From assembly GCA_021166845.1 (NCBI GenBank), contig JAJPEP010000092.1:1-53606 (forward strand): a stretch of 53,606 nucleotides of DNA, read 5' to 3'. Position numbers and translations under genes: made by a program. Under the pieces are notes generated by a model that was not told the DNA's origin, did not search any database, and saw only the letters and a list, made by a program, of their open reading frames with translations. Position 1 is the first letter of the stretch; each line of letters starts with the position of its first letter. Positions 1 through 53,606 of this stretch are shown in pieces. The DNA comes from Thiobacillus sp. Lineage in GTDB: Bacteria; Pseudomonadota; Gammaproteobacteria; Burkholderiales; Thiobacillaceae.

Positions 1-105
1 CACGTCCGGCTGCTCGAACCCATCGGCTATATCCCGCCCGCCGAAGCTGAGGCAAACTACTACCGGCAACTCGCCGAACAGGCCGAGTCAACGGCCTGCA
101 CTTAA
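1..105 (+). CDS. IS3-family transposase, C-terminal end (partial)
   Basis: Reading frame 1 is open from the first base to a TAA at 103-105 and encodes 34 residues. The motif EPIGYIPPAEAEANYY is the typical C-terminus of the DDE transposase (OrfB) of IS3-family elements. The rest of the element lies left of the window. The terminal inverted repeat follows directly, so this is the right end of an insertion sequence. The family call comes from recognising the tail motif; the exact IS name cannot be given. Confidence 0.85.
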   Translation, partial: HVRLLEPIGYIPPAEAEANYYRQLAEQAESTACT

Positions 106-3100
106 ACTAAATGGCCTCCACGAAACCCGGGGCGGTTCAAGCCGCGCATCGAGCCCTGAGGACTCCAGACTCTTCTCGATTGCCTCCGCAATCGCGCGCG
201 CCGTGGCGCCGTGGCGCTTTGCGGCGTCGCGCTGACCCTGCGCAGCAAGCATACGAGCCATAGCGGCCTGCGTGTCCATCCGCAGTCGCACACGGCCGAT
301 GTCATCCGCCAGCTCCGCGGCGCGTGACAACTCTGCCTGCGCCGCCACGTAATCTTTCTCCACAAACAGTGCCTCACCGCGCCAACGTCGCGCGACCGCT
401 TCAAGCTCGCGCAGGCCGTTCGGCCCCGCGATCGCCAGCAGTTCGTCGGCATACGCGCGGCAGCGATTCGCGTCGCCCGCGGCGAGCGCAATCTCCGCCA
501 AGCCGTCAAGACAGTAGACCATCATGTAACGCTCCGAGGTACGGCGCGTTTGTTCGAGCGCGGCCTCCAGCGCCGGCGCGGTGGCCTTTTGCCCGAGCCG
601 CAACCGCGCGACAGCGAGGTGGGTGTCGATCCCGGCGCGCCAGTACAGGATGCCGGTGTCGCTTCCGAGCGCGAGTCCCCGCTCCAGATGTTCGATCGCC
701 AGTTCGTTCAGACCGAGGTCGAGCAGGAGATGGCCGATGCAATCGTAGGCGATGAATTGATAGCGCACCTGATTGAGACTTTCGAGCCAGTGCAGGGTCT
801 TTTGCAACCCGGCCCACGCCTCGCCGTAGTGGCCGGTGCAGGCACGGGCATGATCGAGTCCGAGTAGCGTCGGTCCAAAGTGCCACTGCAAATCGGCGGC
901 ACGCGCAATGTCGAGCGCCGCCTCGAAGTTCGCCGTGGCGCGCGGGTAGTTGCCGAGCCCCTTGGTGCCGAGGCAGGCGTGGCCGATCATCATCAGGTTC
1001 TCGGATTCGTAGCTCTTGTCGCCGATGCCGCGGGCCAGCTCGATCGAACGGGTGTAGCACGCGATCGCCGCCATCGGCTCCGCGTTGGCGAAGTGCGCCT
1101 CGCCGCGGCCGTGCCAGGCCTGCACCGCGACGAGATCGAGGCAAGCCGTGCGCTCGCAGATATCGACCGCCTGCTGGTGGAAGCGGATCGCCTGGTCGTT
1201 CTGCCCGGTGCTCCACGCGACGGTCCCAAGGTGATAGAGGGTGTCGGCGGCGTGGCGCTCGTCGTCCATTGCGCGGGACTCTGCCAGCGCTTCGATGAGG
1301 CATGCGCTAGCTTCGTCGTACTGGTCGGCGCGCCGGTAGGCCATGCCTAGCTGGATCAGCGCGTCGCGCGTCTTTTCACGTTCGCCACCGGCGCGCAGCG
1401 TATCAATGACGCGGCGTATGTCTGCGACCGCGCCTTGCGTCTGTCCGGCTTGCGCGCGAGCCGCACCGCGCCGCTCGTAGAGCGCAAGGCGTTGCCCTGC
1501 GTCCAGCGACTCCGGGTGCGCCTCGGACAGCGCGACCGCGCGATCCAGCCAGTGCAGGGCATCGCGCATCGCGAACAGCGCTTGCGAGTGTTCTCCGGCA
1601 AGAACCAGGTAGTGCAGCGCCTTCGACCAGACGTGCGCACGTTCGTAGTGCTCCGCAAGCTGGGCGTCGCGTTCGTGCGTCGCGTCTTCGTTGAGGCGTT
1701 CCATGGATTCGGCCACCGACTGATGCAGCAGCCTGCGCCGCACCCCGCCGATATCCGAATAGACCACCTCGCGAAGCTTGTCGTGGCAGAAGTCGTAGAC
1801 ACCGCCCTCCGGTTCCTCGCGCAGCAAATGGCGCTTGACGAGCGCCTCCACCGCGTCGAGCAACGGCGTTTCGGGCTCGTGTGTCACGTCGAGAAGGGTG
1901 TCGAAGTCGAAGCGCCGGCCGATTACTGCAGCGGTATCGAGCAGCGGGCGGATCGCTTTGGGCACGTGCGCGAGTCGCACGCGCACGGCGGAACGCAAGG
2001 CGTCCGGGAGCAGTCCCGGTGCGTCGCTCGCGCGGGGTTCCAGTTGCATCTCGCCCACGCTCAGGGACTGCAGGATCGAAATCAGGAAGAACGGATTGCC
2101 TTCGGTTTCGCGATGCAGCCGCTCGGCCAGACCGGGCGCGCCGAGGTTCGCCCCGAGGGTCGCATCGGCGAGCGCCGCGACCAGGCGCTCGGTATCTGTA
2201 AACTCCAGTCGGGCGAGCGGCATGCGACGCGCGTGGCTGTCGCGGCGCAAGCTCTCAACGCACTGTGCGAGCCGCTCGTCGCTGTCGATGTCGTCGTCGC
2301 GATAGGCGTAGATCACCAGCACCGGGCGCGCAGCAGCGTGGCGGGCGAGGTAATGCAGGACTTGCGCGCTGGCGTCGTCGGCCCACTGGATGTCGTCCAC
2401 CATGAGAACCGCCGGACGCCCGTCGTGCGAGGCCTTGATGAGTTGGTCCACGGCGCGGGACAACCGCGCCTGACGCGCCTCGGGAAAATCGTTCGACAAC
2501 CGCGGCAGACCTGGAACACGCTCGCCCACCTCGGGGACCAGGGCGGCGAGTTCGGCGAGCGCCACCGGTGCCAGGGTGCGCAACGCCGCGTCCGATACGC
2601 GGTCGAGCACGCGCGTGACGAGATCGATCACGGGCTGGTACGGCATCGCACGTTCGATCTCGTAGCAGTTCGTCGCGAGCATCGGCAACTCCTGGGCATG
2701 GGCGTAGCGCGCGACCTCGCGCAGCAACCGGCTCTTGCCGATCCCCGGCTCGCCTGTGATCAGGACGGTGTGGCCGGTGCCGGCGGTGAGCCGCGCGATG
2801 AGTCCGATGAGCAGCCCATACTCGTTATTTCGTCCAACGAATGGGGCGGCATCGCTCGCGGCGCCGACCGCCGAATCGGATGGGGAATGGCTTGATGCGG
2901 CACGCACGTCGGTGTCGATCGGCGTGGGGTCCAGTCGCAGAGAGGTCGTAGCGTGCAGCGCGCGCGCCGCGTCGAGGAAATCGCGCCGCTCCGCCTCGGG
3001 GATGACGAGCGAAGCGGCGAGCCGTTCGGCCAGCCGCCGCGACGGGCGGCGCTCGTCGGCCTCGATTTTCCTGATGGTGAAACCCGAGCAGCAGACCCGC

Positions 3101-3183
3101 TGGGCGAGCGCTTCCTGGGTGAGATCCAGTGCCTTGCGCCGCCGCCGCAACCAGTAGCCAAACGAATGCGTCCAGTCCTGCAC
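88..3183 (-). CDS. HTH-type regulator with AAA ATPase and TPR domains, 3' end cut by IS3
   Basis: The protein is about 1031 aa from a GTG start at 3183. This start was chosen because a GGGGAG Shine-Dalgarno lies 9 bases upstream and the product then begins directly at the HTH domain; upstream codons look non-coding. An XRE-type helix-turn-helix (LTQEALAQRV...IRKIEADERRPS) occupies about residues 5-60. A predicted-ATPase domain follows, with Walker A GEPGIGKSRLL and Walker B VLMVDDIQWADD, then a long array of TPR-like helices to the C-terminus. Such STAND-type proteins usually act as signal-gated transcription activators. The last ~15 residues (from about PPRVSW) are encoded by the IS3 end, so the natural C-terminus is lost. 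The gene is divergent from the methyltransferase at 3405, a plausible target. Confidence 0.8.
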   Translation of the reverse strand: MQDWTHSFGYWLRRRRKALDLTQEALAQRVCCSGFTIRKIEADERRPSRRLAERLAASLVIPEAERRDFLDAARALHATTSLRLDPTPIDTDVRAASSHSPSDSAVGAASDAAPFVGRNNEYGLLIGLIARLTAGTGHTVLITGEPGIGKSRLLREVARYAHAQELPMLATNCYEIERAMPYQPVIDLVTRVLDRVSDAALRTLAPVALAELAALVPEVGERVPGLPRLSNDFPEARQARLSRAVDQLIKASHDGRPAVLMVDDIQWADDASAQVLHYLARHAAARPVLVIYAYRDDDIDSDERLAQCVESLRRDSHARRMPLARLEFTDTERLVAALADATLGANLGAPGLAERLHRETEGNPFFLISILQSLSVGEMQLEPRASDAPGLLPDALRSAVRVRLAHVPKAIRPLLDTAAVIGRRFDFDTLLDVTHEPETPLLDAVEALVKRHLLREEPEGGVYDFCHDKLREVVYSDIGGVRRRLLHQSVAESMERLNEDATHERDAQLAEHYERAHVWSKALHYLVLAGEHSQALFAMRDALHWLDRAVALSEAHPESLDAGQRLALYERRGAARAQAGQTQGAVADIRRVIDTLRAGGEREKTRDALIQLGMAYRRADQYDEASACLIEALAESRAMDDERHAADTLYHLGTVAWSTGQNDQAIRFHQQAVDICERTACLDLVAVQAWHGRGEAHFANAEPMAAIACYTRSIELARGIGDKSYESENLMMIGHACLGTKGLGNYPRATANFEAALDIARAADLQWHFGPTLLGLDHARACTGHYGEAWAGLQKTLHWLESLNQVRYQFIAYDCIGHLLLDLGLNELAIEHLERGLALGSDTGILYWRAGIDTHLAVARLRLGQKATAPALEAALEQTRRTSERYMMVYCLDGLAEIALAAGDANRCRAYADELLAIAGPNGLRELEAVARRWRGEALFVEKDYVAAQAELSRAAELADDIGRVRLRMDTQAAMARMLAAQGQRDAAKRHGATARAIAEAIEKSLESSGLDARLEPPRVSWRPFSLSAGR
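113..139. repeat. Right terminal inverted repeat of the IS3-family element
   Basis: Read on the minus strand this is a TGAACCGCCCCGGGTTTCGT-type end, as found at the tips of many IS3-family elements. It lies 8 bp after the transposase stop codon. The boundary with the host gene on its right is therefore about base 139-140. The matching left end and target duplication are outside the window. Confidence 0.75.
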
Positions 3184-3404
3184 GTCGTGCGGCTCCCCAT
3201 TGCTCCAGACGATTTTGAGTCTAGCAGGCTTGGTGCATGCTTTTGTCCCGCTTCTTGTCCCGCTTAGCGTGACCTTCCACCAGATCTTTTGGACTGTAAT
3301 TGGTTTGTCGATCGGCAACACCCGATTGGGAACCGACGACGCGCAACAGGACCGCGTTTCACCACCCCGACAAGTCCTCGTCCACCTCATCAAGGAGCAT
3401 AGCC
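3184..3404. promoter_or_regulatory. Divergent intergenic region with 11-bp direct repeat
   Basis: This 221-bp stretch separates the ATPase-TPR regulator (minus) from the methyltransferase (plus) and should carry both promoters. TTGTCCCGCTT occurs twice, at 3243-3253 and 3255-3265, with a 12-bp period, which places both copies close to one helix face and could be an operator. No convincing -35/-10 pair was identified. The operator role is inference. Confidence 0.35.
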
Positions 3405-4238
3405 ATGTCAGCAGTCATTGCCCCCTCCTCGCCCGCCGTTGATCTGGCGGCCGTGAAGAATAAACAGCTCCTTGCCTGGTCGTCCGGTGACTATGCCGTC
3501 GTCGGCACCACATTGCAGATCGTCGGCGAGTCGCTGTGCGAAGCGCTCGACCTGCGTGCCGGCGAGCGCGTGCTCGACGTCGCCGCCGGCAACGGTAATG
3601 CGACGCTGGCCGCCGCGCGGCGCTGGTGCGACGTCGTCTCGACCGATTACGTTCCGGCGCTGCTCGAATGGGGACGCGGCCGGGCGAGCGCCGAAGGCCT
3701 GCCGGTGCAGTTCGAGCAGGCCGACGCCGAGAATCTGCCGTACACCGACCACAGCTTCGATGTGGTGTTGTCCACCTTCGGCGTGATGTTCACACCCGAT
3801 CAGGACAAGGCGGCGGCAGAAATGGCGCGCACCTGCAAACCCGGCGGACGCATCGGACTCGCCAACTGGACGCCGGCCAGTTTTGTCGGGGAGATCTTCA
3901 AGACGATGGGCAAGTACGTGCCTCCGGCGGCCGGCGTGAAGTCCCCCGCGCTCTGGGGCACTGAAGCGCGGCTGCGCGAGTTGTTCGGCGAGCGGCTCGA
4001 CTCAATCGCGATCGAGCGCCGCGATTTCGTGTTCCGCTACCGCGGCGCGGCACATTGGCTGGAGGTGTTTCGCACCTTCTACGGCCCGATGCACAAGGCG
4101 TTCGGGGCGCTAGGCACCGAGATGCAGGCATCGCTCGCCGCCGACCTGATCGCCCTTGCCGAGCGCTTCAATCGAGCCACCGACGGCACGCTGGTGGCCC
4201 CGAGCGAGTACATCGAGGTCGTCATCAGGTGCAAGTAG
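3405..4238 (+). CDS. Class I SAM-dependent methyltransferase
   Basis: The product is 277 aa, starting at an ATG with AAGGAG 8 bases upstream. The SAM-binding fold is clear: motif I VLDVAAGNGNATLAAAR, an acidic residue ending strand 2 (VVSTDY), the motif QADAENLPYTDHSFDVV, and a post-I region with FGVMFTPDQ. This is a UbiE/Coq5-like Methyltransf_11 enzyme that transfers a methyl group to an unknown small molecule. It stands alone downstream of the divergent HTH-ATPase regulator, which suggests regulated expression. The substrate cannot be told from sequence. Confidence 0.85.
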   Translation: MSAVIAPSSPAVDLAAVKNKQLLAWSSGDYAVVGTTLQIVGESLCEALDLRAGERVLDVAAGNGNATLAAARRWCDVVSTDYVPALLEWGRGRASAEGLPVQFEQADAENLPYTDHSFDVVLSTFGVMFTPDQDKAAAEMARTCKPGGRIGLANWTPASFVGEIFKTMGKYVPPAAGVKSPALWGTEARLRELFGERLDSIAIERRDFVFRYRGAAHWLEVFRTFYGPMHKAFGALGTEMQASLAADLIALAERFNRATDGTLVAPSEYIEVVIRCK

Positions 4239-4285
4239 TTCGCGGGTACATCCATGGACAGTCCATTCTATTAAGGAGCATCAAA

Positions 4286-4513
4286 ATGAACATCAGCGAT
4301 GTCATGATTCACATCAATGAGCCCCTGAGTGAAGAAGCACGCCGCTCTCTCGAAAATGCACTGCGCAAGGTCGAGAGAGTCGTTTCGCCAGGGTTTAACC
4401 CAGGCAAGGCGCATCTCCTGGTGATCGCCTATGACACGGAAAAAACCAGCACGGCGGCCTTGCTGGAGAAGACTCGGGCAGCAGGCTATACCGCCCAGCT
4501 GGTCGGTATGTAA
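4286..4513 (+). CDS. Small ferredoxin-fold (HMA-like) protein lacking the metal motif
   Basis: This 75-aa protein has an ATG preceded by TTAAGGAGCATCAAA. Its beta-alpha-beta pattern (MNISDVMIHINEPLSEEAR...GKAHLLVIAYDTEKTST...TRAAGYTAQLVGM) resembles heavy-metal-associated domains, including the closing AAGY-A-LVG strand. The CxxC metal-binding pair of true HMA domains is absent, so copper or mercury transport is not supported. It lies 47 bp after the methyltransferase on the same strand and may be co-transcribed. The fold assignment is by pattern only. Confidence 0.65.
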   Translation: MNISDVMIHINEPLSEEARRSLENALRKVERVVSPGFNPGKAHLLVIAYDTEKTSTAALLEKTRAAGYTAQLVGM

Positions 4514-4685
4514 ACCAGGCGGCTCCGGCAAAGACGCGGACGCATCAAGCAAGTGATAAGCGCGACGCGTTTGCCGACCTCGGGATAGTAGCCCTATGCC
4601 TGGCGTAGGGCGCGGCCCCGGAGACGCGTCGCGGTGTGCCGTCTGCATGTCTATAAATCATGTAAGCAAGCTAAAGGAGAACAAA

Positions 4686-5084
4686 ATGACTGAAGCTGAT
4701 CGCATTAAATATCTGCGCATTGCCCTGCTGCTCGTGGGGCTGACTTTCACCTTCGGCATCTGGCCGCTTGGCAGCGTCTGGCCGTCGGGCTGGGTGTGAC
4801 ATGAAGGGGGGCGCTCGGAATATCTGGAGATGATCCTGGGCATCTATGCCACGCTCGGCGTGTTCCTGATGATCGCCTCGCGCGACCCGATGGCGCACCG
4901 AAGCCTGATCTGGTTTACGGTGTGGTCGAGCATCGTGCACGGCGGGATCATGGGGATTCAGTCTGTCGCCAATCCCATGCACATCGGGCATCTGATTGGG
5001 GACGTCGCGGCCTTGATTGCCGTGGCGGCGGTATTGGCAGTTCTGACCCCGCGTCGGACTCCTGCGCGCATCGACTCGCTATAA
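4686..5084 (+). pseudogene. DUF6632-like membrane protein interrupted by an in-frame TGA
   Basis: A single frame runs from the ATG at 4686 (AAAGGAGAACAAA upstream) to TAA at 5084 with one TGA at 4797-4799 (codon 38). Before the stop it reads LRIALLLVGLTFTFGIWPLG and after it HEGGRSEYLEMILGIYATLG, both parts of one small membrane family with about four hydrophobic helices. The stop sits in a GWV-stop-H context where, by my recollection of the family, a tryptophan is expected, so a single TGG-to-TGA change explains it. The downstream part could also start at the ATG at 4830 but has no Shine-Dalgarno. Most likely a recent nonsense pseudogene; a sequencing error is possible. Confidence 0.7.
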
Positions 5085-5143
5085 GCTATAAACAAGAACA
5101 GCGTTGTTCATGAACGGTTTTTCACAACCGGGATGGAGACTCC

Positions 5144-5488
5144 ATGAATAGAAAACATTTTTCTGTCGCCCTTGTACTCGGGCTCTTTTTGGTCATTCCA
5201 TTGACCGCTCTTGGACAGGGCAAAGCGCTGATCACGTCGCCAGCGGACGGCGCCACCCTGGACGCGATGGATGATATCCGGCTGGCCTATGAAGTGAATC
5301 CAGGTCCGCGCGGGGATCACGCCCATCTCTATGTCGACAACAAGGAAGTGGCGATATTGCGCAAGCTCAACGGCAGCTACCCGCTGGAAACCCCGGCAAC
5401 CGGCAAGCATAGCCTTTGTGTCAAGATAGTGAACAAGTCTCATGTACCCATCGGCATCGGACAGTGCATCCAGGTCACGGTGGAATAG
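5144..5488 (+). CDS. Secreted small beta-sheet protein of unknown function
   Basis: This 114-aa protein starts at an ATG with GGAG 7 bases upstream. Residues 1-25 form a Sec signal peptide (MNRKH, then a hydrophobic LVLGLFLVIPLTALGQG stretch). The mature part (ITSPADGATLDAMDDIRLAYEVNPGPRGDHAHLYVDNKE) resembles DUF4399-like periplasmic domains, with a histidine-bearing GDHAHLYVD strand and two cysteines (HSLCVK, GIGQC) that may form a disulfide. Function is unknown. A MITE-like element begins about 34 bp after the stop. Confidence 0.7.
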   Translation: MNRKHFSVALVLGLFLVIPLTALGQGKALITSPADGATLDAMDDIRLAYEVNPGPRGDHAHLYVDNKEVAILRKLNGSYPLETPATGKHSLCVKIVNKSHVPIGIGQCIQVTVE

Positions 5489-5521
5489 GCCACGGCGAAA
5501 TATAAGCCATAGTGAAATTAA

Positions 5522-5642
5522 CCGGGATTGTTCATTAGGCAATTTGTAGCGCGTAGGGTGCACTCCGTGCACCGATTGCCCGAAGGTGCACGGAGTGCAC
5601 CCTACGCCAAGCAGCATCTCGCGCCCCAATAAACAATCCGGG
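5522..5642. repeat. MITE-like palindromic element, copy A
   Basis: This 121-bp element has outer inverted repeats (CCGGGATTGTTCATT on the left, matched with two mismatches on the right) and an inner near-perfect palindrome with arms GTAGGGTGCACTCCGTGCACC and its complement around a short loop. ATTAA occurs immediately on both sides (5517-5521 and 5643-5647), as expected for a 5-bp target duplication. No transposase is encoded. Related copies are near 21206, 33907, 43354 and 53309. Confidence 0.85.
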
Positions 5643-5649
5643 ATTAATC

Positions 5650-5951
5650 ATGGGCTGTGGCCTGAACGGCTGGCTGATTCTCGCTGCCTGGGGTGCGCAA
5701 ATTGCCAGCGGCGGGTTATTCGGCCTCACCAGCCTGTACTACTACGGTGAGACACCGGATTTGAGCAGCGTTGCCATGGCCGCGCTTGCGGTCAAAGTTG
5801 CCGCGGCGATCAGCGGATTTCTGCTGGCCGCTTTCTACCTCGGCCGCGGCAGGGAATGGAATCATGTGAGCGTACTGCGCACCTCCGGAGTCCGGCCGCG
5901 CTGGGCGCCATAGCCTTGACGGCGGCCGCCTTTCTACGCTGGTTTTCGTAG
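5650..5951 (+). pseudogene. Small membrane protein broken by a frameshift
   Basis: The ATG at 5650 opens a frame with hydrophobic helices (LNGWLILAAWGAQIASGG and MAALAVKVAAAISGFLLAAF) followed by YLGRGREWNHVSV. That frame ends at 5913 with a proline/arginine tail (GVRPRWAP). The next hydrophobic helix continues in another frame from about 5901 (LGAIALTAAAFLRWFS, stop at 5949-5951). The two parts together look like one three-helix protein, so a small indel near 5880-5905 has broken it. Its start lies 8 bp beyond MITE copy A, so any original upstream promoter has probably been displaced. Confidence 0.6.
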
Positions 5952-6101
5952 GCAGAAACATCACGTATTTCGCCTAAATCTCCACCAGGAACGCTTATGA
6001 TCCCGTCACCTGAAAAAGCAAGCAAACGTGGGCAATACGCGCCCGGGGCGCAAAGTAGGCGGTTCCCAACTTAAACGTAAACTTCATCAAGGAAAACCGA
6101 T

Positions 6102-6665
6102 ATGTCTACGCGATTGTTTTCGTTCATGGGTGGCGACACAGGCCTTTGGCGTGTCACCAAAATGGAAGCGGGAATTGGAGAGCCACTGCCTGCGGCGAGA
6201 AGGCTCGAAATCATTTCCGGTTCAGCGCTTCCATCCGATCCACATCCGGCCTGGGCGCTTCGTGGGATCACAAGCAATGAGCGGTATGTCGACCGCGAGG
6301 AAAGGAACCAAATCGTCGCCAAACTGCTGGATCTGGGGCGTCCCGAGGCAACGTGCGCGGCGCTGATCCCCATTCGCAAGAACGCGGCCTGGTGGGCGCT
6401 CACGCAAGACGAACGCCTGAGCATTTTTAAAGATCAATCGAGGCACACCCAAATCGGGCTTCAGTACTTTCCTGAATTAGCACGAAGGCTCCACCACTGT
6501 CGCGATCTTTCGGAGAATGAACCGTTCGATTTCCTCACCTGGTTCGAGTACGCGCCGGCTGATGAAGCGGTGTTCAACAAACTGCTTGCCGCGTTGCGCG
6601 CAACAACGGAGTGGAAGTATGTTGAGCGCGAGGTTGACATCCGGTTCGTGCGCGAGGAGACCTGA
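6102..6665 (+). CDS. Chlorite dismutase-family protein
   Basis: This 187-aa protein starts at an ATG with AAGGAAAACC just upstream. The second half carries the family signature: QSRHTQIGLQYFPELARRLHHCRDL, then FDFLTWFEYAPADEAVF and WKYVEREVDIRF, the ferredoxin-like core of heme-dependent chlorite dismutases and relatives. Length fits the short, single-domain clade. Relatives include chlorite-decomposing enzymes and heme proteins of other function, so substrate and heme loading are open. It stands alone; no chlorate or nitrogen-oxide genes are adjacent. Confidence 0.8.
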   Translation: MSTRLFSFMGGDTGLWRVTKMEAGIGEPLPAARRLEIISGSALPSDPHPAWALRGITSNERYVDREERNQIVAKLLDLGRPEATCAALIPIRKNAAWWALTQDERLSIFKDQSRHTQIGLQYFPELARRLHHCRDLSENEPFDFLTWFEYAPADEAVFNKLLAALRATTEWKYVEREVDIRFVREET

Positions 6666-6843
6666 AAAAAGGTTCGGCCGTGATTGCGTCAGGCCATAGC
6701 AGCAGCTTTATTTCTATTACACGCGTAACGCTCGGAAAGTAGAAGGAACCGGTTTTTCATCGCGCCGTGTCTTGCTGCTGATGATGTGTTCTGTTTGATC
6801 TCGTTAAGTGGAAACGACGGTTCAACATACAAAGGAGGAATAC

Positions 6844-7833
6844 ATGGACGGCATCAAACGGCGAGTGTTTTTGAAAACCACCGCTGCCGGCGGTATTGCT
6901 CTTTCAATCGGTGGCGTCCGGAGCCTGCTCGCTGCGAGCGAGGCTCGGGCGCAAGGGGTGACGCGCCGGCCCGCAGCTTGGCCAAACAGACGGCTGCTCA
7001 ATCTCTTGAAGATTGAACACCCTATCGTGCAGGCGCCAATGGGAGGTCACACGAGTCCCGACATGCCGGTCGCCGTCTCCGGCGCGGGTGGGCTTGGCTC
7101 ATTTCCCTGTGCTCTGCTGACACCCGCGCAGGTGCGCGATGAGGTCTGGAAAATCCGCGCTCAAACCCGCAAGCCGTTAAACCTGAATTTCTTTTGCCAT
7201 GCGACGCCGCAACGAGACGCTGCGATCGAGAATGCATGGAACAAGCGGCTCGCCCCCTATTACGCCGAGCTTCTGGTCGATCCTCTCGCACCGCCCGCCA
7301 CCGCGCTCGCACCCTTCGGTGCGGAAATGTGTGACGTGGTCGTTGCACTCAAGCCGGAAGTCGTCAGCTTCCAATTCGGGCTGCCCGATCAATCCCTTGT
7401 CGATCGTCTCAAAGCTGCGGGTTGCAAGATATTCAGCACCGCGACGACGGTCGCAGAGGCGCGCTGGCTTGAGGGTCACGGTGCGGATACGGTCATTGCG
7501 CAGGGCATCGAAGCCGGCGGCCACCGTGGCACATTCCTGCCGAACGAACTCGCATCCCAGCTCGGCACATTGGCGCTTGTTCCACAGGTGGTCGATGCGG
7601 TAAAAGTGCCGGTCATTGCCGCGGGTGGCATCGCCGATGGGCGCGGCATCGCCGCCGCATTGGCGTTGGGGGCTTCGGCGGTGCAGATGGGCACGGCCTA
7701 CCTGCTCTGCCCCGAGGCGAACATTTCCGCACTCTACCGGGCGGCGCTGAAGAGCGAGGAAGGGCAAGGCAATCATGCGCCGACGCAGCGACAATATCCA
7801 GCTGCCTGGCTAATGCATCAGGGGAGAACGGCC
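6844..7833 (+). pseudogene. Nitronate monooxygenase with Tat signal, C-terminus lost and fused to cysK
   Basis: The ATG at 6844 follows AAAGGAGGAATAC. Residues 1-36 look like a Tat signal (KRRVFLKTTAAGG). The FMN-dependent nitronate monooxygenase/2-nitropropane dioxygenase barrel follows: HPIVQAPMGG, AQGIEAGGHRG, VIAAGGIADGRGIAAALALGA and VQMGTAYLLCPEA. The family normally continues another ~70-90 residues. Here it breaks after about ALYRAALKSEE (base ~7755), and the frame runs through unrelated residues directly into the ATG of a cysteine synthase without a stop. Substrate-site residues in the missing part are lost, so it is probably non-functional. Confidence 0.75.
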
Positions 7834-8469
7834 ATGGGCAAGCGATACGACAGCATTCTGAGCACCATCGGCCACACGCCGGTGATCCGCATCAACAAGC
7901 TGGCGCCCGGGGGCGTCAACCTCTACGTCAAGGTGGAGTCCTTCAACCCGATGGGGTCGATCAAGGACCGGCTGGCCCTGGGAGTGATCGAGGACGCCGA
8001 ACGCCACGGCGAACTCAAGCCCGGACAGACGATTGTCGAAGCCACGAGTGGCAATACCGGCATCGGCCTCGCCATGGTCTGCGCACAGAAGGGCTATCCC
8101 TTGGTCATCACCATGGCCGAGAACTTCAGTGTGGAGCGGCGCAAGCTGATGCGATTCCTCGGCGCCCGGGTCGTTCTGACGCCGGCCGGCGAGATGGGTT
8201 CGGGGATGGTGGCGAAGGCCGCGGAGCTGGCCAAGGCGCATGGCTGGTGGCAGCCGCGCCAGTTCGAGAATCCGGCCAACGCGGAGATCCACGCCCGCAC
8301 CGCCGCTGTCGAGATCATCAAGGACTTCGCCGATGTTTCGCTCGACTACTGGGTCACCGGTTTCGGCACCGGCGGCACGCTGAACGGCGTATCGCGGGTG
8401 TACCAATGCGCCTCCAGACCGGCCTTCCAGGCGGCCACGAACTGCTGGATTGAGTCAATGAAGTCCTGA
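7834..8469 (+). pseudogene. Truncated cysteine synthase (O-acetylserine sulfhydrylase)
   Basis: The ATG at 7834 has its own Shine-Dalgarno (GGGGAGA, 6 bases upstream), so this is the native start of a moved gene. It encodes the first ~190 residues of a fold-type II PLP enzyme: SILSTIGHTPVIRINKL, the lysine motif NPMGSIKDR, the substrate loop EATSGNTGIGLAM, and the PLP-phosphate loop VTGFGTGGTLNGV. After SRVY (about base 8403) the sequence switches to the reverse complement of the neighbouring hypothetical gene and stops at 8469. About 110-130 C-terminal residues are missing, so activity is unlikely. Confidence 0.8.
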
Positions 8470-8771
8470 TCGTGTTCGGATCCGTTGATGGTGAGATGAA
8501 TAAAAGTATGACGCGGGTTTGGGTGATGTCCGGTGGTCACGGTCCATTGAAAAGCATACGGACAGCCGGGCAACGAAAAGCGCACGCCACTACGCAAATT
8601 CTCACGGTGCACATTGAACGTTCCCCACACGCAATAGATTTCGCCGCTCGACGTTGCGTCGCTGAGCACCTTTTCGATAGAAGCACACCAATGCGGCAGT
8701 TCGCTGATCGTCAGACGGCGCTGCAGATCGGCGGCCGAGGAGGGAATAATCGTCGTGGCAAAGAACTCCAT
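8346..8771 (-). pseudogene. Conserved hypothetical protein with replaced C-terminus
   Basis: The frame starts at the ATG at 8771 and reads MEFFATTIIPSSAADLQRRL, then GEIYCVWGTFNVHRE and HTFIHLTINGSEHDQDFIDS. This looks like a compact, conserved family of about 125 aa that I cannot name. After KAGLEAHW (about base 8403) the frame continues into antisense cysK and ends in 18 unrelated residues at 8346. Only a few native residues are probably lost, so the protein may still fold. It is convergent with the cysK fragment, and the shared breakpoint marks one rearrangement junction. Confidence 0.55.
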
Positions 8772-9136
8772 GTATGCATGTTAATCAGGAACTTTGACGG
8801 CTACCGGAAGAGGCAAGATCGGTCGTTGGTATCCCGTGGGGCCGCACAAAGACTGGTAGTGCCACGATAATTGGCCTCCGAATGTCACCTCGACTACATT
8901 TCCATACGTTTGGTGGCTTGTGGATTATGTTGACCGTGGTCTTGTCGTCACCCGTCCCAGCTAAGGTCTCAGAATAAGCGCAGAGCATCAAGTCCACATA
9001 ATCGAGGGGTCTACATAATCGGCCTTATGTGGAGTTCCACGTAAGGCCGAACAGCGGCCAAGCTCCAGAACGTGGTCGGCCCCACACTCTTCAAGGAAGC
9101 CCTGGAAGCGAGCTGCAGCGCGAGGCCGGATCGGGC
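8772..9136. other. Non-coding stretch with recombination-site-like repeats
   Basis: These 365 bp hold no convincing gene. At 8994-9046 there are clustered repeats: CCACATAATCG, then CTACATAATCG, then CCTTATGTGG facing CCACGTAAGG, forming both direct and inverted copies. Similar arrangements occur at the ends of tyrosine-recombinase elements. From 9053 to 9136 the minus strand reads RFQGFLEECGADHVLELGRC, possibly a broken reading frame from such an element. The origin is inference. Confidence 0.4.
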
Positions 9137-9709
9137 CTATTCGACGGGTGCGGACGGCGGCGCCCGGTAGTCGATGGCCACCGTGCCGAGGCGCGAATTC
9201 AGTCCCATCACCGGCACCACCAGCAGCCACTGCCCGGGCGCGGTTTCCTCGGCGCTGATCTGCTCCGCAGTCAGATGGCGCTCGGCATAAAGGCTGCCGA
9301 AGGCGGCGCCCAGATGCCGGCGGTCGCTGGCCACGACGATCGAGCCATCCGCCTTCGCCACCGTCACGCCCTCGAAGCCGTCCAGCTTCACCAGGTCGGT
9401 CACGTACTGGTCCACCTGATCCAGGTTGCCCCCCATCATTTCGCGACGGATCGCCCACGCCAGCGGCACCCCGAACTGGCTGAGCGACTGCTTCACCATG
9501 GCGGCCTGGCGGGCCTCGGCCTGCCTGTCCCATTCCGCGCGCTGGGCCGCCACGGATTCCTGCGCCTGTGTCACCGCATCCTGTGCCTGTCTCACCGCGA
9601 TGCCCTTGGAGACATAAAGCCAGCCGATGATGGCGATGCCGATCACGGCGACGACGATCGGCAGACGGTAGCGATGCCAGAATCCAGCGTTCGGATCGAT
9701 TTCAGTCAT
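9137..9709 (-). CDS. Membrane-anchored protein with coiled coil and sensor-like domain
   Basis: This 190-aa protein starts at the ATG at 9709, preceded by GGAGGAGCACC and overlapping the 3' end of malQ-treY, so it is the last gene of the trehalose operon. One transmembrane helix lies at about residues 14-32 (LPIVVAVIGIAIIGWLYV). A coiled coil follows (VRQAQDAVTQAQESVAAQRAEWDRQ), then a periplasmic domain with a Cache-like pattern (DGFEGVTVAKADGSIVVASD...LLVVPVMG). No catalytic or signalling output domain is present. It may sense or scaffold something linked to trehalose metabolism. Confidence 0.7.
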   Translation of the reverse strand: MTEIDPNAGFWHRYRLPIVVAVIGIAIIGWLYVSKGIAVRQAQDAVTQAQESVAAQRAEWDRQAEARQAAMVKQSLSQFGVPLAWAIRREMMGGNLDQVDQYVTDLVKLDGFEGVTVAKADGSIVVASDRRHLGAAFGSLYAERHLTAEQISAEETAPGQWLLVVPVMGLNSRLGTVAIDYRAPPSAPVE

Positions 9710-12700
9710 GGTGCTCCTCCTCAGGTAATGAATCGGGTCTTGGGTGCGTCCGCAGCAGCGCATAGGGAAACCACTCGAACACCCGTGCCGCCAGCAGGCC
9801 GTGCGCCTCGCCCAGGGCCTGCATGGCGACGGTCTGCCCGGTCAGCGCATTGATCCACGTCGCATGCCCCCGCTCCGGCGGCAGTTCGACCCAGGTGTCG
9901 CCCCACACTTCATCGCCGACCGGCACGCGGCCGTCTTCGCCCATGAGGCTGCCGAACAGGCGCGGCGCCAGCACCACCAGGGTCTCGCCATTGGACTGGC
10001 GGGCGAAGGCGCACAGCTGTTCCGCGCGCGTGCCATGGGTCTTGAGCGGCAGGTAGTCGCCGTCACGGAACAGCGGCGCATATTCACGGCGCAGCGCCAG
10101 CGTCTTCCATGTCAGGTATAGCTTGATCCGCCCGTCCTGCAGCCGTTCGAGCAACTCGCCCGCGCACGCCGCTTCGCCGCGCTCGGCGCACGCGGCCCGG
10201 ATCGCCCGCAGCGCCGCCTGCCGCTGCGCGTAGTCCACCGGCCGCCGGTTGTCGGGGTCCGCCAGGCTGAAATCCCACAGTTCGCTGCCCTGGTAGAAGT
10301 CCGGCACGCCGGGCGAGGCGAGCCTGAGCAGCGCCTGCGCCAGGCTGGTGAAGGCGCCCACGCGCGCGACCCGCTGCGCGAACGGCACGAAGTCGCGCAA
10401 AAACAGGTTGTTCGGCTCGGGCGCCAGCAGCGCGCGGACAAAATCGCCGGTCGCCGTCTCGTAGTCGGCGTTCGGATTGATCCACGAGCTGTTCACCTTG
10501 GCCTCGCGCACGGCCTTGGTCATGTAGGCCTCGGCCCGCTGCGCCAGCCCGGCCAGCGCGTCGGCGTCCGCCGCCTCGAACGGCCATATTCCGAGCAGGG
10601 TCTGGTACAGCAGGTACTCGTCGTTGCGGCTGGGCGCGCGATCATTGTCCAGCTTGCGGCGCTTGCTGCGGTTGAGCTTGCTCCAGCGCGACAGCGCGTG
10701 ACGCCACGCGTCCGGCATTTCCGAGAGCGCGGCGAGCCGCGCCCGCACGTCCTCCGAGCGCTTGCTGTCATGGGTGGAGCCGGCCAGCATGGCGTGCGGC
10801 CAGCGGCGCGCGCGCGCCTGGTTCTCGTGGTGGAAGGCCGCCAGCGACACGCCGAAGCGGTGCGGCTCGCTGCCGACCTCGTTCAGGGCCAGCAGCCGGG
10901 TGTACTGGTAGAAGGTGGTGTCCTCCACCGCCTTCGCCATCACCGGGCTGCTGTACTGCTGGAACTTCATGGCGAAGGCGCACGCCGCCTGCCGGTAGTT
11001 CTCGCTGCGGCCCTGCCCCTGGCGCGCCAGCAGGACGTCTCGAACAAAGTCGAAAATGCTGGTGTCCGCCGCCCGGCTGCGCTTCTTCGCCACGCCAACC
11101 GCCCACTCCACGTAGCGGGCGTCGTCCGGCGCGGTCTCGCAGTCCGCGACGTAGGTGCGGTAGACCGGGAAGCCGGCGACGATTTCGGCCAGCGCGCCAC
11201 GCAGGCTGTTGAAGGTGAAGTCGCAGGTGCGGCGGTCTCCCTTGGCCAGCCGCGTCAGCTGGGTCGCCAGCACCTGCAGCTCGCCCGCCAGCGCAGTCTC
11301 CATGATCAGGTGCTTGTTGGCCCGCACCATCTCGTCGAAATCCGGATGCGAGCCGATGAAGCCCTGATAGATGCGGTTGAAATGGGCTTCGGCGGCGGCG
11401 TCGACGAACAGGCCGCCGCACGCCGCCGCGAAGTCGTAGCCGGTGGTGCCGTGAACCTGCCACGACTCCGGCAGATGCTCGTGGGCGGCAAGGATTTTCT
11501 CCACCACCAGGTACAGCGGCCGCGCGTTTTCGGCGTCCGTCTCGGACGCCGCCGCCATCGCCTGCAGGCGCCCGAAATACGCCTTCGGGTCATAGAGGCC
11601 GTCCGGATGGTCGATGCGCAGCCCATTCACGTAGCCGCGCGCCAGCAGCTCGCGCACCAGGCTGTGCGTGGCCTCGAACACCTCGGGGTTGTCCATGCGC
11701 AGCGCCGCCAGGTCGTTGATGTCGAAGAAGCGGCGATAGTTGATCTCGTCCGAGGCCACGCGCCAGAACGCCAGCCGGTAGGCCTGGGCCTGCAGCAGTT
11801 CGTGCATCAGGTCGAAACCCTCGGCGCCCGGCGCCGCGGTGCCGCTGAATGCCGTCACGTTCTCGTCGACGAACTGCGCGATGTCGGCATTGCCCACATA
11901 CAGCGCGGCCAGGTGGCGCTTGTGCACTTCCTTGTCGCGGGTGCGCTCGGCCACCGATTCCGGGTCCGCGCTGTCGCGTCCCGGCAGATGGCCGAAGGCC
12001 GTGACCAGCGACTGGAATTCCAGCAGCGCCGCATCCTCGTCCCCCAGGCGCAATTGCAGGCGTGCCAGGTCGTGGCTCAGGATGCGCGGGTACTCGCGCG
12101 GATCCACCGGGAAGCGGTGCTCGTAGTAGCGAACGCTGAAGGCGCCCTCCTCCGCATCGAATGCGAGCCGGAGCTCGCCGCTTTCGAGCACGGCGCCGTA
12201 GTGGTCGCCCAGCACCGGCAGCAGCACCCGTCCCGGCAGGTCCCCGGCGATGGCATACCAGTCGATGTCGAAGTAGCCGGCGAAGCGGGAGGCCGGGCCG
12301 TTCTCCAGCACGTCCAGCCACCAGCTGTTGTCGGCGCCCATGATGCCCATGTGATTGGGCACCATGTCGATGATCAGGCCCATGCCGCGACGCTTCAGCC
12401 CCGCGACGAACTGCTCGAAATCCTCGGCGTCGGCGATTTCCGGGTTGAGGCTGCTGTGGTCGGTGATGTCGTAACCGTGACGGCTGCCGGGGCGCGCCTT
12501 GAAAATCGGCGACAGGTAGCAGTGGCTGACGCCGAGCTCGTCCAGATAGGACAGCAGCGCCGTCGCCTGGCGCAGTTTGAAATCGCGGTTCAGCTGTAAC
12601 CGGTAGGTCGCGCGCGGAATCCACAGGCGCACGCCCTCCCCCATGCCGCCGCCGGCCGGGCCGGACACCTGGACCACCGGGCGCGCCTGGCGCAGCGCCG

Positions 12701-14873
12701 GCAGAATGGCCTGCAGCCAGGGGCTGTCATGCCATGCCTCCAGGTTGAGCGGCATCTTCAGCCGCCAGTTCGGATAGACCGGCTCCACGGTGCCCGGCAG
12801 GTTGGGCTGCTCGTGCACGCCGAAGGCGTCTTCAAGCTGCACCAGCAGCAGTTTGGACGGCGCCCGCGCCAGATAGGTGTAGACCGCAACCGTCAGCTCG
12901 GGCGTCATCTCGGGGAAAGCCACCGGCTGCATCCCGCTGCCGGGCGGCAGCACGCCCTCGCCTTCCAGCGCCACCAGCAATTGCGCGCGGTCTTCCGAGC
13001 GGGTGACCACCTGCTCATTGCGCACCTCGTCGTCCGGAAACAGGTGCAGGCGGTCGCGCAGGTCGATGTCCAGCCCCTGCCAGAAGCCCGCCAGCGTCGG
13101 CAGGTCGTGGGTGGTCACCGCGGCCACGGCGTTTTCCGGGTAGGCCTTGGGCGGCTGCAGCCGGCCGTTGTCCTGCCGCTCGAAATACAGCAGACGCGTC
13201 GACAGCACATTCATCGGATGCAGCGCGTCGCGCACCGCGTCCGGCACCGTGCCGAGATCCTCGCCCACCACCAGGCAGCGGTTGCGCTGGCTCTCCAGCG
13301 CGAGGATGCCGAGCAGGTCCTCGAACGGATACAGCACGTAGGCGCCTTCCGCGATCGGCAGGCCGCGCGCCACCCAGAACAGGCGCTGCAATCCCATCAC
13401 GTGGTCGAGGCGCAGTGCGCCGGCGTCGCGCATGTTGGCACGCAAAAGTTCGATAAACGGGGCATAGGCGGCGTCGGCCAGGCGGTGCGGGATCCACGGC
13501 GGCAGGCCCCAGTCCTGCCCCATGCGGTTGACCAGGTCGGGCGGCGCGCCGGTGCTGGCGCCGAGCGCGTAGAGTTCACGCCGTCGCCAGGTGGCGCCGC
13601 CGCCTTCCGCCACGCCGACCGCAAGATCGAGCATCACGCCGATGCCGAGCCCCAGCTCCCACGAGCGTGTGCCGGCTGCGGCCAGCTGGCCGGTCGCCTG
13701 CCACTGCAGGTATTCGAAAAACTCCACCCGTTGCAGATGGGTTTCGCGGAAGGCGTCCACCTCTGGGGCGTGCGGGTCGCGGTAGGCTTCCGGCCACGAC
13801 GGCCAGCCCCACACCGCGCTGTCCCGCGCGCGGAAATGTTCCTGCAGCGCCTCGAACAGCGCCTGTTTGCGCAGGTCCTCGCCGTGCGCCGCCTGGAAGG
13901 CGCGAAAGCCCTGCGCCCGCTCGCTGTCGCGCTCGATGTGCTCGCTGCGGAAATGTTCGTACAGGCATTCGAGAACCTGCTTTTTGACCTCGGCCACGCC
14001 GCGGTAATCGACCTGGGGGGCGGCGCGCAATGCGCGCAGCCGCGCCTGGAACTGCGGCGCATGCACCATCGCGCGGGCCTCCTCGCACCCGGCGAAATCG
14101 GCGATGGCCTCGACGTCGAGGTACAGCGTGTTGAAGAACGAGCGGCTGGAAGGGCTGTAGGGGCTGGCGTGCTCGGGGGCGTCCGGGAACAGGGCGTGCA
14201 GCGGATTGAGCAGCACGGTGCCGGCCCCGACCCCGGCGCAGAATTCGATCATGTTGCGCAGGTCGCCGAAGTCGCCGATGCCCCAGTTGCGTTCGGAGCG
14301 GATGCCGTAGAGCTGGGCCGCGAAACCCCACGCGCGTCCCTCGCCCTGGATCGCCGGCGGCACGTAGCAGGCGGCGGGGGCGACGATGAGCGACATCCCG
14401 GCTGGCTCGCCCTGGCCGTCGGCGCGTTCGAGGATGAAGCGGTGATAACCCGGCTCCACCGGCATGTCCAGCGGCAGCACCCGCCGCACGAAAGCCTGGC
14501 CGTCGAGGTCGCAGTGCCCGGCCGCTTCAAGATCCGCCGGCACGCATTCGCCGCGGTCTTCGGCGCCCGACTCGCGCCGCAGGCGCCAGCGAAACGCCTG
14601 CCTCTCCTCGGCCAGCGGCAGCGCGATGGCGATGCGATGCGGCAGCGCCGGCTCGCGCACTACCATCACCGGCGCCAGCGGCCGCGCCCACTCGCGCTGG
14701 TCCAGCGCCCGCAGGGATGCCGCCGCCTCGTCGTCATTGTTCGCCGGCAGCCCCATGGCCTCGAGCAGGGCGCGTCGGGTCGCGTCGGGCGTGCGATGGA
14801 AGCCGCCCCAGATGTCGTGGTAGCCGGGCAGCACCCCGCAGCGCTCGCACAGCTGGTCGAGCAGCATGCTCAT
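9702..14873 (-). CDS. malQ-treY: Bifunctional 4-alpha-glucanotransferase / maltooligosyl trehalose synthase (MalQ-TreY)
   Basis: One uninterrupted frame of 1723 aa starts at the ATG at 14873, overlapping the treZ stop as ATGA and preceded by GGAGGA. The first ~735 residues are MalQ (GH77): ALRLDHVMGLQRLFWV (nucleophile Asp), LVVGEDLGTVPD (acid/base Glu) and TTHDLPTLAGFW. From about residue 750 TreY (GH13) begins: RATYRLQLNRDF, MVPNHMG, GLRIDHPDGLYD (nucleophile), LVVEKIL (acid/base) and GVPDFYQGSELWDF. MalQ disproportionates maltodextrins; TreY turns the reducing-end glucose into a trehalose unit, which TreZ releases. Fusion may channel rebuilt chains to TreY. The stop overlaps the following membrane gene. 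Such fusions are known but uncommon. Confidence 0.92.
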   Translation of the reverse strand: MSMLLDQLCERCGVLPGYHDIWGGFHRTPDATRRALLEAMGLPANNDDEAAASLRALDQREWARPLAPVMVVREPALPHRIAIALPLAEERQAFRWRLRRESGAEDRGECVPADLEAAGHCDLDGQAFVRRVLPLDMPVEPGYHRFILERADGQGEPAGMSLIVAPAACYVPPAIQGEGRAWGFAAQLYGIRSERNWGIGDFGDLRNMIEFCAGVGAGTVLLNPLHALFPDAPEHASPYSPSSRSFFNTLYLDVEAIADFAGCEEARAMVHAPQFQARLRALRAAPQVDYRGVAEVKKQVLECLYEHFRSEHIERDSERAQGFRAFQAAHGEDLRKQALFEALQEHFRARDSAVWGWPSWPEAYRDPHAPEVDAFRETHLQRVEFFEYLQWQATGQLAAAGTRSWELGLGIGVMLDLAVGVAEGGGATWRRRELYALGASTGAPPDLVNRMGQDWGLPPWIPHRLADAAYAPFIELLRANMRDAGALRLDHVMGLQRLFWVARGLPIAEGAYVLYPFEDLLGILALESQRNRCLVVGEDLGTVPDAVRDALHPMNVLSTRLLYFERQDNGRLQPPKAYPENAVAAVTTHDLPTLAGFWQGLDIDLRDRLHLFPDDEVRNEQVVTRSEDRAQLLVALEGEGVLPPGSGMQPVAFPEMTPELTVAVYTYLARAPSKLLLVQLEDAFGVHEQPNLPGTVEPVYPNWRLKMPLNLEAWHDSPWLQAILPALRQARPVVQVSGPAGGGMGEGVRLWIPRATYRLQLNRDFKLRQATALLSYLDELGVSHCYLSPIFKARPGSRHGYDITDHSSLNPEIADAEDFEQFVAGLKRRGMGLIIDMVPNHMGIMGADNSWWLDVLENGPASRFAGYFDIDWYAIAGDLPGRVLLPVLGDHYGAVLESGELRLAFDAEEGAFSVRYYEHRFPVDPREYPRILSHDLARLQLRLGDEDAALLEFQSLVTAFGHLPGRDSADPESVAERTRDKEVHKRHLAALYVGNADIAQFVDENVTAFSGTAAPGAEGFDLMHELLQAQAYRLAFWRVASDEINYRRFFDINDLAALRMDNPEVFEATHSLVRELLARGYVNGLRIDHPDGLYDPKAYFGRLQAMAAASETDAENARPLYLVVEKILAAHEHLPESWQVHGTTGYDFAAACGGLFVDAAAEAHFNRIYQGFIGSHPDFDEMVRANKHLIMETALAGELQVLATQLTRLAKGDRRTCDFTFNSLRGALAEIVAGFPVYRTYVADCETAPDDARYVEWAVGVAKKRSRAADTSIFDFVRDVLLARQGQGRSENYRQAACAFAMKFQQYSSPVMAKAVEDTTFYQYTRLLALNEVGSEPHRFGVSLAAFHHENQARARRWPHAMLAGSTHDSKRSEDVRARLAALSEMPDAWRHALSRWSKLNRSKRRKLDNDRAPSRNDEYLLYQTLLGIWPFEAADADALAGLAQRAEAYMTKAVREAKVNSSWINPNADYETATGDFVRALLAPEPNNLFLRDFVPFAQRVARVGAFTSLAQALLRLASPGVPDFYQGSELWDFSLADPDNRRPVDYAQRQAALRAIRAACAERGEAACAGELLERLQDGRIKLYLTWKTLALRREYAPLFRDGDYLPLKTHGTRAEQLCAFARQSNGETLVVLAPRLFGSLMGEDGRVPVGDEVWGDTWVELPPERGHATWINALTGQTVAMQALGEAHGLLAARVFEWFPYALLRTHPRPDSLPEEEHHD

Positions 14874-16681
14874 GGCGATTCCTCCAGCGTCCACAGCACC
14901 GACCATGGCCCCAGCTCGCCCTGCTCCGCCGCTTCCAGGGCGAACAGCATTTTCCCGGACGGGGCGGCGGCATCGACCGGCTCGCCCGACAGGTTCGCCA
15001 GCAGCCGCAGCGTCGAGCCGTCGCCGAGGCGCCAGCGCACCCGCAGACCGGCGGCGGCGAACGTCTCGAACGCGCCGGCGTGGCCGGCCATGCCGCGCAG
15101 CCGCGGCACGACGGTTTCCCGACGCAGCCGCAGTAGTTTCCGGTAATAGGCCAGCCAGTCCGCCCGTACCGGGTCGCCGAGCGAATCCCAGTCGAGCTTC
15201 GAGGCGGCGAAGGTCTCTTCCTGGTTGGGGTCGGGGATCGCCGCCTGCGCCGCCGCATCGGCGAAGCGCGCGAACTTGCGAAACTCGCGCCGCCGCCCTT
15301 CGGTCACCGCCGCGCGCAGCTCGCCGCCGAAGTCGCAGAAAAACCGGAACGGCGTCGTCGCCGCGAACTCCTCGCCCATGAACAGCAGCGGGATGGCCGG
15401 CGCCAGCAGATAGACCGCGGCCGCCGCGCGCACCGCCGGCGCCGGCGCAAGCTGGCCGATGCGCTCGCCGAACGCGCGGTTGCCCACCTGGTCGTGGTTC
15501 TGCAAAAAGGAGACGAAGGCCTGCGGCGGCAGCTGCGCGCTCGGCTCGCCGCGCGCCGTGCGATCGCGATAGGTCGAAATCTCGCCCTGGTAGGCGTAGC
15601 CTTCGGCGAGGCAGCGCCCAAGGTGGCGGGCGGGCGCCTCGGCATAGTCCGCGTAATAGCCGTCGGTCTCGCTGGTGGCGAGGACGTGCAGCGCGTGGTG
15701 GATGTCGTCGTTCCACTGCGCGGCGTAGCGCCCCGCGCCCAGATGGCGCGCCTCGTTGGCATCGTTTTCCAGCACCAGATGGACGCGGCGCTTGGGGCCG
15801 AGCGCGGCGTGCACGCGCGCTGCCAGCTCGGTCAGGATGTGCGGCACGGAGTCGTCGATGATCGCGTGCACCGCATCCAGGCGCAGGCCGTCGAAGTGGT
15901 ATTCCGTGAGCCAGTAGAGCGCGTTGTGAATGAAGAACTCGCGCACCGGGCGGCTGTCCGCGCCATCGAAGTTGATCGCCGCGCCCCACAGCGTGTGGTG
16001 GCGTTCGGTGAAGAACTTTCCGGCGTAGACATGGAGGTAATTGCCCTCCGGTCCGAAGTGGTTGTAGACCACGTCGAGCAGCACCATCAGGCCGCGCGCG
16101 TGCGCGGCCTGCACCAGCGCCTTCAAGTCCTCCGGCCGGCCGTAGCGGCTGTCCGGCGCGAACAGCAGCGCGCCGTCGTAGCCCCAGTTGCGCGCCCCCG
16201 GAAAATCCGCCACCGGCATCAGCTCGATCGCCGTCACGCCCAGTTCGACCAGGTAGTCCAGCCGCTCGATCACGCCGGCGAAAGTCCCCTCGGGCGAGAA
16301 GGCGCCGACGTGCAGTTCGTACACCACCGCCTCTTCCCACGGCCGTCCGCGCCATGCTTCGTCCTGCCAGTCGAAGGCCGCGGGGTCGACCACTTCGCTG
16401 GCGCCGTGCACGTCGTCCGGGTTGCTGCGCGAGGCCGGATCCGGCACCCGCAGGCCGCCGCCGACCTCGAACCGGTAGCGCGTCCCGACCCCGGCGTCGG
16501 GCACGGTCAACTCGAACCAGCCGTCGCTGCAGACCGTCATCGACAGCACTGGTTCGTGCGGCACGCCGGCGATGCACAGGCCCACTCGCTCGCAGCCGGG
16601 CGCCCACAGGCGGAATTGCACGCCGTCCGGCGTGACCCGTGTTCCGAATGGCATGTCGTGGCATCGTGTCGTCAAGTCCAT
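14870..16681 (-). CDS. treZ: Malto-oligosyltrehalose trehalohydrolase
   Basis: This 603-aa GH13 enzyme cleaves trehalose from the end of maltooligosyl trehalose made by TreY. It starts at the ATG at 16681 behind AAGGGAG, 7 bp after the treS stop. An N-terminal beta-domain (FRLWAPGCERVGLCI) precedes the barrel. Motifs visible are MVLLDVVYNHFGPEGNY, FDGLRLDAVHAI (nucleophile Asp), LVLENDANEAR (acid/base Glu) and FLQNHDQVGNRA, followed by LLFMGEEFAATTPF and a C-terminal beta-domain. Length and motif order are normal. It sits between treS-maltokinase and malQ-treY with overlapping ends, so all are co-transcribed. Confidence 0.93.
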   Translation of the reverse strand: MDLTTRCHDMPFGTRVTPDGVQFRLWAPGCERVGLCIAGVPHEPVLSMTVCSDGWFELTVPDAGVGTRYRFEVGGGLRVPDPASRSNPDDVHGASEVVDPAAFDWQDEAWRGRPWEEAVVYELHVGAFSPEGTFAGVIERLDYLVELGVTAIELMPVADFPGARNWGYDGALLFAPDSRYGRPEDLKALVQAAHARGLMVLLDVVYNHFGPEGNYLHVYAGKFFTERHHTLWGAAINFDGADSRPVREFFIHNALYWLTEYHFDGLRLDAVHAIIDDSVPHILTELAARVHAALGPKRRVHLVLENDANEARHLGAGRYAAQWNDDIHHALHVLATSETDGYYADYAEAPARHLGRCLAEGYAYQGEISTYRDRTARGEPSAQLPPQAFVSFLQNHDQVGNRAFGERIGQLAPAPAVRAAAAVYLLAPAIPLLFMGEEFAATTPFRFFCDFGGELRAAVTEGRRREFRKFARFADAAAQAAIPDPNQEETFAASKLDWDSLGDPVRADWLAYYRKLLRLRRETVVPRLRGMAGHAGAFETFAAAGLRVRWRLGDGSTLRLLANLSGEPVDAAAPSGKMLFALEAAEQGELGPWSVLWTLEESP

Positions 16682-16688
16682 GCTCCCT

Positions 16689-19976
<3,288 letters not shown>

Positions 19977-20094
19977 GGGCCCTTTTTGTTCCGCGTTGAA
20001 GTGCCGGGCGAGTAATGATTATTAAGAATAGGTGCTAATGCGCGTCGTGCTTGAGCGCCGGCGGCAAGCCTTGAACGTGCACGCCGCGAGGGAT

Positions 20095-20389
20095 TGTCGA
20101 CGGTCTGCAGGAAGGGGGACACGGTTTCATGCGGGTCCTTGAGCTTCTTCATGTGGGTAATGTAGCGGCTGGCCTTGGCGCTGAACACGAAGCCGGCGGG
20201 CACCGCGTCGCGCCACTGGTCCACGGTCGCCGCCGCCGGCAAGTGGTAGAAGCTGGTGTTGATCTCCACGCTGGAGAAGCGTCCGACGTAGTGGACGAGC
20301 CTTTTCCCGGCGGCAAGCCCCTCCGGATAGAACGGCCCTTCCCAATGGTCGTAGGACCAGCCCGAGGTGCCGATATGGAGATGGCTCAT
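20095..20389 (-). pseudogene. DUF72-domain protein, N-terminal fragment
   Basis: The frame opens at the ATG at 20389 with MSHLHIGTSGWSYDHWEGPF, the hallmark start of DUF72 (YecE-like) TIM-barrel proteins, and continues SSVEINTSFYHLPAAATVDQW and FVFSAKASRYITHMKKLKDP. After SPFLQTVD (about base 20097) similarity ends and the frame runs on into treS antisense-like residues. Normal proteins are 240-300 aa, so about two thirds are gone. It sits between the treS start and dodecin. Confidence 0.75.
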
Positions 20390-20472
20390 GGTCTACGCGA
20401 GCCGCCCGTTCGTTCGACTATATTGGTCAATGACCTGCCGCAATGCGCGGCAGTGGCCACGAGGAGGACACC

Positions 20473-20673
20473 ATGTCAGTCGCCAAAATCATCGAAATCA
20501 GTTCCGAATCCACCAGCAGCTTCGAAGACGCCATTAATCAGGGCATCGAGACCGGCGCCAGGACCGTGCGCAACATCCAGGGCGCATGGGTGAAGGAACA
20601 GTCGGTCGTCGTCGAGAGCGGGAAAATCGTGAAATACCGGGTGGTCCTCAAGGTCACGTTCGTCCTCGACTGA
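20473..20673 (+). CDS. Dodecin flavoprotein
   Basis: This 66-aa protein starts at an ATG behind GAGGAGGACACC. The sequence MSVAKIIEISSEST...FEDAINQGIETGARTVRNIQ and WVKEQSVVVESGKIVKYRVV matches dodecins over its whole length. Dodecins form hollow dodecamers that store riboflavin, FMN or FAD and quench flavin photoreactivity; the tryptophan in GAWVKEQ is the residue that stacks on the flavin. It stands alone between a DUF72 remnant and a convergent CBS gene. Confidence 0.93.
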   Translation: MSVAKIIEISSESTSSFEDAINQGIETGARTVRNIQGAWVKEQSVVVESGKIVKYRVVLKVTFVLD

Positions 20674-20736
20674 TGCCGCGGCGTGTCCCTCGGGCCACGC
20701 TTGCCGCAAGCCAGGGCAAACCTGAATTTCCGCGCC

Positions 20737-21186
20737 TCAAGCACGGCTGGCCGCTTCGCGCTGCCGCTCGTGCGACACCAGCTTCGCCAGTTCGGTCATC
20801 TCCTCCGCCAGCAGGCCCAGCAGATCGTCCAGCGTGAGGATGCCGACCAGGCCGCCGTCCCGGTCGACCACCGGCATGCGCCGCACGCCCTTGCCGCGCA
20901 TGTAGCGCAGCGCCTCGAACAGGCCTTCGCTTTCGCGCACGGTCGCCACTTCCGGGCCCATGATGTCGCCCACCTTGAGCGCGTCCGGATTCACCCCCGC
21001 CGCCACCACTTCCACCACGATGTCGCGGTCGGTGACGATGCCGACGGGATGCCTGCGGCCGTTTTTTTCCTCGACCACGACCAGGTCACCCACGTGGTGC
21101 TTGCGCATCAACTGCGCCGCGTCCACCACCGAAAGCGCCTTCTTCGCAATCACCACCTCACGGTTGCAAATTTCGCCCACTGCCAT
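20737..21186 (-). CDS. Tandem CBS-domain protein
   Basis: This 149-aa protein consists of two CBS motifs. The first spans about residues 8-65 (VVDAAQLMRKHHVGDLVVVE, PVGIVTDRDIVVEVVAAG) and the second about 72-130 (VGDIMGPEVATVRESEGLFEALRYMR, MPVVDRDGGLVGILTLDDL). The pair should form a Bateman module that binds adenine nucleotides such as AMP, ATP or SAM. No catalytic domain is attached. Similar stand-alone CBS proteins are part of hypoxia/dormancy regulons elsewhere, which suits the stress theme of this window. MITE copy B lies just upstream of its start. Confidence 0.88.
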   Translation of the reverse strand: MAVGEICNREVVIAKKALSVVDAAQLMRKHHVGDLVVVEEKNGRRHPVGIVTDRDIVVEVVAAGVNPDALKVGDIMGPEVATVRESEGLFEALRYMRGKGVRRMPVVDRDGGLVGILTLDDLLGLLAEEMTELAKLVSHERQREAASRA

Positions 21187-21205
21187 GTCGTGCTCCTTGT
21201 TTTAG

Positions 21206-21320
21206 CCCAGATTGCCCATTAGACGGTTTATGGCGCGCAGGATGTACTTCGTGCGCCTTCGGGTGTCAATCGGTGCACAGAGCGCACCCTGCCCAAAGCA
21301 TCTCGCCCTCTTATTCAAGA
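21206..21320. repeat. MITE-like element, copy B, with inverted core loop
   Basis: The left end CCCAGATTG-CCATTAGACG-TTTATGG matches copy C, and the right shoulder AAAGCATCTCGCCC is also the same. The arms of the inner palindrome are diverged. Its centre reads CTTCGGGTGTCAATCGGTGC, the reverse complement of the loop in the other copies (ACCGATTGACACCCGAAG), so the core has flipped relative to the ends. The right terminal repeat is decayed. Confidence 0.75.
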
Positions 21321-21648
21321 TAGTCGACGCCGGGAAATCAGTTGGCGAGCCTTGCCGGCCGCTCGCTCGGCTAAGGCGGAGCGACGAGGTCATGATCATC
21401 ACCAGCAGGAACATCGAAAACTGCACGAGCGCTGGCGCGCTTGAGCGACCAGTTCCGGGCGTAAAATTCCGTTCCCCTGCCCCGGTTCGCATCCCGGCAA
21501 AAAGGGCGCGCAACGCGCATTCGGACAGCTTTGGTCTACGCTGGGCCTATACGCCCATTGTGCAACGAGACGGCCATCCCGGCGACGAGAACCGCTGTAA
21601 GGGATCTTCACGTGACACGGGACTCACGCCCATTCACTCGACATGGCC

Positions 21649-21726
21649 GTCATCGAGCGCAGCGAAGCAATCCAGAACGCCTGCTTGATCAAATGCACTG
21701 GATTGCTTCGCTGCGCTCGCAATGAC
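21649..21726. repeat. Long REP-like inverted repeat
   Basis: Arms at 21649-21675 and 21698-21726 are complementary over 27 positions apart from a 2-base bulge (AGCGCAGCGAAGCAATCCAG on the left). The loop is about 22 bp. It ends 9 bp before the ATG at 21735. In RNA it would form a very stable hairpin. The type resembles repetitive extragenic palindromes common in proteobacteria. Confidence 0.8.
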
Positions 21727-21734
21727 AAAAATGA

Positions 21735-22520
21735 ATGATTTATCGTCTCCTAAAGAATCGGCAGATGACGAAACCGACCTCGAAGAAATCACCCGGCAGC
21801 CGCATCCAGTCGCCCTTGTGGGCGATTGCGGCCAGCATCCTGTTCGTCGCCGCGGCGCTCGCCCTGATGATCCATTTCGGCGCGCACGAGCAGGTGCTGC
21901 ACCTGCTGCGGTGGTTCGACGCGCAGGGTGCGTGGGCGCCGCTGCTGTTCATCCTGATCATGGCGGCGGTGGTGGTGCTGGTGCTGCCGGGGGTGCTGTT
22001 CACCACCGGCGCAGGGTTTGTGTTCGGCGTCGTGGAAGGGTCCGTCTACGTGGTGACGGGCACGACGTTCGGGGCGACGCTGGCCTTCCTCATCGCACGC
22101 TACCTGTTCGGGCAACGCGCCAGACGGTTCATTATGGCCCGCAGCCGGCTCCGGCTGGTGAGCGACGAACTGACGCCGCACGGCTGGAAGATCGTTCTGC
22201 TGACGCGCCTGATCCCGTTCTTTCCCGGCAAGCTCTCCAACTATTTTTTCGGGCTGACGCCGTTTTCCCTGCGCGGGTACGTCGGCGGCTCGCTGCTGGG
22301 TTTCATTCCCTTTTCGATCCACAACGTGTATCTCGGCTCGATCGCCGCCGATCTCTCCACCCTCGGCGCGCGCAGCGCGGACCGATCGCCGCTGGAATGG
22401 ACCCTTTACGGCGCCGGCTTCGTCGCCGCCGTGCTCGCGGTCGTCATCCTCAGCCGGCTCGCGCGCCGGGCGCTGGCCCGCTATGCGGAACAAGGCGCGA
22501 TCGAGGAGGACGTGCCGTGA
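21735..22520 (+). CDS. TVP38/TMEM64-family (DedA-like) membrane protein
   Basis: The 261-aa product has about six hydrophobic segments. The family core is visible: VLVLPGVLFTTGAGFVFG, TGTTFGATLAFLIARYLFG, the conserved LTRLIPFFPGKLSNYFFGLT segment and a final helix LYGAGFVAAVLAVVILS. Members of the SNARE-associated/VTT superfamily are thought to move or scramble lipids; the substrate here is unknown. Two starts are possible, ATG 21735 and ATG 21765, neither with a strong Shine-Dalgarno; the longer is given. The stop overlaps the next GTG start (GTGA), so it is translationally coupled to the glycosidase-like gene. Confidence 0.85.
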   Translation: MIYRLLKNRQMTKPTSKKSPGSRIQSPLWAIAASILFVAAALALMIHFGAHEQVLHLLRWFDAQGAWAPLLFILIMAAVVVLVLPGVLFTTGAGFVFGVVEGSVYVVTGTTFGATLAFLIARYLFGQRARRFIMARSRLRLVSDELTPHGWKIVLLTRLIPFFPGKLSNYFFGLTPFSLRGYVGGSLLGFIPFSIHNVYLGSIAADLSTLGARSADRSPLEWTLYGAGFVAAVLAVVILSRLARRALARYAEQGAIEEDVP

Positions 22521-24769
22521 GCTGGATGAAATGGCTGCCCTGGCGCTTTGTCGTGCGGTATGCCGCGCGCCGCCAGGGCTTCCTGGACCCCATTGCCCTC
22601 CTGGCGCGGCTGCACAGCTTCGCCCAGCCGTCCGAAGTGGGCGAGCCGATCGAACTGCTGCGCGCCGGCGTGGTGTTCCATGCCCGCGGCCTGATCAACA
22701 GCCGGGTCATCCAGCACAACCTGGACTGGGTCTGGCCCTACTGGATCGAACGCCAGTTCGACCCGCTCGACGTATCCTTCATCCCGCGCGCCTTTTCCAT
22801 CACCCATGTCAATCTCACCCACCGCAACTGGACCGCGGTCGGCTATCCGGATTGCCCGGAACTGCCGATCGTCGATCCGCGCGGGCTGCTGACCCCCCTG
22901 CTCGACGGCTGGTCGCTCGACGGCTGGCTGCTGGCGGAGGACGGGCGCTGCCTGCTGCCCTCGCGGGCCGCCGATTGCCGCCAGCGGCAGGACATGGATG
23001 CCGGCGTTCGCATCACCACCGGAACGGAAACGACCGGGCTGGCGCTGGTCAGCAGCGCCTGGGTCGAGTTTGAATCGGGCGTCCCGGTCTGCAAGCTGAA
23101 TCTGCGGGCGCGGGCCGACAGCGCCGCCTGGCTGGTGCTGGCGCTGCGCCCGGCAAACCCGGAAGGCATCAGCTTCATCCACCGGGTCGGCCTGTCGCCG
23201 GCGCGCGATGCCTGGATCATCGACGACGACCAACGGGTCGAATTCGGCAGCGCCGCCGCGCGGCATCACGTCTCCGATTACCGCCACGGGGATGTGTTCA
23301 TTCATCTGTGGGATCGGGACGATCAGACCGAAGGCACCTGCGGCGTGGGTATGGTCACCGCGGCGGCGCTGTTCCCGGTCAAGGCCGGAGAAGACGCCGA
23401 AATCACCGCGAGCATCCCGCTGCCGGCCACCGGAGCCGACCCCCTCCCCGCTCATGCCTGGGAGTCGGCGCGGCGAGGTCGCTGCACGCTTACCTGTCCG
23501 GAGCCGCGTTACCAGTTCCTCTACGATGCCGCGGTCACCTCGCTGATCCTGCATTCGCCGGATGACGTCTACCCCGGCCCCTACACCTACAAGCGGTTCT
23601 GGTTTCGCGATGCCGCCTTCATCATCCATGCCCTGCTCTGCGCCGGCCTCACGGATCGCGCCGAACGCGCGCTAGCGCGCTTCCCGGCGCGACAGACGAC
23701 GCTCGGGTATTTCCGTTCGCAGGAGGGCGAATGGGACGCCAACGGCGAGGTGCTGTGGATCCTGCAGCGCTTCTTCGCCCTGACCAATCGCCCTCCCGCC
23801 CCCGAATGGCTCGGCCCGATCCGGCGCGGCGCCCGCTGGATCATGCGCAAGCGGCTCAGCGACGATCTGGACGCGCCGCACGCCGGGCTGCTGCCGGCCG
23901 GCTTCAGCGCCGAACACCTGGGGCCCAACGACTATTACTACTGGGACGATTTCTGGGGAATCGCCGGCCTGCGCGCGGCGGCGGCCATGCTGGCGGACAT
24001 GGACCCCGCCCACAGCCGGGAATTCGCGCAGGCCGCCGACGATTTTGCGGCGGCGGTGGAGACCAGCCTGGCCGGCTGCGAAAAACGGCTCGGCCGCCCG
24101 GCCATGCCGGCGTCGCCCTATCGCCGTCTGGATGCCGGCGCCATCGGCTCGCTGGCGTGCGGCTACCCGGTGCAACTCGCTGCGCAGGACGCCCCCCGCC
24201 TGCTCGATTGCGTCGGGTTCCTGCTCGACCGCTGTTTCGTCAAGGGCGCGTTCTACCAGGACATGATCCATTCCGGCCTCAACGCCTACCTCACCCTGCA
24301 CGTCGCCCAGGTGCTGCTGCGCGCCGGCGACCCGCGCCATCTCGAATTGATGGATGCGGTCGCCGCCCTCGCTTCGCCGACCGGCCAGTGGCCGGAGGCG
24401 ATCCATCCGCACACCGGCGGCGGCTGCATGGGCGACGGCCACCATGTCTGGGCCGCCGCCGAGTGGCTGCTGATGATCCGCAACTGCTTCGTGCGCGAGG
24501 AAGGCGAAGGCCTCATCCTGTGCGCGGGAATTCCCGCGCGCTGGCTCGACCAGGCCGCGCCGATCCGCTTCGGCCCCGCGCCGACCACATTTGGAACGGT
24601 ATCGATCGGCATCACGCCGGTTCCCGGCAATCCGCCGCGCGTCGAATGGCAGGCCGACTGGCATCGCAGCGCGCCGCCGATCGAGGTCCGCCTGCCCGGT
24701 TACGCGCCGGTCACCCCGCAAGCCGGCGCCGGCTCGGTGGTTCTCGTCAGACGGGATGCGAGCGCATGA
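22517..24769 (+). CDS. Six-hairpin glycosidase-like protein
   Basis: The 750-aa product starts at a GTG behind GAGGAGGA, overlapping the previous stop. The N-terminal half looks beta-rich. The C-terminal half from about residue 330 has the look of an (alpha/alpha)6 barrel as in glucoamylase or debranching-type enzymes: YTYKRFWFRDAAFIIHALL, GYFRSQEGEWDANGEVLWIL, DYYYWDDFWGIAGLRAA and WPEAIHPHTGGGCMGDGHH. Candidate acids are the Asp in WFRDA, the Glu in EGEWD and the Glu in WPEA. No signal peptide is visible, so it is probably cytoplasmic. I cannot place it in a named GH family. Its stop overlaps the glycosyltransferase start, suggesting both act on one glycan. Confidence 0.65.
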   Translation: MSWMKWLPWRFVVRYAARRQGFLDPIALLARLHSFAQPSEVGEPIELLRAGVVFHARGLINSRVIQHNLDWVWPYWIERQFDPLDVSFIPRAFSITHVNLTHRNWTAVGYPDCPELPIVDPRGLLTPLLDGWSLDGWLLAEDGRCLLPSRAADCRQRQDMDAGVRITTGTETTGLALVSSAWVEFESGVPVCKLNLRARADSAAWLVLALRPANPEGISFIHRVGLSPARDAWIIDDDQRVEFGSAAARHHVSDYRHGDVFIHLWDRDDQTEGTCGVGMVTAAALFPVKAGEDAEITASIPLPATGADPLPAHAWESARRGRCTLTCPEPRYQFLYDAAVTSLILHSPDDVYPGPYTYKRFWFRDAAFIIHALLCAGLTDRAERALARFPARQTTLGYFRSQEGEWDANGEVLWILQRFFALTNRPPAPEWLGPIRRGARWIMRKRLSDDLDAPHAGLLPAGFSAEHLGPNDYYYWDDFWGIAGLRAAAAMLADMDPAHSREFAQAADDFAAAVETSLAGCEKRLGRPAMPASPYRRLDAGAIGSLACGYPVQLAAQDAPRLLDCVGFLLDRCFVKGAFYQDMIHSGLNAYLTLHVAQVLLRAGDPRHLELMDAVAALASPTGQWPEAIHPHTGGGCMGDGHHVWAAAEWLLMIRNCFVREEGEGLILCAGIPARWLDQAAPIRFGPAPTTFGTVSIGITPVPGNPPRVEWQADWHRSAPPIEVRLPGYAPVTPQAGAGSVVLVRRDASA

Positions 24770-26052
24770 ACATCCTCATCCTCACCAACACCTTCACCCC
24801 GCATGTCGGCGGGGTGGCGCGCTCGGTGGCGGCATTCACCGAGGAATACCGCACGCGCGGGCACCGGGTGCTGGTGGTGGCGCCCGAGTTTCCCGACATG
24901 CCGCGGGACGAGATCGACGTGGTGCGCATTCCCGCGATCCAGAATTTCAACGCCAGCGACTTCTCGGTGGTGCTGCCGATCCACCCGCCGTTGTCCGACA
25001 CGCTCGATGCCTTCCGCCCCGACATCGTGCACTCCCAGCACCCCTTCCTGCTCGGCATGACCGCGGTGCGGATCGCGCGCCGCCGGGGCCTGCCGCTGGT
25101 GTTCACCCACCACACCCTGTATGAGCGCTACACCCACTATGTTCCCGGCGACTCCCCCGCGCTGAAGCGCTTTACGATCGAACTCGCCACTCGCTACGCC
25201 AACCTCGCCGATCAGGTGTTCGCACCCAGCGAGAGCATCCGCGACCTGCTGCTGCAGCGCGGGGTCGTCACGCCGATTGCGGTGGTGCCCACCGGGGTTC
25301 GGCTGGAACACTTCGCGCACGGCGACGGTCCCGCCTTTCGACGGCAGATGGGGATTCCGGCGGACGCCTTCGTGGTCGGTCACCTGGGCCGCCTGGCGCC
25401 GGAAAAGAACCTGGAATTCCTGGCGCAGGCGGTCGCCGACTTTGTCGGCAGTCACCCGCGCGCGCATTTTCTGGTGATCGGCAGCGGCCCCTCCGAAACC
25501 GCCATGCGCGACGTGTTTTCCCGGGCCGGACTCGAAGCGCGGCTGCATGTCGGCGGCATCCTGAAACAGCAGGAACTGGCCGACGCCCTGCACGCCATGG
25601 ACCTGTTCGCCTTCGCGTCGACCAGCGAGACGCAGGGCATGGTGCTGACCGAAGCCATGGCGGCCGGCCTGCCGGTCGTCGCCCTGGATGCGTCCGGCGT
25701 CCGGGAAGTGGTGCGGGACCGGCATAACGGCCGCCTGCTGCGCGAGACGACGTCCGCGGCATTCAGCGCCGCCCTGCAGTGGGTGGCCGCGCTGCCTGCC
25801 GAATCCTTGCGCGACCTGAAACAGGCCGCACTCGAAACCGCCGGGGCCTTTTCCATGCCCCGCTCGGCGGACAAGGCCCTGGCCTGCTACGAAGCGCTCA
25901 AACCTGGAAAAACCGGCGGCTCGGGTGAGGACGTGAGCGCCTGGGAAGAGGTCATGACCGCGATCAGGACGGAGTGGGACATTCTGAAAAGCGTGGCCGG
26001 CGCGGGCGATGCGGCCCTCGGCGCCGGCCTGTTTTCCGACAAGGAAGACTGA
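24766..26052 (+). CDS. GT4-family glycosyltransferase
   Basis: The 428-aa GT-B enzyme starts at an ATG overlapping the previous stop (ATGA). The N-terminal acceptor domain begins MNILILTNTFTPHVGGVARS and includes HSQHPFLLG and FTHHTLYERYTHYVP. The C-terminal nucleotide-sugar domain has HLGRLAPEKNLEFL, FLVIGSGP and the EX7E motif SETQGMVLTEAMAAGLPVVA. The HHTxYExY pattern is like diacylglycerol/phosphatidylinositol sugar transferases, which suggests a lipid acceptor, but this is inference. The last ~40 residues are a charged extension. The next gene starts 32 bp on. Confidence 0.88.
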   Translation: MNILILTNTFTPHVGGVARSVAAFTEEYRTRGHRVLVVAPEFPDMPRDEIDVVRIPAIQNFNASDFSVVLPIHPPLSDTLDAFRPDIVHSQHPFLLGMTAVRIARRRGLPLVFTHHTLYERYTHYVPGDSPALKRFTIELATRYANLADQVFAPSESIRDLLLQRGVVTPIAVVPTGVRLEHFAHGDGPAFRRQMGIPADAFVVGHLGRLAPEKNLEFLAQAVADFVGSHPRAHFLVIGSGPSETAMRDVFSRAGLEARLHVGGILKQQELADALHAMDLFAFASTSETQGMVLTEAMAAGLPVVALDASGVREVVRDRHNGRLLRETTSAAFSAALQWVAALPAESLRDLKQAALETAGAFSMPRSADKALACYEALKPGKTGGSGEDVSAWEEVMTAIRTEWDILKSVAGAGDAALGAGLFSDKED

Positions 26053-26084
26053 TGCGTTCGGGTTTGAGTGCGGGCGGATAGCCG

Positions 26085-28517
26085 ATGCTCAGCCGAATCG
26101 AGACTCTTTTCCGGCGCCTGCGCCGCAGCCTCAGCCGCAGCGTCTGGCTGGCGCGTCTGCTGCGCCTGCCCGTGTCGGAAGGATCGCCGACACGGCCGGG
26201 GCTGATCATGATCCAGATCGACGGACTTTCGCACCCGCAGTTCGAGCGCGCCCTGAAACGCGGCGAACTGCCGTTCCTGCGGCGGCTGCTCAGGCGCGAG
26301 CACTATCGGTTGCATGACCACTATTCTGGCCTGCCGTCGACGACGCCCGCGGTCCAGGCCGAACTCTTCTATGGCGTCAAAGGCGCCGTCCCGGCATTCT
26401 CCTTCAGGGACCGCGAATCGCGCCGGATCGTGCGCATGTACGAACCGGACACGGCGGCGCGCATCGAGGCGCTGCACGCGGGCAACGGCAACGAGGCGCT
26501 GCTCAAGGACGGCAGCGCCTACTCGGACAACTACACCGGCGGCGCCGCGGAATCGCATTTCTGTCCCTCGTCGATGGGGTGGGGGCCGACGTTTCGTGCG
26601 GCCAATCCGCTGGTGCTGCTGGCGTTCCTGCTCAGCAACTTCTACAGTTTCCTGCGCGTCGCCGTGCTGTTGGTGATGGAGCTGGGGCTGGCGCTGCACG
26701 ATTTTGTGCGCGGCCTGGTCGCGGGGCAGGATTTCTTCAAGGAACTGAAATTCGTTCCCACCCGGGCCGCCATCTCCATCCTGCTGCGCGAGCTCTGCGT
26801 CATCGGCGGCAAGATCGATATCAGCCGCGGCCTGCCCGTCATCCACATCAACTTCCTCGGTTACGACGAGCAGTCGCACCGCCGCGGCCCGCGCTCGCTG
26901 TTTGCCCACTGGACGCTGAAGGGGATCGACGACGCCGTCGCCCGCCTGTGGCGCGCCGCCAGCCATTCGGCATGGCGGCACTACGAAGTCTGGGTCTATT
27001 CCGACCACGGGCAGGCCGCCGTCCGGTCCTATCCGCAGGTCCAGGGCTATAGCCTGGAGGATGCGGTGACGGCGGCGTTCGAGAAACTGGGCGCCACGGG
27101 GCTGAATGTTCGCACCCAAAACGCGGGGGGCATCCAGACGCAGCGGGTTCGCTTTCTGGGCGGACGGAAGCTTCAGCGCCTGTTTTCGGTGCTCGGCATC
27201 AATGGCGAGGAAGCGGACGAGCAGCACCCGCTCGTCGCCGCCCTCGGCCCGGTGGGCCATGTCTATTTGCCGCATGACATGGACGGCGACGCGCGCGATT
27301 CTGTCGCCCGCGAGCTGGCGCGCACGCACAAGGTTCCGCTCGTGCTCAGCGTGACGGCTCCGGGCACGCTGTGCGCCCGCACCGATGCCGGCGAATTCCG
27401 TTTGCCGCGGGACCGCGCCGCGCTATTTGGCGCACAGCATCCGTTTCTCGATTCAATCGGCGAGGACCTGGTGCGCCTGTGCGAGCATGCGGAGGCCGGC
27501 GACCTCGTCCTGCTCGGCTGGCGCGACGGCGTGGCGCCGATGAGCTTTGCCATGGAGAACGGCGCGCACGCCGGCGCCTCGCCGGAAGAAACCCACGGCT
27601 TCGCCCTGCTTCCCGCGGACACGCCGCTGGCGGCACGCGAACATGAGTATCTGCGGCCGATCGACCTGCGCAACGCGGCGCTGCGACACCTGGGGCGCCC
27701 CGGGCAGCAGCCCCGCCGTGCCGGCAAACGGGTTGCCGCGGCGCGGACGGACACCCTTCGCGTCATGACCTACAACGTGCACGGCTGCGTCGGCATGGAC
27801 GGCAAGCTCGATGCCGAGCGCATCGCCCGCGTGATCGCCCGCGCCCGGCCAGACGTGGTGGCGCTGCAGGAACTGGACGTGGGCCGTCCGCGCAGCCTGG
27901 GCATGGATCAGGCGCACCGGATCGCCCGTTACCTGGAGATGGAATTCCACTTTCACCCGGCCATGCACCTGGAGGAAGAACGCTACGGGGATGCCATCCT
28001 GACGCACCTGCCGCAGCGCCTGGTCAAGGCCGGTCCACTGCCCGGGCTCGCCGGCAAGCCTCGCCTCGAACCGCGCGGCGCACTCTGGGTTGCCGTCGAC
28101 CTGCACGGCAGGGAAATTCAGGTCATCAACACCCATCTGGGCCTCTACCCGCGCGAACGCATCGCGCAGGCCGCGGCCCTGCTCGGCAGCGACTGGCTGG
28201 CGCACGAACAGTGCCGGGAACCGGTGATCCTGTGCGGCGACTTCAACGCATTGCCGTCATCGGCGGTGTGCCGCCGGCTCGGTAGTCCGCTCAGGGATGC
28301 TCAAGCCGAGGCGAAACACCACCGCCCCCAGGCCACCTTTTCCAGCCGCCTTCCGCGCATGCGCATCGACCACATCTTCATCAGCCCCGGACTTGAAGTG
28401 CGCGGCATCGAGGTTCCCCATTCCGAACTGGCGCGCGTCGCCTCCGACCACCTGCCCCTGATTGCGGAGATACGCCTTCCCGGACATGTGCCTTCGGCCG
28501 CAAACAGGGCGGGATGA
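26085..28517 (+). CDS. Alkaline phosphatase-superfamily phosphodiesterase fused to an EEP-family hydrolase
   Basis: The 810-aa product joins two hydrolases. Residues ~35-530 form a type I phosphodiesterase/nucleotide pyrophosphatase fold: metal site MIQIDGL, nucleophile GLPSTTPAVQ, then INFLGYDEQSH and WVYSDHGQA. Within it a hydrophobic region (about residues 170-205, LVLLAFLLSNFYSFLRVAVL) may insert into the membrane. Residues ~560-805 form an endonuclease/exonuclease/phosphatase domain with all motifs: TYNVHG, LQELDVG, VINTHLGLYPRER, CGDFNALP, RIDHIFIS and SDHLPLIAEI. EEP enzymes cut phosphodiesters in lipids, inositol phosphates or nucleic acids. Two phosphodiesterases in one chain beside a lipid-type glycosyltransferase suggest headgroup processing; substrate unknown. 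Confidence 0.85.
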   Translation: MLSRIETLFRRLRRSLSRSVWLARLLRLPVSEGSPTRPGLIMIQIDGLSHPQFERALKRGELPFLRRLLRREHYRLHDHYSGLPSTTPAVQAELFYGVKGAVPAFSFRDRESRRIVRMYEPDTAARIEALHAGNGNEALLKDGSAYSDNYTGGAAESHFCPSSMGWGPTFRAANPLVLLAFLLSNFYSFLRVAVLLVMELGLALHDFVRGLVAGQDFFKELKFVPTRAAISILLRELCVIGGKIDISRGLPVIHINFLGYDEQSHRRGPRSLFAHWTLKGIDDAVARLWRAASHSAWRHYEVWVYSDHGQAAVRSYPQVQGYSLEDAVTAAFEKLGATGLNVRTQNAGGIQTQRVRFLGGRKLQRLFSVLGINGEEADEQHPLVAALGPVGHVYLPHDMDGDARDSVARELARTHKVPLVLSVTAPGTLCARTDAGEFRLPRDRAALFGAQHPFLDSIGEDLVRLCEHAEAGDLVLLGWRDGVAPMSFAMENGAHAGASPEETHGFALLPADTPLAAREHEYLRPIDLRNAALRHLGRPGQQPRRAGKRVAAARTDTLRVMTYNVHGCVGMDGKLDAERIARVIARARPDVVALQELDVGRPRSLGMDQAHRIARYLEMEFHFHPAMHLEEERYGDAILTHLPQRLVKAGPLPGLAGKPRLEPRGALWVAVDLHGREIQVINTHLGLYPRERIAQAAALLGSDWLAHEQCREPVILCGDFNALPSSAVCRRLGSPLRDAQAEAKHHRPQATFSSRLPRMRIDHIFISPGLEVRGIEVPHSELARVASDHLPLIAEIRLPGHVPSAANRAG

Positions 28518-28620
28518 TCGGCGTAAACAGCCATGCGGCTGTTGGTGGTGGCCTGTGCAAGTCGGCAGTGCATGGTTGTTGCCGATTAATCGGCTTACAG
28601 CCACTCTTGTTTCGATTTAT

Positions 28621-29844
28621 TCAGGCGCCGAACTTGTTCAGCCGGCCGGCATGGGCCAGTGCCAGCCCCATGAGATGCAGGCCGGGGCGCAGCCCGAGGC
28701 CGCCGCCGCGGCAGGCATATTCGTCGAAATGGCCGATGCCGTCGGCCCGCGCGCTGGCGGCGCGGATCAGCACCGGAACCGGATGCCAGCTGTGGGCGGC
28801 CATCACAGCCGGGGTCGAATGATCCGCGGTCACCACCAGCACATCGGGCTGCAGATCGAGCAGGCCGGGCAGCAGCCGGTCCACCGCTTCGATGACGGCC
28901 ACCTTGCCCTGCATATTCCCATCCTCGCCGTGCTTGTCGGTCCCCTTTACATGCAGGAAGTAAAAATCGTGGCCGTCTCCGAAGCGCTCTGCGAGCAGGC
29001 CGAAGGCGGCGTCGAGGCCTTCCGGGGGCGCCGCCACGTCCAGGCCGAGCAGCCGGCTGAGGCCGCGATACATGGGGTATTGCGCGATACACAGCCCCTT
29101 GAGGCCGAAGCGCGCCTGCAAGGTCGGCAGCGGTGCATGGCGGTGGAATCCGCGCAGCAGGACGGCGTTGGCGCTTTTTTCGCCGGCAAGCGCATCGCGC
29201 GCCTGTCCGATGAAGGCATGCGCCAGTTCCGCCGTCGGCCGTGCCGCGGCGGATAGGGCCACCGGTTCGCGAGGGGGGACGCCGGTGGCTTGTGGATCCG
29301 TATCCTGGATATCTCCCGCCAGATTGGCGCCTCTTAGCACCAGCACGGCGCGATGCTCGGCGACGGTCTCCAGAAACCACTCGCCGTCGAAATCCAGCCG
29401 GACGGCATTCCGCAGCCTGTCGCACAGGCGGCGATTGGTTTCGCTGGAAATGCGGCCGGCGCGACGGTCGGTGACACGGCCCTCGCCATCGACGGTGGCG
29501 AAGTTGATGCGCGCCGCCACATCGCCCTCGCGCAGATCGAAGCCGATGCCGAGCGCGGACAGCACGCCCCGGCCCAGACGGAAGCGCAGCGGATCGTAGC
29601 CGAACAGCGCCAAATGGCCGGGGCCGCTGCCAGGCGTGATGCCGGGACCGACCAGTTCCAGCAAGCCGCATGCCGAGTCGCGCATGACCCGGTCGAGATT
29701 CGGCGTGCGAGCCATTTCCAGGGCGGTCTTCCCGTTGGCGCCGTCGCGCAGGCCGCCGGCGCCATCCAGCACCAGATAGACGATGCGGCCGCCGGCGCGG
29801 GCAAGCTCTTCCCAGACCGACGAGATATCGCTTGGGGCGCTCAT
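28621..29844 (-). CDS. apgM: Cofactor-independent phosphoglycerate mutase, archaeal type
   Basis: The 407-aa protein belongs to the alkaline phosphatase superfamily and interconverts 3- and 2-phosphoglycerate without 2,3-bisphosphoglycerate. Visible motifs are YLVLDGAGGLRD (metal Asp), the nucleophile region PGITPGSGPGHLALFGYDP, LHVKGTDKHGEDGN and LVVTADHSTPAVMAAHSWHPVPVLI. The length fits aPGAM rather than the ~510-aa bacterial GpmI. It starts at the ATG at 29844, 39 bp after the mannose-1-phosphate guanylyltransferase stop, and ends convergently with the phosphodiesterase gene. The archaeal-type form is scattered in bacteria. Confidence 0.9.
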   Translation of the reverse strand: MSAPSDISSVWEELARAGGRIVYLVLDGAGGLRDGANGKTALEMARTPNLDRVMRDSACGLLELVGPGITPGSGPGHLALFGYDPLRFRLGRGVLSALGIGFDLREGDVAARINFATVDGEGRVTDRRAGRISSETNRRLCDRLRNAVRLDFDGEWFLETVAEHRAVLVLRGANLAGDIQDTDPQATGVPPREPVALSAAARPTAELAHAFIGQARDALAGEKSANAVLLRGFHRHAPLPTLQARFGLKGLCIAQYPMYRGLSRLLGLDVAAPPEGLDAAFGLLAERFGDGHDFYFLHVKGTDKHGEDGNMQGKVAVIEAVDRLLPGLLDLQPDVLVVTADHSTPAVMAAHSWHPVPVLIRAASARADGIGHFDEYACRGGGLGLRPGLHLMGLALAHAGRLNKFGA

Positions 29845-29883
29845 GATGGTCTCAGCGGTTCATCGCGCCGATGGGCAATCCGC

Positions 29884-30876
29884 TTACATTGCCGCCCGGG
29901 TAACGCGCTCGCGTTCGTTTGCCCTGGTTGCCGTGTCCGCCAGATCGAGGAAAATCGCATCGTCAAAAGAGTCGTTGGCGCTGAAGCGGTTGCCGGAAAT
30001 CAGGTTCAGCCGTTCGCTTACCCGGTACGGCGTGCCGAGATCCGACCAGCCGCATTGCGGCACCGGAACCACCCGCAAATCCGCGACCTGGAGCTGCAGG
30101 ATGTGATGCGAGAAATCGACGTCCGGAATCTGCTGATACAGATGGCCCAGTGTCCAGGGCGGATTGGCAGGGTCGGCTATCCTCGCCGTGGTGTTGTCGA
30201 TGCTGTGGGCGTGGTTCGGAAAGCGCATCTTGAACAGATCCAGCAGGAGGTCGCCCGCCGCGGCGAAAATGCCGCTGTTCCACAGGGCGTCTTCTTGAAT
30301 CAGCTTGCCCGCCACGGCGCGGGACGGCTTCTCGACAAAATGCCGTACCCCTTGCGCATCCTGTCGGGTCGCCTTCTGCGGGATGATGTAGCCCAGTTCC
30401 GGGTCTGCTTCATCAGGCTCGATCCCCAGCAGGAAGATTTCCCTGGCCCGGGCCGGCATTCCGGCAAGCATGGAAGACATGGCCTGAATCAGGGTTTCCT
30501 CGTCCAGCACGTGATGGTCGGCGGGGAGGAAGATCAACCGGGCCTGGGGATCACGCTTGAGAATGTACGCGAGCGCAAGCAGCACGCCGTTGCCCGTGCC
30601 GCGGTTGCGCGGCTGGACGATCAGGTTGTCCGGGCGGATGTCATGGGGGTTTTCACGCCACCAGCGCTCATGCCCTTTTGCAACGACCGCGCAGACACGA
30701 TCGTCGGGAACGACGGCCCTTGCCCGCGTCAGCGCAAGTCCGAACAGCGAGGGTCCGCCGTGAAGCGAGCAGAATTGCTTGGGCACATGCCTGCCCTCTT
30801 CATCCATCGTTAGCGCCGCAAGGCGTTTGCCTTCACCGGCCGCCAGCACCACCGCCCAGGTATGGTTGTCCTGCAT
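29884..30876 (-). CDS. Mannose-1-phosphate guanylyltransferase
   Basis: The 330-aa product starts at the ATG at 30876 (ATGGAGAAAATTT upstream). The nucleotidyltransferase signature WAVVLAAGEGKRLAALT, followed by PKQFCSL, places it in the GDP-mannose pyrophosphorylase group; IFLPADHHV carries the metal-binding Asp, and HFVEKPS and LWNSGIFAA are also typical. It makes GDP-mannose from mannose-1-phosphate and GTP for glycans. The C-terminal isomerase domain of longer ManC/AlgA proteins is absent. It lies 121 bp downstream of the diguanylate cyclase and 39 bp before apgM. Confidence 0.85.
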   Translation of the reverse strand: MQDNHTWAVVLAAGEGKRLAALTMDEEGRHVPKQFCSLHGGPSLFGLALTRARAVVPDDRVCAVVAKGHERWWRENPHDIRPDNLIVQPRNRGTGNGVLLALAYILKRDPQARLIFLPADHHVLDEETLIQAMSSMLAGMPARAREIFLLGIEPDEADPELGYIIPQKATRQDAQGVRHFVEKPSRAVAGKLIQEDALWNSGIFAAAGDLLLDLFKMRFPNHAHSIDNTTARIADPANPPWTLGHLYQQIPDVDFSHHILQLQVADLRVVPVPQCGWSDLGTPYRVSERLNLISGNRFSANDSFDDAIFLDLADTATRANERERVTRAAM

Positions 30877-30997
30877 AAATTTTCTCCATTTCGTTATCTC
30901 GTAAATATCTGGCTGCCCTCTTGCCGGGAACCCGAGGGAGGGACTCCCCCGCCCCGAATGGCGTGCCGCCTTGACCCGGCCCGCGGCGAACCGGGCC

Positions 30998-31957
30998 TCA
31001 GTCGAGTGCGACTTCCTGGATGTGGGGCCCATCGCAGCCGTTGCGCTTGGCCTGGTAGCACGCTGCATCCGCCGCGGCCAGAATGGCATTGAGGCTGTGG
31101 TTGCGCGTTTTGAAGAGGGCAAGGCCGATGCTGACCCCGAGGCGGAAGGTTTCGCCGTTCCAGTGCAGGGCATAGGATTCCACCGCTCGATGCAATTGCT
31201 CGGCACGCTGGCGCGCGCGCTCCACCGGGCAGCGCTCCAGCAGCAGGCCGAATTCATCCCCGCCCAGCCGCGCCAGGGTGTCGCGGCCGCGCACCACGTC
31301 CTTGAGGCGCGCCGCGATCTGGCGGATGGCGAGGTCGCCCGCTGCGTGCCCGGCCGTGTCGTTGACGGATTTGAAGTTGTCCAGATCCAGGTACAGGAAG
31401 GCTTGGGTCTCGTCGCCGTCGGCCTCCTGCAGCAGGCGCCACAGGCGCTTGACCAGTTCGGCGCGCCGCAGCAGGCGCGAGTGCTCGTCGTGCATCGACT
31501 GCGCCACCAGCTTGTCGATGTATTGCTGCAGGCCGCTGGCATTGCGCAGCACGATCATGTAGCTGTCCGTCGCCCCGGAACCGTTTCGGGTCAGCGCGAC
31601 GCTGCATTGCACGGGAATGGCGCCGCCCCCGTTGCGTACAAGCAGATGGAACGTCCCGGAAAACGAGGTGTGCCGATCGGGGAAGTCGTCTATTTGAATG
31701 GATCGCCGGGTCTCCCCGTCCTGCAGGGTGAGCACCTTGTCGAGCAGATGGCCGCGTGCTTTTCCCAGTGACAGGCCGAGCAGCCGCTCCGCTGCCGGAT
31801 TGAGGTAGGAAATCCGGGCTTCGCCATCGGCCAGAATGAGCGCGTCGGGAAAATACTCAAAAGCGTCCGGAAGATGCGTGTCCAGCGCGCGCTCGTCCGA
31901 TGTCGGCCTCGAAGCGCCAGGCATGGAGTGATCCCTGTATTGAATTAGACGATTCAT
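30998..31957 (-). CDS. PAS-GGDEF diguanylate cyclase
   Basis: The 319-aa cytosolic protein has an N-terminal PAS domain (about residues 33-145: YFPDALILADGEARISYLNPAAERLLG) and a C-terminal GGDEF domain. The active-site loop LARLGGDEFGLLL is canonical, with the upstream LYLDLDNFKSVNDTAGHAAGD motif, so synthesis of c-di-GMP from GTP is expected. No RxxD inhibitory site is evident five residues before GGDEF. It starts at the ATG at 31957. Together with the sigma factor upstream and the GDP-mannose gene downstream it suggests c-di-GMP control of a polysaccharide or biofilm state. Confidence 0.92.
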   Translation of the reverse strand: MNRLIQYRDHSMPGASRPTSDERALDTHLPDAFEYFPDALILADGEARISYLNPAAERLLGLSLGKARGHLLDKVLTLQDGETRRSIQIDDFPDRHTSFSGTFHLLVRNGGGAIPVQCSVALTRNGSGATDSYMIVLRNASGLQQYIDKLVAQSMHDEHSRLLRRAELVKRLWRLLQEADGDETQAFLYLDLDNFKSVNDTAGHAAGDLAIRQIAARLKDVVRGRDTLARLGGDEFGLLLERCPVERARQRAEQLHRAVESYALHWNGETFRLGVSIGLALFKTRNHSLNAILAAADAACYQAKRNGCDGPHIQEVALD

Positions 31958-31999
31958 GGCATCCTTTCCGTTGCCCCGCTGCCTGACGGCTGGTCGCCA

Positions 32000-32353
32000 T
32001 CAGGAGGCCACAACGCCGCTGAACAGACCAACGGGTTGCGACAGGGCTCTCAAGGGGACTCTGGAGCCCCAGTTTTTCATGCTGTCCACCAGGATCAGGC
32101 GAATGTCCTTGTGATGACTCGCATGTTTCAGCACAGCCTGACCGAGACATCCCGCCTGCCGGTACAGGCAGCCATTCAGCCCGGCCTGCTTCAACCGGGC
32201 CAGGAAATCCGCCAGCACCGGCGACGGCGCATCTTCATCGTCCACCAGCAGGACGTTGACCTTGAATTTCATCTTCATGCAGTATTCGAAGACGGCATTC
32301 AGCACCGACCGTTTGACCAGATGGCCATGCAGGGCAATCAGTATGCGGCTCAT
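32000..32353 (-). CDS. Small conserved hypothetical protein (USP-like pattern)
   Basis: The 117-aa product lies 37 bp after the sigma-factor stop. It begins MSRILIALHGHLVKRSVLNAVFEYC, followed by KVNVLLVDDEDAPSP and DIRLILVDSMKNWG. Alternating strands and helices resemble universal stress protein or Rossmann-like domains, but the ATP-binding G-2X-G-9X-G(S/T) motif is missing. The function is unknown. Its position between rpoS and a diguanylate cyclase gene suggests co-expression. Confidence 0.65.
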   Translation of the reverse strand: MSRILIALHGHLVKRSVLNAVFEYCMKMKFKVNVLLVDDEDAPSPVLADFLARLKQAGLNGCLYRQAGCLGQAVLKHASHHKDIRLILVDSMKNWGSRVPLRALSQPVGLFSGVVAS

Positions 32354-32390
32354 GATCCGGCGGCCGCCCGGACTTCGTTCGCGCGGAGCG

Positions 32391-33344
32391 TCATGACAGC
32401 CAGTTCTCTTTGAATACGCCCTTTTCCCTGAGGCCGACGGCCAGTTCTTTCTGTGCCTCCACCTGGATCTGCCGGACCCGCTCGCGCGTGACCTTGAGGT
32501 CCCTGGCCAGTTCTTCCAGGGTGGCCACGTCCTGATTGTTCAGCCCGAAGCGCCGCTCGATCACCCAGCGGTGCTTGTCCGAAAGTTTGGCCAGCCATTC
32601 CGTCACGAACCCTTCAAGCTGGTCTTGATACAGGTGCTCGTCGGGGGGCACGCAACGCTCGTCGGCGATGGCTTCGCCCAGTGACAGGTCGGGATCGATA
32701 TCGAGGGGGGCATCGAGAGGGACAGGCGGCCGGTTCAGTTGCATGACCCTGCGCACCGCCTCGATGGATTTACCCGTGAGGCGGGCGATTGCCTCCGCCC
32801 CCGGGTCCGACACGCCCATCTTGTCCAGCTTGCTGCGGGCACGCAGGCAGACATTGAGTTCCTTGACCACATGCACCGGCAGGCGGATGGTGCGCGACTG
32901 GTTCATCAGGGCGCGCTCGACGGATTGCCGGATCCACCAGGTGGCATAAGTCGACAGGCGAAAGCCGCGATCGGGATCGAATTTCTCCAGGGCGTGCATC
33001 AGTCCCAGATTGCCTTCCTCGACCAGGTCCAGCAGCGGCAGGCCGCGTCCCAGATAGCGCTTGGCGACATATACGACCAGCCTGAGGTTGTGGGTGATCA
33101 GCACCTCGCGTGCCTCTTCATCGCCATCGCGCATACGCCGGGCGTATGCCTGCTCCTCGTCGGCCTTCAATATCCGCAGGCGGCTGATGTCTTCGAAATA
33201 GCGCTGGGTGATGTCCAGGGCATACTCGTCCTCGCCATGAATCCCGGATGCAGTCTCCCCGCCGGTTTGCGGCGCATCGATATCGGCAGCGCTTTCCGGT
33301 GCGCGGTAATGCGTCTCTGGATCATGAAAATTATCGTGCCACAT
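32391..33344 (-). CDS. RpoS-like sigma-70 family factor
   Basis: The 317-aa product starts at the ATG at 33344 behind GGAGGCGAGC. Region 1.2 is YALDITQRYFEDISRLRIL; region 2 contains NLRLVVYVAKRYLGRGLPLL, DLVEEGNLGLMHALEKFDP and RLSTYATWWIRQSVERALMN; region 3 starts RTIRLPVHVVKELNV; region 4.2 is LEELARDLKVTRERVRQIQ. The order and the HVVKELNV segment are those of RpoS, the general stress sigma factor. It differs from typical RpoS in several places (YVAKRYLGRGLP), so it may be a second, specialised paralog. It heads a cluster with a diguanylate cyclase, GDP-mannose synthesis and apgM. Confidence 0.88.
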   Translation of the reverse strand: MWHDNFHDPETHYRAPESAADIDAPQTGGETASGIHGEDEYALDITQRYFEDISRLRILKADEEQAYARRMRDGDEEAREVLITHNLRLVVYVAKRYLGRGLPLLDLVEEGNLGLMHALEKFDPDRGFRLSTYATWWIRQSVERALMNQSRTIRLPVHVVKELNVCLRARSKLDKMGVSDPGAEAIARLTGKSIEAVRRVMQLNRPPVPLDAPLDIDPDLSLGEAIADERCVPPDEHLYQDQLEGFVTEWLAKLSDKHRWVIERRFGLNNQDVATLEELARDLKVTRERVRQIQVEAQKELAVGLREKGVFKENWLS

Positions 33345-33573
33345 GCTCGCCTCCAATCTGGAATAGTTGTACAGGATGGCGGGGGCCGGTCGATGACAAA
33401 GCACATACCCCGCTTGAAAGATGGCGGATTTCCAGCACGAAATCCGGTGGGCGCCGCGCCAGGTACGCCCGTGACACGTCAAGGAAATGTTTTACCGTTG
33501 CTGCGTATGCAGGCTGTTCGTGGCGGAAACCGGTGCCGTTCGACAAGGCAATTGGTTCGACATGTTTGGCCAT
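33331..33573 (-). CDS. Possible small protein overlapping the rpoS-like start
   Basis: An 80-aa frame starts at the ATG at 33573 with a good Shine-Dalgarno (AGAGGAAAGATC) and ends at 33331, 14 bp inside the rpoS-like gene. The sequence (MAKHVEPIALSNGTGFRHEQ...) has no known domain. Its strong ribosome site and end overlapping the sigma-factor start suggest a leader cistron that could couple translation of the sigma factor. A chance ORF in a long 5' UTR is the alternative. Confidence 0.4.
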   Translation of the reverse strand: MAKHVEPIALSNGTGFRHEQPAYAATVKHFLDVSRAYLARRPPDFVLEIRHLSSGVCALSSTGPRHPVQLFQIGGEHVAR

Positions 33574-34077
33574 GATCTTTCCTCTTTACCTTTTTACCTT
33601 TTGATTTGGCGAACCCGATAGCGAGGCCGGTCCGAATGTACCAGCGGCCATGGGTCAATCGACAGGCAAAGAGTACCGGTTATGGCGCCGCGGCATCATC
33701 CGTGCGGACACTCAGTGAAACCACGTAGCAGTACCGTAACAAGGAGGAAACAGGGATGTGATGGCAAAAAACGGCTTCGGCCCGGGGCGGGTTCCCTTGC
33801 TCAGGGCCATGGACCTGATAGGAGCGGCGCCCGCGCCCCGATTTTCGCGCTTTCACGGCTTCGGCCCGAAGGCGGGCCTCACACAAAACACAGCAAGCCT
33901 CTTGAACCAGATTGTTCATTAGACGATTTATGGTGCGTAGGGTGCACTCCGTGCACCGATTGACACCCGAAGGTGCACGGAGTGCACCCTACGCAAAGCA
34001 TCTCGCCCGAATGAACAATCTGGGTTGAATCTTGCGAGGGACCTATGGGAGGGCCGCCGTCGCCGCGATTTTCGGGC
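33574..34077. other. Intergenic stretch with MITE copy C
   Basis: These 504 bp lie between the FixJ-type regulator and the sigma-factor leader, both read leftward. They hold MITE copy C at 33907-34024. Short repeats of ACGGCTTCGGCCC occur at about 33771-33784 and 33856-33868. No protein gene with support was seen. The promoter of the sigma-factor operon should lie at about 33580-33700. Confidence 0.6.
33907..34024. repeat. MITE-like palindromic element, copy C (best preserved)
   Basis: This 118-bp element has perfect 14-bp outer repeats (CCAGATTGTTCATT and its complement) and an inner palindrome with arms GTAGGGTGCACTCCGTGCACC. TTGAA flanks it on both sides (33902-33906 and 34025-34029), giving an apparent 5-bp target duplication. 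It can be used as the reference for the family. Confidence 0.9.
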
Positions 34078-34680
34078 TCAGGGTTTGCAGCAAGCGGCCA
34101 TGTTGACCAGATCCGCCAGGTTGACGGCGCCCATCTTGTGCATGACATGGGTACGGTGGACTTCCACCGTGCGCGGGCTGATGCCCAATTCCCGGGCGAC
34201 CTCCTTGCTGGTGAGGCCGGACGCAATGAGTGCCATGCATTCGCGTTCGCGTGAACTCAAGCGCGCATAGCGCTGCTGGATGGCCTGGGTGCGGCCCTGT
34301 GTCTGGCGCCATTCCAGGTCCAGCGCCAGGGCCCGCTGCACCCGTTCGAGCAGTGCGGCGCCCTGAATGGGCTTTTCCAGGAAATCCACGGCGCCGGCCT
34401 GCACCGCCCGTACGGCCATGGGGATGTCGCCGTGGCCGGTGAGGAAGATGGTGGGAATGGTCAGGCCGCGCGCGTTCAGTGCCGCCTGGACTTCAAACCC
34501 GGTCATGCCCGGCATGGCCACGTCCAGCAACAGGCAGCCGGGACGGTCTGCCTCACAGGCCGCCAGGAAAGCGGGGCCGTCGGCGTGAGTCTCCGCCTGC
34601 AGGCCGGCCGTCTCCAGCAACTGGGCCAGGGCATCACGCATCGCGGCGTCGTCGTCGACTATGAATACGGTCTGGTTCAT
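34078..34680 (-). CDS. FixJ/NarL-type response regulator
   Basis: The 200-aa product starts at the ATG at 34680, overlapping the kinase stop as ATGA. The receiver domain (residues 1-~120) has the acidic pair VDDD, the phospho-acceptor Asp in LLLDVAMPGMTG, the Thr in FLTGHG and the Lys in LEKPI. The output domain is a LuxR-type helix-turn-helix (LSSRERECMALIASGLTSKEVARELGISPRTVEVHRTHVM). This is the FixJ/TodT arrangement. Its partner is the CheB-CheR-PAS kinase directly upstream. Targets are unknown; nearby stress operons are candidates. Confidence 0.93.
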   Translation of the reverse strand: MNQTVFIVDDDAAMRDALAQLLETAGLQAETHADGPAFLAACEADRPGCLLLDVAMPGMTGFEVQAALNARGLTIPTIFLTGHGDIPMAVRAVQAGAVDFLEKPIQGAALLERVQRALALDLEWRQTQGRTQAIQQRYARLSSRERECMALIASGLTSKEVARELGISPRTVEVHRTHVMHKMGAVNLADLVNMAACCKP

Positions 34681-37600
34681 GGGGCGAAGGGTAGAACGAA
34701 ATGGAAGATGCCGCCGGGTGTGTGGGGCTCGACCCACAGCCGGCCGCCGTGGGCCTCGATCAGGCTGCGGCTGATGCGCAGCCCCACGCCCAGTCCATAT
34801 TCCTTGTGGCTGGCCAGCGGCTCGAACACCTTGCCGGCCGCCGTCGCATCGATGCCGGGACCGCTGTCGATGACGCTGACCTGGGCCATGTCCTCGAACC
34901 ATCGTGTCGTCACGGTGATGCTGCCGTTGCCCATCCCGGCATCGCGGATGGCGTCGATGGCGTTGCGCAACAGATTGAGCAGCACCTGTTCGATGTGCAC
35001 GTCGACCGCCATGACCAGTGGCAGCGTTGCTGCAAGGTCGAGCACGATGTCGACTCCCCGGGCACGTGCCTTCGGCGCCATCAGGGTGCAGGTGCTGCGC
35101 ACCACGGCATTCAGGTCCATGGGCACCGGGTCGATCCGGCCCCGCCCCACGAACGCGCGCAAATGCCGGATGGCTTCGCCGGCGCGCAGGGACTGCTGGC
35201 TGATCCGCTCCAGATTGGCGGCCAGCTTGTCGTGATCCGCCGGCATGTGAAGCAGGATCTGTTTGCCCGTTTCGGCATAGGTCGCGATGGCGGCCAGCGG
35301 CTGGTTGAGTTCGTGGGCCAGCAGGGTCGCCAGCTCGTTGGCGGTCTGCAGGCGTTGCAGGCGGGAGGCTTCTTCCAGCGTTTCCCGCGCCCGGTTCTCG
35401 GCATGGCGCTGTTCGGTGATGTCGATGCCGGTGCCGATGATGTATTGAACCTGCCCCGCGTCGTCCCGCAGCACCGAATTGCACCAGCTGATCAGACGCA
35501 TGGAGCCGTCCCGGTGAAGCCAGTGGTTTTCGTGCTGGATATGGTCCTCGCCGGACCGCAGCCTGTCGTGGACGCGGCGCACCATGTCCTGTTCGTCGGC
35601 GGGGATCAGGTCCTGCCACTTGGAGCTGCCCTGGAATCCGGCAAAGTCATGGCCTGTCGTGGTGTTGCAGGCCGCGTTGTACCGGATCAGCCGGCCTTCG
35701 GTGTCGACCACCATGATCAGGGCGCCCACGGTATTCAGGATGGCGTCGATGAAATTGCGCTCGTGTTGCAGTTGCGCGCTGTTCTCGCTCACCCGCTGCC
35801 CGAGATGCGCCGTCAGTTCGCGCAATTCCAGCTCGGTCCGCTTGACCCGCGTAATGTCGGTCAGGCTCAGCACCACGCCGCTGATGCGGTTGTCCGCGGT
35901 CCGGTAGGGCGTGATGCGGCGCAGGAACCATTGCTCTTCGTCGCGCGACACTTCGCGCTCGCAGGGCGCCAGATCCCGCAGCACCCGGTCGATATCCCGC
36001 GACAATTCCGGATCCTCGAAACGGGCGGTGATGTGGTCGATGGGGCGGCCGACGTCGGTGGCGATCAGGTTGAACAGGCGGGTGGCGCTGGGCGTGAAGC
36101 GCTGGATGGTGCGGTCCACCCCGAGAAACAGGGTGGCGTTGTCGACGCTGGCCAGCAGATTGGTCATGTCGTTGTTGGAATTTTCCAGCTCGTCGACCTT
36201 GTCGCGCAGCTGGGAATTGACCATGTTCAGTTCCTCGTTGAGCGACTGCAGCTCCTCCTTCGAGGTTTCCAGTTCCTCGTTGGTGGACTGCAACTCCTCG
36301 TTCATCGACATGACTTCCTCGTTGGAAGCCTTGAGTTCCTCGTTGCTGCTCTCCAGTTCCTCGATGGTGCTTTGCAGCTCCTCGCGCGTGGTCTTCAGCT
36401 CGTATTCCAGCTGGCGCACCAGCTGTTCGTCGGTCCTGGCCCGCTCGTCGCCCGCGCCCGCGGCCTGGGGCGCTTCCGGCTCATCCTGGAAAATGACCAG
36501 CAACAGGGGCTCGTCCGCCAGCTTGCCTGGCAGCGGCTGAACTGAAAGACGCACCAGGACGGCCTGCCCTGCGCGCTTGATGCGAATGCCGCCGATGTCG
36601 ACCCGCGTCTCTTCGTTGATGGCCTTGACCGCCGCGGCGCGGATACGCGGCCGCAATGCGGCAAGAGCCAGGGTCAGCAGGTCGTGCGACGGCGGCCCGC
36701 CGGGCTGCTGCAGATACAGCTGCGTCGGCCCCGAGTAATGCAGCACTTCATAGCGCCGGTTGATCGCCACGGCAGCCGGCGCGTACTCCTCCAGCAGGAT
36801 CTTGCGGGTCAGCTCGGTCAGGTTTTTATGCGGAACCGGAACCGGCGACAACGCGAGATGCTGTTCGTCCGTCCGCTTGCCGGCCTGCACCGGAAACCCG
36901 GCGCGGGTCGGCTGCACCGCATTCGCACGCAGGAAGACGCGCCATTTCTTGGAGACCGACCGGAATAGCTCGGTCTGCCGGCCGATGCTCTCGGAGGGGC
37001 CGAGGATCAGGTAGCCGCCCTCGTTGAGGGCGAAATGGAACAACTGCAGCAGCTTCTGCTGCACCTCCGGCTCCAGGTAGATCAACAGATTGCGGCAGCT
37101 CACCAGATCCAGTTTGGAGAAAGGCGCATCGGCCAGGATGTTCTGCGGTGCGAACAGCACGGTTTCCCGCAGTTGCTTGCTCACCTGCCAGTGGTGGGCA
37201 TCGGCCCGAGTGAAAAACCGCTCCAGCTGCTGGCGCGGCAGGTCCGCCACCAGCGCTTCCGGATAGATGCCGCGGCGGGCCACTTCGAGTGCGGCCTCGT
37301 CCACATCGGTGGCGAAGATCTGGATCGGGCAGGCCTTGCCCGTCGCGGCGATGCGCTCGACGAGCAGCATGGCGATCGAATAGGCCTCCTCCCCGGTGGC
37401 GCAGCCGGGCGCCCACACCCGTACCGGGGTGTCCGTATCGCGCGCATCGAGCAGTTCGGGCAGCACCTGGGTCTCCAGGAGCTGGAACATTTCTGGATCG
37501 CGAAAAAAGCTGGTGACGCTGATCAGCAAATCCTTGCCCAACTGGGCGAGTTCGTCCGGCCGCTCGCGCAGCAGCGCCAGGTAGTCGCCAAGCCGGTCCA

Positions 37601-38453
37601 GGTGGTTGAGCCCCATGCGCCGCAGCACGCGGCGCAGCAGCATGCGCTTGCGGTAGGCGCGAAAATCGAACTTGGTGCGCGACCGCAGCAGGGCAAGCAC
37701 CTGGCTCAAGTCGTCCTGGACGGCAGTCGCTTCGGGATGCGTGGCGGCTCCGGCGGCGAAGTGCCGCACGTATTTGAGCAATTCCTCCGGCATCTGGCCG
37801 GGCGGCAGCACGTAGTCCGCCAGCCCGGTGTCGATGGCGGAGAGCGGCATGCGGTCGTACTCGGCGCTGGACGGCTCCTGCACCATGGCCATCCCGCCCT
37901 CGGCCTTGACCGCCTTGAGCCCAAGGGAACCGTGGGTGCCGGTGCCGGACAGGACGATGCAGACGGCCCGCTCCTGCTGGTCCGCGGCCAGCGAGCGCAG
38001 GAAGGGGTCGATGGCGGTCTGGCCGGCCCCGTGCTCCGGAGGGGCGCTCAGCTGGATGATGCCCTGGTGCAGGGTCAGGTAGTGGTTGGGCGGGATGACG
38101 TAGACATGGTCGGCTTCGATGCGTTGGCCGTCCCTGGCTTCCGCCACCGGCATGGCGGTCTGCTTGGCCAGCAGCGGGGCCATCAGGCTTTCGTGCTTGG
38201 GGTCGAGGTGGGGAATGAGCACAAAGGCCATCCCGCTGTTTGCCGGCATCGCCTGGAAAAATTGCTTGAAGGCATCCAGGCCGCCCGCCGAGGCGACCAT
38301 GCCCACCACCGCCTGGGGCAGTCGCGCGGCGGATTCCGTGTTCTCTGTATTCGGTGACGATGGCGCTGCCTTCCTGCGGTTGGCAGCGCGCTTGGTGCGC
38401 TCGGCCTCGTCCTGGCCGGGTTTTTCCTGGGATGCAGCCTTTTTGGCGGGCAT
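34677..38453 (-). CDS. CheB-CheR-PAS hybrid sensor histidine kinase
   Basis: The 1258-aa protein has, in order: a CheB methylesterase-like domain (~48-235; VVGMVASAGGLDAF, FVLIPHLDP), a CheR methyltransferase domain (~245-500; VTSFFRDPEMF, VWAPGCATGEEAYSIAM, FATDVDEAAL, SCRNLLIYL), a long coiled coil (~665-770, with repeated EELQSTNEELETSKEEL), two PAS domains (~780-1030) and a kinase core with H-box LATLLAHELNQPLAAIATYAE and N-box NLLRNAID. In the CheB part the triad Asp position reads SGTGTHGSLG, with His instead of Asp. The kinase core is FixL-like and pairs with the overlapping FixJ-type gene. What it senses is unknown; no heme-type PAS motif was confirmed. Confidence 0.92.
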   Translation of the reverse strand: MPAKKAASQEKPGQDEAERTKRAANRRKAAPSSPNTENTESAARLPQAVVGMVASAGGLDAFKQFFQAMPANSGMAFVLIPHLDPKHESLMAPLLAKQTAMPVAEARDGQRIEADHVYVIPPNHYLTLHQGIIQLSAPPEHGAGQTAIDPFLRSLAADQQERAVCIVLSGTGTHGSLGLKAVKAEGGMAMVQEPSSAEYDRMPLSAIDTGLADYVLPPGQMPEELLKYVRHFAAGAATHPEATAVQDDLSQVLALLRSRTKFDFRAYRKRMLLRRVLRRMGLNHLDRLGDYLALLRERPDELAQLGKDLLISVTSFFRDPEMFQLLETQVLPELLDARDTDTPVRVWAPGCATGEEAYSIAMLLVERIAATGKACPIQIFATDVDEAALEVARRGIYPEALVADLPRQQLERFFTRADAHHWQVSKQLRETVLFAPQNILADAPFSKLDLVSCRNLLIYLEPEVQQKLLQLFHFALNEGGYLILGPSESIGRQTELFRSVSKKWRVFLRANAVQPTRAGFPVQAGKRTDEQHLALSPVPVPHKNLTELTRKILLEEYAPAAVAINRRYEVLHYSGPTQLYLQQPGGPPSHDLLTLALAALRPRIRAAAVKAINEETRVDIGGIRIKRAGQAVLVRLSVQPLPGKLADEPLLLVIFQDEPEAPQAAGAGDERARTDEQLVRQLEYELKTTREELQSTIEELESSNEELKASNEEVMSMNEELQSTNEELETSKEELQSLNEELNMVNSQLRDKVDELENSNNDMTNLLASVDNATLFLGVDRTIQRFTPSATRLFNLIATDVGRPIDHITARFEDPELSRDIDRVLRDLAPCEREVSRDEEQWFLRRITPYRTADNRISGVVLSLTDITRVKRTELELRELTAHLGQRVSENSAQLQHERNFIDAILNTVGALIMVVDTEGRLIRYNAACNTTTGHDFAGFQGSSKWQDLIPADEQDMVRRVHDRLRSGEDHIQHENHWLHRDGSMRLISWCNSVLRDDAGQVQYIIGTGIDITEQRHAENRARETLEEASRLQRLQTANELATLLAHELNQPLAAIATYAETGKQILLHMPADHDKLAANLERISQQSLRAGEAIRHLRAFVGRGRIDPVPMDLNAVVRSTCTLMAPKARARGVDIVLDLAATLPLVMAVDVHIEQVLLNLLRNAIDAIRDAGMGNGSITVTTRWFEDMAQVSVIDSGPGIDATAAGKVFEPLASHKEYGLGVGLRISRSLIEAHGGRLWVEPHTPGGIFHFVLPFAP

Positions 38454-38808
38454 ACGTTCAGGAAGCGGGATAACGAAACGACAAGATCATCAAATTCCTC
38501 TGGCAGCCCGTCTGATACAGATATTCGGCATCGTCGTGAACAAACTTTTTCAAGTGCAGGGATAGTAGCAAATAACCAGACTGGGCAGAACAGCCGGATT
38601 CCCCCCGCACGCCGTGCTCGGCCCAAGGGTGTCGGATGTGGAGATTGCCGGGCAGCGCCACCGCTTTGATGGGCGGACGCAGGCCGGCCGAGTGCATGGC
38701 CTGGTTACATCAGCGGGCGCAGCCAAATTCCGTCAAGGGTCAGCCTGTTTGGATTGTTCTGATTGGCAGCATAAACAGCAACATACTGCTGATTTCATAC
38801 AAACAGGT
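38454..38808. other. Intergenic stretch without recognisable features
   Basis: These 355 bp separate the hybrid kinase start from the end of a small minus-strand gene. No gene, repeat or RNA was recognised. The kinase promoter is presumably in the left part; an AT-richer patch lies around 38540-38580 and another around 38755-38815. Confidence 0.5.
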
Positions 38809-39096
38809 TCACACGCCTTTCTGCTTCGTGGGCGGGCTGTGCTCAACATCGTAGCCGCCCGTCAGGGCATGAAGCGCGGCAAGTATTCTCGACAGCTGCG
38901 AAGGCTCGCCACCCGACATGCCCTCTTCTTCGGCGACGGCAAGCTCGCTGGCATCGTACGCCCAGCGGCGCAACAGATCGATTTTCTGTTCCTGCGTCAA
39001 CCCGCGAAAATCGCGCAGCGCCTCGGGGCTGGAGAATTCCGAGCCGGGATCGAGCCGTGCCCGATCGATATCGATCTCATATTCGTTTTCAGTCAT
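38809..39096 (-). CDS. Small conserved hypothetical protein
   Basis: The 95-aa product starts at the ATG at 39096 with GGAGACTGCAA upstream; upstream in-frame codons give a longer form but without a ribosome site. It begins MTENEYEIDIDRARLDPGSE, followed by FRGLTQEQKIDLLRRWAYDA. It is acidic, helical and soluble. Short proteins with a DPxxxFxxPexv...Ls..qKi.iLrrWeyDa pattern are widespread in proteobacteria and of unknown function. Confidence 0.75.
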   Translation of the reverse strand: MTENEYEIDIDRARLDPGSEFSSPEALRDFRGLTQEQKIDLLRRWAYDASELAVAEEEGMSGGEPSQLSRILAALHALTGGYDVEHSPPTKQKGV

Positions 39097-39309
39097 TTGC
39101 AGTCTCCATGAACGTCGCAGCATGTCATGACCCTTGCCCGTCGGCATGCTGTCACTTTTTAACGGGCATACGCGGTTGATGCGCGTCAACTTCAATGTTC
39201 AGAATAGACCCGGCAAGCCGCTTGTCCCGCGTTGCCTATAATTTTCAGACGTAGGGCGGGAATGCTTTCCCTCCGTCTCGCAGGCGCACTCATTACCAGG
39301 CCGTCACCC

Positions 39310-41034
39310 ATGCCCGTCCACAATGCCGACATCGCCGCCGTCTTCGATGAAATCGCCGACCGGCTGGAAATCCAGGGCGCCAATCCGTTCCGCATCCGCG
39401 CCTACCGCAACGCCGCGCGCACGCTGGGCGAACTGCCGCAGGCGGCGCGCGCGCTGCTGGAAAAAGGCGAGGACCTGACCCGGCTGCCGGGCATCGGCGA
39501 CGACCTTGCCGAGAGAATCCGTGAAATCGTCGCCACCGGCCGCTGCGGCCTGCTCGACCGCCTGCGGCGCGAGCTGCCGCCCGCCGTCACCGAACTGCTG
39601 CAGGTTCCCGGCCTGGGGCCGAAGCGGGTCAAGGCGCTGTACCACGACCTTGAGGTGGAGACCGTCGAGCAGCTGCACCGGGCGGCACGCGACGGCCGCA
39701 TCCGCGCCCTCCCCGGCTTCGGCGAAAAGACCGAACTCAACATCCTGCAGGCGGTGGAAGCGCATGTCAGCCGGGCGCGCCGCTTCAAACTGGCGGTGGC
39801 GGCGCAGTACGCCCAGGCGCTCACCGCCTTCCTGCAGGCTGTTCCGGGCGTCGGGCAGGTGACGGTGGCCGGCAGCTTCCGCCGCATGCGCGAGACGGTG
39901 GGCGATCTCGACATCCTGGTCACGGGGGCGGCCGACAGCCCGGTGATGCAGCGCTTTTCCGCCTACGACGAGGTGGCCGAGATTCTGTCCGCCGGCGCCA
40001 CGCGCGCCAGCGCGGTCCTCAAGAGCGGCCTGCAGGTCGACCTGCGCGTGGTGGCGCAGACCAGCTACGGCGCGGCGCTGTGCTATTTCACCGGCTCCAG
40101 GGCCCACAACATCGCGATCCGCCGCATCGCGCAGAAGCTCGGCCTCAAGGTCAACGAATACGGGGTGTTTCGCGGAACCGAACGCGTCGCCGGTGAGGAC
40201 GAGGCCTCGGTCTACCAGAGTGTCGGCCTGCCGTGGATTCCGCCTGAACTGCGCGAGGACCGCGGCGAGATCGAGGCGGCGCATGCCGGGCGCCTGCCTC
40301 GCCTGGTGGAATTTTCCGACCTGCGCGGCGACCTGCATGCCCACACGAAAGCCACCGACGGCCACGACAGCCTGCGCGAGATGGCGCTGGCGGCGAAGGC
40401 GCTGGGCCTGGAATACCTCGCCATCACCGAGCACTCGCGCCACCTCGCCGTGGCGCACGGCCTCGACCCGTTGCGGCTGGCCCGCCAGTGCGACGAGATC
40501 GACCGCCTCAACCCCGAACTCGACGGCATCACGCTGTTGAAGGGCATCGAGGTCGACATCCTCGAAGACGGCAGCCTCGACCTGCCGGACGAGGTGCTGG
40601 GGAGGCTCGATCTGGTGGTGGGCGCGGTGCACAGCCAGTTCCATCTGTCGCGCGCGAAGCAGACCGCGCGCATCCTGCACGCAATGGATCATCCCCACTT
40701 CAGCCTGCTCGCCCACCCCGGCGGGCGCCTGATCGACAAGCGCGAGCCCTACGACGTCGACATGCTGCGCATCATTCGCCAAGCGAAGGAACGCGGCTGC
40801 TTCCTCGAACTCAACGCCCACCCCGAACGCCTCGACCTGCTGGACAGCCAGTGCCGGATGGCGAAGGAGGAAGGCGTGCTCGTCAGCATCAATTCCGACG
40901 CCCACAGCACCTTCGATTTTTCCAATCTCAAATATGGCGTCGGCCAGGCCCGGCGCGGCTGGCTGGAAAAGGACGACGTGCTCAACACCCGCCCGCTGGC
41001 GGCGCTGCGGCGCTTCCTCAAGGCCACCCAGTAA
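39310..41034 (+). CDS. polX: Family X DNA polymerase with PHP domain
   Basis: The 574-aa product has the normal bacterial PolX layout. Two helix-hairpin-helix motifs (LTRLPGIGDDLAERIREI and LLQVPGLGPKRVKALYHDL) and a third (LPGFGEKTELNIL) bind DNA. The polymerase core has AGSFRRMRETVGDLDILV (two catalytic Asp residues) and QVDLRVV (third Asp). The PHP exonuclease domain has DLHAHTKATDGHDS, ITEHS, GIEVDIL, AHPGGR and NSDAH metal ligands, all present. It should fill gaps in base-excision repair with 3'-5' exonuclease and AP-lyase-type activities. The ATG at 39310 gives the normal length; no strong Shine-Dalgarno precedes it. Confidence 0.93.
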   Translation: MPVHNADIAAVFDEIADRLEIQGANPFRIRAYRNAARTLGELPQAARALLEKGEDLTRLPGIGDDLAERIREIVATGRCGLLDRLRRELPPAVTELLQVPGLGPKRVKALYHDLEVETVEQLHRAARDGRIRALPGFGEKTELNILQAVEAHVSRARRFKLAVAAQYAQALTAFLQAVPGVGQVTVAGSFRRMRETVGDLDILVTGAADSPVMQRFSAYDEVAEILSAGATRASAVLKSGLQVDLRVVAQTSYGAALCYFTGSRAHNIAIRRIAQKLGLKVNEYGVFRGTERVAGEDEASVYQSVGLPWIPPELREDRGEIEAAHAGRLPRLVEFSDLRGDLHAHTKATDGHDSLREMALAAKALGLEYLAITEHSRHLAVAHGLDPLRLARQCDEIDRLNPELDGITLLKGIEVDILEDGSLDLPDEVLGRLDLVVGAVHSQFHLSRAKQTARILHAMDHPHFSLLAHPGGRLIDKREPYDVDMLRIIRQAKERGCFLELNAHPERLDLLDSQCRMAKEEGVLVSINSDAHSTFDFSNLKYGVGQARRGWLEKDDVLNTRPLAALRRFLKATQ

Positions 41035-41150
41035 GCCCGTGCTGGGGGCGCGACCGGATACTTGTGGTCCGCGGTCGAACCCGATTCGGGCTGAAAAATC
41101 GCCTGTTCTGAATAAATGCAAAAAGTCGTCTATATACAAAAATCCGCTCG

Positions 41151-41187
41151 ATTTTCATTTTTCATTTTTCATTTTTCATTTTTCATC
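41151..41187. repeat. 7-bp tandem repeat (ATTTTTC)
   Basis: One 6-base unit ATTTTC is followed by four perfect ATTTTTC units and a partial one, in otherwise GC-rich DNA. It ends about 57 bp before the ATG of the EF-hand gene, in its likely promoter or 5' leader. A 7-bp unit could change by slipped-strand mispairing and alter promoter spacing. Confidence 0.85.
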
Positions 41188-41243
41188 TGGCATCAAGCGT
41201 CATGCGAGCCGACGCAGCAGCGCCGAAAATGCAGGAGAGACTC

Positions 41244-41561
41244 ATGAAATCAGGAACCGGAAAAATCCAGACACGACTTGCCGCACTCCTGTTGGGCGTC
41301 GCGATGTTGCCTGCGTATGCCGCCGGCGATCGAACAGCAATGTCCTTCAAGGATTTCGACACCAACAAGGATGGGCACCTCTCCCTTGACGAATTCAAGG
41401 CCCAAGGCAAGGACGACCTTGCCTTCAAAGCCGCCGACATCAACGGGGATGAACAGCTCGACCCGGACGAATTCGGCAAATACCTCGCCAGGAAAGCCAG
41501 CGATCGACCCAAGGCCGAGCCAGGGGCGACCATGCGGCCGAAACCTTCGTCCGGGTATTAA
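41244..41561 (+). CDS. Secreted EF-hand calcium-binding protein
   Basis: The 105-aa product starts at an ATG behind GGAGAGACTC. A Sec signal peptide covers about residues 1-27 (LAALLLGVAMLPAYAAG). Two EF-hand loops follow, DTNKDGHLSLDEF and DINGDEQLDPDEF, each with Asp at positions 1 and 3, Asp or Gly at 5-6 and Glu at 12. The C-terminus is short and basic. It should bind Ca2+ in the periplasm or outside; its partner is unknown. A 7-bp tandem repeat lies just upstream. Confidence 0.85.
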   Translation: MKSGTGKIQTRLAALLLGVAMLPAYAAGDRTAMSFKDFDTNKDGHLSLDEFKAQGKDDLAFKAADINGDEQLDPDEFGKYLARKASDRPKAEPGATMRPKPSSGY

Positions 41562-41716
41562 TCCGGCGCTGACGACAACCCACGCGCCCTCAAGCGCACT
41601 CTGGGCCGCGAAACAAGGCTAACTCTGCCCCAGATCGGTGAAGGGCCGCCCTTGAAATTATTTCGGGCTAGGGCCAGCGGCCTTAAACGCCGGCCATTTT
41701 CAAAAGGAGAGGTGAC

Positions 41717-41977
41717 ATGAAACAGAAAATGAAACAATCGGTCCTCATCGCCGCATTGCTGGCCCTTGGGCTGGCCGGCTGCCAGAAGCAGGAGGAGGCC
41801 CCGGCGCCGGAAGTGATGGAACCGGAAGCGCCAGCGCCGCAGGCCCCCTCCGAGCCCATGCCTGAAGCACCGGCCCCCGGGGGAGAAAGCATGCCGTCTG
41901 CGCCCGGCGATATGCCCACTACACCGCCTGAGGAACCTGCGTCCGGCGACATGCCCAGCACCCCGCCGAGCCAATAA
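41717..41977 (+). CDS. Proline-rich lipoprotein
   Basis: The 86-aa product starts at an ATG with AAAGGAGAGGTGAC upstream. A lipobox (LALGLAGC) puts the lipidated Cys at residue 22. The rest is a low-complexity Pro/Glu/Ala/Met region with repeats such as PGGESMPSAPGDMPTTPP and SGDMPSTPP. It is probably a flexible envelope tether or spacer. No domain is recognisable. Confidence 0.75.
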   Translation: MKQKMKQSVLIAALLALGLAGCQKQEEAPAPEVMEPEAPAPQAPSEPMPEAPAPGGESMPSAPGDMPTTPPEEPASGDMPSTPPSQ

Positions 41978-42037
41978 TCCACCTGTCCGCCCGCGTGCAT
42001 CGCAAACCGGTGGACAGGTCGGGACAGGCGGGAAGGC

Positions 42038-42718
42038 ATGAGCGGCACCGCCCCGGGCGAGTTGGTTAAAAGTCGGGGCGGACGCTATGCCGGCACACTC
42101 GACATCGATCTCGCCGCAGCCGATGGCGGCGAGCGCTTCAAGTGGTTCCTCGCAGCGGTGCTGTACGGCACGCGTATTTCCGAATCGCTTGCCACCCGTA
42201 CCTGGCGCGAATTCGCCGTCCGCGACGTGCTTGCCCCGGGCCGCATCGTGGCAACCGGCTGGGATGGCCTGGTGGGCATCCTCGATGCCGGCGGCTATGT
42301 GCGCTATGACTACAAGACCGCCACCAAGCTGCTCGCGATATGCGCGACGCTGATGGAGGATTACGGCGGCAGCCTCGATGCCCTGCATGGCACTGCCGCC
42401 GACCCGCGCGACCTGGAAAACCGGATCAAGGCCCTGGGTAAGGGAATCGGCGACACCACTGTCGACATTTTTCTGCGCGAACTGCGCGGCATCTGGGCCA
42501 AGGCCGATCCGCCGCTGTCACCGCTGGCACTCGCTGCAGCGGTCGCGCTGGGCTATTTGCGGCAGGACGCCCATGACCCGGCGCGTGCCCTTGCCAGGCT
42601 ACGGCAACTGTGGGCAGCCGACGGACAACCGGCGCAGGACTTCGCCGACTTCGAGGCGGCGCTGGTGCGCGAGGGGCTGCGTCTGCGCCGCCAGCACCCC
42701 TGTAAAAACTGTTGTTGA
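42038..42718 (+). CDS. Endonuclease III-like HhH protein
   Basis: The 226-aa product starts at an ATG behind GCGGGAAGGC. The central part (FKWFLAAVLYGTRISESLATRTW, GLVGILDAGGYVRYDYKTATKLL, KALGKGIGDTTVDIFLREL) follows the helical pattern of HhH-GPD DNA glycosylases, with the hairpin at KGIGDTT. The catalytic Lys/Asp and the 4Fe-4S cysteine set of endonuclease III are not evident; the C-terminal HPCKNCC does not have the usual C-X6-C-X2-C-X5-C spacing. It is probably DNA-binding, with activity unproven. Confidence 0.6.
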   Translation: MSGTAPGELVKSRGGRYAGTLDIDLAAADGGERFKWFLAAVLYGTRISESLATRTWREFAVRDVLAPGRIVATGWDGLVGILDAGGYVRYDYKTATKLLAICATLMEDYGGSLDALHGTAADPRDLENRIKALGKGIGDTTVDIFLRELRGIWAKADPPLSPLALAAAVALGYLRQDAHDPARALARLRQLWAADGQPAQDFADFEAALVREGLRLRRQHPCKNCC

Positions 42719-42758
42719 CCATGGCGACACAGAGTTTCCCTGCGCCCCAGTGTATGCA

Positions 42759-43307
42759 TTACAGCGGAACATGGTGTTGGCCCACGCTCACGCGCTTGGC
42801 CTGCGGGCCTTCGGCGGCCATTTCCTCGATGAACTTCACCTCGTCGCCCTCCTTGATTTGATCGAAAGTGGTGTTAACCAGGTTATCGAAGCTGAAATAC
42901 AGCTCGTTGCCGTCGGCACGCCGGATGAAGCCAAAGCGCTCCTCGGGAACCAGTCGCGCCACCAGGCCGGTGTATTCCTGCGGATGGGTCTTGGTCTCGC
43001 GGCGCAGGCGCCGGCCATAGTCCTCGAGCTGGCGCCTGGCCGCATCGAAGGCTTCGCGCAGGGCGACATAGACGTCCTCGTGCCGGTCCCGGTTCACCAC
43101 GATTTCGCTTCCCGGCACGCCGATGTCGACACGCACGTTGAAGGCCTTGCCCTGGTTCTTGTGCTGATGCGGCAATTCCACCACCACCCGGCATGACATG
43201 ACCGGCTCGAAAAAAGTCTCCAGTTTCTCGGCCTTTTCACGGATATGCGTCTCAAGCGCGTCGGAGCGTTCAAAGCCGCGAAATGTGATTTGCAGGGGTG
43301 TTTTCAT
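42759..43307 (-). CDS. Ribosome hibernation factor (HPF/RaiA) fused to a cold-shock domain
   Basis: The 182-aa product has an S30AE/HPF domain at about residues 4-105 (LQITFRGFERSDALETHIREKAEKLE, FNVRVDIGVPGSEIVVNRD, VYVALREAFDAARRQLEDY) that binds the 30S decoding region. A cold-shock fold follows at ~113-178 (GLVARLVPEERFGFIRRADG, LYFSFDNLV, GDEVKFIEE) with the FGFI RNA-binding strand. The cold-shock tail replaces the dimerising C-terminal domain of long HPF. It is the last gene of the stress operon, separated from dnaJ by MITE copy D. It starts at the ATG at 43307. Confidence 0.9.
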   Translation of the reverse strand: MKTPLQITFRGFERSDALETHIREKAEKLETFFEPVMSCRVVVELPHQHKNQGKAFNVRVDIGVPGSEIVVNRDRHEDVYVALREAFDAARRQLEDYGRRLRRETKTHPQEYTGLVARLVPEERFGFIRRADGNELYFSFDNLVNTTFDQIKEGDEVKFIEEMAAEGPQAKRVSVGQHHVPL

Positions 43308-43353
43308 TGTGTCTTCCTTTCGTTCAGGTTGTTGAAAATAACTCTTGGCAGTA

Positions 43354-43430
43354 TGTAGGGTGCGCTCTGTGCACCGATTGACGCCCGAAGGTGCACGGAG
43401 TGCACCCTACCAAAAGCATCTCGCCCGTCC
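43354..43430. repeat. MITE-like element, copy D (partial)
   Basis: The inner palindrome (GTAGGGTGCGCTCTGTGCACC, loop GATTGACGCCCGAAG, and GGTGCACGGAGTGCACCCTAC) and the right shoulder AAAGCATCTCGCCCG match copy C. The outer terminal repeats are decayed or lost. It fills the gap between dnaJ (stop at 43435) and the HPF gene, so in mRNA it would form a strong hairpin inside the operon. Confidence 0.85.
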
Positions 43431-43434
43431 CGAC

Positions 43435-44538
43435 CTACTCCCAGAAATGCCGCCGGGTCTTGCCGGGCAGCGCCCGCAGTCGCTCGTAAAGTTCGCGTTC
43501 CTCGCGGCTGGGTTTCTCTGGAATCTGTATCCTGATCTGCAGGTACATATCCCCCTTCCCTTTTCCGCCGAACCGGGGAAGGCCCTTGTTCCTGAGCCGC
43601 AGCACCGCGTCCGGCTGGATGCCGGCGGGAATCTTCACGTCTGCCCTGCCGCCTTCCAGGGTCGGCACTTCCAGTGTAGTTCCCAGCACGGCATCGGTGA
43701 CGGGCAGGGTTTCCTGCCGCCAGAGGTCGGCGCCGTCGCGCCGGAAACGCGGGTCCGGCCGCGCATGGACCACCACGTACAGATCGCCGGGCGCCCCGCC
43801 CGGCTCGGGGCTCGCCATTCCCCGCCCCGCCACCCGCAACGCCATGCCGTCCTCCACCCCGACCGGGATGGTGACGCTCAGGCTCTCGGTCTTCTCCACC
43901 TCGCCGCGGCCGCCGCACACAGGGCACGGCTGCTCGATCTGCTTGCCGCTGCCATGGCAGACAGGGCAGACGCTGATCTGCCGCACCGAGACATTGCCCT
44001 GCTGCCGGACCGTCACCTGCTGGCCGCTGCCCTTGCAGGCGGGGCAGGCCTTGGGCGGCTTGCCGTCAGCCGTGCCATAGCCGTGACAGCGTTCGCAGGG
44101 TGCATAGCGCCCATAGCGCACCGTTTCCTCGCCGCCGCTGGCCACCTTCTCCAGCGGGATGGCAATGTCCACCTCGATGTTGTTGCCCACGGGCGGGCCG
44201 TGCCGGCGCCGGGAGAACAGGTCGAACAGGCCGCCGCCGAAGTCGAAGCCGAAATCGAAACCGCGGAACAGATCCTCGAAGTCGATGCCGCCGAACAGGT
44301 CCTCGGCGCTGTAGCCCGCCACCCCGGCATGGCCGCCCGTATCGTATTCGGCACGCTTCTTCGGGTCGGACAGCACCGCATAGGCGGCGGCGATCTCCTT
44401 GAAGCGCTCCTCGGCGCCGGGTTCCTTGTTGCGGTCCGGGTGATACTTCAGGGCGAGATTGCGGAAGGCGTCCTTGATCGCCTTGGCGTCGGCGTCGCGC
44501 GGGACGCCCAGTACTTCGTAATAGTCGCGCTGGTTCAT
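43435..44538 (-). CDS. dnaJ: DnaJ-type co-chaperone
   Basis: The 367-aa product starts at the ATG at 44538. The J domain (residues 4-68) has the HPD tripeptide in [13 protein letters not shown] Gly/Phe-rich segment ([18 protein letters not shown]) and a zinc-binding region with four CxxCxGxG repeats ([32 protein letters not shown]) follow, then the C-terminal substrate domains. It therefore has the full type I layout. It stimulates ATP hydrolysis by the DnaK encoded just upstream. This pair, placed among Lon, USP and NAD genes rather than grpE, is probably a second, stress-linked chaperone set. Confidence 0.92.
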
Positions 44539-44601
44539 AGGGTGAGGGGCGAGGGGCGAAGCGTGGGTAGCGGCTCTTCCTGACACCTGACACCTGACGC
44601 C

Positions 44602-46491
44602 TCACCCATTTCCCTCCTTGTACTCGGCGTCCACTACCTTGCCGCGTGGGCCGGACCCGGAGGGCCGGACCTCGCCGGCGGATCCGTAGGGCGGCGGATT
44701 GTCGCCGGGCATTTTGGTCTCGGCATAGGGCCCTGCGCTCTGGGTCTGCGAATAGATCACCGCGCCGGCCTCCTTGAGCAGTTTCTTGAGGGTTTCGGCC
44801 TTCTCCGAAGCGGCCGCTGCATCCTTGCGCCCGAAGGCTTCCCGGGTTTCCCGCATCGCGGTCTGGATTTTTCCCTTCAACTCGTCGGTGAGCTTGTCGG
44901 AAAAATCGGCCAGCATCTTTTCCGCCTGGTAGCAGGCGGCATCGGCCTCGTTGAGCTTGTCCACGTCCTCGCGCCGCTTCCTGTCGGCCTCGGCGTACTG
45001 TTCGGCCTCACGGATCATGCGTTCCTTGTCCGCTTCGTTGAGCCGGGTGGAGCCGGTGATGCGGATGCTCTGGCTCTTGCCGGTGGCGGTGTCCCTGGCG
45101 GTGACGTTGAGGATGCCGGAAGAATCGATGTCGAAGGTGACCTCGATCTTGGGCACGCCGCGCGGCGCCGGCGGCAGGCCGTCGAGGTTGAATTCGCCGA
45201 GGCTCGTGTTGTCGGCCGACATCGGCCGCTCGCCCTGGTAGACGTGGATGGTCACCGAGGTCTGCATGTCGGCGGCGGTGGTGAATATCTCGCTCTTCTT
45301 CACCGGCACCGGGGTGTTGCGGGCGATCAGCGGCGTGGCCACGCCGCCCAGGGTTTCCACCCCCAGAGTCAGCGGCGTCACGTCCACCAGCACGATCTCG
45401 CCCAGGCCCGCCTCGCCGGCCAGCACGCCGGCCTGGATGGCGGCGCCGCTGGCCACGCATTCCATCGGGTCGACCCCCATCTCCGCCTTGCGGCCCATCA
45501 TCTCCTCGAAGAAGGCGCGTACCGCCGGCATGCGCGTGGGGCCGCCGACGAAGACGATGCGATCGACCTCCTTCGCCTGCATCCCGGCGTCGCGCAGCGC
45601 CTGCTCGACCGGTCCGCGGCAGCGCTCGATCACCGGGCGCACGATGCGCTCGAGGTCGGTGCGGGACAGGTCCATTTCCAGGTGCTTGGGCTCGCCGCCG
45701 ACGGAGGCGATGTAGGGCAGGCTGATGTGGGTGCTGGCGCCGGCGGACAGTTCGATCTTGGCCACCTCCGCCGCTTCCTTGAGACGGGCCATGGCCTTGG
45801 CGTCGCCACGCAGATCCACGCCGGTCGCCAGCTGGAAGCGTTCGGCCAGCGCCTCGATCAGCCGCCCGTCCATGTCGGTGCCGCCGAGCCGGGTGTCGCC
45901 GGAAGTCGCCTTGACTTCGAACACCCCCTTGCCGAACTCCATGACGGTGACGTCGAGCGTGCCGCCCCCGAAATCGATCACCGCGATTTTCAGTTCCTGT
46001 CCCAGCCGGTCGAGGCCGTAGGCGAGCGCAGCGGCGGTGGGCTCGTTGACCAGGCGCACCACTTCGAGGCCGGCGATCTTGCAGGCATCCTTGGTGGCGC
46101 TGCGCTGGTTGTCGTCGAAATAGGCCGGCACGGTGACCACCGCCTGCGTCACCGCCTCGCCCAGGAAGGCCTCGGCGTCGCGCTTGATTTTTTGCAGCAG
46201 GAAGGCGGAAAGCTGTTCCGGGGTGAACGACTTGTCGCGCAGCTTGATGCTTTCGCGCTGGCCCATCCTGCGCTTGAAGGCGGTGGCGGTGCCTTCCGGG
46301 TTGGCGGCCGCCTGGCGCCGGGCCGGCTCGCCTACCAGCATCTGCCCGTCGGCGGTCACCGCCACGTAGCTGGGAAAGGCCTTGCCGCCCAGGCTTACCC
46401 CTTCGGCGCTGGGGATGATGACGGGGCGCCCGCCGCGCAGCACGGCCGCGGCGGAATTGGACGTTCCCAGATCGATACCGATGATGGCCAT
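44602..46491 (-). CDS. dnaK: Hsp70 chaperone DnaK
   Basis: The 629-aa product starts at the ATG at 46491 (AAGGAG 8 bases upstream; a GTG one codon earlier is less likely). The ATPase domain has [29 protein letters not shown] motif ([13 protein letters not shown]), [18 protein letters not shown] and [13 protein letters not shown]. The linker [14 protein letters not shown] and the substrate-binding domain follow. The tail lacks the EEVKDKK-like end of housekeeping DnaK and instead ends [13 protein letters not shown]. The shorter lid and the TSNSAAAVL variant suggest a paralog. It is 63 bp upstream of dnaJ in the same operon. Confidence 0.92.
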
Positions 46492-46553
46492 CACATTTCT
46501 CCTTGCCTCCGATTCAATTTAGGACGTGTGGCCGGATGGTGCGAATCAATCCG

Positions 46554-47354
46554 TCATCGAGCCAGCACGACCGGGCATTCGATCGCGTCCAGCATGCGGT
46601 GGAAGCCCGCCTGGCCGAGGAAGCGCTCGCGGCCGGCCAGCACCAGGCACCCTGCCCGTTCGCGGCGTGCCGCCCGAACCAGGTTCTCTCCTTCGATGGC
46701 ATCCAGGCGCACGCACCGCCCGCCGGTTCCATGCGCCTTCAACGCGGTCAGCGCGGCGGCGCAGGCGGCCCGGTACGCGTCGTCGTCGCCGTCCTTGACC
46801 AGCAGCACCAGTTCGGCGCCGCTGCCGCGGGCCAGCGTGGCGCCCGTCTCCAGGCTGCGGGCGGACGTCGGCAGATCCTCGAACAGCACCAGCACCGGCC
46901 CCACTTGCGGGTGGAGGTCGGCCAGCCGGGCCGTGGTCTGGACAACGGCCATGACGCCGATGCCGGTGCGCTTTCCCAGCACGATCAGGTCGAAGGCCTG
47001 CGCCAGCGTATTCACTTCCGCGGTCACCCTGCCGCGCGCCACCCGGAAGGACCAGCGCAGCCGCGAGCGCCCGGCGGTCTCGGCCAGCAGGCGCTGCGCG
47101 GTGGCGGCCTCGCGTCGCCAGATGCGCTCCATTTCGTCCGGCAGCAATGGGGTTCCGGCGCCCGTCAGCACGCTGAATTCGCGCGCGAAGGGCAAGCCGC
47201 TCAGATACTGCAGGTCGATATCCTCGACGAACAGTCCGGCCAGTTCTGCGCCGAGTTCGGACGCCAGCGCCGCGGCCGCCGCCAGCGCCGCGGCACTGCG
47301 CGGCGACTCGTCCAGCGCCACCAGAATGCGGATGCCGTCCGGCGGCTCACTCAT
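46554..47354 (-). CDS. Double-domain universal stress protein
   Basis: The 266-aa product starts at the ATG at 47354, overlapping the end of the Lon-like gene by 8 bp. The first USP domain opens IRILVALDESPRSAAALAAA and includes FDLIVLGKRTGIG; the second (~145-265) contains VLVLFEDLPTSAR and ends GQAGFHRMLDAIECPVVLAR. The ATP loop of the first half (GKRTGIG) departs from the G-2X-G-9X-GS pattern, so nucleotide binding is uncertain. USP proteins accumulate in starvation and hypoxia. Coupling to the protease and chaperones supports a role in survival. Confidence 0.82.
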   Translation of the reverse strand: MSEPPDGIRILVALDESPRSAAALAAAAALASELGAELAGLFVEDIDLQYLSGLPFAREFSVLTGAGTPLLPDEMERIWRREAATAQRLLAETAGRSRLRWSFRVARGRVTAEVNTLAQAFDLIVLGKRTGIGVMAVVQTTARLADLHPQVGPVLVLFEDLPTSARSLETGATLARGSGAELVLLVKDGDDDAYRAACAAALTALKAHGTGGRCVRLDAIEGENLVRAARRERAGCLVLAGRERFLGQAGFHRMLDAIECPVVLAR

Positions 47355-49761
47355 CGTCGTTTTCCTGGCGGGCGCCGGAAGCGGATTCGGCTTTCTTCGC
47401 ATACTTGCGCCGCAGTTCGGCCAGACGCTTGAGCCGCTGCGCCACGCGCTGGTCTAGGCTGCCCTCCGTTTCAGGCGGGCCGACCGGGATGCCGGTCAGC
47501 AGTTCGAGCGCCTCGTCCACCGTTTCCACCGCATAGATATGAAACTGCCCCGCCGCCGCGGCCTCCACCACGTCGCGGCGCAGCATCAGGTGCGCCACGT
47601 TGGAGGCGGGGATCAGCACGCCCTGGCTGCCGGTCAGGCCGCGCTGCCTGCAGATGTCGAAGTAGCCCTCGATCTTCTCGTTCACCGCGCCGATCGCCTG
47701 CACCCGGCCGAACTGGTCCACCGAGCCGGTCACCGCCAGCGACTGCCGGATCGGCGCGTTCGCCAGCGAGGACAAGAGCGCGCAGAGTTCGGCCACCGAG
47801 GCGCTGTCGCCCTCCACCTGGCCGTAGGTCTGCTCGAACACCAGGCTGGCCCCCAGCGACAGCGGCTGCTCGGCGGCATAGCGCGAAGCCAGGAAGGACG
47901 CCAGGATGAGCACGCCCTTGGAGTGAATCGAGCCGCCCAGCTTGACCTCGCGCTGGATGTCGAGAAGTTCGCCGTCGCCGAGGCGGGTATTGGCGGTGAT
48001 GCGCGACGGCTGGGCGAAGCTGAAGTCGCCGAGCTGGAACACCGACAGGCCGTTGACCTGTCCGACCCGCTCGCCGTCGGTGTCGATGTGCAGGATGCCG
48101 CGCAGGATCGCTTCGTGCGAGCGCTCGCGCAGACGGTCGGCGCGCCTGATCTGGGCCTCGATCGCGCGTTCGACGTCGGCGCGCGTCACCACCTCCCGCC
48201 TGTCCTGCGCCGCCCTGTAATCCGCCTCGCGCACCAGGTCGGCCAGGCTCTGCATGTGGGTGGAGAGCTTCTCCGCATCCTCGGCCCGCCGCGCGCTGTG
48301 TTCGATCACCCGCGCCACCGCATCGCGGTCGAACGGCTGCAGCTTTTCCCGCCGCGCCATGGTGCCGATCAGGCGCGCGTACAGCAGGTCGTTGTCCGCG
48401 CTACGCGCCACCTCGTCCTCGAAATCGGCCGCCACCTTGAACAGCTCGCCGAACTCCGGGTCGTATTGCGCGAGCAGGTAGTACAGCATGCGGTTGCCGA
48501 TCAGGATCACCTTGGCGTCGAGCGGGATCGGTTCCGGCTCCAGCGACACGGTGCTGACCAGGCTATACATCTGGCCGAGCGACTCGATGCGGATTTCGTG
48601 GGTGGACAGCGCGCGCTTGAGGCCTTCCCAGGAAAACGGCTGGGTCAGCAGCTTGATGGCGTCCAGCAGCAGATAGCCGCCGTTGGCCTGATGCAGCGCC
48701 CCCGGCTTGATCAGCATGAAGTTGGTGACCAGCGCGCCGAGTTGGGCCACGTGCTCGACCCGTCCGATCAGGTTCTGGTAGGTGGGGTGATCCTCGTAGA
48801 CCACCGGTGCGCCTTGGGTCCCATCCCGCCCCACCAGCAGGTTGACCTGAAAGCGGCTGAAATCGGGCATCTCGCTGGTGAGCGCGGCAAGGCCGGACAA
48901 GCGTTCCTTGGGATGGCGGAATTCGTCGATGCTCTCGATGACGTTCTGCTGCACCTCGTTCAGGTAATCGCACACCATCGGGTAATCCGCGTAGTCGCGG
49001 CGCAGATCGTCGATCAGGTGGCCGACGGCGAACAGCACCACTTCCTCGTTGAGCTTGCGCACCCGCTCGATGCGTTCGCGCCGCCACTGCTGGACCTGGC
49101 GGATCGCTTTTTCCAGCTGCGCCTGCAGGTTGCCGATTTCCTGCTCGATGCGCGTCTTCTCTTCCGGCGGCAGCTTGTCGTAGTCGTCCGGGTTCATCAC
49201 CTCGTCGCCCTTGGCCGGCGCGAACGAGAAGCCGTTCGGAGTGCGCAGCAAAACGATGCCGTGTTTGACGGCCTCGTCGCCCACCGCGCCGAATGCCTGC
49301 GTCTGGCGTTCGCCATACTCCTCGTCGATCTGGGCGAGGCGGCGGCGGTATTCCTCGCCCTCGAACACGGCCGGAATCGTGGCCTGCAGTTCCGCCACCA
49401 GTTGCTGCATGTCGGCATGGAAGCGGGCGCCCATGCCGGCAGGCAGATGGATCGCGCGCGGCTTGTGCGGCTGGCTGAAATTGTGGACGTAGCACCAGTC
49501 CGCGGGCTTGGCCTCCTGCCCCACGCGCTGGTCGAGCAACTGGCGGACCAGATAGCGCTTGCCGCTGCCGGGCGGCCCCATGACGTAGAGGTTGTACCCG
49601 GCATGGCGCATGCCGATGCCGAAATGCGCCGCATCGATGGCGCGCATCTGGCCGATGCCCTCGGAAAGGTCGTCGAGCTCGGCGGTGGTCGTGAACGTGA
49701 AATGCCCGGTATCGCAGGCGCGATACAGGCGGTCGGGGGAAAGTGGCGGGATCTGGCTCAT
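47347..49761 (-). CDS. Lon-like ATP-dependent protease (AAA_32 type)
   Basis: The 804-aa product starts at the ATG at 49761. The N-terminal Walker A MGPPGSGKRYLV lies at about residue 60. A long coiled coil (~200-245) is inserted. The second AAA part contains ANGGYLLLDAIKLL (Walker B-like) and VILIGNRMLYYLL. The C-terminal Lon protease domain has the catalytic Ser in QVEGDSASVAELCALLS and the Lys in IGAVNEKIEGYFD, both intact. The family is distinct from housekeeping LonA and resembles soluble LonB-type proteins. It lies between pncB and usp. It may remove damaged proteins handed on by DnaK/DnaJ. Confidence 0.9.
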   Translation of the reverse strand: MSQIPPLSPDRLYRACDTGHFTFTTTAELDDLSEGIGQMRAIDAAHFGIGMRHAGYNLYVMGPPGSGKRYLVRQLLDQRVGQEAKPADWCYVHNFSQPHKPRAIHLPAGMGARFHADMQQLVAELQATIPAVFEGEEYRRRLAQIDEEYGERQTQAFGAVGDEAVKHGIVLLRTPNGFSFAPAKGDEVMNPDDYDKLPPEEKTRIEQEIGNLQAQLEKAIRQVQQWRRERIERVRKLNEEVVLFAVGHLIDDLRRDYADYPMVCDYLNEVQQNVIESIDEFRHPKERLSGLAALTSEMPDFSRFQVNLLVGRDGTQGAPVVYEDHPTYQNLIGRVEHVAQLGALVTNFMLIKPGALHQANGGYLLLDAIKLLTQPFSWEGLKRALSTHEIRIESLGQMYSLVSTVSLEPEPIPLDAKVILIGNRMLYYLLAQYDPEFGELFKVAADFEDEVARSADNDLLYARLIGTMARREKLQPFDRDAVARVIEHSARRAEDAEKLSTHMQSLADLVREADYRAAQDRREVVTRADVERAIEAQIRRADRLRERSHEAILRGILHIDTDGERVGQVNGLSVFQLGDFSFAQPSRITANTRLGDGELLDIQREVKLGGSIHSKGVLILASFLASRYAAEQPLSLGASLVFEQTYGQVEGDSASVAELCALLSSLANAPIRQSLAVTGSVDQFGRVQAIGAVNEKIEGYFDICRQRGLTGSQGVLIPASNVAHLMLRRDVVEAAAAGQFHIYAVETVDEALELLTGIPVGPPETEGSLDQRVAQRLKRLAELRRKYAKKAESASGARQENDDE

Positions 49762-49770
49762 GTTCTCAAT

Positions 49771-51120
49771 CTAGACGCTGCGACAAGAAAATGTGCTGCG
49801 GTCGACTTCGGCAACGAGGTCGTGCAGCGCGGGGGCGATCTCCACCTGGTAGTCGAACGCTTCCAGACGGCGCAAGGCTTGCGGCAGCCGCGCGAGGTTT
49901 TCCGCGGCGTGGCGGCGCACTTCAGCAAAGGACGGGGCTGGCGCCACGCGGCGCCCGCCGCGCATCACAGGAATGAGCAACGGCTCGCCCGGCTGCGAAT
50001 CGGTTTCCAGCGTCACCATATCGCCCGCCATGCGGCCGTCGGCGTCATGGCGGCGGTAGACCTGCTTGCGACCGGGCCAGGTGGCCTTGCCCTCGGAACG
50101 CTTGCGGCGCGCGCGGCCGGCGTATTCCTGCAGCTTGTAGGCGCAATCGAGGTAAGGCAGATCGCTCGACGTATCCATGCGGGTGCCGACGCCGAAGCCG
50201 TCCACCGGCGCGCCGGCGGCCAGCATGTCGCGCAGCGCGTATTCGTCGAGGTCGCCGCTGGCGAAGATGATGACGTGTTCGAGCCCGCCGGCGTCGAGGA
50301 TGGCCCGTACCCGGCGCGCATGCCCGGCGAGGTCGCCGGAATCGATGCGCACGCCTTTGATGCGGATGCCGGCGCGGGTCAATTTCGGCGCCAGCGCGAC
50401 CACCTTGCGCGCCGCGGCCTCGGTGTCCCAGGTGTCGATCAGCAGCACCACGTTGTCGGGCTGGGCGTGGGCGAAATGCTCGAAGGCAAGCGCCTCGTCG
50501 TCGTGCGCCTGCACGAAGGAATGCGCCATGGTGCCATACAGCGGCATGCCGAACAGTCGGCCTGCCTGCACATTCGAGGTGCCGGCAAAACCCGCGATGT
50601 AGCTCGCGCGCGCCGCCAAGAGGCCCGCTTCCGCCCCGTGCGCGCGGCGCAGGCCGAAATCCACCAGCAGCCTGTCCGGCGCCATCAGCACCGAACGCGC
50701 GGCCTTGGAAGCGATCATGGTTTCGAGATGCAGCAGGTTGATGAGGCGCGTCTCCACCAGCTGCGCCTCGGCGATCGGCGCGGTCACGCGCAGGATCGGC
50801 TCATCGGGAAAGAACACTGTGCCCTCCGGCATGGCATGCACGTCGCCGCTAAAGCGCAGGTTTTCCAGCGAGGCGAGGAAGGCCGGGCTGAAGCGTTGGG
50901 TCGACGCCAGCCATTCCAGCTCCTCGGGGGTGAAGTGCAGCCGCTCCAGAAATCCCAGCGACTGTTCGAGCCCCGCCGCCAGCAGGAAACCGCGGCCCGG
51001 GCGCAGCCTGCGCACGAAGAACTCGAATACGGCAGTCTCTTCCATGCCGGCGTCGTGATAGCCCTGCAGCATGGTGAGTTGGTAAAGATCGGTGAGCAGG
51101 ACGCTGTTGGCAGGGTTCAT
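49771..51120 (-). CDS. pncB: Nicotinate phosphoribosyltransferase
   Basis: The 449-aa product starts at the ATG at 51120, overlapping the pncA stop as ATGA. It forms nicotinate mononucleotide from nicotinate and PRPP in the Preiss-Handler route to NAD. Motifs visible are LLTDLYQLTMLQGYH, VDFGLRRAHG, YIAGFAGTSNVQAG, the catalytic-His segment YGTMAHSFVQAHDDE and VRIDSGDLAGHARRVRAILD. The length is that of type 2 enzymes similar to mycobacterial PncB. It is followed 9 bp on by the Lon-like gene. Confidence 0.93.
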   Translation of the reverse strand: MNPANSVLLTDLYQLTMLQGYHDAGMEETAVFEFFVRRLRPGRGFLLAAGLEQSLGFLERLHFTPEELEWLASTQRFSPAFLASLENLRFSGDVHAMPEGTVFFPDEPILRVTAPIAEAQLVETRLINLLHLETMIASKAARSVLMAPDRLLVDFGLRRAHGAEAGLLAARASYIAGFAGTSNVQAGRLFGMPLYGTMAHSFVQAHDDEALAFEHFAHAQPDNVVLLIDTWDTEAAARKVVALAPKLTRAGIRIKGVRIDSGDLAGHARRVRAILDAGGLEHVIIFASGDLDEYALRDMLAAGAPVDGFGVGTRMDTSSDLPYLDCAYKLQEYAGRARRKRSEGKATWPGRKQVYRRHDADGRMAGDMVTLETDSQPGEPLLIPVMRGGRRVAPAPSFAEVRRHAAENLARLPQALRRLEAFDYQVEIAPALHDLVAEVDRSTFSCRSV

Positions 51121-51731
51121 GCATCCTGGCCGTCCAGCGTGATGAACTGGGCGCCGAGGTGGGCCATCTCTTCCTCGGCGCGCTGTCCGTCGCCCGGCCG
51201 GACGTCCACCGCCCGGATTGCGTCGGCCAGGACGAACACTTCGTAGCCGAGTCGCCGGGCATCGCGCACCGTGTTGAGCACGCAGTAATCCGTGGTCAGC
51301 CCGCCGATGAACAGCCGGCGGATGCCGGCCGCGCGCAGGCGGCTGTCCAGGTCGGTGCCCTGAAAGCTGGAATAGGCCTCGCGATCCCGCGAGGTCGCCT
51401 TGGAGATCACCGTGGTGTCGGGCGGCAGTTTGAGCAAGGAAGAGAAGTCCGCGCCGTGCGTGCCCGCCACGCAATGGACCGGCCACGGCCCGCCTTGCGC
51501 GTGGAAGGAGCAATGCCGCAAGGGATGCCAGTCGCGCGTGGCATAGACCGGCAGGCCCTGCGCCTGGAAAGCGTCGATATAGCGGTTGAGCACCGGCACC
51601 ACCTCGTCGCCCCCCGCCACCGCAAGGGCGCCGCCCGGCAGAAAATCGTTCTGGATATCCGTGACCAGCAACACATCGCCTGGCTGAAGCTGCCAGCGTC
51701 CCTTTTTGGAAGACTTCATGTCAGCGTTCAT
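51117..51731 (-). CDS. pncA: Nicotinamidase
   Basis: The 204-aa cysteine hydrolase turns nicotinamide into nicotinate for PncB. The triad is visible: Asp in LLVTDIQNDFLPGG, Lys in TVISKATSRDREAYS, and Cys in GGLTTDYCVLNTVRDA. The metal ligands lie in the RDWHP and HCSFH region. Two starts are possible (ATG 51731 and 51719); the longer begins 9 bp after the small upstream gene. Coupling to pncB and placement opposite a PRPP synthase gene make a complete salvage unit. Confidence 0.93.
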   Translation of the reverse strand: MNADMKSSKKGRWQLQPGDVLLVTDIQNDFLPGGALAVAGGDEVVPVLNRYIDAFQAQGLPVYATRDWHPLRHCSFHAQGGPWPVHCVAGTHGADFSSLLKLPPDTTVISKATSRDREAYSSFQGTDLDSRLRAAGIRRLFIGGLTTDYCVLNTVRDARRLGYEVFVLADAIRAVDVRPGDGQRAEEEMAHLGAQFITLDGQDA

Positions 51732-51740
51732 GTCGGCGCG

Positions 51741-51911
51741 CTAATGCAGCTCTTCGTCCTGATCGTGGTGGAAGACCAGTTCCGCCAACTCGACCCCGAC
51801 CGGTTTGCCCACTGGCTGCCCGTGCATATCCACCGCCTGAAACAGCCACCGCCCATCCGACAGCCAGCAGTAGCCGAACTGCTCCTGATAAAAACACTCC
51901 TTGGGTTCCAT
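51741..51911 (-). CDS. Small hypothetical protein at the head of the NAD/stress operon
   Basis: The 56-aa product starts at the ATG at 51911 with AAAGGCAGGAACC upstream and stops 9 bp before pncA. The sequence MEPKECFYQEQFGYCWLSDG, with later LAELVFHHDQDEELH, is acidic and aromatic-rich with no known domain. Tight spacing to pncA and a clear ribosome site argue that it is real. Function unknown. Confidence 0.6.
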   Translation of the reverse strand: MEPKECFYQEQFGYCWLSDGRWLFQAVDMHGQPVGKPVGVELAELVFHHDQDEELH

Positions 51912-51999
51912 GGTTCCTGCCTTTCTGCTGGACCGACATCCCTTTGAGTCTGGCATATTATGAAAATGCTGCCAGCCGCCATTCGTTAAGGAGACGCCG
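51912..51999. promoter_or_regulatory. Divergent promoter region of the stress operon and prs
   Basis: These 88 bp separate two divergent start codons and must hold the promoters of both the minus-strand eight-gene operon and the PRPP synthase gene. An AT-rich patch at 51950-51968 (GGCATATTATGAAAATG) could hold -10 elements in either direction. No -35 partner or regulator site could be assigned with confidence. GTTAAGGAGACGCCG before 52000 is the prs ribosome site. Confidence 0.45.
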
Positions 52000-52986
52000 A
52001 TGAGCCCGGATGCGCTTTGCCTGTTCACGCTTGACGCCAGCCGCCCCTTCGGCGAGCGGGTGGCGACGGCGCTGGGCGTCGCACTGTCCAGCCACGAGGA
52101 ACGCGAATTCGAGGACGGCGAGCACAAGGCGCGGCCGCTGGAAAACGTGCGCGGCAAGGATGTCTACGTGATCCACTCGCTCTATGGCGAGCCGGGCATG
52201 AGCGCCAACGACAAGCTGGTCCGCCTGCTGTTTTTCATCGGCGCCCTGAAGGATGCCTCGGCCGGCCGGGTCACCGCCGTCTGTCCCTATCTGGCCTATT
52301 CCCGCAAGGACCGCAAGACCAAGTCGCGCGACCCGGTCAGCAGCCGCTATGTCGCCCAGCTGTTCGAGGCCGTGGGCGCCGACCGCATGGTGACGCTGGA
52401 CGTGCACAACCCGGCCGCCTACCAGAACGCCTTCCGCATCCCGGCCGAGCACCTCGAAGCCCAGGGTCTGTTCGTCGCCTGGTTCACGGCACGGCTGCAG
52501 GACGAGCCCGTGGTGGTGGTTTCACCCGACGCCGGCGGGGTGAAACGGGCGGAAGCCTTTCGCCGGGTCCTCGGCCAGACGCTCGGCCGCCCCATTGCCG
52601 CCGCCTTCATGGAAAAGCACCGTAGCGAAGGCGTGGTGTCCGGCGAAGCGGTGGTGGGCGACGTCGGCGGCAGAACGGCCATCATCGTCGACGACCTGAT
52701 CGGCAGCGGCGCCACCCTGGCACGCGCCGCCGCCGCCTGCAAGGCGCTGGGGGCAAACCAGGTCTACGCGGCAGCCAGCCACGGCATGTTCGTCGGCGCG
52801 GCCGACGCGGTGCTGGCCGACCCGGCGCTGGACAAAGTGCTGGTCACCGACTCGGTGCCGCCCTTCCGCCTGCCGCCGGAACTGCTGGAAAGCCGGGTGA
52901 AAGTGCTGGCAGCCGCCCCGCTGTTCGCCGAGGCCATCTACCGCCTGCACAGCGGCGGCTCGCTGGTCGAACTGCTGCAGGTGTGA
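52000..52986 (+). CDS. prs: Ribose-phosphate pyrophosphokinase (PRPP synthase)
   Basis: The 328-aa product starts at an ATG behind AAGGAGACGCCG. It has the PRPP synthase layout: [36 protein letters not shown] (ATP site), [28 protein letters not shown] and the PRPP-binding loop [18 protein letters not shown]. Sequence around the flexible loop ([20 protein letters not shown]) differs from housekeeping class I enzymes, suggesting a paralog. Divergent from pncA-pncB, it probably supplies PRPP for nicotinate mononucleotide formation. A second, broken copy of its 3' end lies at 53412. Confidence 0.9.
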
Positions 52987-53008
52987 GCAAGTCGATTCGT
53001 CGAACGCA

Positions 53009-53294
53009 AATTACAGATGCTGCATCGCGCGGTGCGTATCGAGGACTTGTGCATTCCTCCGCAGAACAGGCTGGAAAAACTGAAAGGCAACCGCAAGGGA
53101 ACCCGGCTCTTGATGTCATCGCATGCGAGCGCCGCGCGATCACCGCAGACACCGCCCTGAGACTGGCGCGCTACTTCGGCGCCAGCGCGGAGTCCTGGCC
53201 GGGTTTGCAATCGGATTACGCGATGAAGATCGCGCTTGCCGAGCACGGCGCGTACATCGATCAAGACGTGACGCCTATGGAGCAGGCGGCATGA
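53009..53294 (+). pseudogene. Degraded HigB-HigA toxin-antitoxin remnants
   Basis: From about 53009 a frame reads RKLQMLHRAVRIEDLCIPPQ, then NRLEKLKGNRKGT. This is the central part of a HigB/RelE-type mRNA interferase, whose start and end are missing. In another frame from about 53112 the HigA C-terminal half follows (RRAITADTALRLARYFGASA...LQSDYAMKIALAEHGAYI), ending at TGA 53292-53294; most of the helix-turn-helix part is missing. Together they are leftovers of one higBA module after internal deletion. Neither product should work. Confidence 0.7.
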
Positions 53295-53308
53295 ATGCGG
53301 AAAGGTGG

Positions 53309-53403
53309 CGTGCGTAGGGTGCACTCTGTGCACCGGTTGACGCTCGGAGGTGCACGCAGTGCACCCTGCACCAGGCATCTCGCCCTCCAATGAACAATCA
53401 GGC
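53309..53403. repeat. MITE-like element, copy E (left end lost)
   Basis: The palindrome (GTAGGGTGCACTCTGTGCACC, then GGTGCACGCAGTGCACCCT), the shoulder CAGGCATCTCGCCCTCC and the right terminal repeat AATGAACAATCAGG match copy C. The left terminal repeat is absent; instead the element abuts the higA remnant. Insertion or recombination here joined higA debris to a prs fragment. Confidence 0.85.
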
Positions 53404-53411
53404 CTCCGAAT

Positions 53412-53470
53412 GCCGCTGTTCGCGGAAGCCATCTGCCGCCTGTACAGCGGTCGAACTGCTGCACGCCTAG
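53412..53470 (+). pseudogene. Duplicate of the prs 3' end
   Basis: The sequence CCGCTGTTCGCGGAAGCCAT, followed by CTGCCGCCTGTACAGCGG, repeats the last ~65 bp of prs (52917-52980) with scattered substitutions and a 9-12 bp deletion, and ends in TAG. It encodes PLFAEAICRLYSG against [13 protein letters not shown] in the intact gene. It is the relic of a second prs copy or of a local duplication. Confidence 0.75.
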
Positions 53471-53483
53471 TACCATGTAACAT

Positions 53484-53606
53484 TTATAATTTCGGATAAA
53501 GGCGCGTCAGCTTGATCCGCGCATCCGAAGTTGTAAATTGCCAGTTAATCTTCTTCAAGCTGTTGTTTCGGTCTTGCTCCCATGCAACCACTTCGGCCTT
53601 CATACT
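53484..53606 (-). CDS. IS630-family transposase, C-terminal end (partial)
   Basis: The minus strand reads SMKAEVVAWEQDRNNSLKKI, then NWQFTTSDARIKLTRLYPKL and TAA (53484-53486). AEVxxWExxRN...INWQFTTxDARIKLxRLYP is the conserved tail of IS630-family DDE transposases. The frame is open to the window edge, so the gene continues to the right. Confidence 0.85.
   Translation of the reverse strand, partial: SMKAEVVAWEQDRNNSLKKINWQFTTSDARIKLTRLYPKL

Follow-up and report, generated by a model that had tools for sequence, protein, structure and literature searches.

Four adjacent genes of a Thiobacillus genome, encoding a TVP38-type membrane protein, a glycosidase-like protein that falls in no named family (here GHX), a GT4 glycosyltransferase, and a protein (PDE-EEP) that joins a phosphodiesterase-like half (PDE) to an endonuclease/exonuclease/phosphatase half (EEP), form one unit whose gene order is conserved across several bacterial groups. 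Judging from the sequences, we see a nearly even chance that this conserved cassette remodels inner-membrane lipids with glucose-bearing headgroups. GHX is a widespread and highly conserved unnamed family, and fixing its partners leads to a concrete assay; were the glucolipid reading true, glucolipid membrane remodelling would be broader than the phosphate-starvation PlcP-Agt route (PlcP is a metallophosphoesterase), and a DedA scramblase would gain a specific lipid job.

A four-gene unit and its conservation across genomes

The window, that is, the whole stretch of DNA analysed (53,606 nucleotides), is one entire contig of a 3.2-Mb draft genome. The genes of TVP38 and GHX overlap by GTGA (22517-22520), those of GHX and GT4 by ATGA (24766-24769), and 32 bases (26053-26084) separate GT4 from PDE-EEP (Table 1). 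These overlaps and the gap, together with the conserved gene order, confirm the single unit proposed in a preliminary description made from the window alone, which was also right in placing trehalose genes and dodecin near the unit and in giving the last protein two phosphodiesterase domains (by Pfam, type I phosphodiesterase, PF01663, and EEP, PF03372). The start of TVP38 is ambiguous between 21735 and, with equal likelihood, Met11 at 21765, which would give a protein of 251 residues. A scan for sigma-70 promoters gave no match, and terminator-like matches (6, versus a shuffle mean of 4.7) are near background.

Table 1. Features of the four-gene unit and of its neighbours in the window.
Feature	Position	Strand	Remarks
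TreS-like gene	16689-19976		GH77/amylase frame beyond; outside four-gene unit
Dodecin gene	20479-20670		outside four-gene unit
TVP38/VTT (DedA superfamily) membrane protein, 261 aa	21735..22520	+	PF09335, 80.9 bits
GHX, unnamed (alpha/alpha)6 glycosidase-like protein, 750 aa	22517..24769	+	no Pfam/NCBIfam/PHROG match
Codon of GHX Asp477, candidate general acid	23945..23947	+	in YWDDFWG; invariant in 132 sequences
Codon of GHX Glu627, candidate general base	24395..24397	+	in GQWPEAIHP; invariant in 132 sequences
GT4 glycosyltransferase, 428 aa	24766..26052	+	PF13439 + PF00534; nearest is alpha-monoglucosyl-diacylglycerol synthase
PDE-EEP, whole gene	26085-28517		PF01663 best stretch residues 254-327; PF03372 residues 561-789
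Alkaline-phosphatase-superfamily (type I phosphodiesterase-like) half of PDE-EEP	26085..27674	+	PF01663, 39.1 bits; limits approximate
EEP half of PDE-EEP	27756..28469	+	PF03372, 93.4 bits

Searching a single genome of each species with a GHX alignment of 15 rows led to 299 confirmed GHX loci. Neighbourhood counts are from the best 80 of these 299 (62-94% identity), a biased sample of closest relatives, and adjacency counts depend on thresholds set in the script. The loci nearest to the window GHX carry Thiobacillus or Hydrogenophilales labels. Within the best 80 of 299, 71 of the 76 loci testable for TVP38 have it directly upstream of GHX, and 49 of the 77 testable for GT4 have that gene downstream; a same-strand PDE accompanies 40 of 46 testable GT4-positive loci versus 0 of 28 GT4-negative ones, and all four genes are present in 39 loci. 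The order TVP38-GHX-GT4-PDE-EEP recurs in Pseudomonadota, Desulfuromonadales and Desulfobacterales, and hosts of all four genes include Thiobacillus, Rheinheimera, Arsukibacterium, Haliea and Methylobacter along with members of the latter two orders. This adjacency is not due to chance. The search for the gene order across genomes that the preliminary description had suggested therefore found it conserved, so that it is not unique to this strain, and the genes have no separate usual partners. Genetic distances of the cassette genes agree over 39 loci (Mantel r 0.65-0.92), which fits co-inheritance but is not proof of linkage, as vertical descent alone would yield the same.

Several loci depart from this order: a Nitrospinaceae locus (L078) has PDE-EEP before TVP38, a Riflebacteria MAG (L016) has GHX, GT4 and PDE-EEP with TVP38 absent, and one locus (L017) has PDE without its EEP half and a distant EEP (35%) upstream. 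PDE is dispensable, because PDE-EEP is wholly absent from all eight tested GT4-negative genomes and 6 of the 46 testable GT4-positive loci among the best 80 of 299 have no PDE nearby; both results count against the glucolipid reading. Clustering of neighbouring ORFs in these 80 loci, with the cassette's own genes and the shadow ORFs antisense to them set aside in the ranking, found no further family fixed across clades. The most frequent extra neighbour is a GGDEF protein (25 of the 80), scattered and on both strands; next come lineage-specific families, in Marinobacter for instance a transporter of EamA type (17 loci) and a gene resembling lipid kinases (14 loci), both named from reading their sequences. 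We took all of these as background rather than cassette members.

Of 56 genomes of the window's genus, the same 8 carry a close GT4 and a full-length PDE-EEP (two further genomes match the EEP half only); GHX is in 5 of the 36 searched for it, exactly the PDE/GT4-positive ones among those 36. A sample of 398 Pseudomonadota genomes, scanned through a first-look filter before scoring such that misses are possible, held full-length GHX in five and full-length PDE-EEP in three, all GHX-positive. PDE-EEP is lacking from 10 of 12 tested GHX-positive genomes, picked mostly because their loci lacked it. Thiohalobacter retains both GHX-GT4 and PDE-EEP, far apart from each other.

Marinobacter and some neighbours retain only TVP38-GHX at the locus. 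Seven of eight tested genomes of this kind carry a GT4 (32-35% identical) in a 750-826-residue frame; by reading of L095, L097, L098 and L101, GT4 is its C-terminal half, behind transmembrane and metallophosphoesterase-like parts, and a Pfam search of the L095 fusion matched Metallophos at E 0.0011 and 19.9 bits, under the 21.5 cut-off. The remaining genome, M. similis, gave no GT4 match at 1e-40, and its fusion copy appears to be split between frames (G534, same coordinates). Across 100 Marinobacter genomes the metallophosphoesterase-GT4 fusion is found in 84, with split or cut copies in three of them (G515, G531 and G534). GHX occurs in 39 genomes, every one of which is among the 84 (hypergeometric 1.5e-4, uncorrected for relatedness), and we count this for the glucolipid reading. 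Since the fusion without GHX is common (45 genomes), it is not a dedicated GHX partner, and this counts against the glucolipid reading. One Marinobacter genome (G491) has an extra GT4 directly behind GHX.

The glycosidase-like protein

GHX has no match in Pfam (E<=0.01), NCBIfam or PHROGs, including the GH15 family model PF00723, and its relatives at loci L107 and L006 match no Pfam family at E<=0.01 either. It has at least 4664 homologues at E<=0.001, nearly all called 'hypothetical protein' in their sources; the exceptions are one glucoamylase in UniRef naming (P0215) and one discoidin domain protein among source names (P0186). MAGs labelled Planctomycetota, Lentisphaeria and Riflebacteria hold proteins 75-80% identical to that of the window. 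A sequence search of the PDB found no solved relative at E<=0.001, and the lone match, at E 0.39, was taken as chance.

The protein consists of an N-terminal extension (residues ~1-100), a beta-sandwich (~130-300), a barrel (~330-660) and a C-terminal beta part. Its AF2 model (pLDDT 85.6, pTM 0.87; a shallow model from 15 sequences, with pLDDT 57.5, was discarded) has a predicted fold matching GH15-type glucosidases, and hhalign of GHX versus GH15 gave 98.2%; GHX is thus GH15-like in predicted fold and in profile. The six-hairpin glycosidase-like protein of no named family that the preliminary description had recognised is borne out by this modelled fold and by the family searches. In the hhalign alignment E627 pairs with the Glu of the GH15 PEQ motif, and in the model it sits between predicted helices 607-618 and 644-658, counted as alpha11 and alpha12, where GH15 enzymes have their general base (a Glu in the alpha11-alpha12 loop). 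The GH15 general-acid site (a Glu in the alpha5-alpha6 loop) was left unaligned by hhalign; HMMER pairs the WED of dextran dextrinase (the Glu of IWEDMYG) weakly (E 0.021) with W476-D477-D478, and invariant E466 is an alternative general-acid candidate to D477. Computation thus supplies the fold of GHX, as modelled, and its candidate catalytic residues, which are intact.

GHX differs from GH15 enzymes and dextran dextrinase (PMC12446779): identity is 12-16%, PF00723 does not match, the likely acid position holds an Asp rather than a Glu, an N-terminal extension of about 100 residues is conserved, and the operon partners are of lipid type.

The partner proteins

GT4 has the acceptor motif FTHHTLYERYTHYVP. 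Its EX7E glutamates (E288, E296), R209 and K214 are invariant in 15 aligned sequences; we take these to be catalytic and donor residues, common to other GT4 families too. The best NCBIfam model is NF049988 (DAG alpha-glucosyltransferase) at 138.9 bits, far under the equivalog cut-off of 400, which is a point against the glucolipid reading; the same model ranks top, again under cut-off, for the GT4 of L107 (167.2 bits) and for the Marinobacter-type fusion. By sequence GT4 is nearest to alpha-monoglucosyl-diacylglycerol synthase, and transfer of glucose to diacylglycerol is its putative activity.

Both active sites of PDE-EEP are complete in an alignment of 14 sequences. Invariant in the PDE half are D46, T87, D261, H265, D307, H308 and H495, presumably the two-metal ligand set and the Thr/Ser nucleophile of the alkaline phosphatase superfamily; in the EEP half N564, E596, H684, D719, N721, D788 and H789 are invariant, which we take to be the catalytic Asn, Glu, His, Asp, Asn, Asp, His set. 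The PDE N-terminus is amphipathic and basic (99.9th percentile of helical moment within its own protein), and hydropathy places a hydrophobic insert near residues 176-213. Hydropathy gave no hydrophobic N-terminal segment for GHX, GT4 or PDE, which we count for the glucolipid reading; the GHX N-terminus is modestly amphipathic (92nd percentile), which we count against it.

Among free-standing EEPs, those most similar to the EEP half score 279-342 bits (the next best 156) and lie in 14 genomes of other classes of the phylum, at a guess alphaproteobacteria. Among 12 loci fetched from these genomes, a PLD-type gene stands within 1.3 kb in 11 and an MprF-TM-like gene in five, including the sole PLD-less locus; Pfam confirmed PLD domains in five of the fetched loci, the PLD proteins score 28.5 and 35.8 of the 281 bits needed against the ClsB model, and the MprF model matches are under cut-off. 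The closest free-standing relatives therefore adjoin genes that appear to be of phospholipid type, and we count this for the lipid reading. Because a PLD-type gene also adjoins a less close EEP (L152), the tie to PLD is not special to cassette-type EEPs. In E. coli ybhN-clsB-ybhP, an EEP gene lies beside a PLD-type cardiolipin synthase gene; the free-standing relatives resemble such loci in standing beside PLD-type and MprF-TM-like genes, whereas the cassette EEP is not free-standing but joined to PDE in one protein and linked with GT4 and GHX.

TVP38 has four hydrophobic peaks by hydropathy and reads as a COG0398-type DedA protein (assigned by eye), a putative lipid scramblase. PMC10127716 argues that the DedA proteins of COG0398 scramble phospholipids, and reports that some bacterial DedA proteins flip undecaprenyl phosphate. 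Set by eye against that account, TVP38 has the VTT domain without the features tied to undecaprenyl-phosphate flipping: its 'LPGVLFTTGAG' has no acidic residue and a single Arg occurs around 'TRLIPFFPGK'. Different from COG0398 proteins in general as described there, it is here the usual partner of GHX. The same text states that COG0398 proteins are absent from many anaerobic groups, contrary to the presence of the cassette in MAGs of sulfate and sulfur reducers, and this counts against the glucolipid reading.

A candidate pathway and its alternatives

In the scheme we favour, PDE-EEP would cleave phospholipid phosphodiester headgroups at the cytoplasmic face, leaving diacylglycerol or a similar acceptor, to which GT4 would add glucose, probably alpha-linked, from a nucleotide sugar; GHX, as a GH15-like alpha-glucosidase or transglucosylase, would remove, transfer or limit that glucose, making the lipid exchange reversible or setting headgroup length; and TVP38, as a scramblase, would equilibrate the lipids between leaflets. 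We infer the substrates, direction, membrane side and order of these steps. Besides the points named above, we count for the scheme the adjacency of the genes in distant bacteria, the co-occurrence of GT4 and full-length PDE-EEP, the ranking of the diacylglycerol model for the GT4 proteins, the scrambling argued for COG0398 proteins, the amphipathic basic N-terminus of PDE and the glucosidase-like fold and profile of GHX. Among the steps, the part played by GHX, be it to trim, transfer or reverse, is the weakest; we know of no precedent for cytosolic action of a glycosidase on a glucolipid, and count this against the scheme. The preliminary description had proposed the making and trimming of a lipid-linked glucan or glycolipid: its lipid or glycolipid theme stands, with the PDE-EEP relatives, the type of TVP38 and the gene partners behind it, and its trimming falls on that weakest step. 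We think it rather unlikely that GHX is a new glycoside hydrolase family acting on membrane glucolipids from the cytosolic side and forming, with GT4, PDE-EEP and the scramblase, a reversible phospholipid-to-glucolipid cycle that is independent of PlcP and the phosphate regulon, spans several phyla, and is partly replaced in Marinobacter by the one-chain metallophosphoesterase-GT4 fusion.

The proteins could instead control undecaprenyl-linked glycans, GT4 building sugar on undecaprenyl phosphate, GHX and PDE-EEP stripping dead-end products and TVP38 recycling the carrier. A GT4 plus hydrolases suits glycan trimming, and flipping by some DedA proteins (PMC10127716, in part) fits as well; we hold this quite unlikely, as TVP38 scores 18.2 of the 250 bits needed against the UptA model NF052604 and by eye is missing the acidic tip and a basic residue that this source links to flipping, and no polysaccharide-type family, by eye, recurs across clades beside the best 80 of 299 loci. 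We give a similarly low probability to cytosolic alpha-glucan or trehalose metabolism, in which GHX would be a GH15-type glucoamylase or trehalase, or else a phosphorylase like those of GH65/GH94, while GT4 would make glucan and the rest would be accessory. The genes conserved around GHX encode a membrane lipid-type protein and phosphodiesterases, the genome of the window holds two ordinary GH15 proteins elsewhere, and the trehalose neighbours are not conserved: when the TreS-like, CBS, DUF72, apgM and rpoS neighbours were searched in the best 80 of 299 loci, no TreS-like match of at least 120 bits was found in flanks of up to 10 kb, close copies of the other four were confined to two Thiobacillus loci (L007, L081), and two more loci had a distant CBS match (30-31%). 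The stress use read from the trehalose neighbours in the preliminary description is not supported by this result. Editing of envelope oligosaccharides or of sphingolipid/GPI-like glycans, with an acceptor other than diacylglycerol, is highly improbable in our estimation; the EEP half weakly matches, under its cut-off, the PGAP2IP lipid-remodelling nuclease-like domain, and the alkaline phosphatase superfamily includes phosphoethanolamine transferases, but no sphingolipid or lipid A family stood out by eye near the best 80 of 299 loci.

Searches of the open-access PMC literature gave no paper combining this gene set, and no such operon was named in the titles and abstract openings listed, a weak absence. 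By analogy, the closest described pathway is the PlcP-Agt lipid renovation of Pseudomonas aeruginosa (PA3219/PA3218), in which, according to the accessible part of PMC8528852, phospholipid is exchanged for glucolipid under a promoter carrying a Pho box. As there, a phosphodiesterase gene adjoins a glycosyltransferase gene, here with putative phospholipid activity that is not of the PlcP type: the cassette phosphodiesterases are of alkaline-phosphatase and EEP type, PlcP-Agt uses PlcP, and the cassette adds glycosidase-like and VTT proteins and has no Pho box that we found. The shared logic suits a PhoB-controlled substitute for PlcP-Agt in phosphate starvation, which we nevertheless consider improbable. 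A Pho-box scan of 69 upstream regions gave no enrichment and best scores the same as those of random segments (the best in the window upstream is 8 of 14 positions), so phosphate control of the cassette is not supported by the sequences; we count the lack of enrichment against the glucolipid reading as well. Moreover, Thiohalobacter (L102) holds, besides the cassette genes, a metallophosphoesterase/GT4 pair read as PlcP-Agt-like, for whose GT4 the NF049988 model ranks second; as both are kept, neither simply replaces the other.

Sequences flanking the cassette

Upstream of the four-gene cassette lie an inverted repeat and two genes on the opposite strand (see table). The right half of the repeat is single-copy in the window, even with up to 3 mismatches allowed, and the whole resembles the common GTCATTGCGAGC..GCAATCC REP-type element. 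The DUF72 gene, whose product covers 76 of 217 profile positions and whose tail overruns the start of the TreS-like gene, is probably truncated. Read from its sequence, the long C-terminal half of the TreS-like protein looks like a fused maltokinase.

Features 5' of the cassette
Feature	Position	Strand	Description
Inverted repeat	21654-21719		perfect, 22-nt arms (21654-21675 and 21698-21719), shortly 5' of the TVP38 start
DUF72 protein gene	19871-20389	-	profile match to DUF72
TreS-like protein gene	16689-19976	-	1095 aa

Cassettes and GHX-like domains in other genomes

Among the loci fetched from other genomes, L083 carries the whole cassette on a contig titled Halobacteria archaeon, with 58-73% identity to the window's bacterial cassette; the contig is probably mis-binned. 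At L009 the TVP38 match does not adjoin the glycosidase-like gene GHX and lies about 9.4 kb upstream of it (3-548 versus 10001-12250). A GHX-like six-hairpin domain is also present in discoidin-domain proteins of L108-L111, which belong to another class of Pseudomonadota; with Pfam, applied to L108 alone of these four, its discoidin-domain protein gave no glycosidase match above the cut-off.

Relatives of the transferase and EEP parts

The Marinobacter-type GT4 of L095, L097, L098 and L101 is fused C-terminal to transmembrane and metallophosphoesterase-like parts, and this fusion looks like a one-chain counterpart of the lipid renovation pathway PlcP-Agt. In L140-L151, PLD-type and MprF-TM-like genes lie beside a free-standing EEP (endonuclease/exonuclease/phosphatase) close to that of the cassette. 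In L152 PLD-like, VTT and EEP coding regions are consecutive, the VTT match (29.6%) falling between the other two matches.
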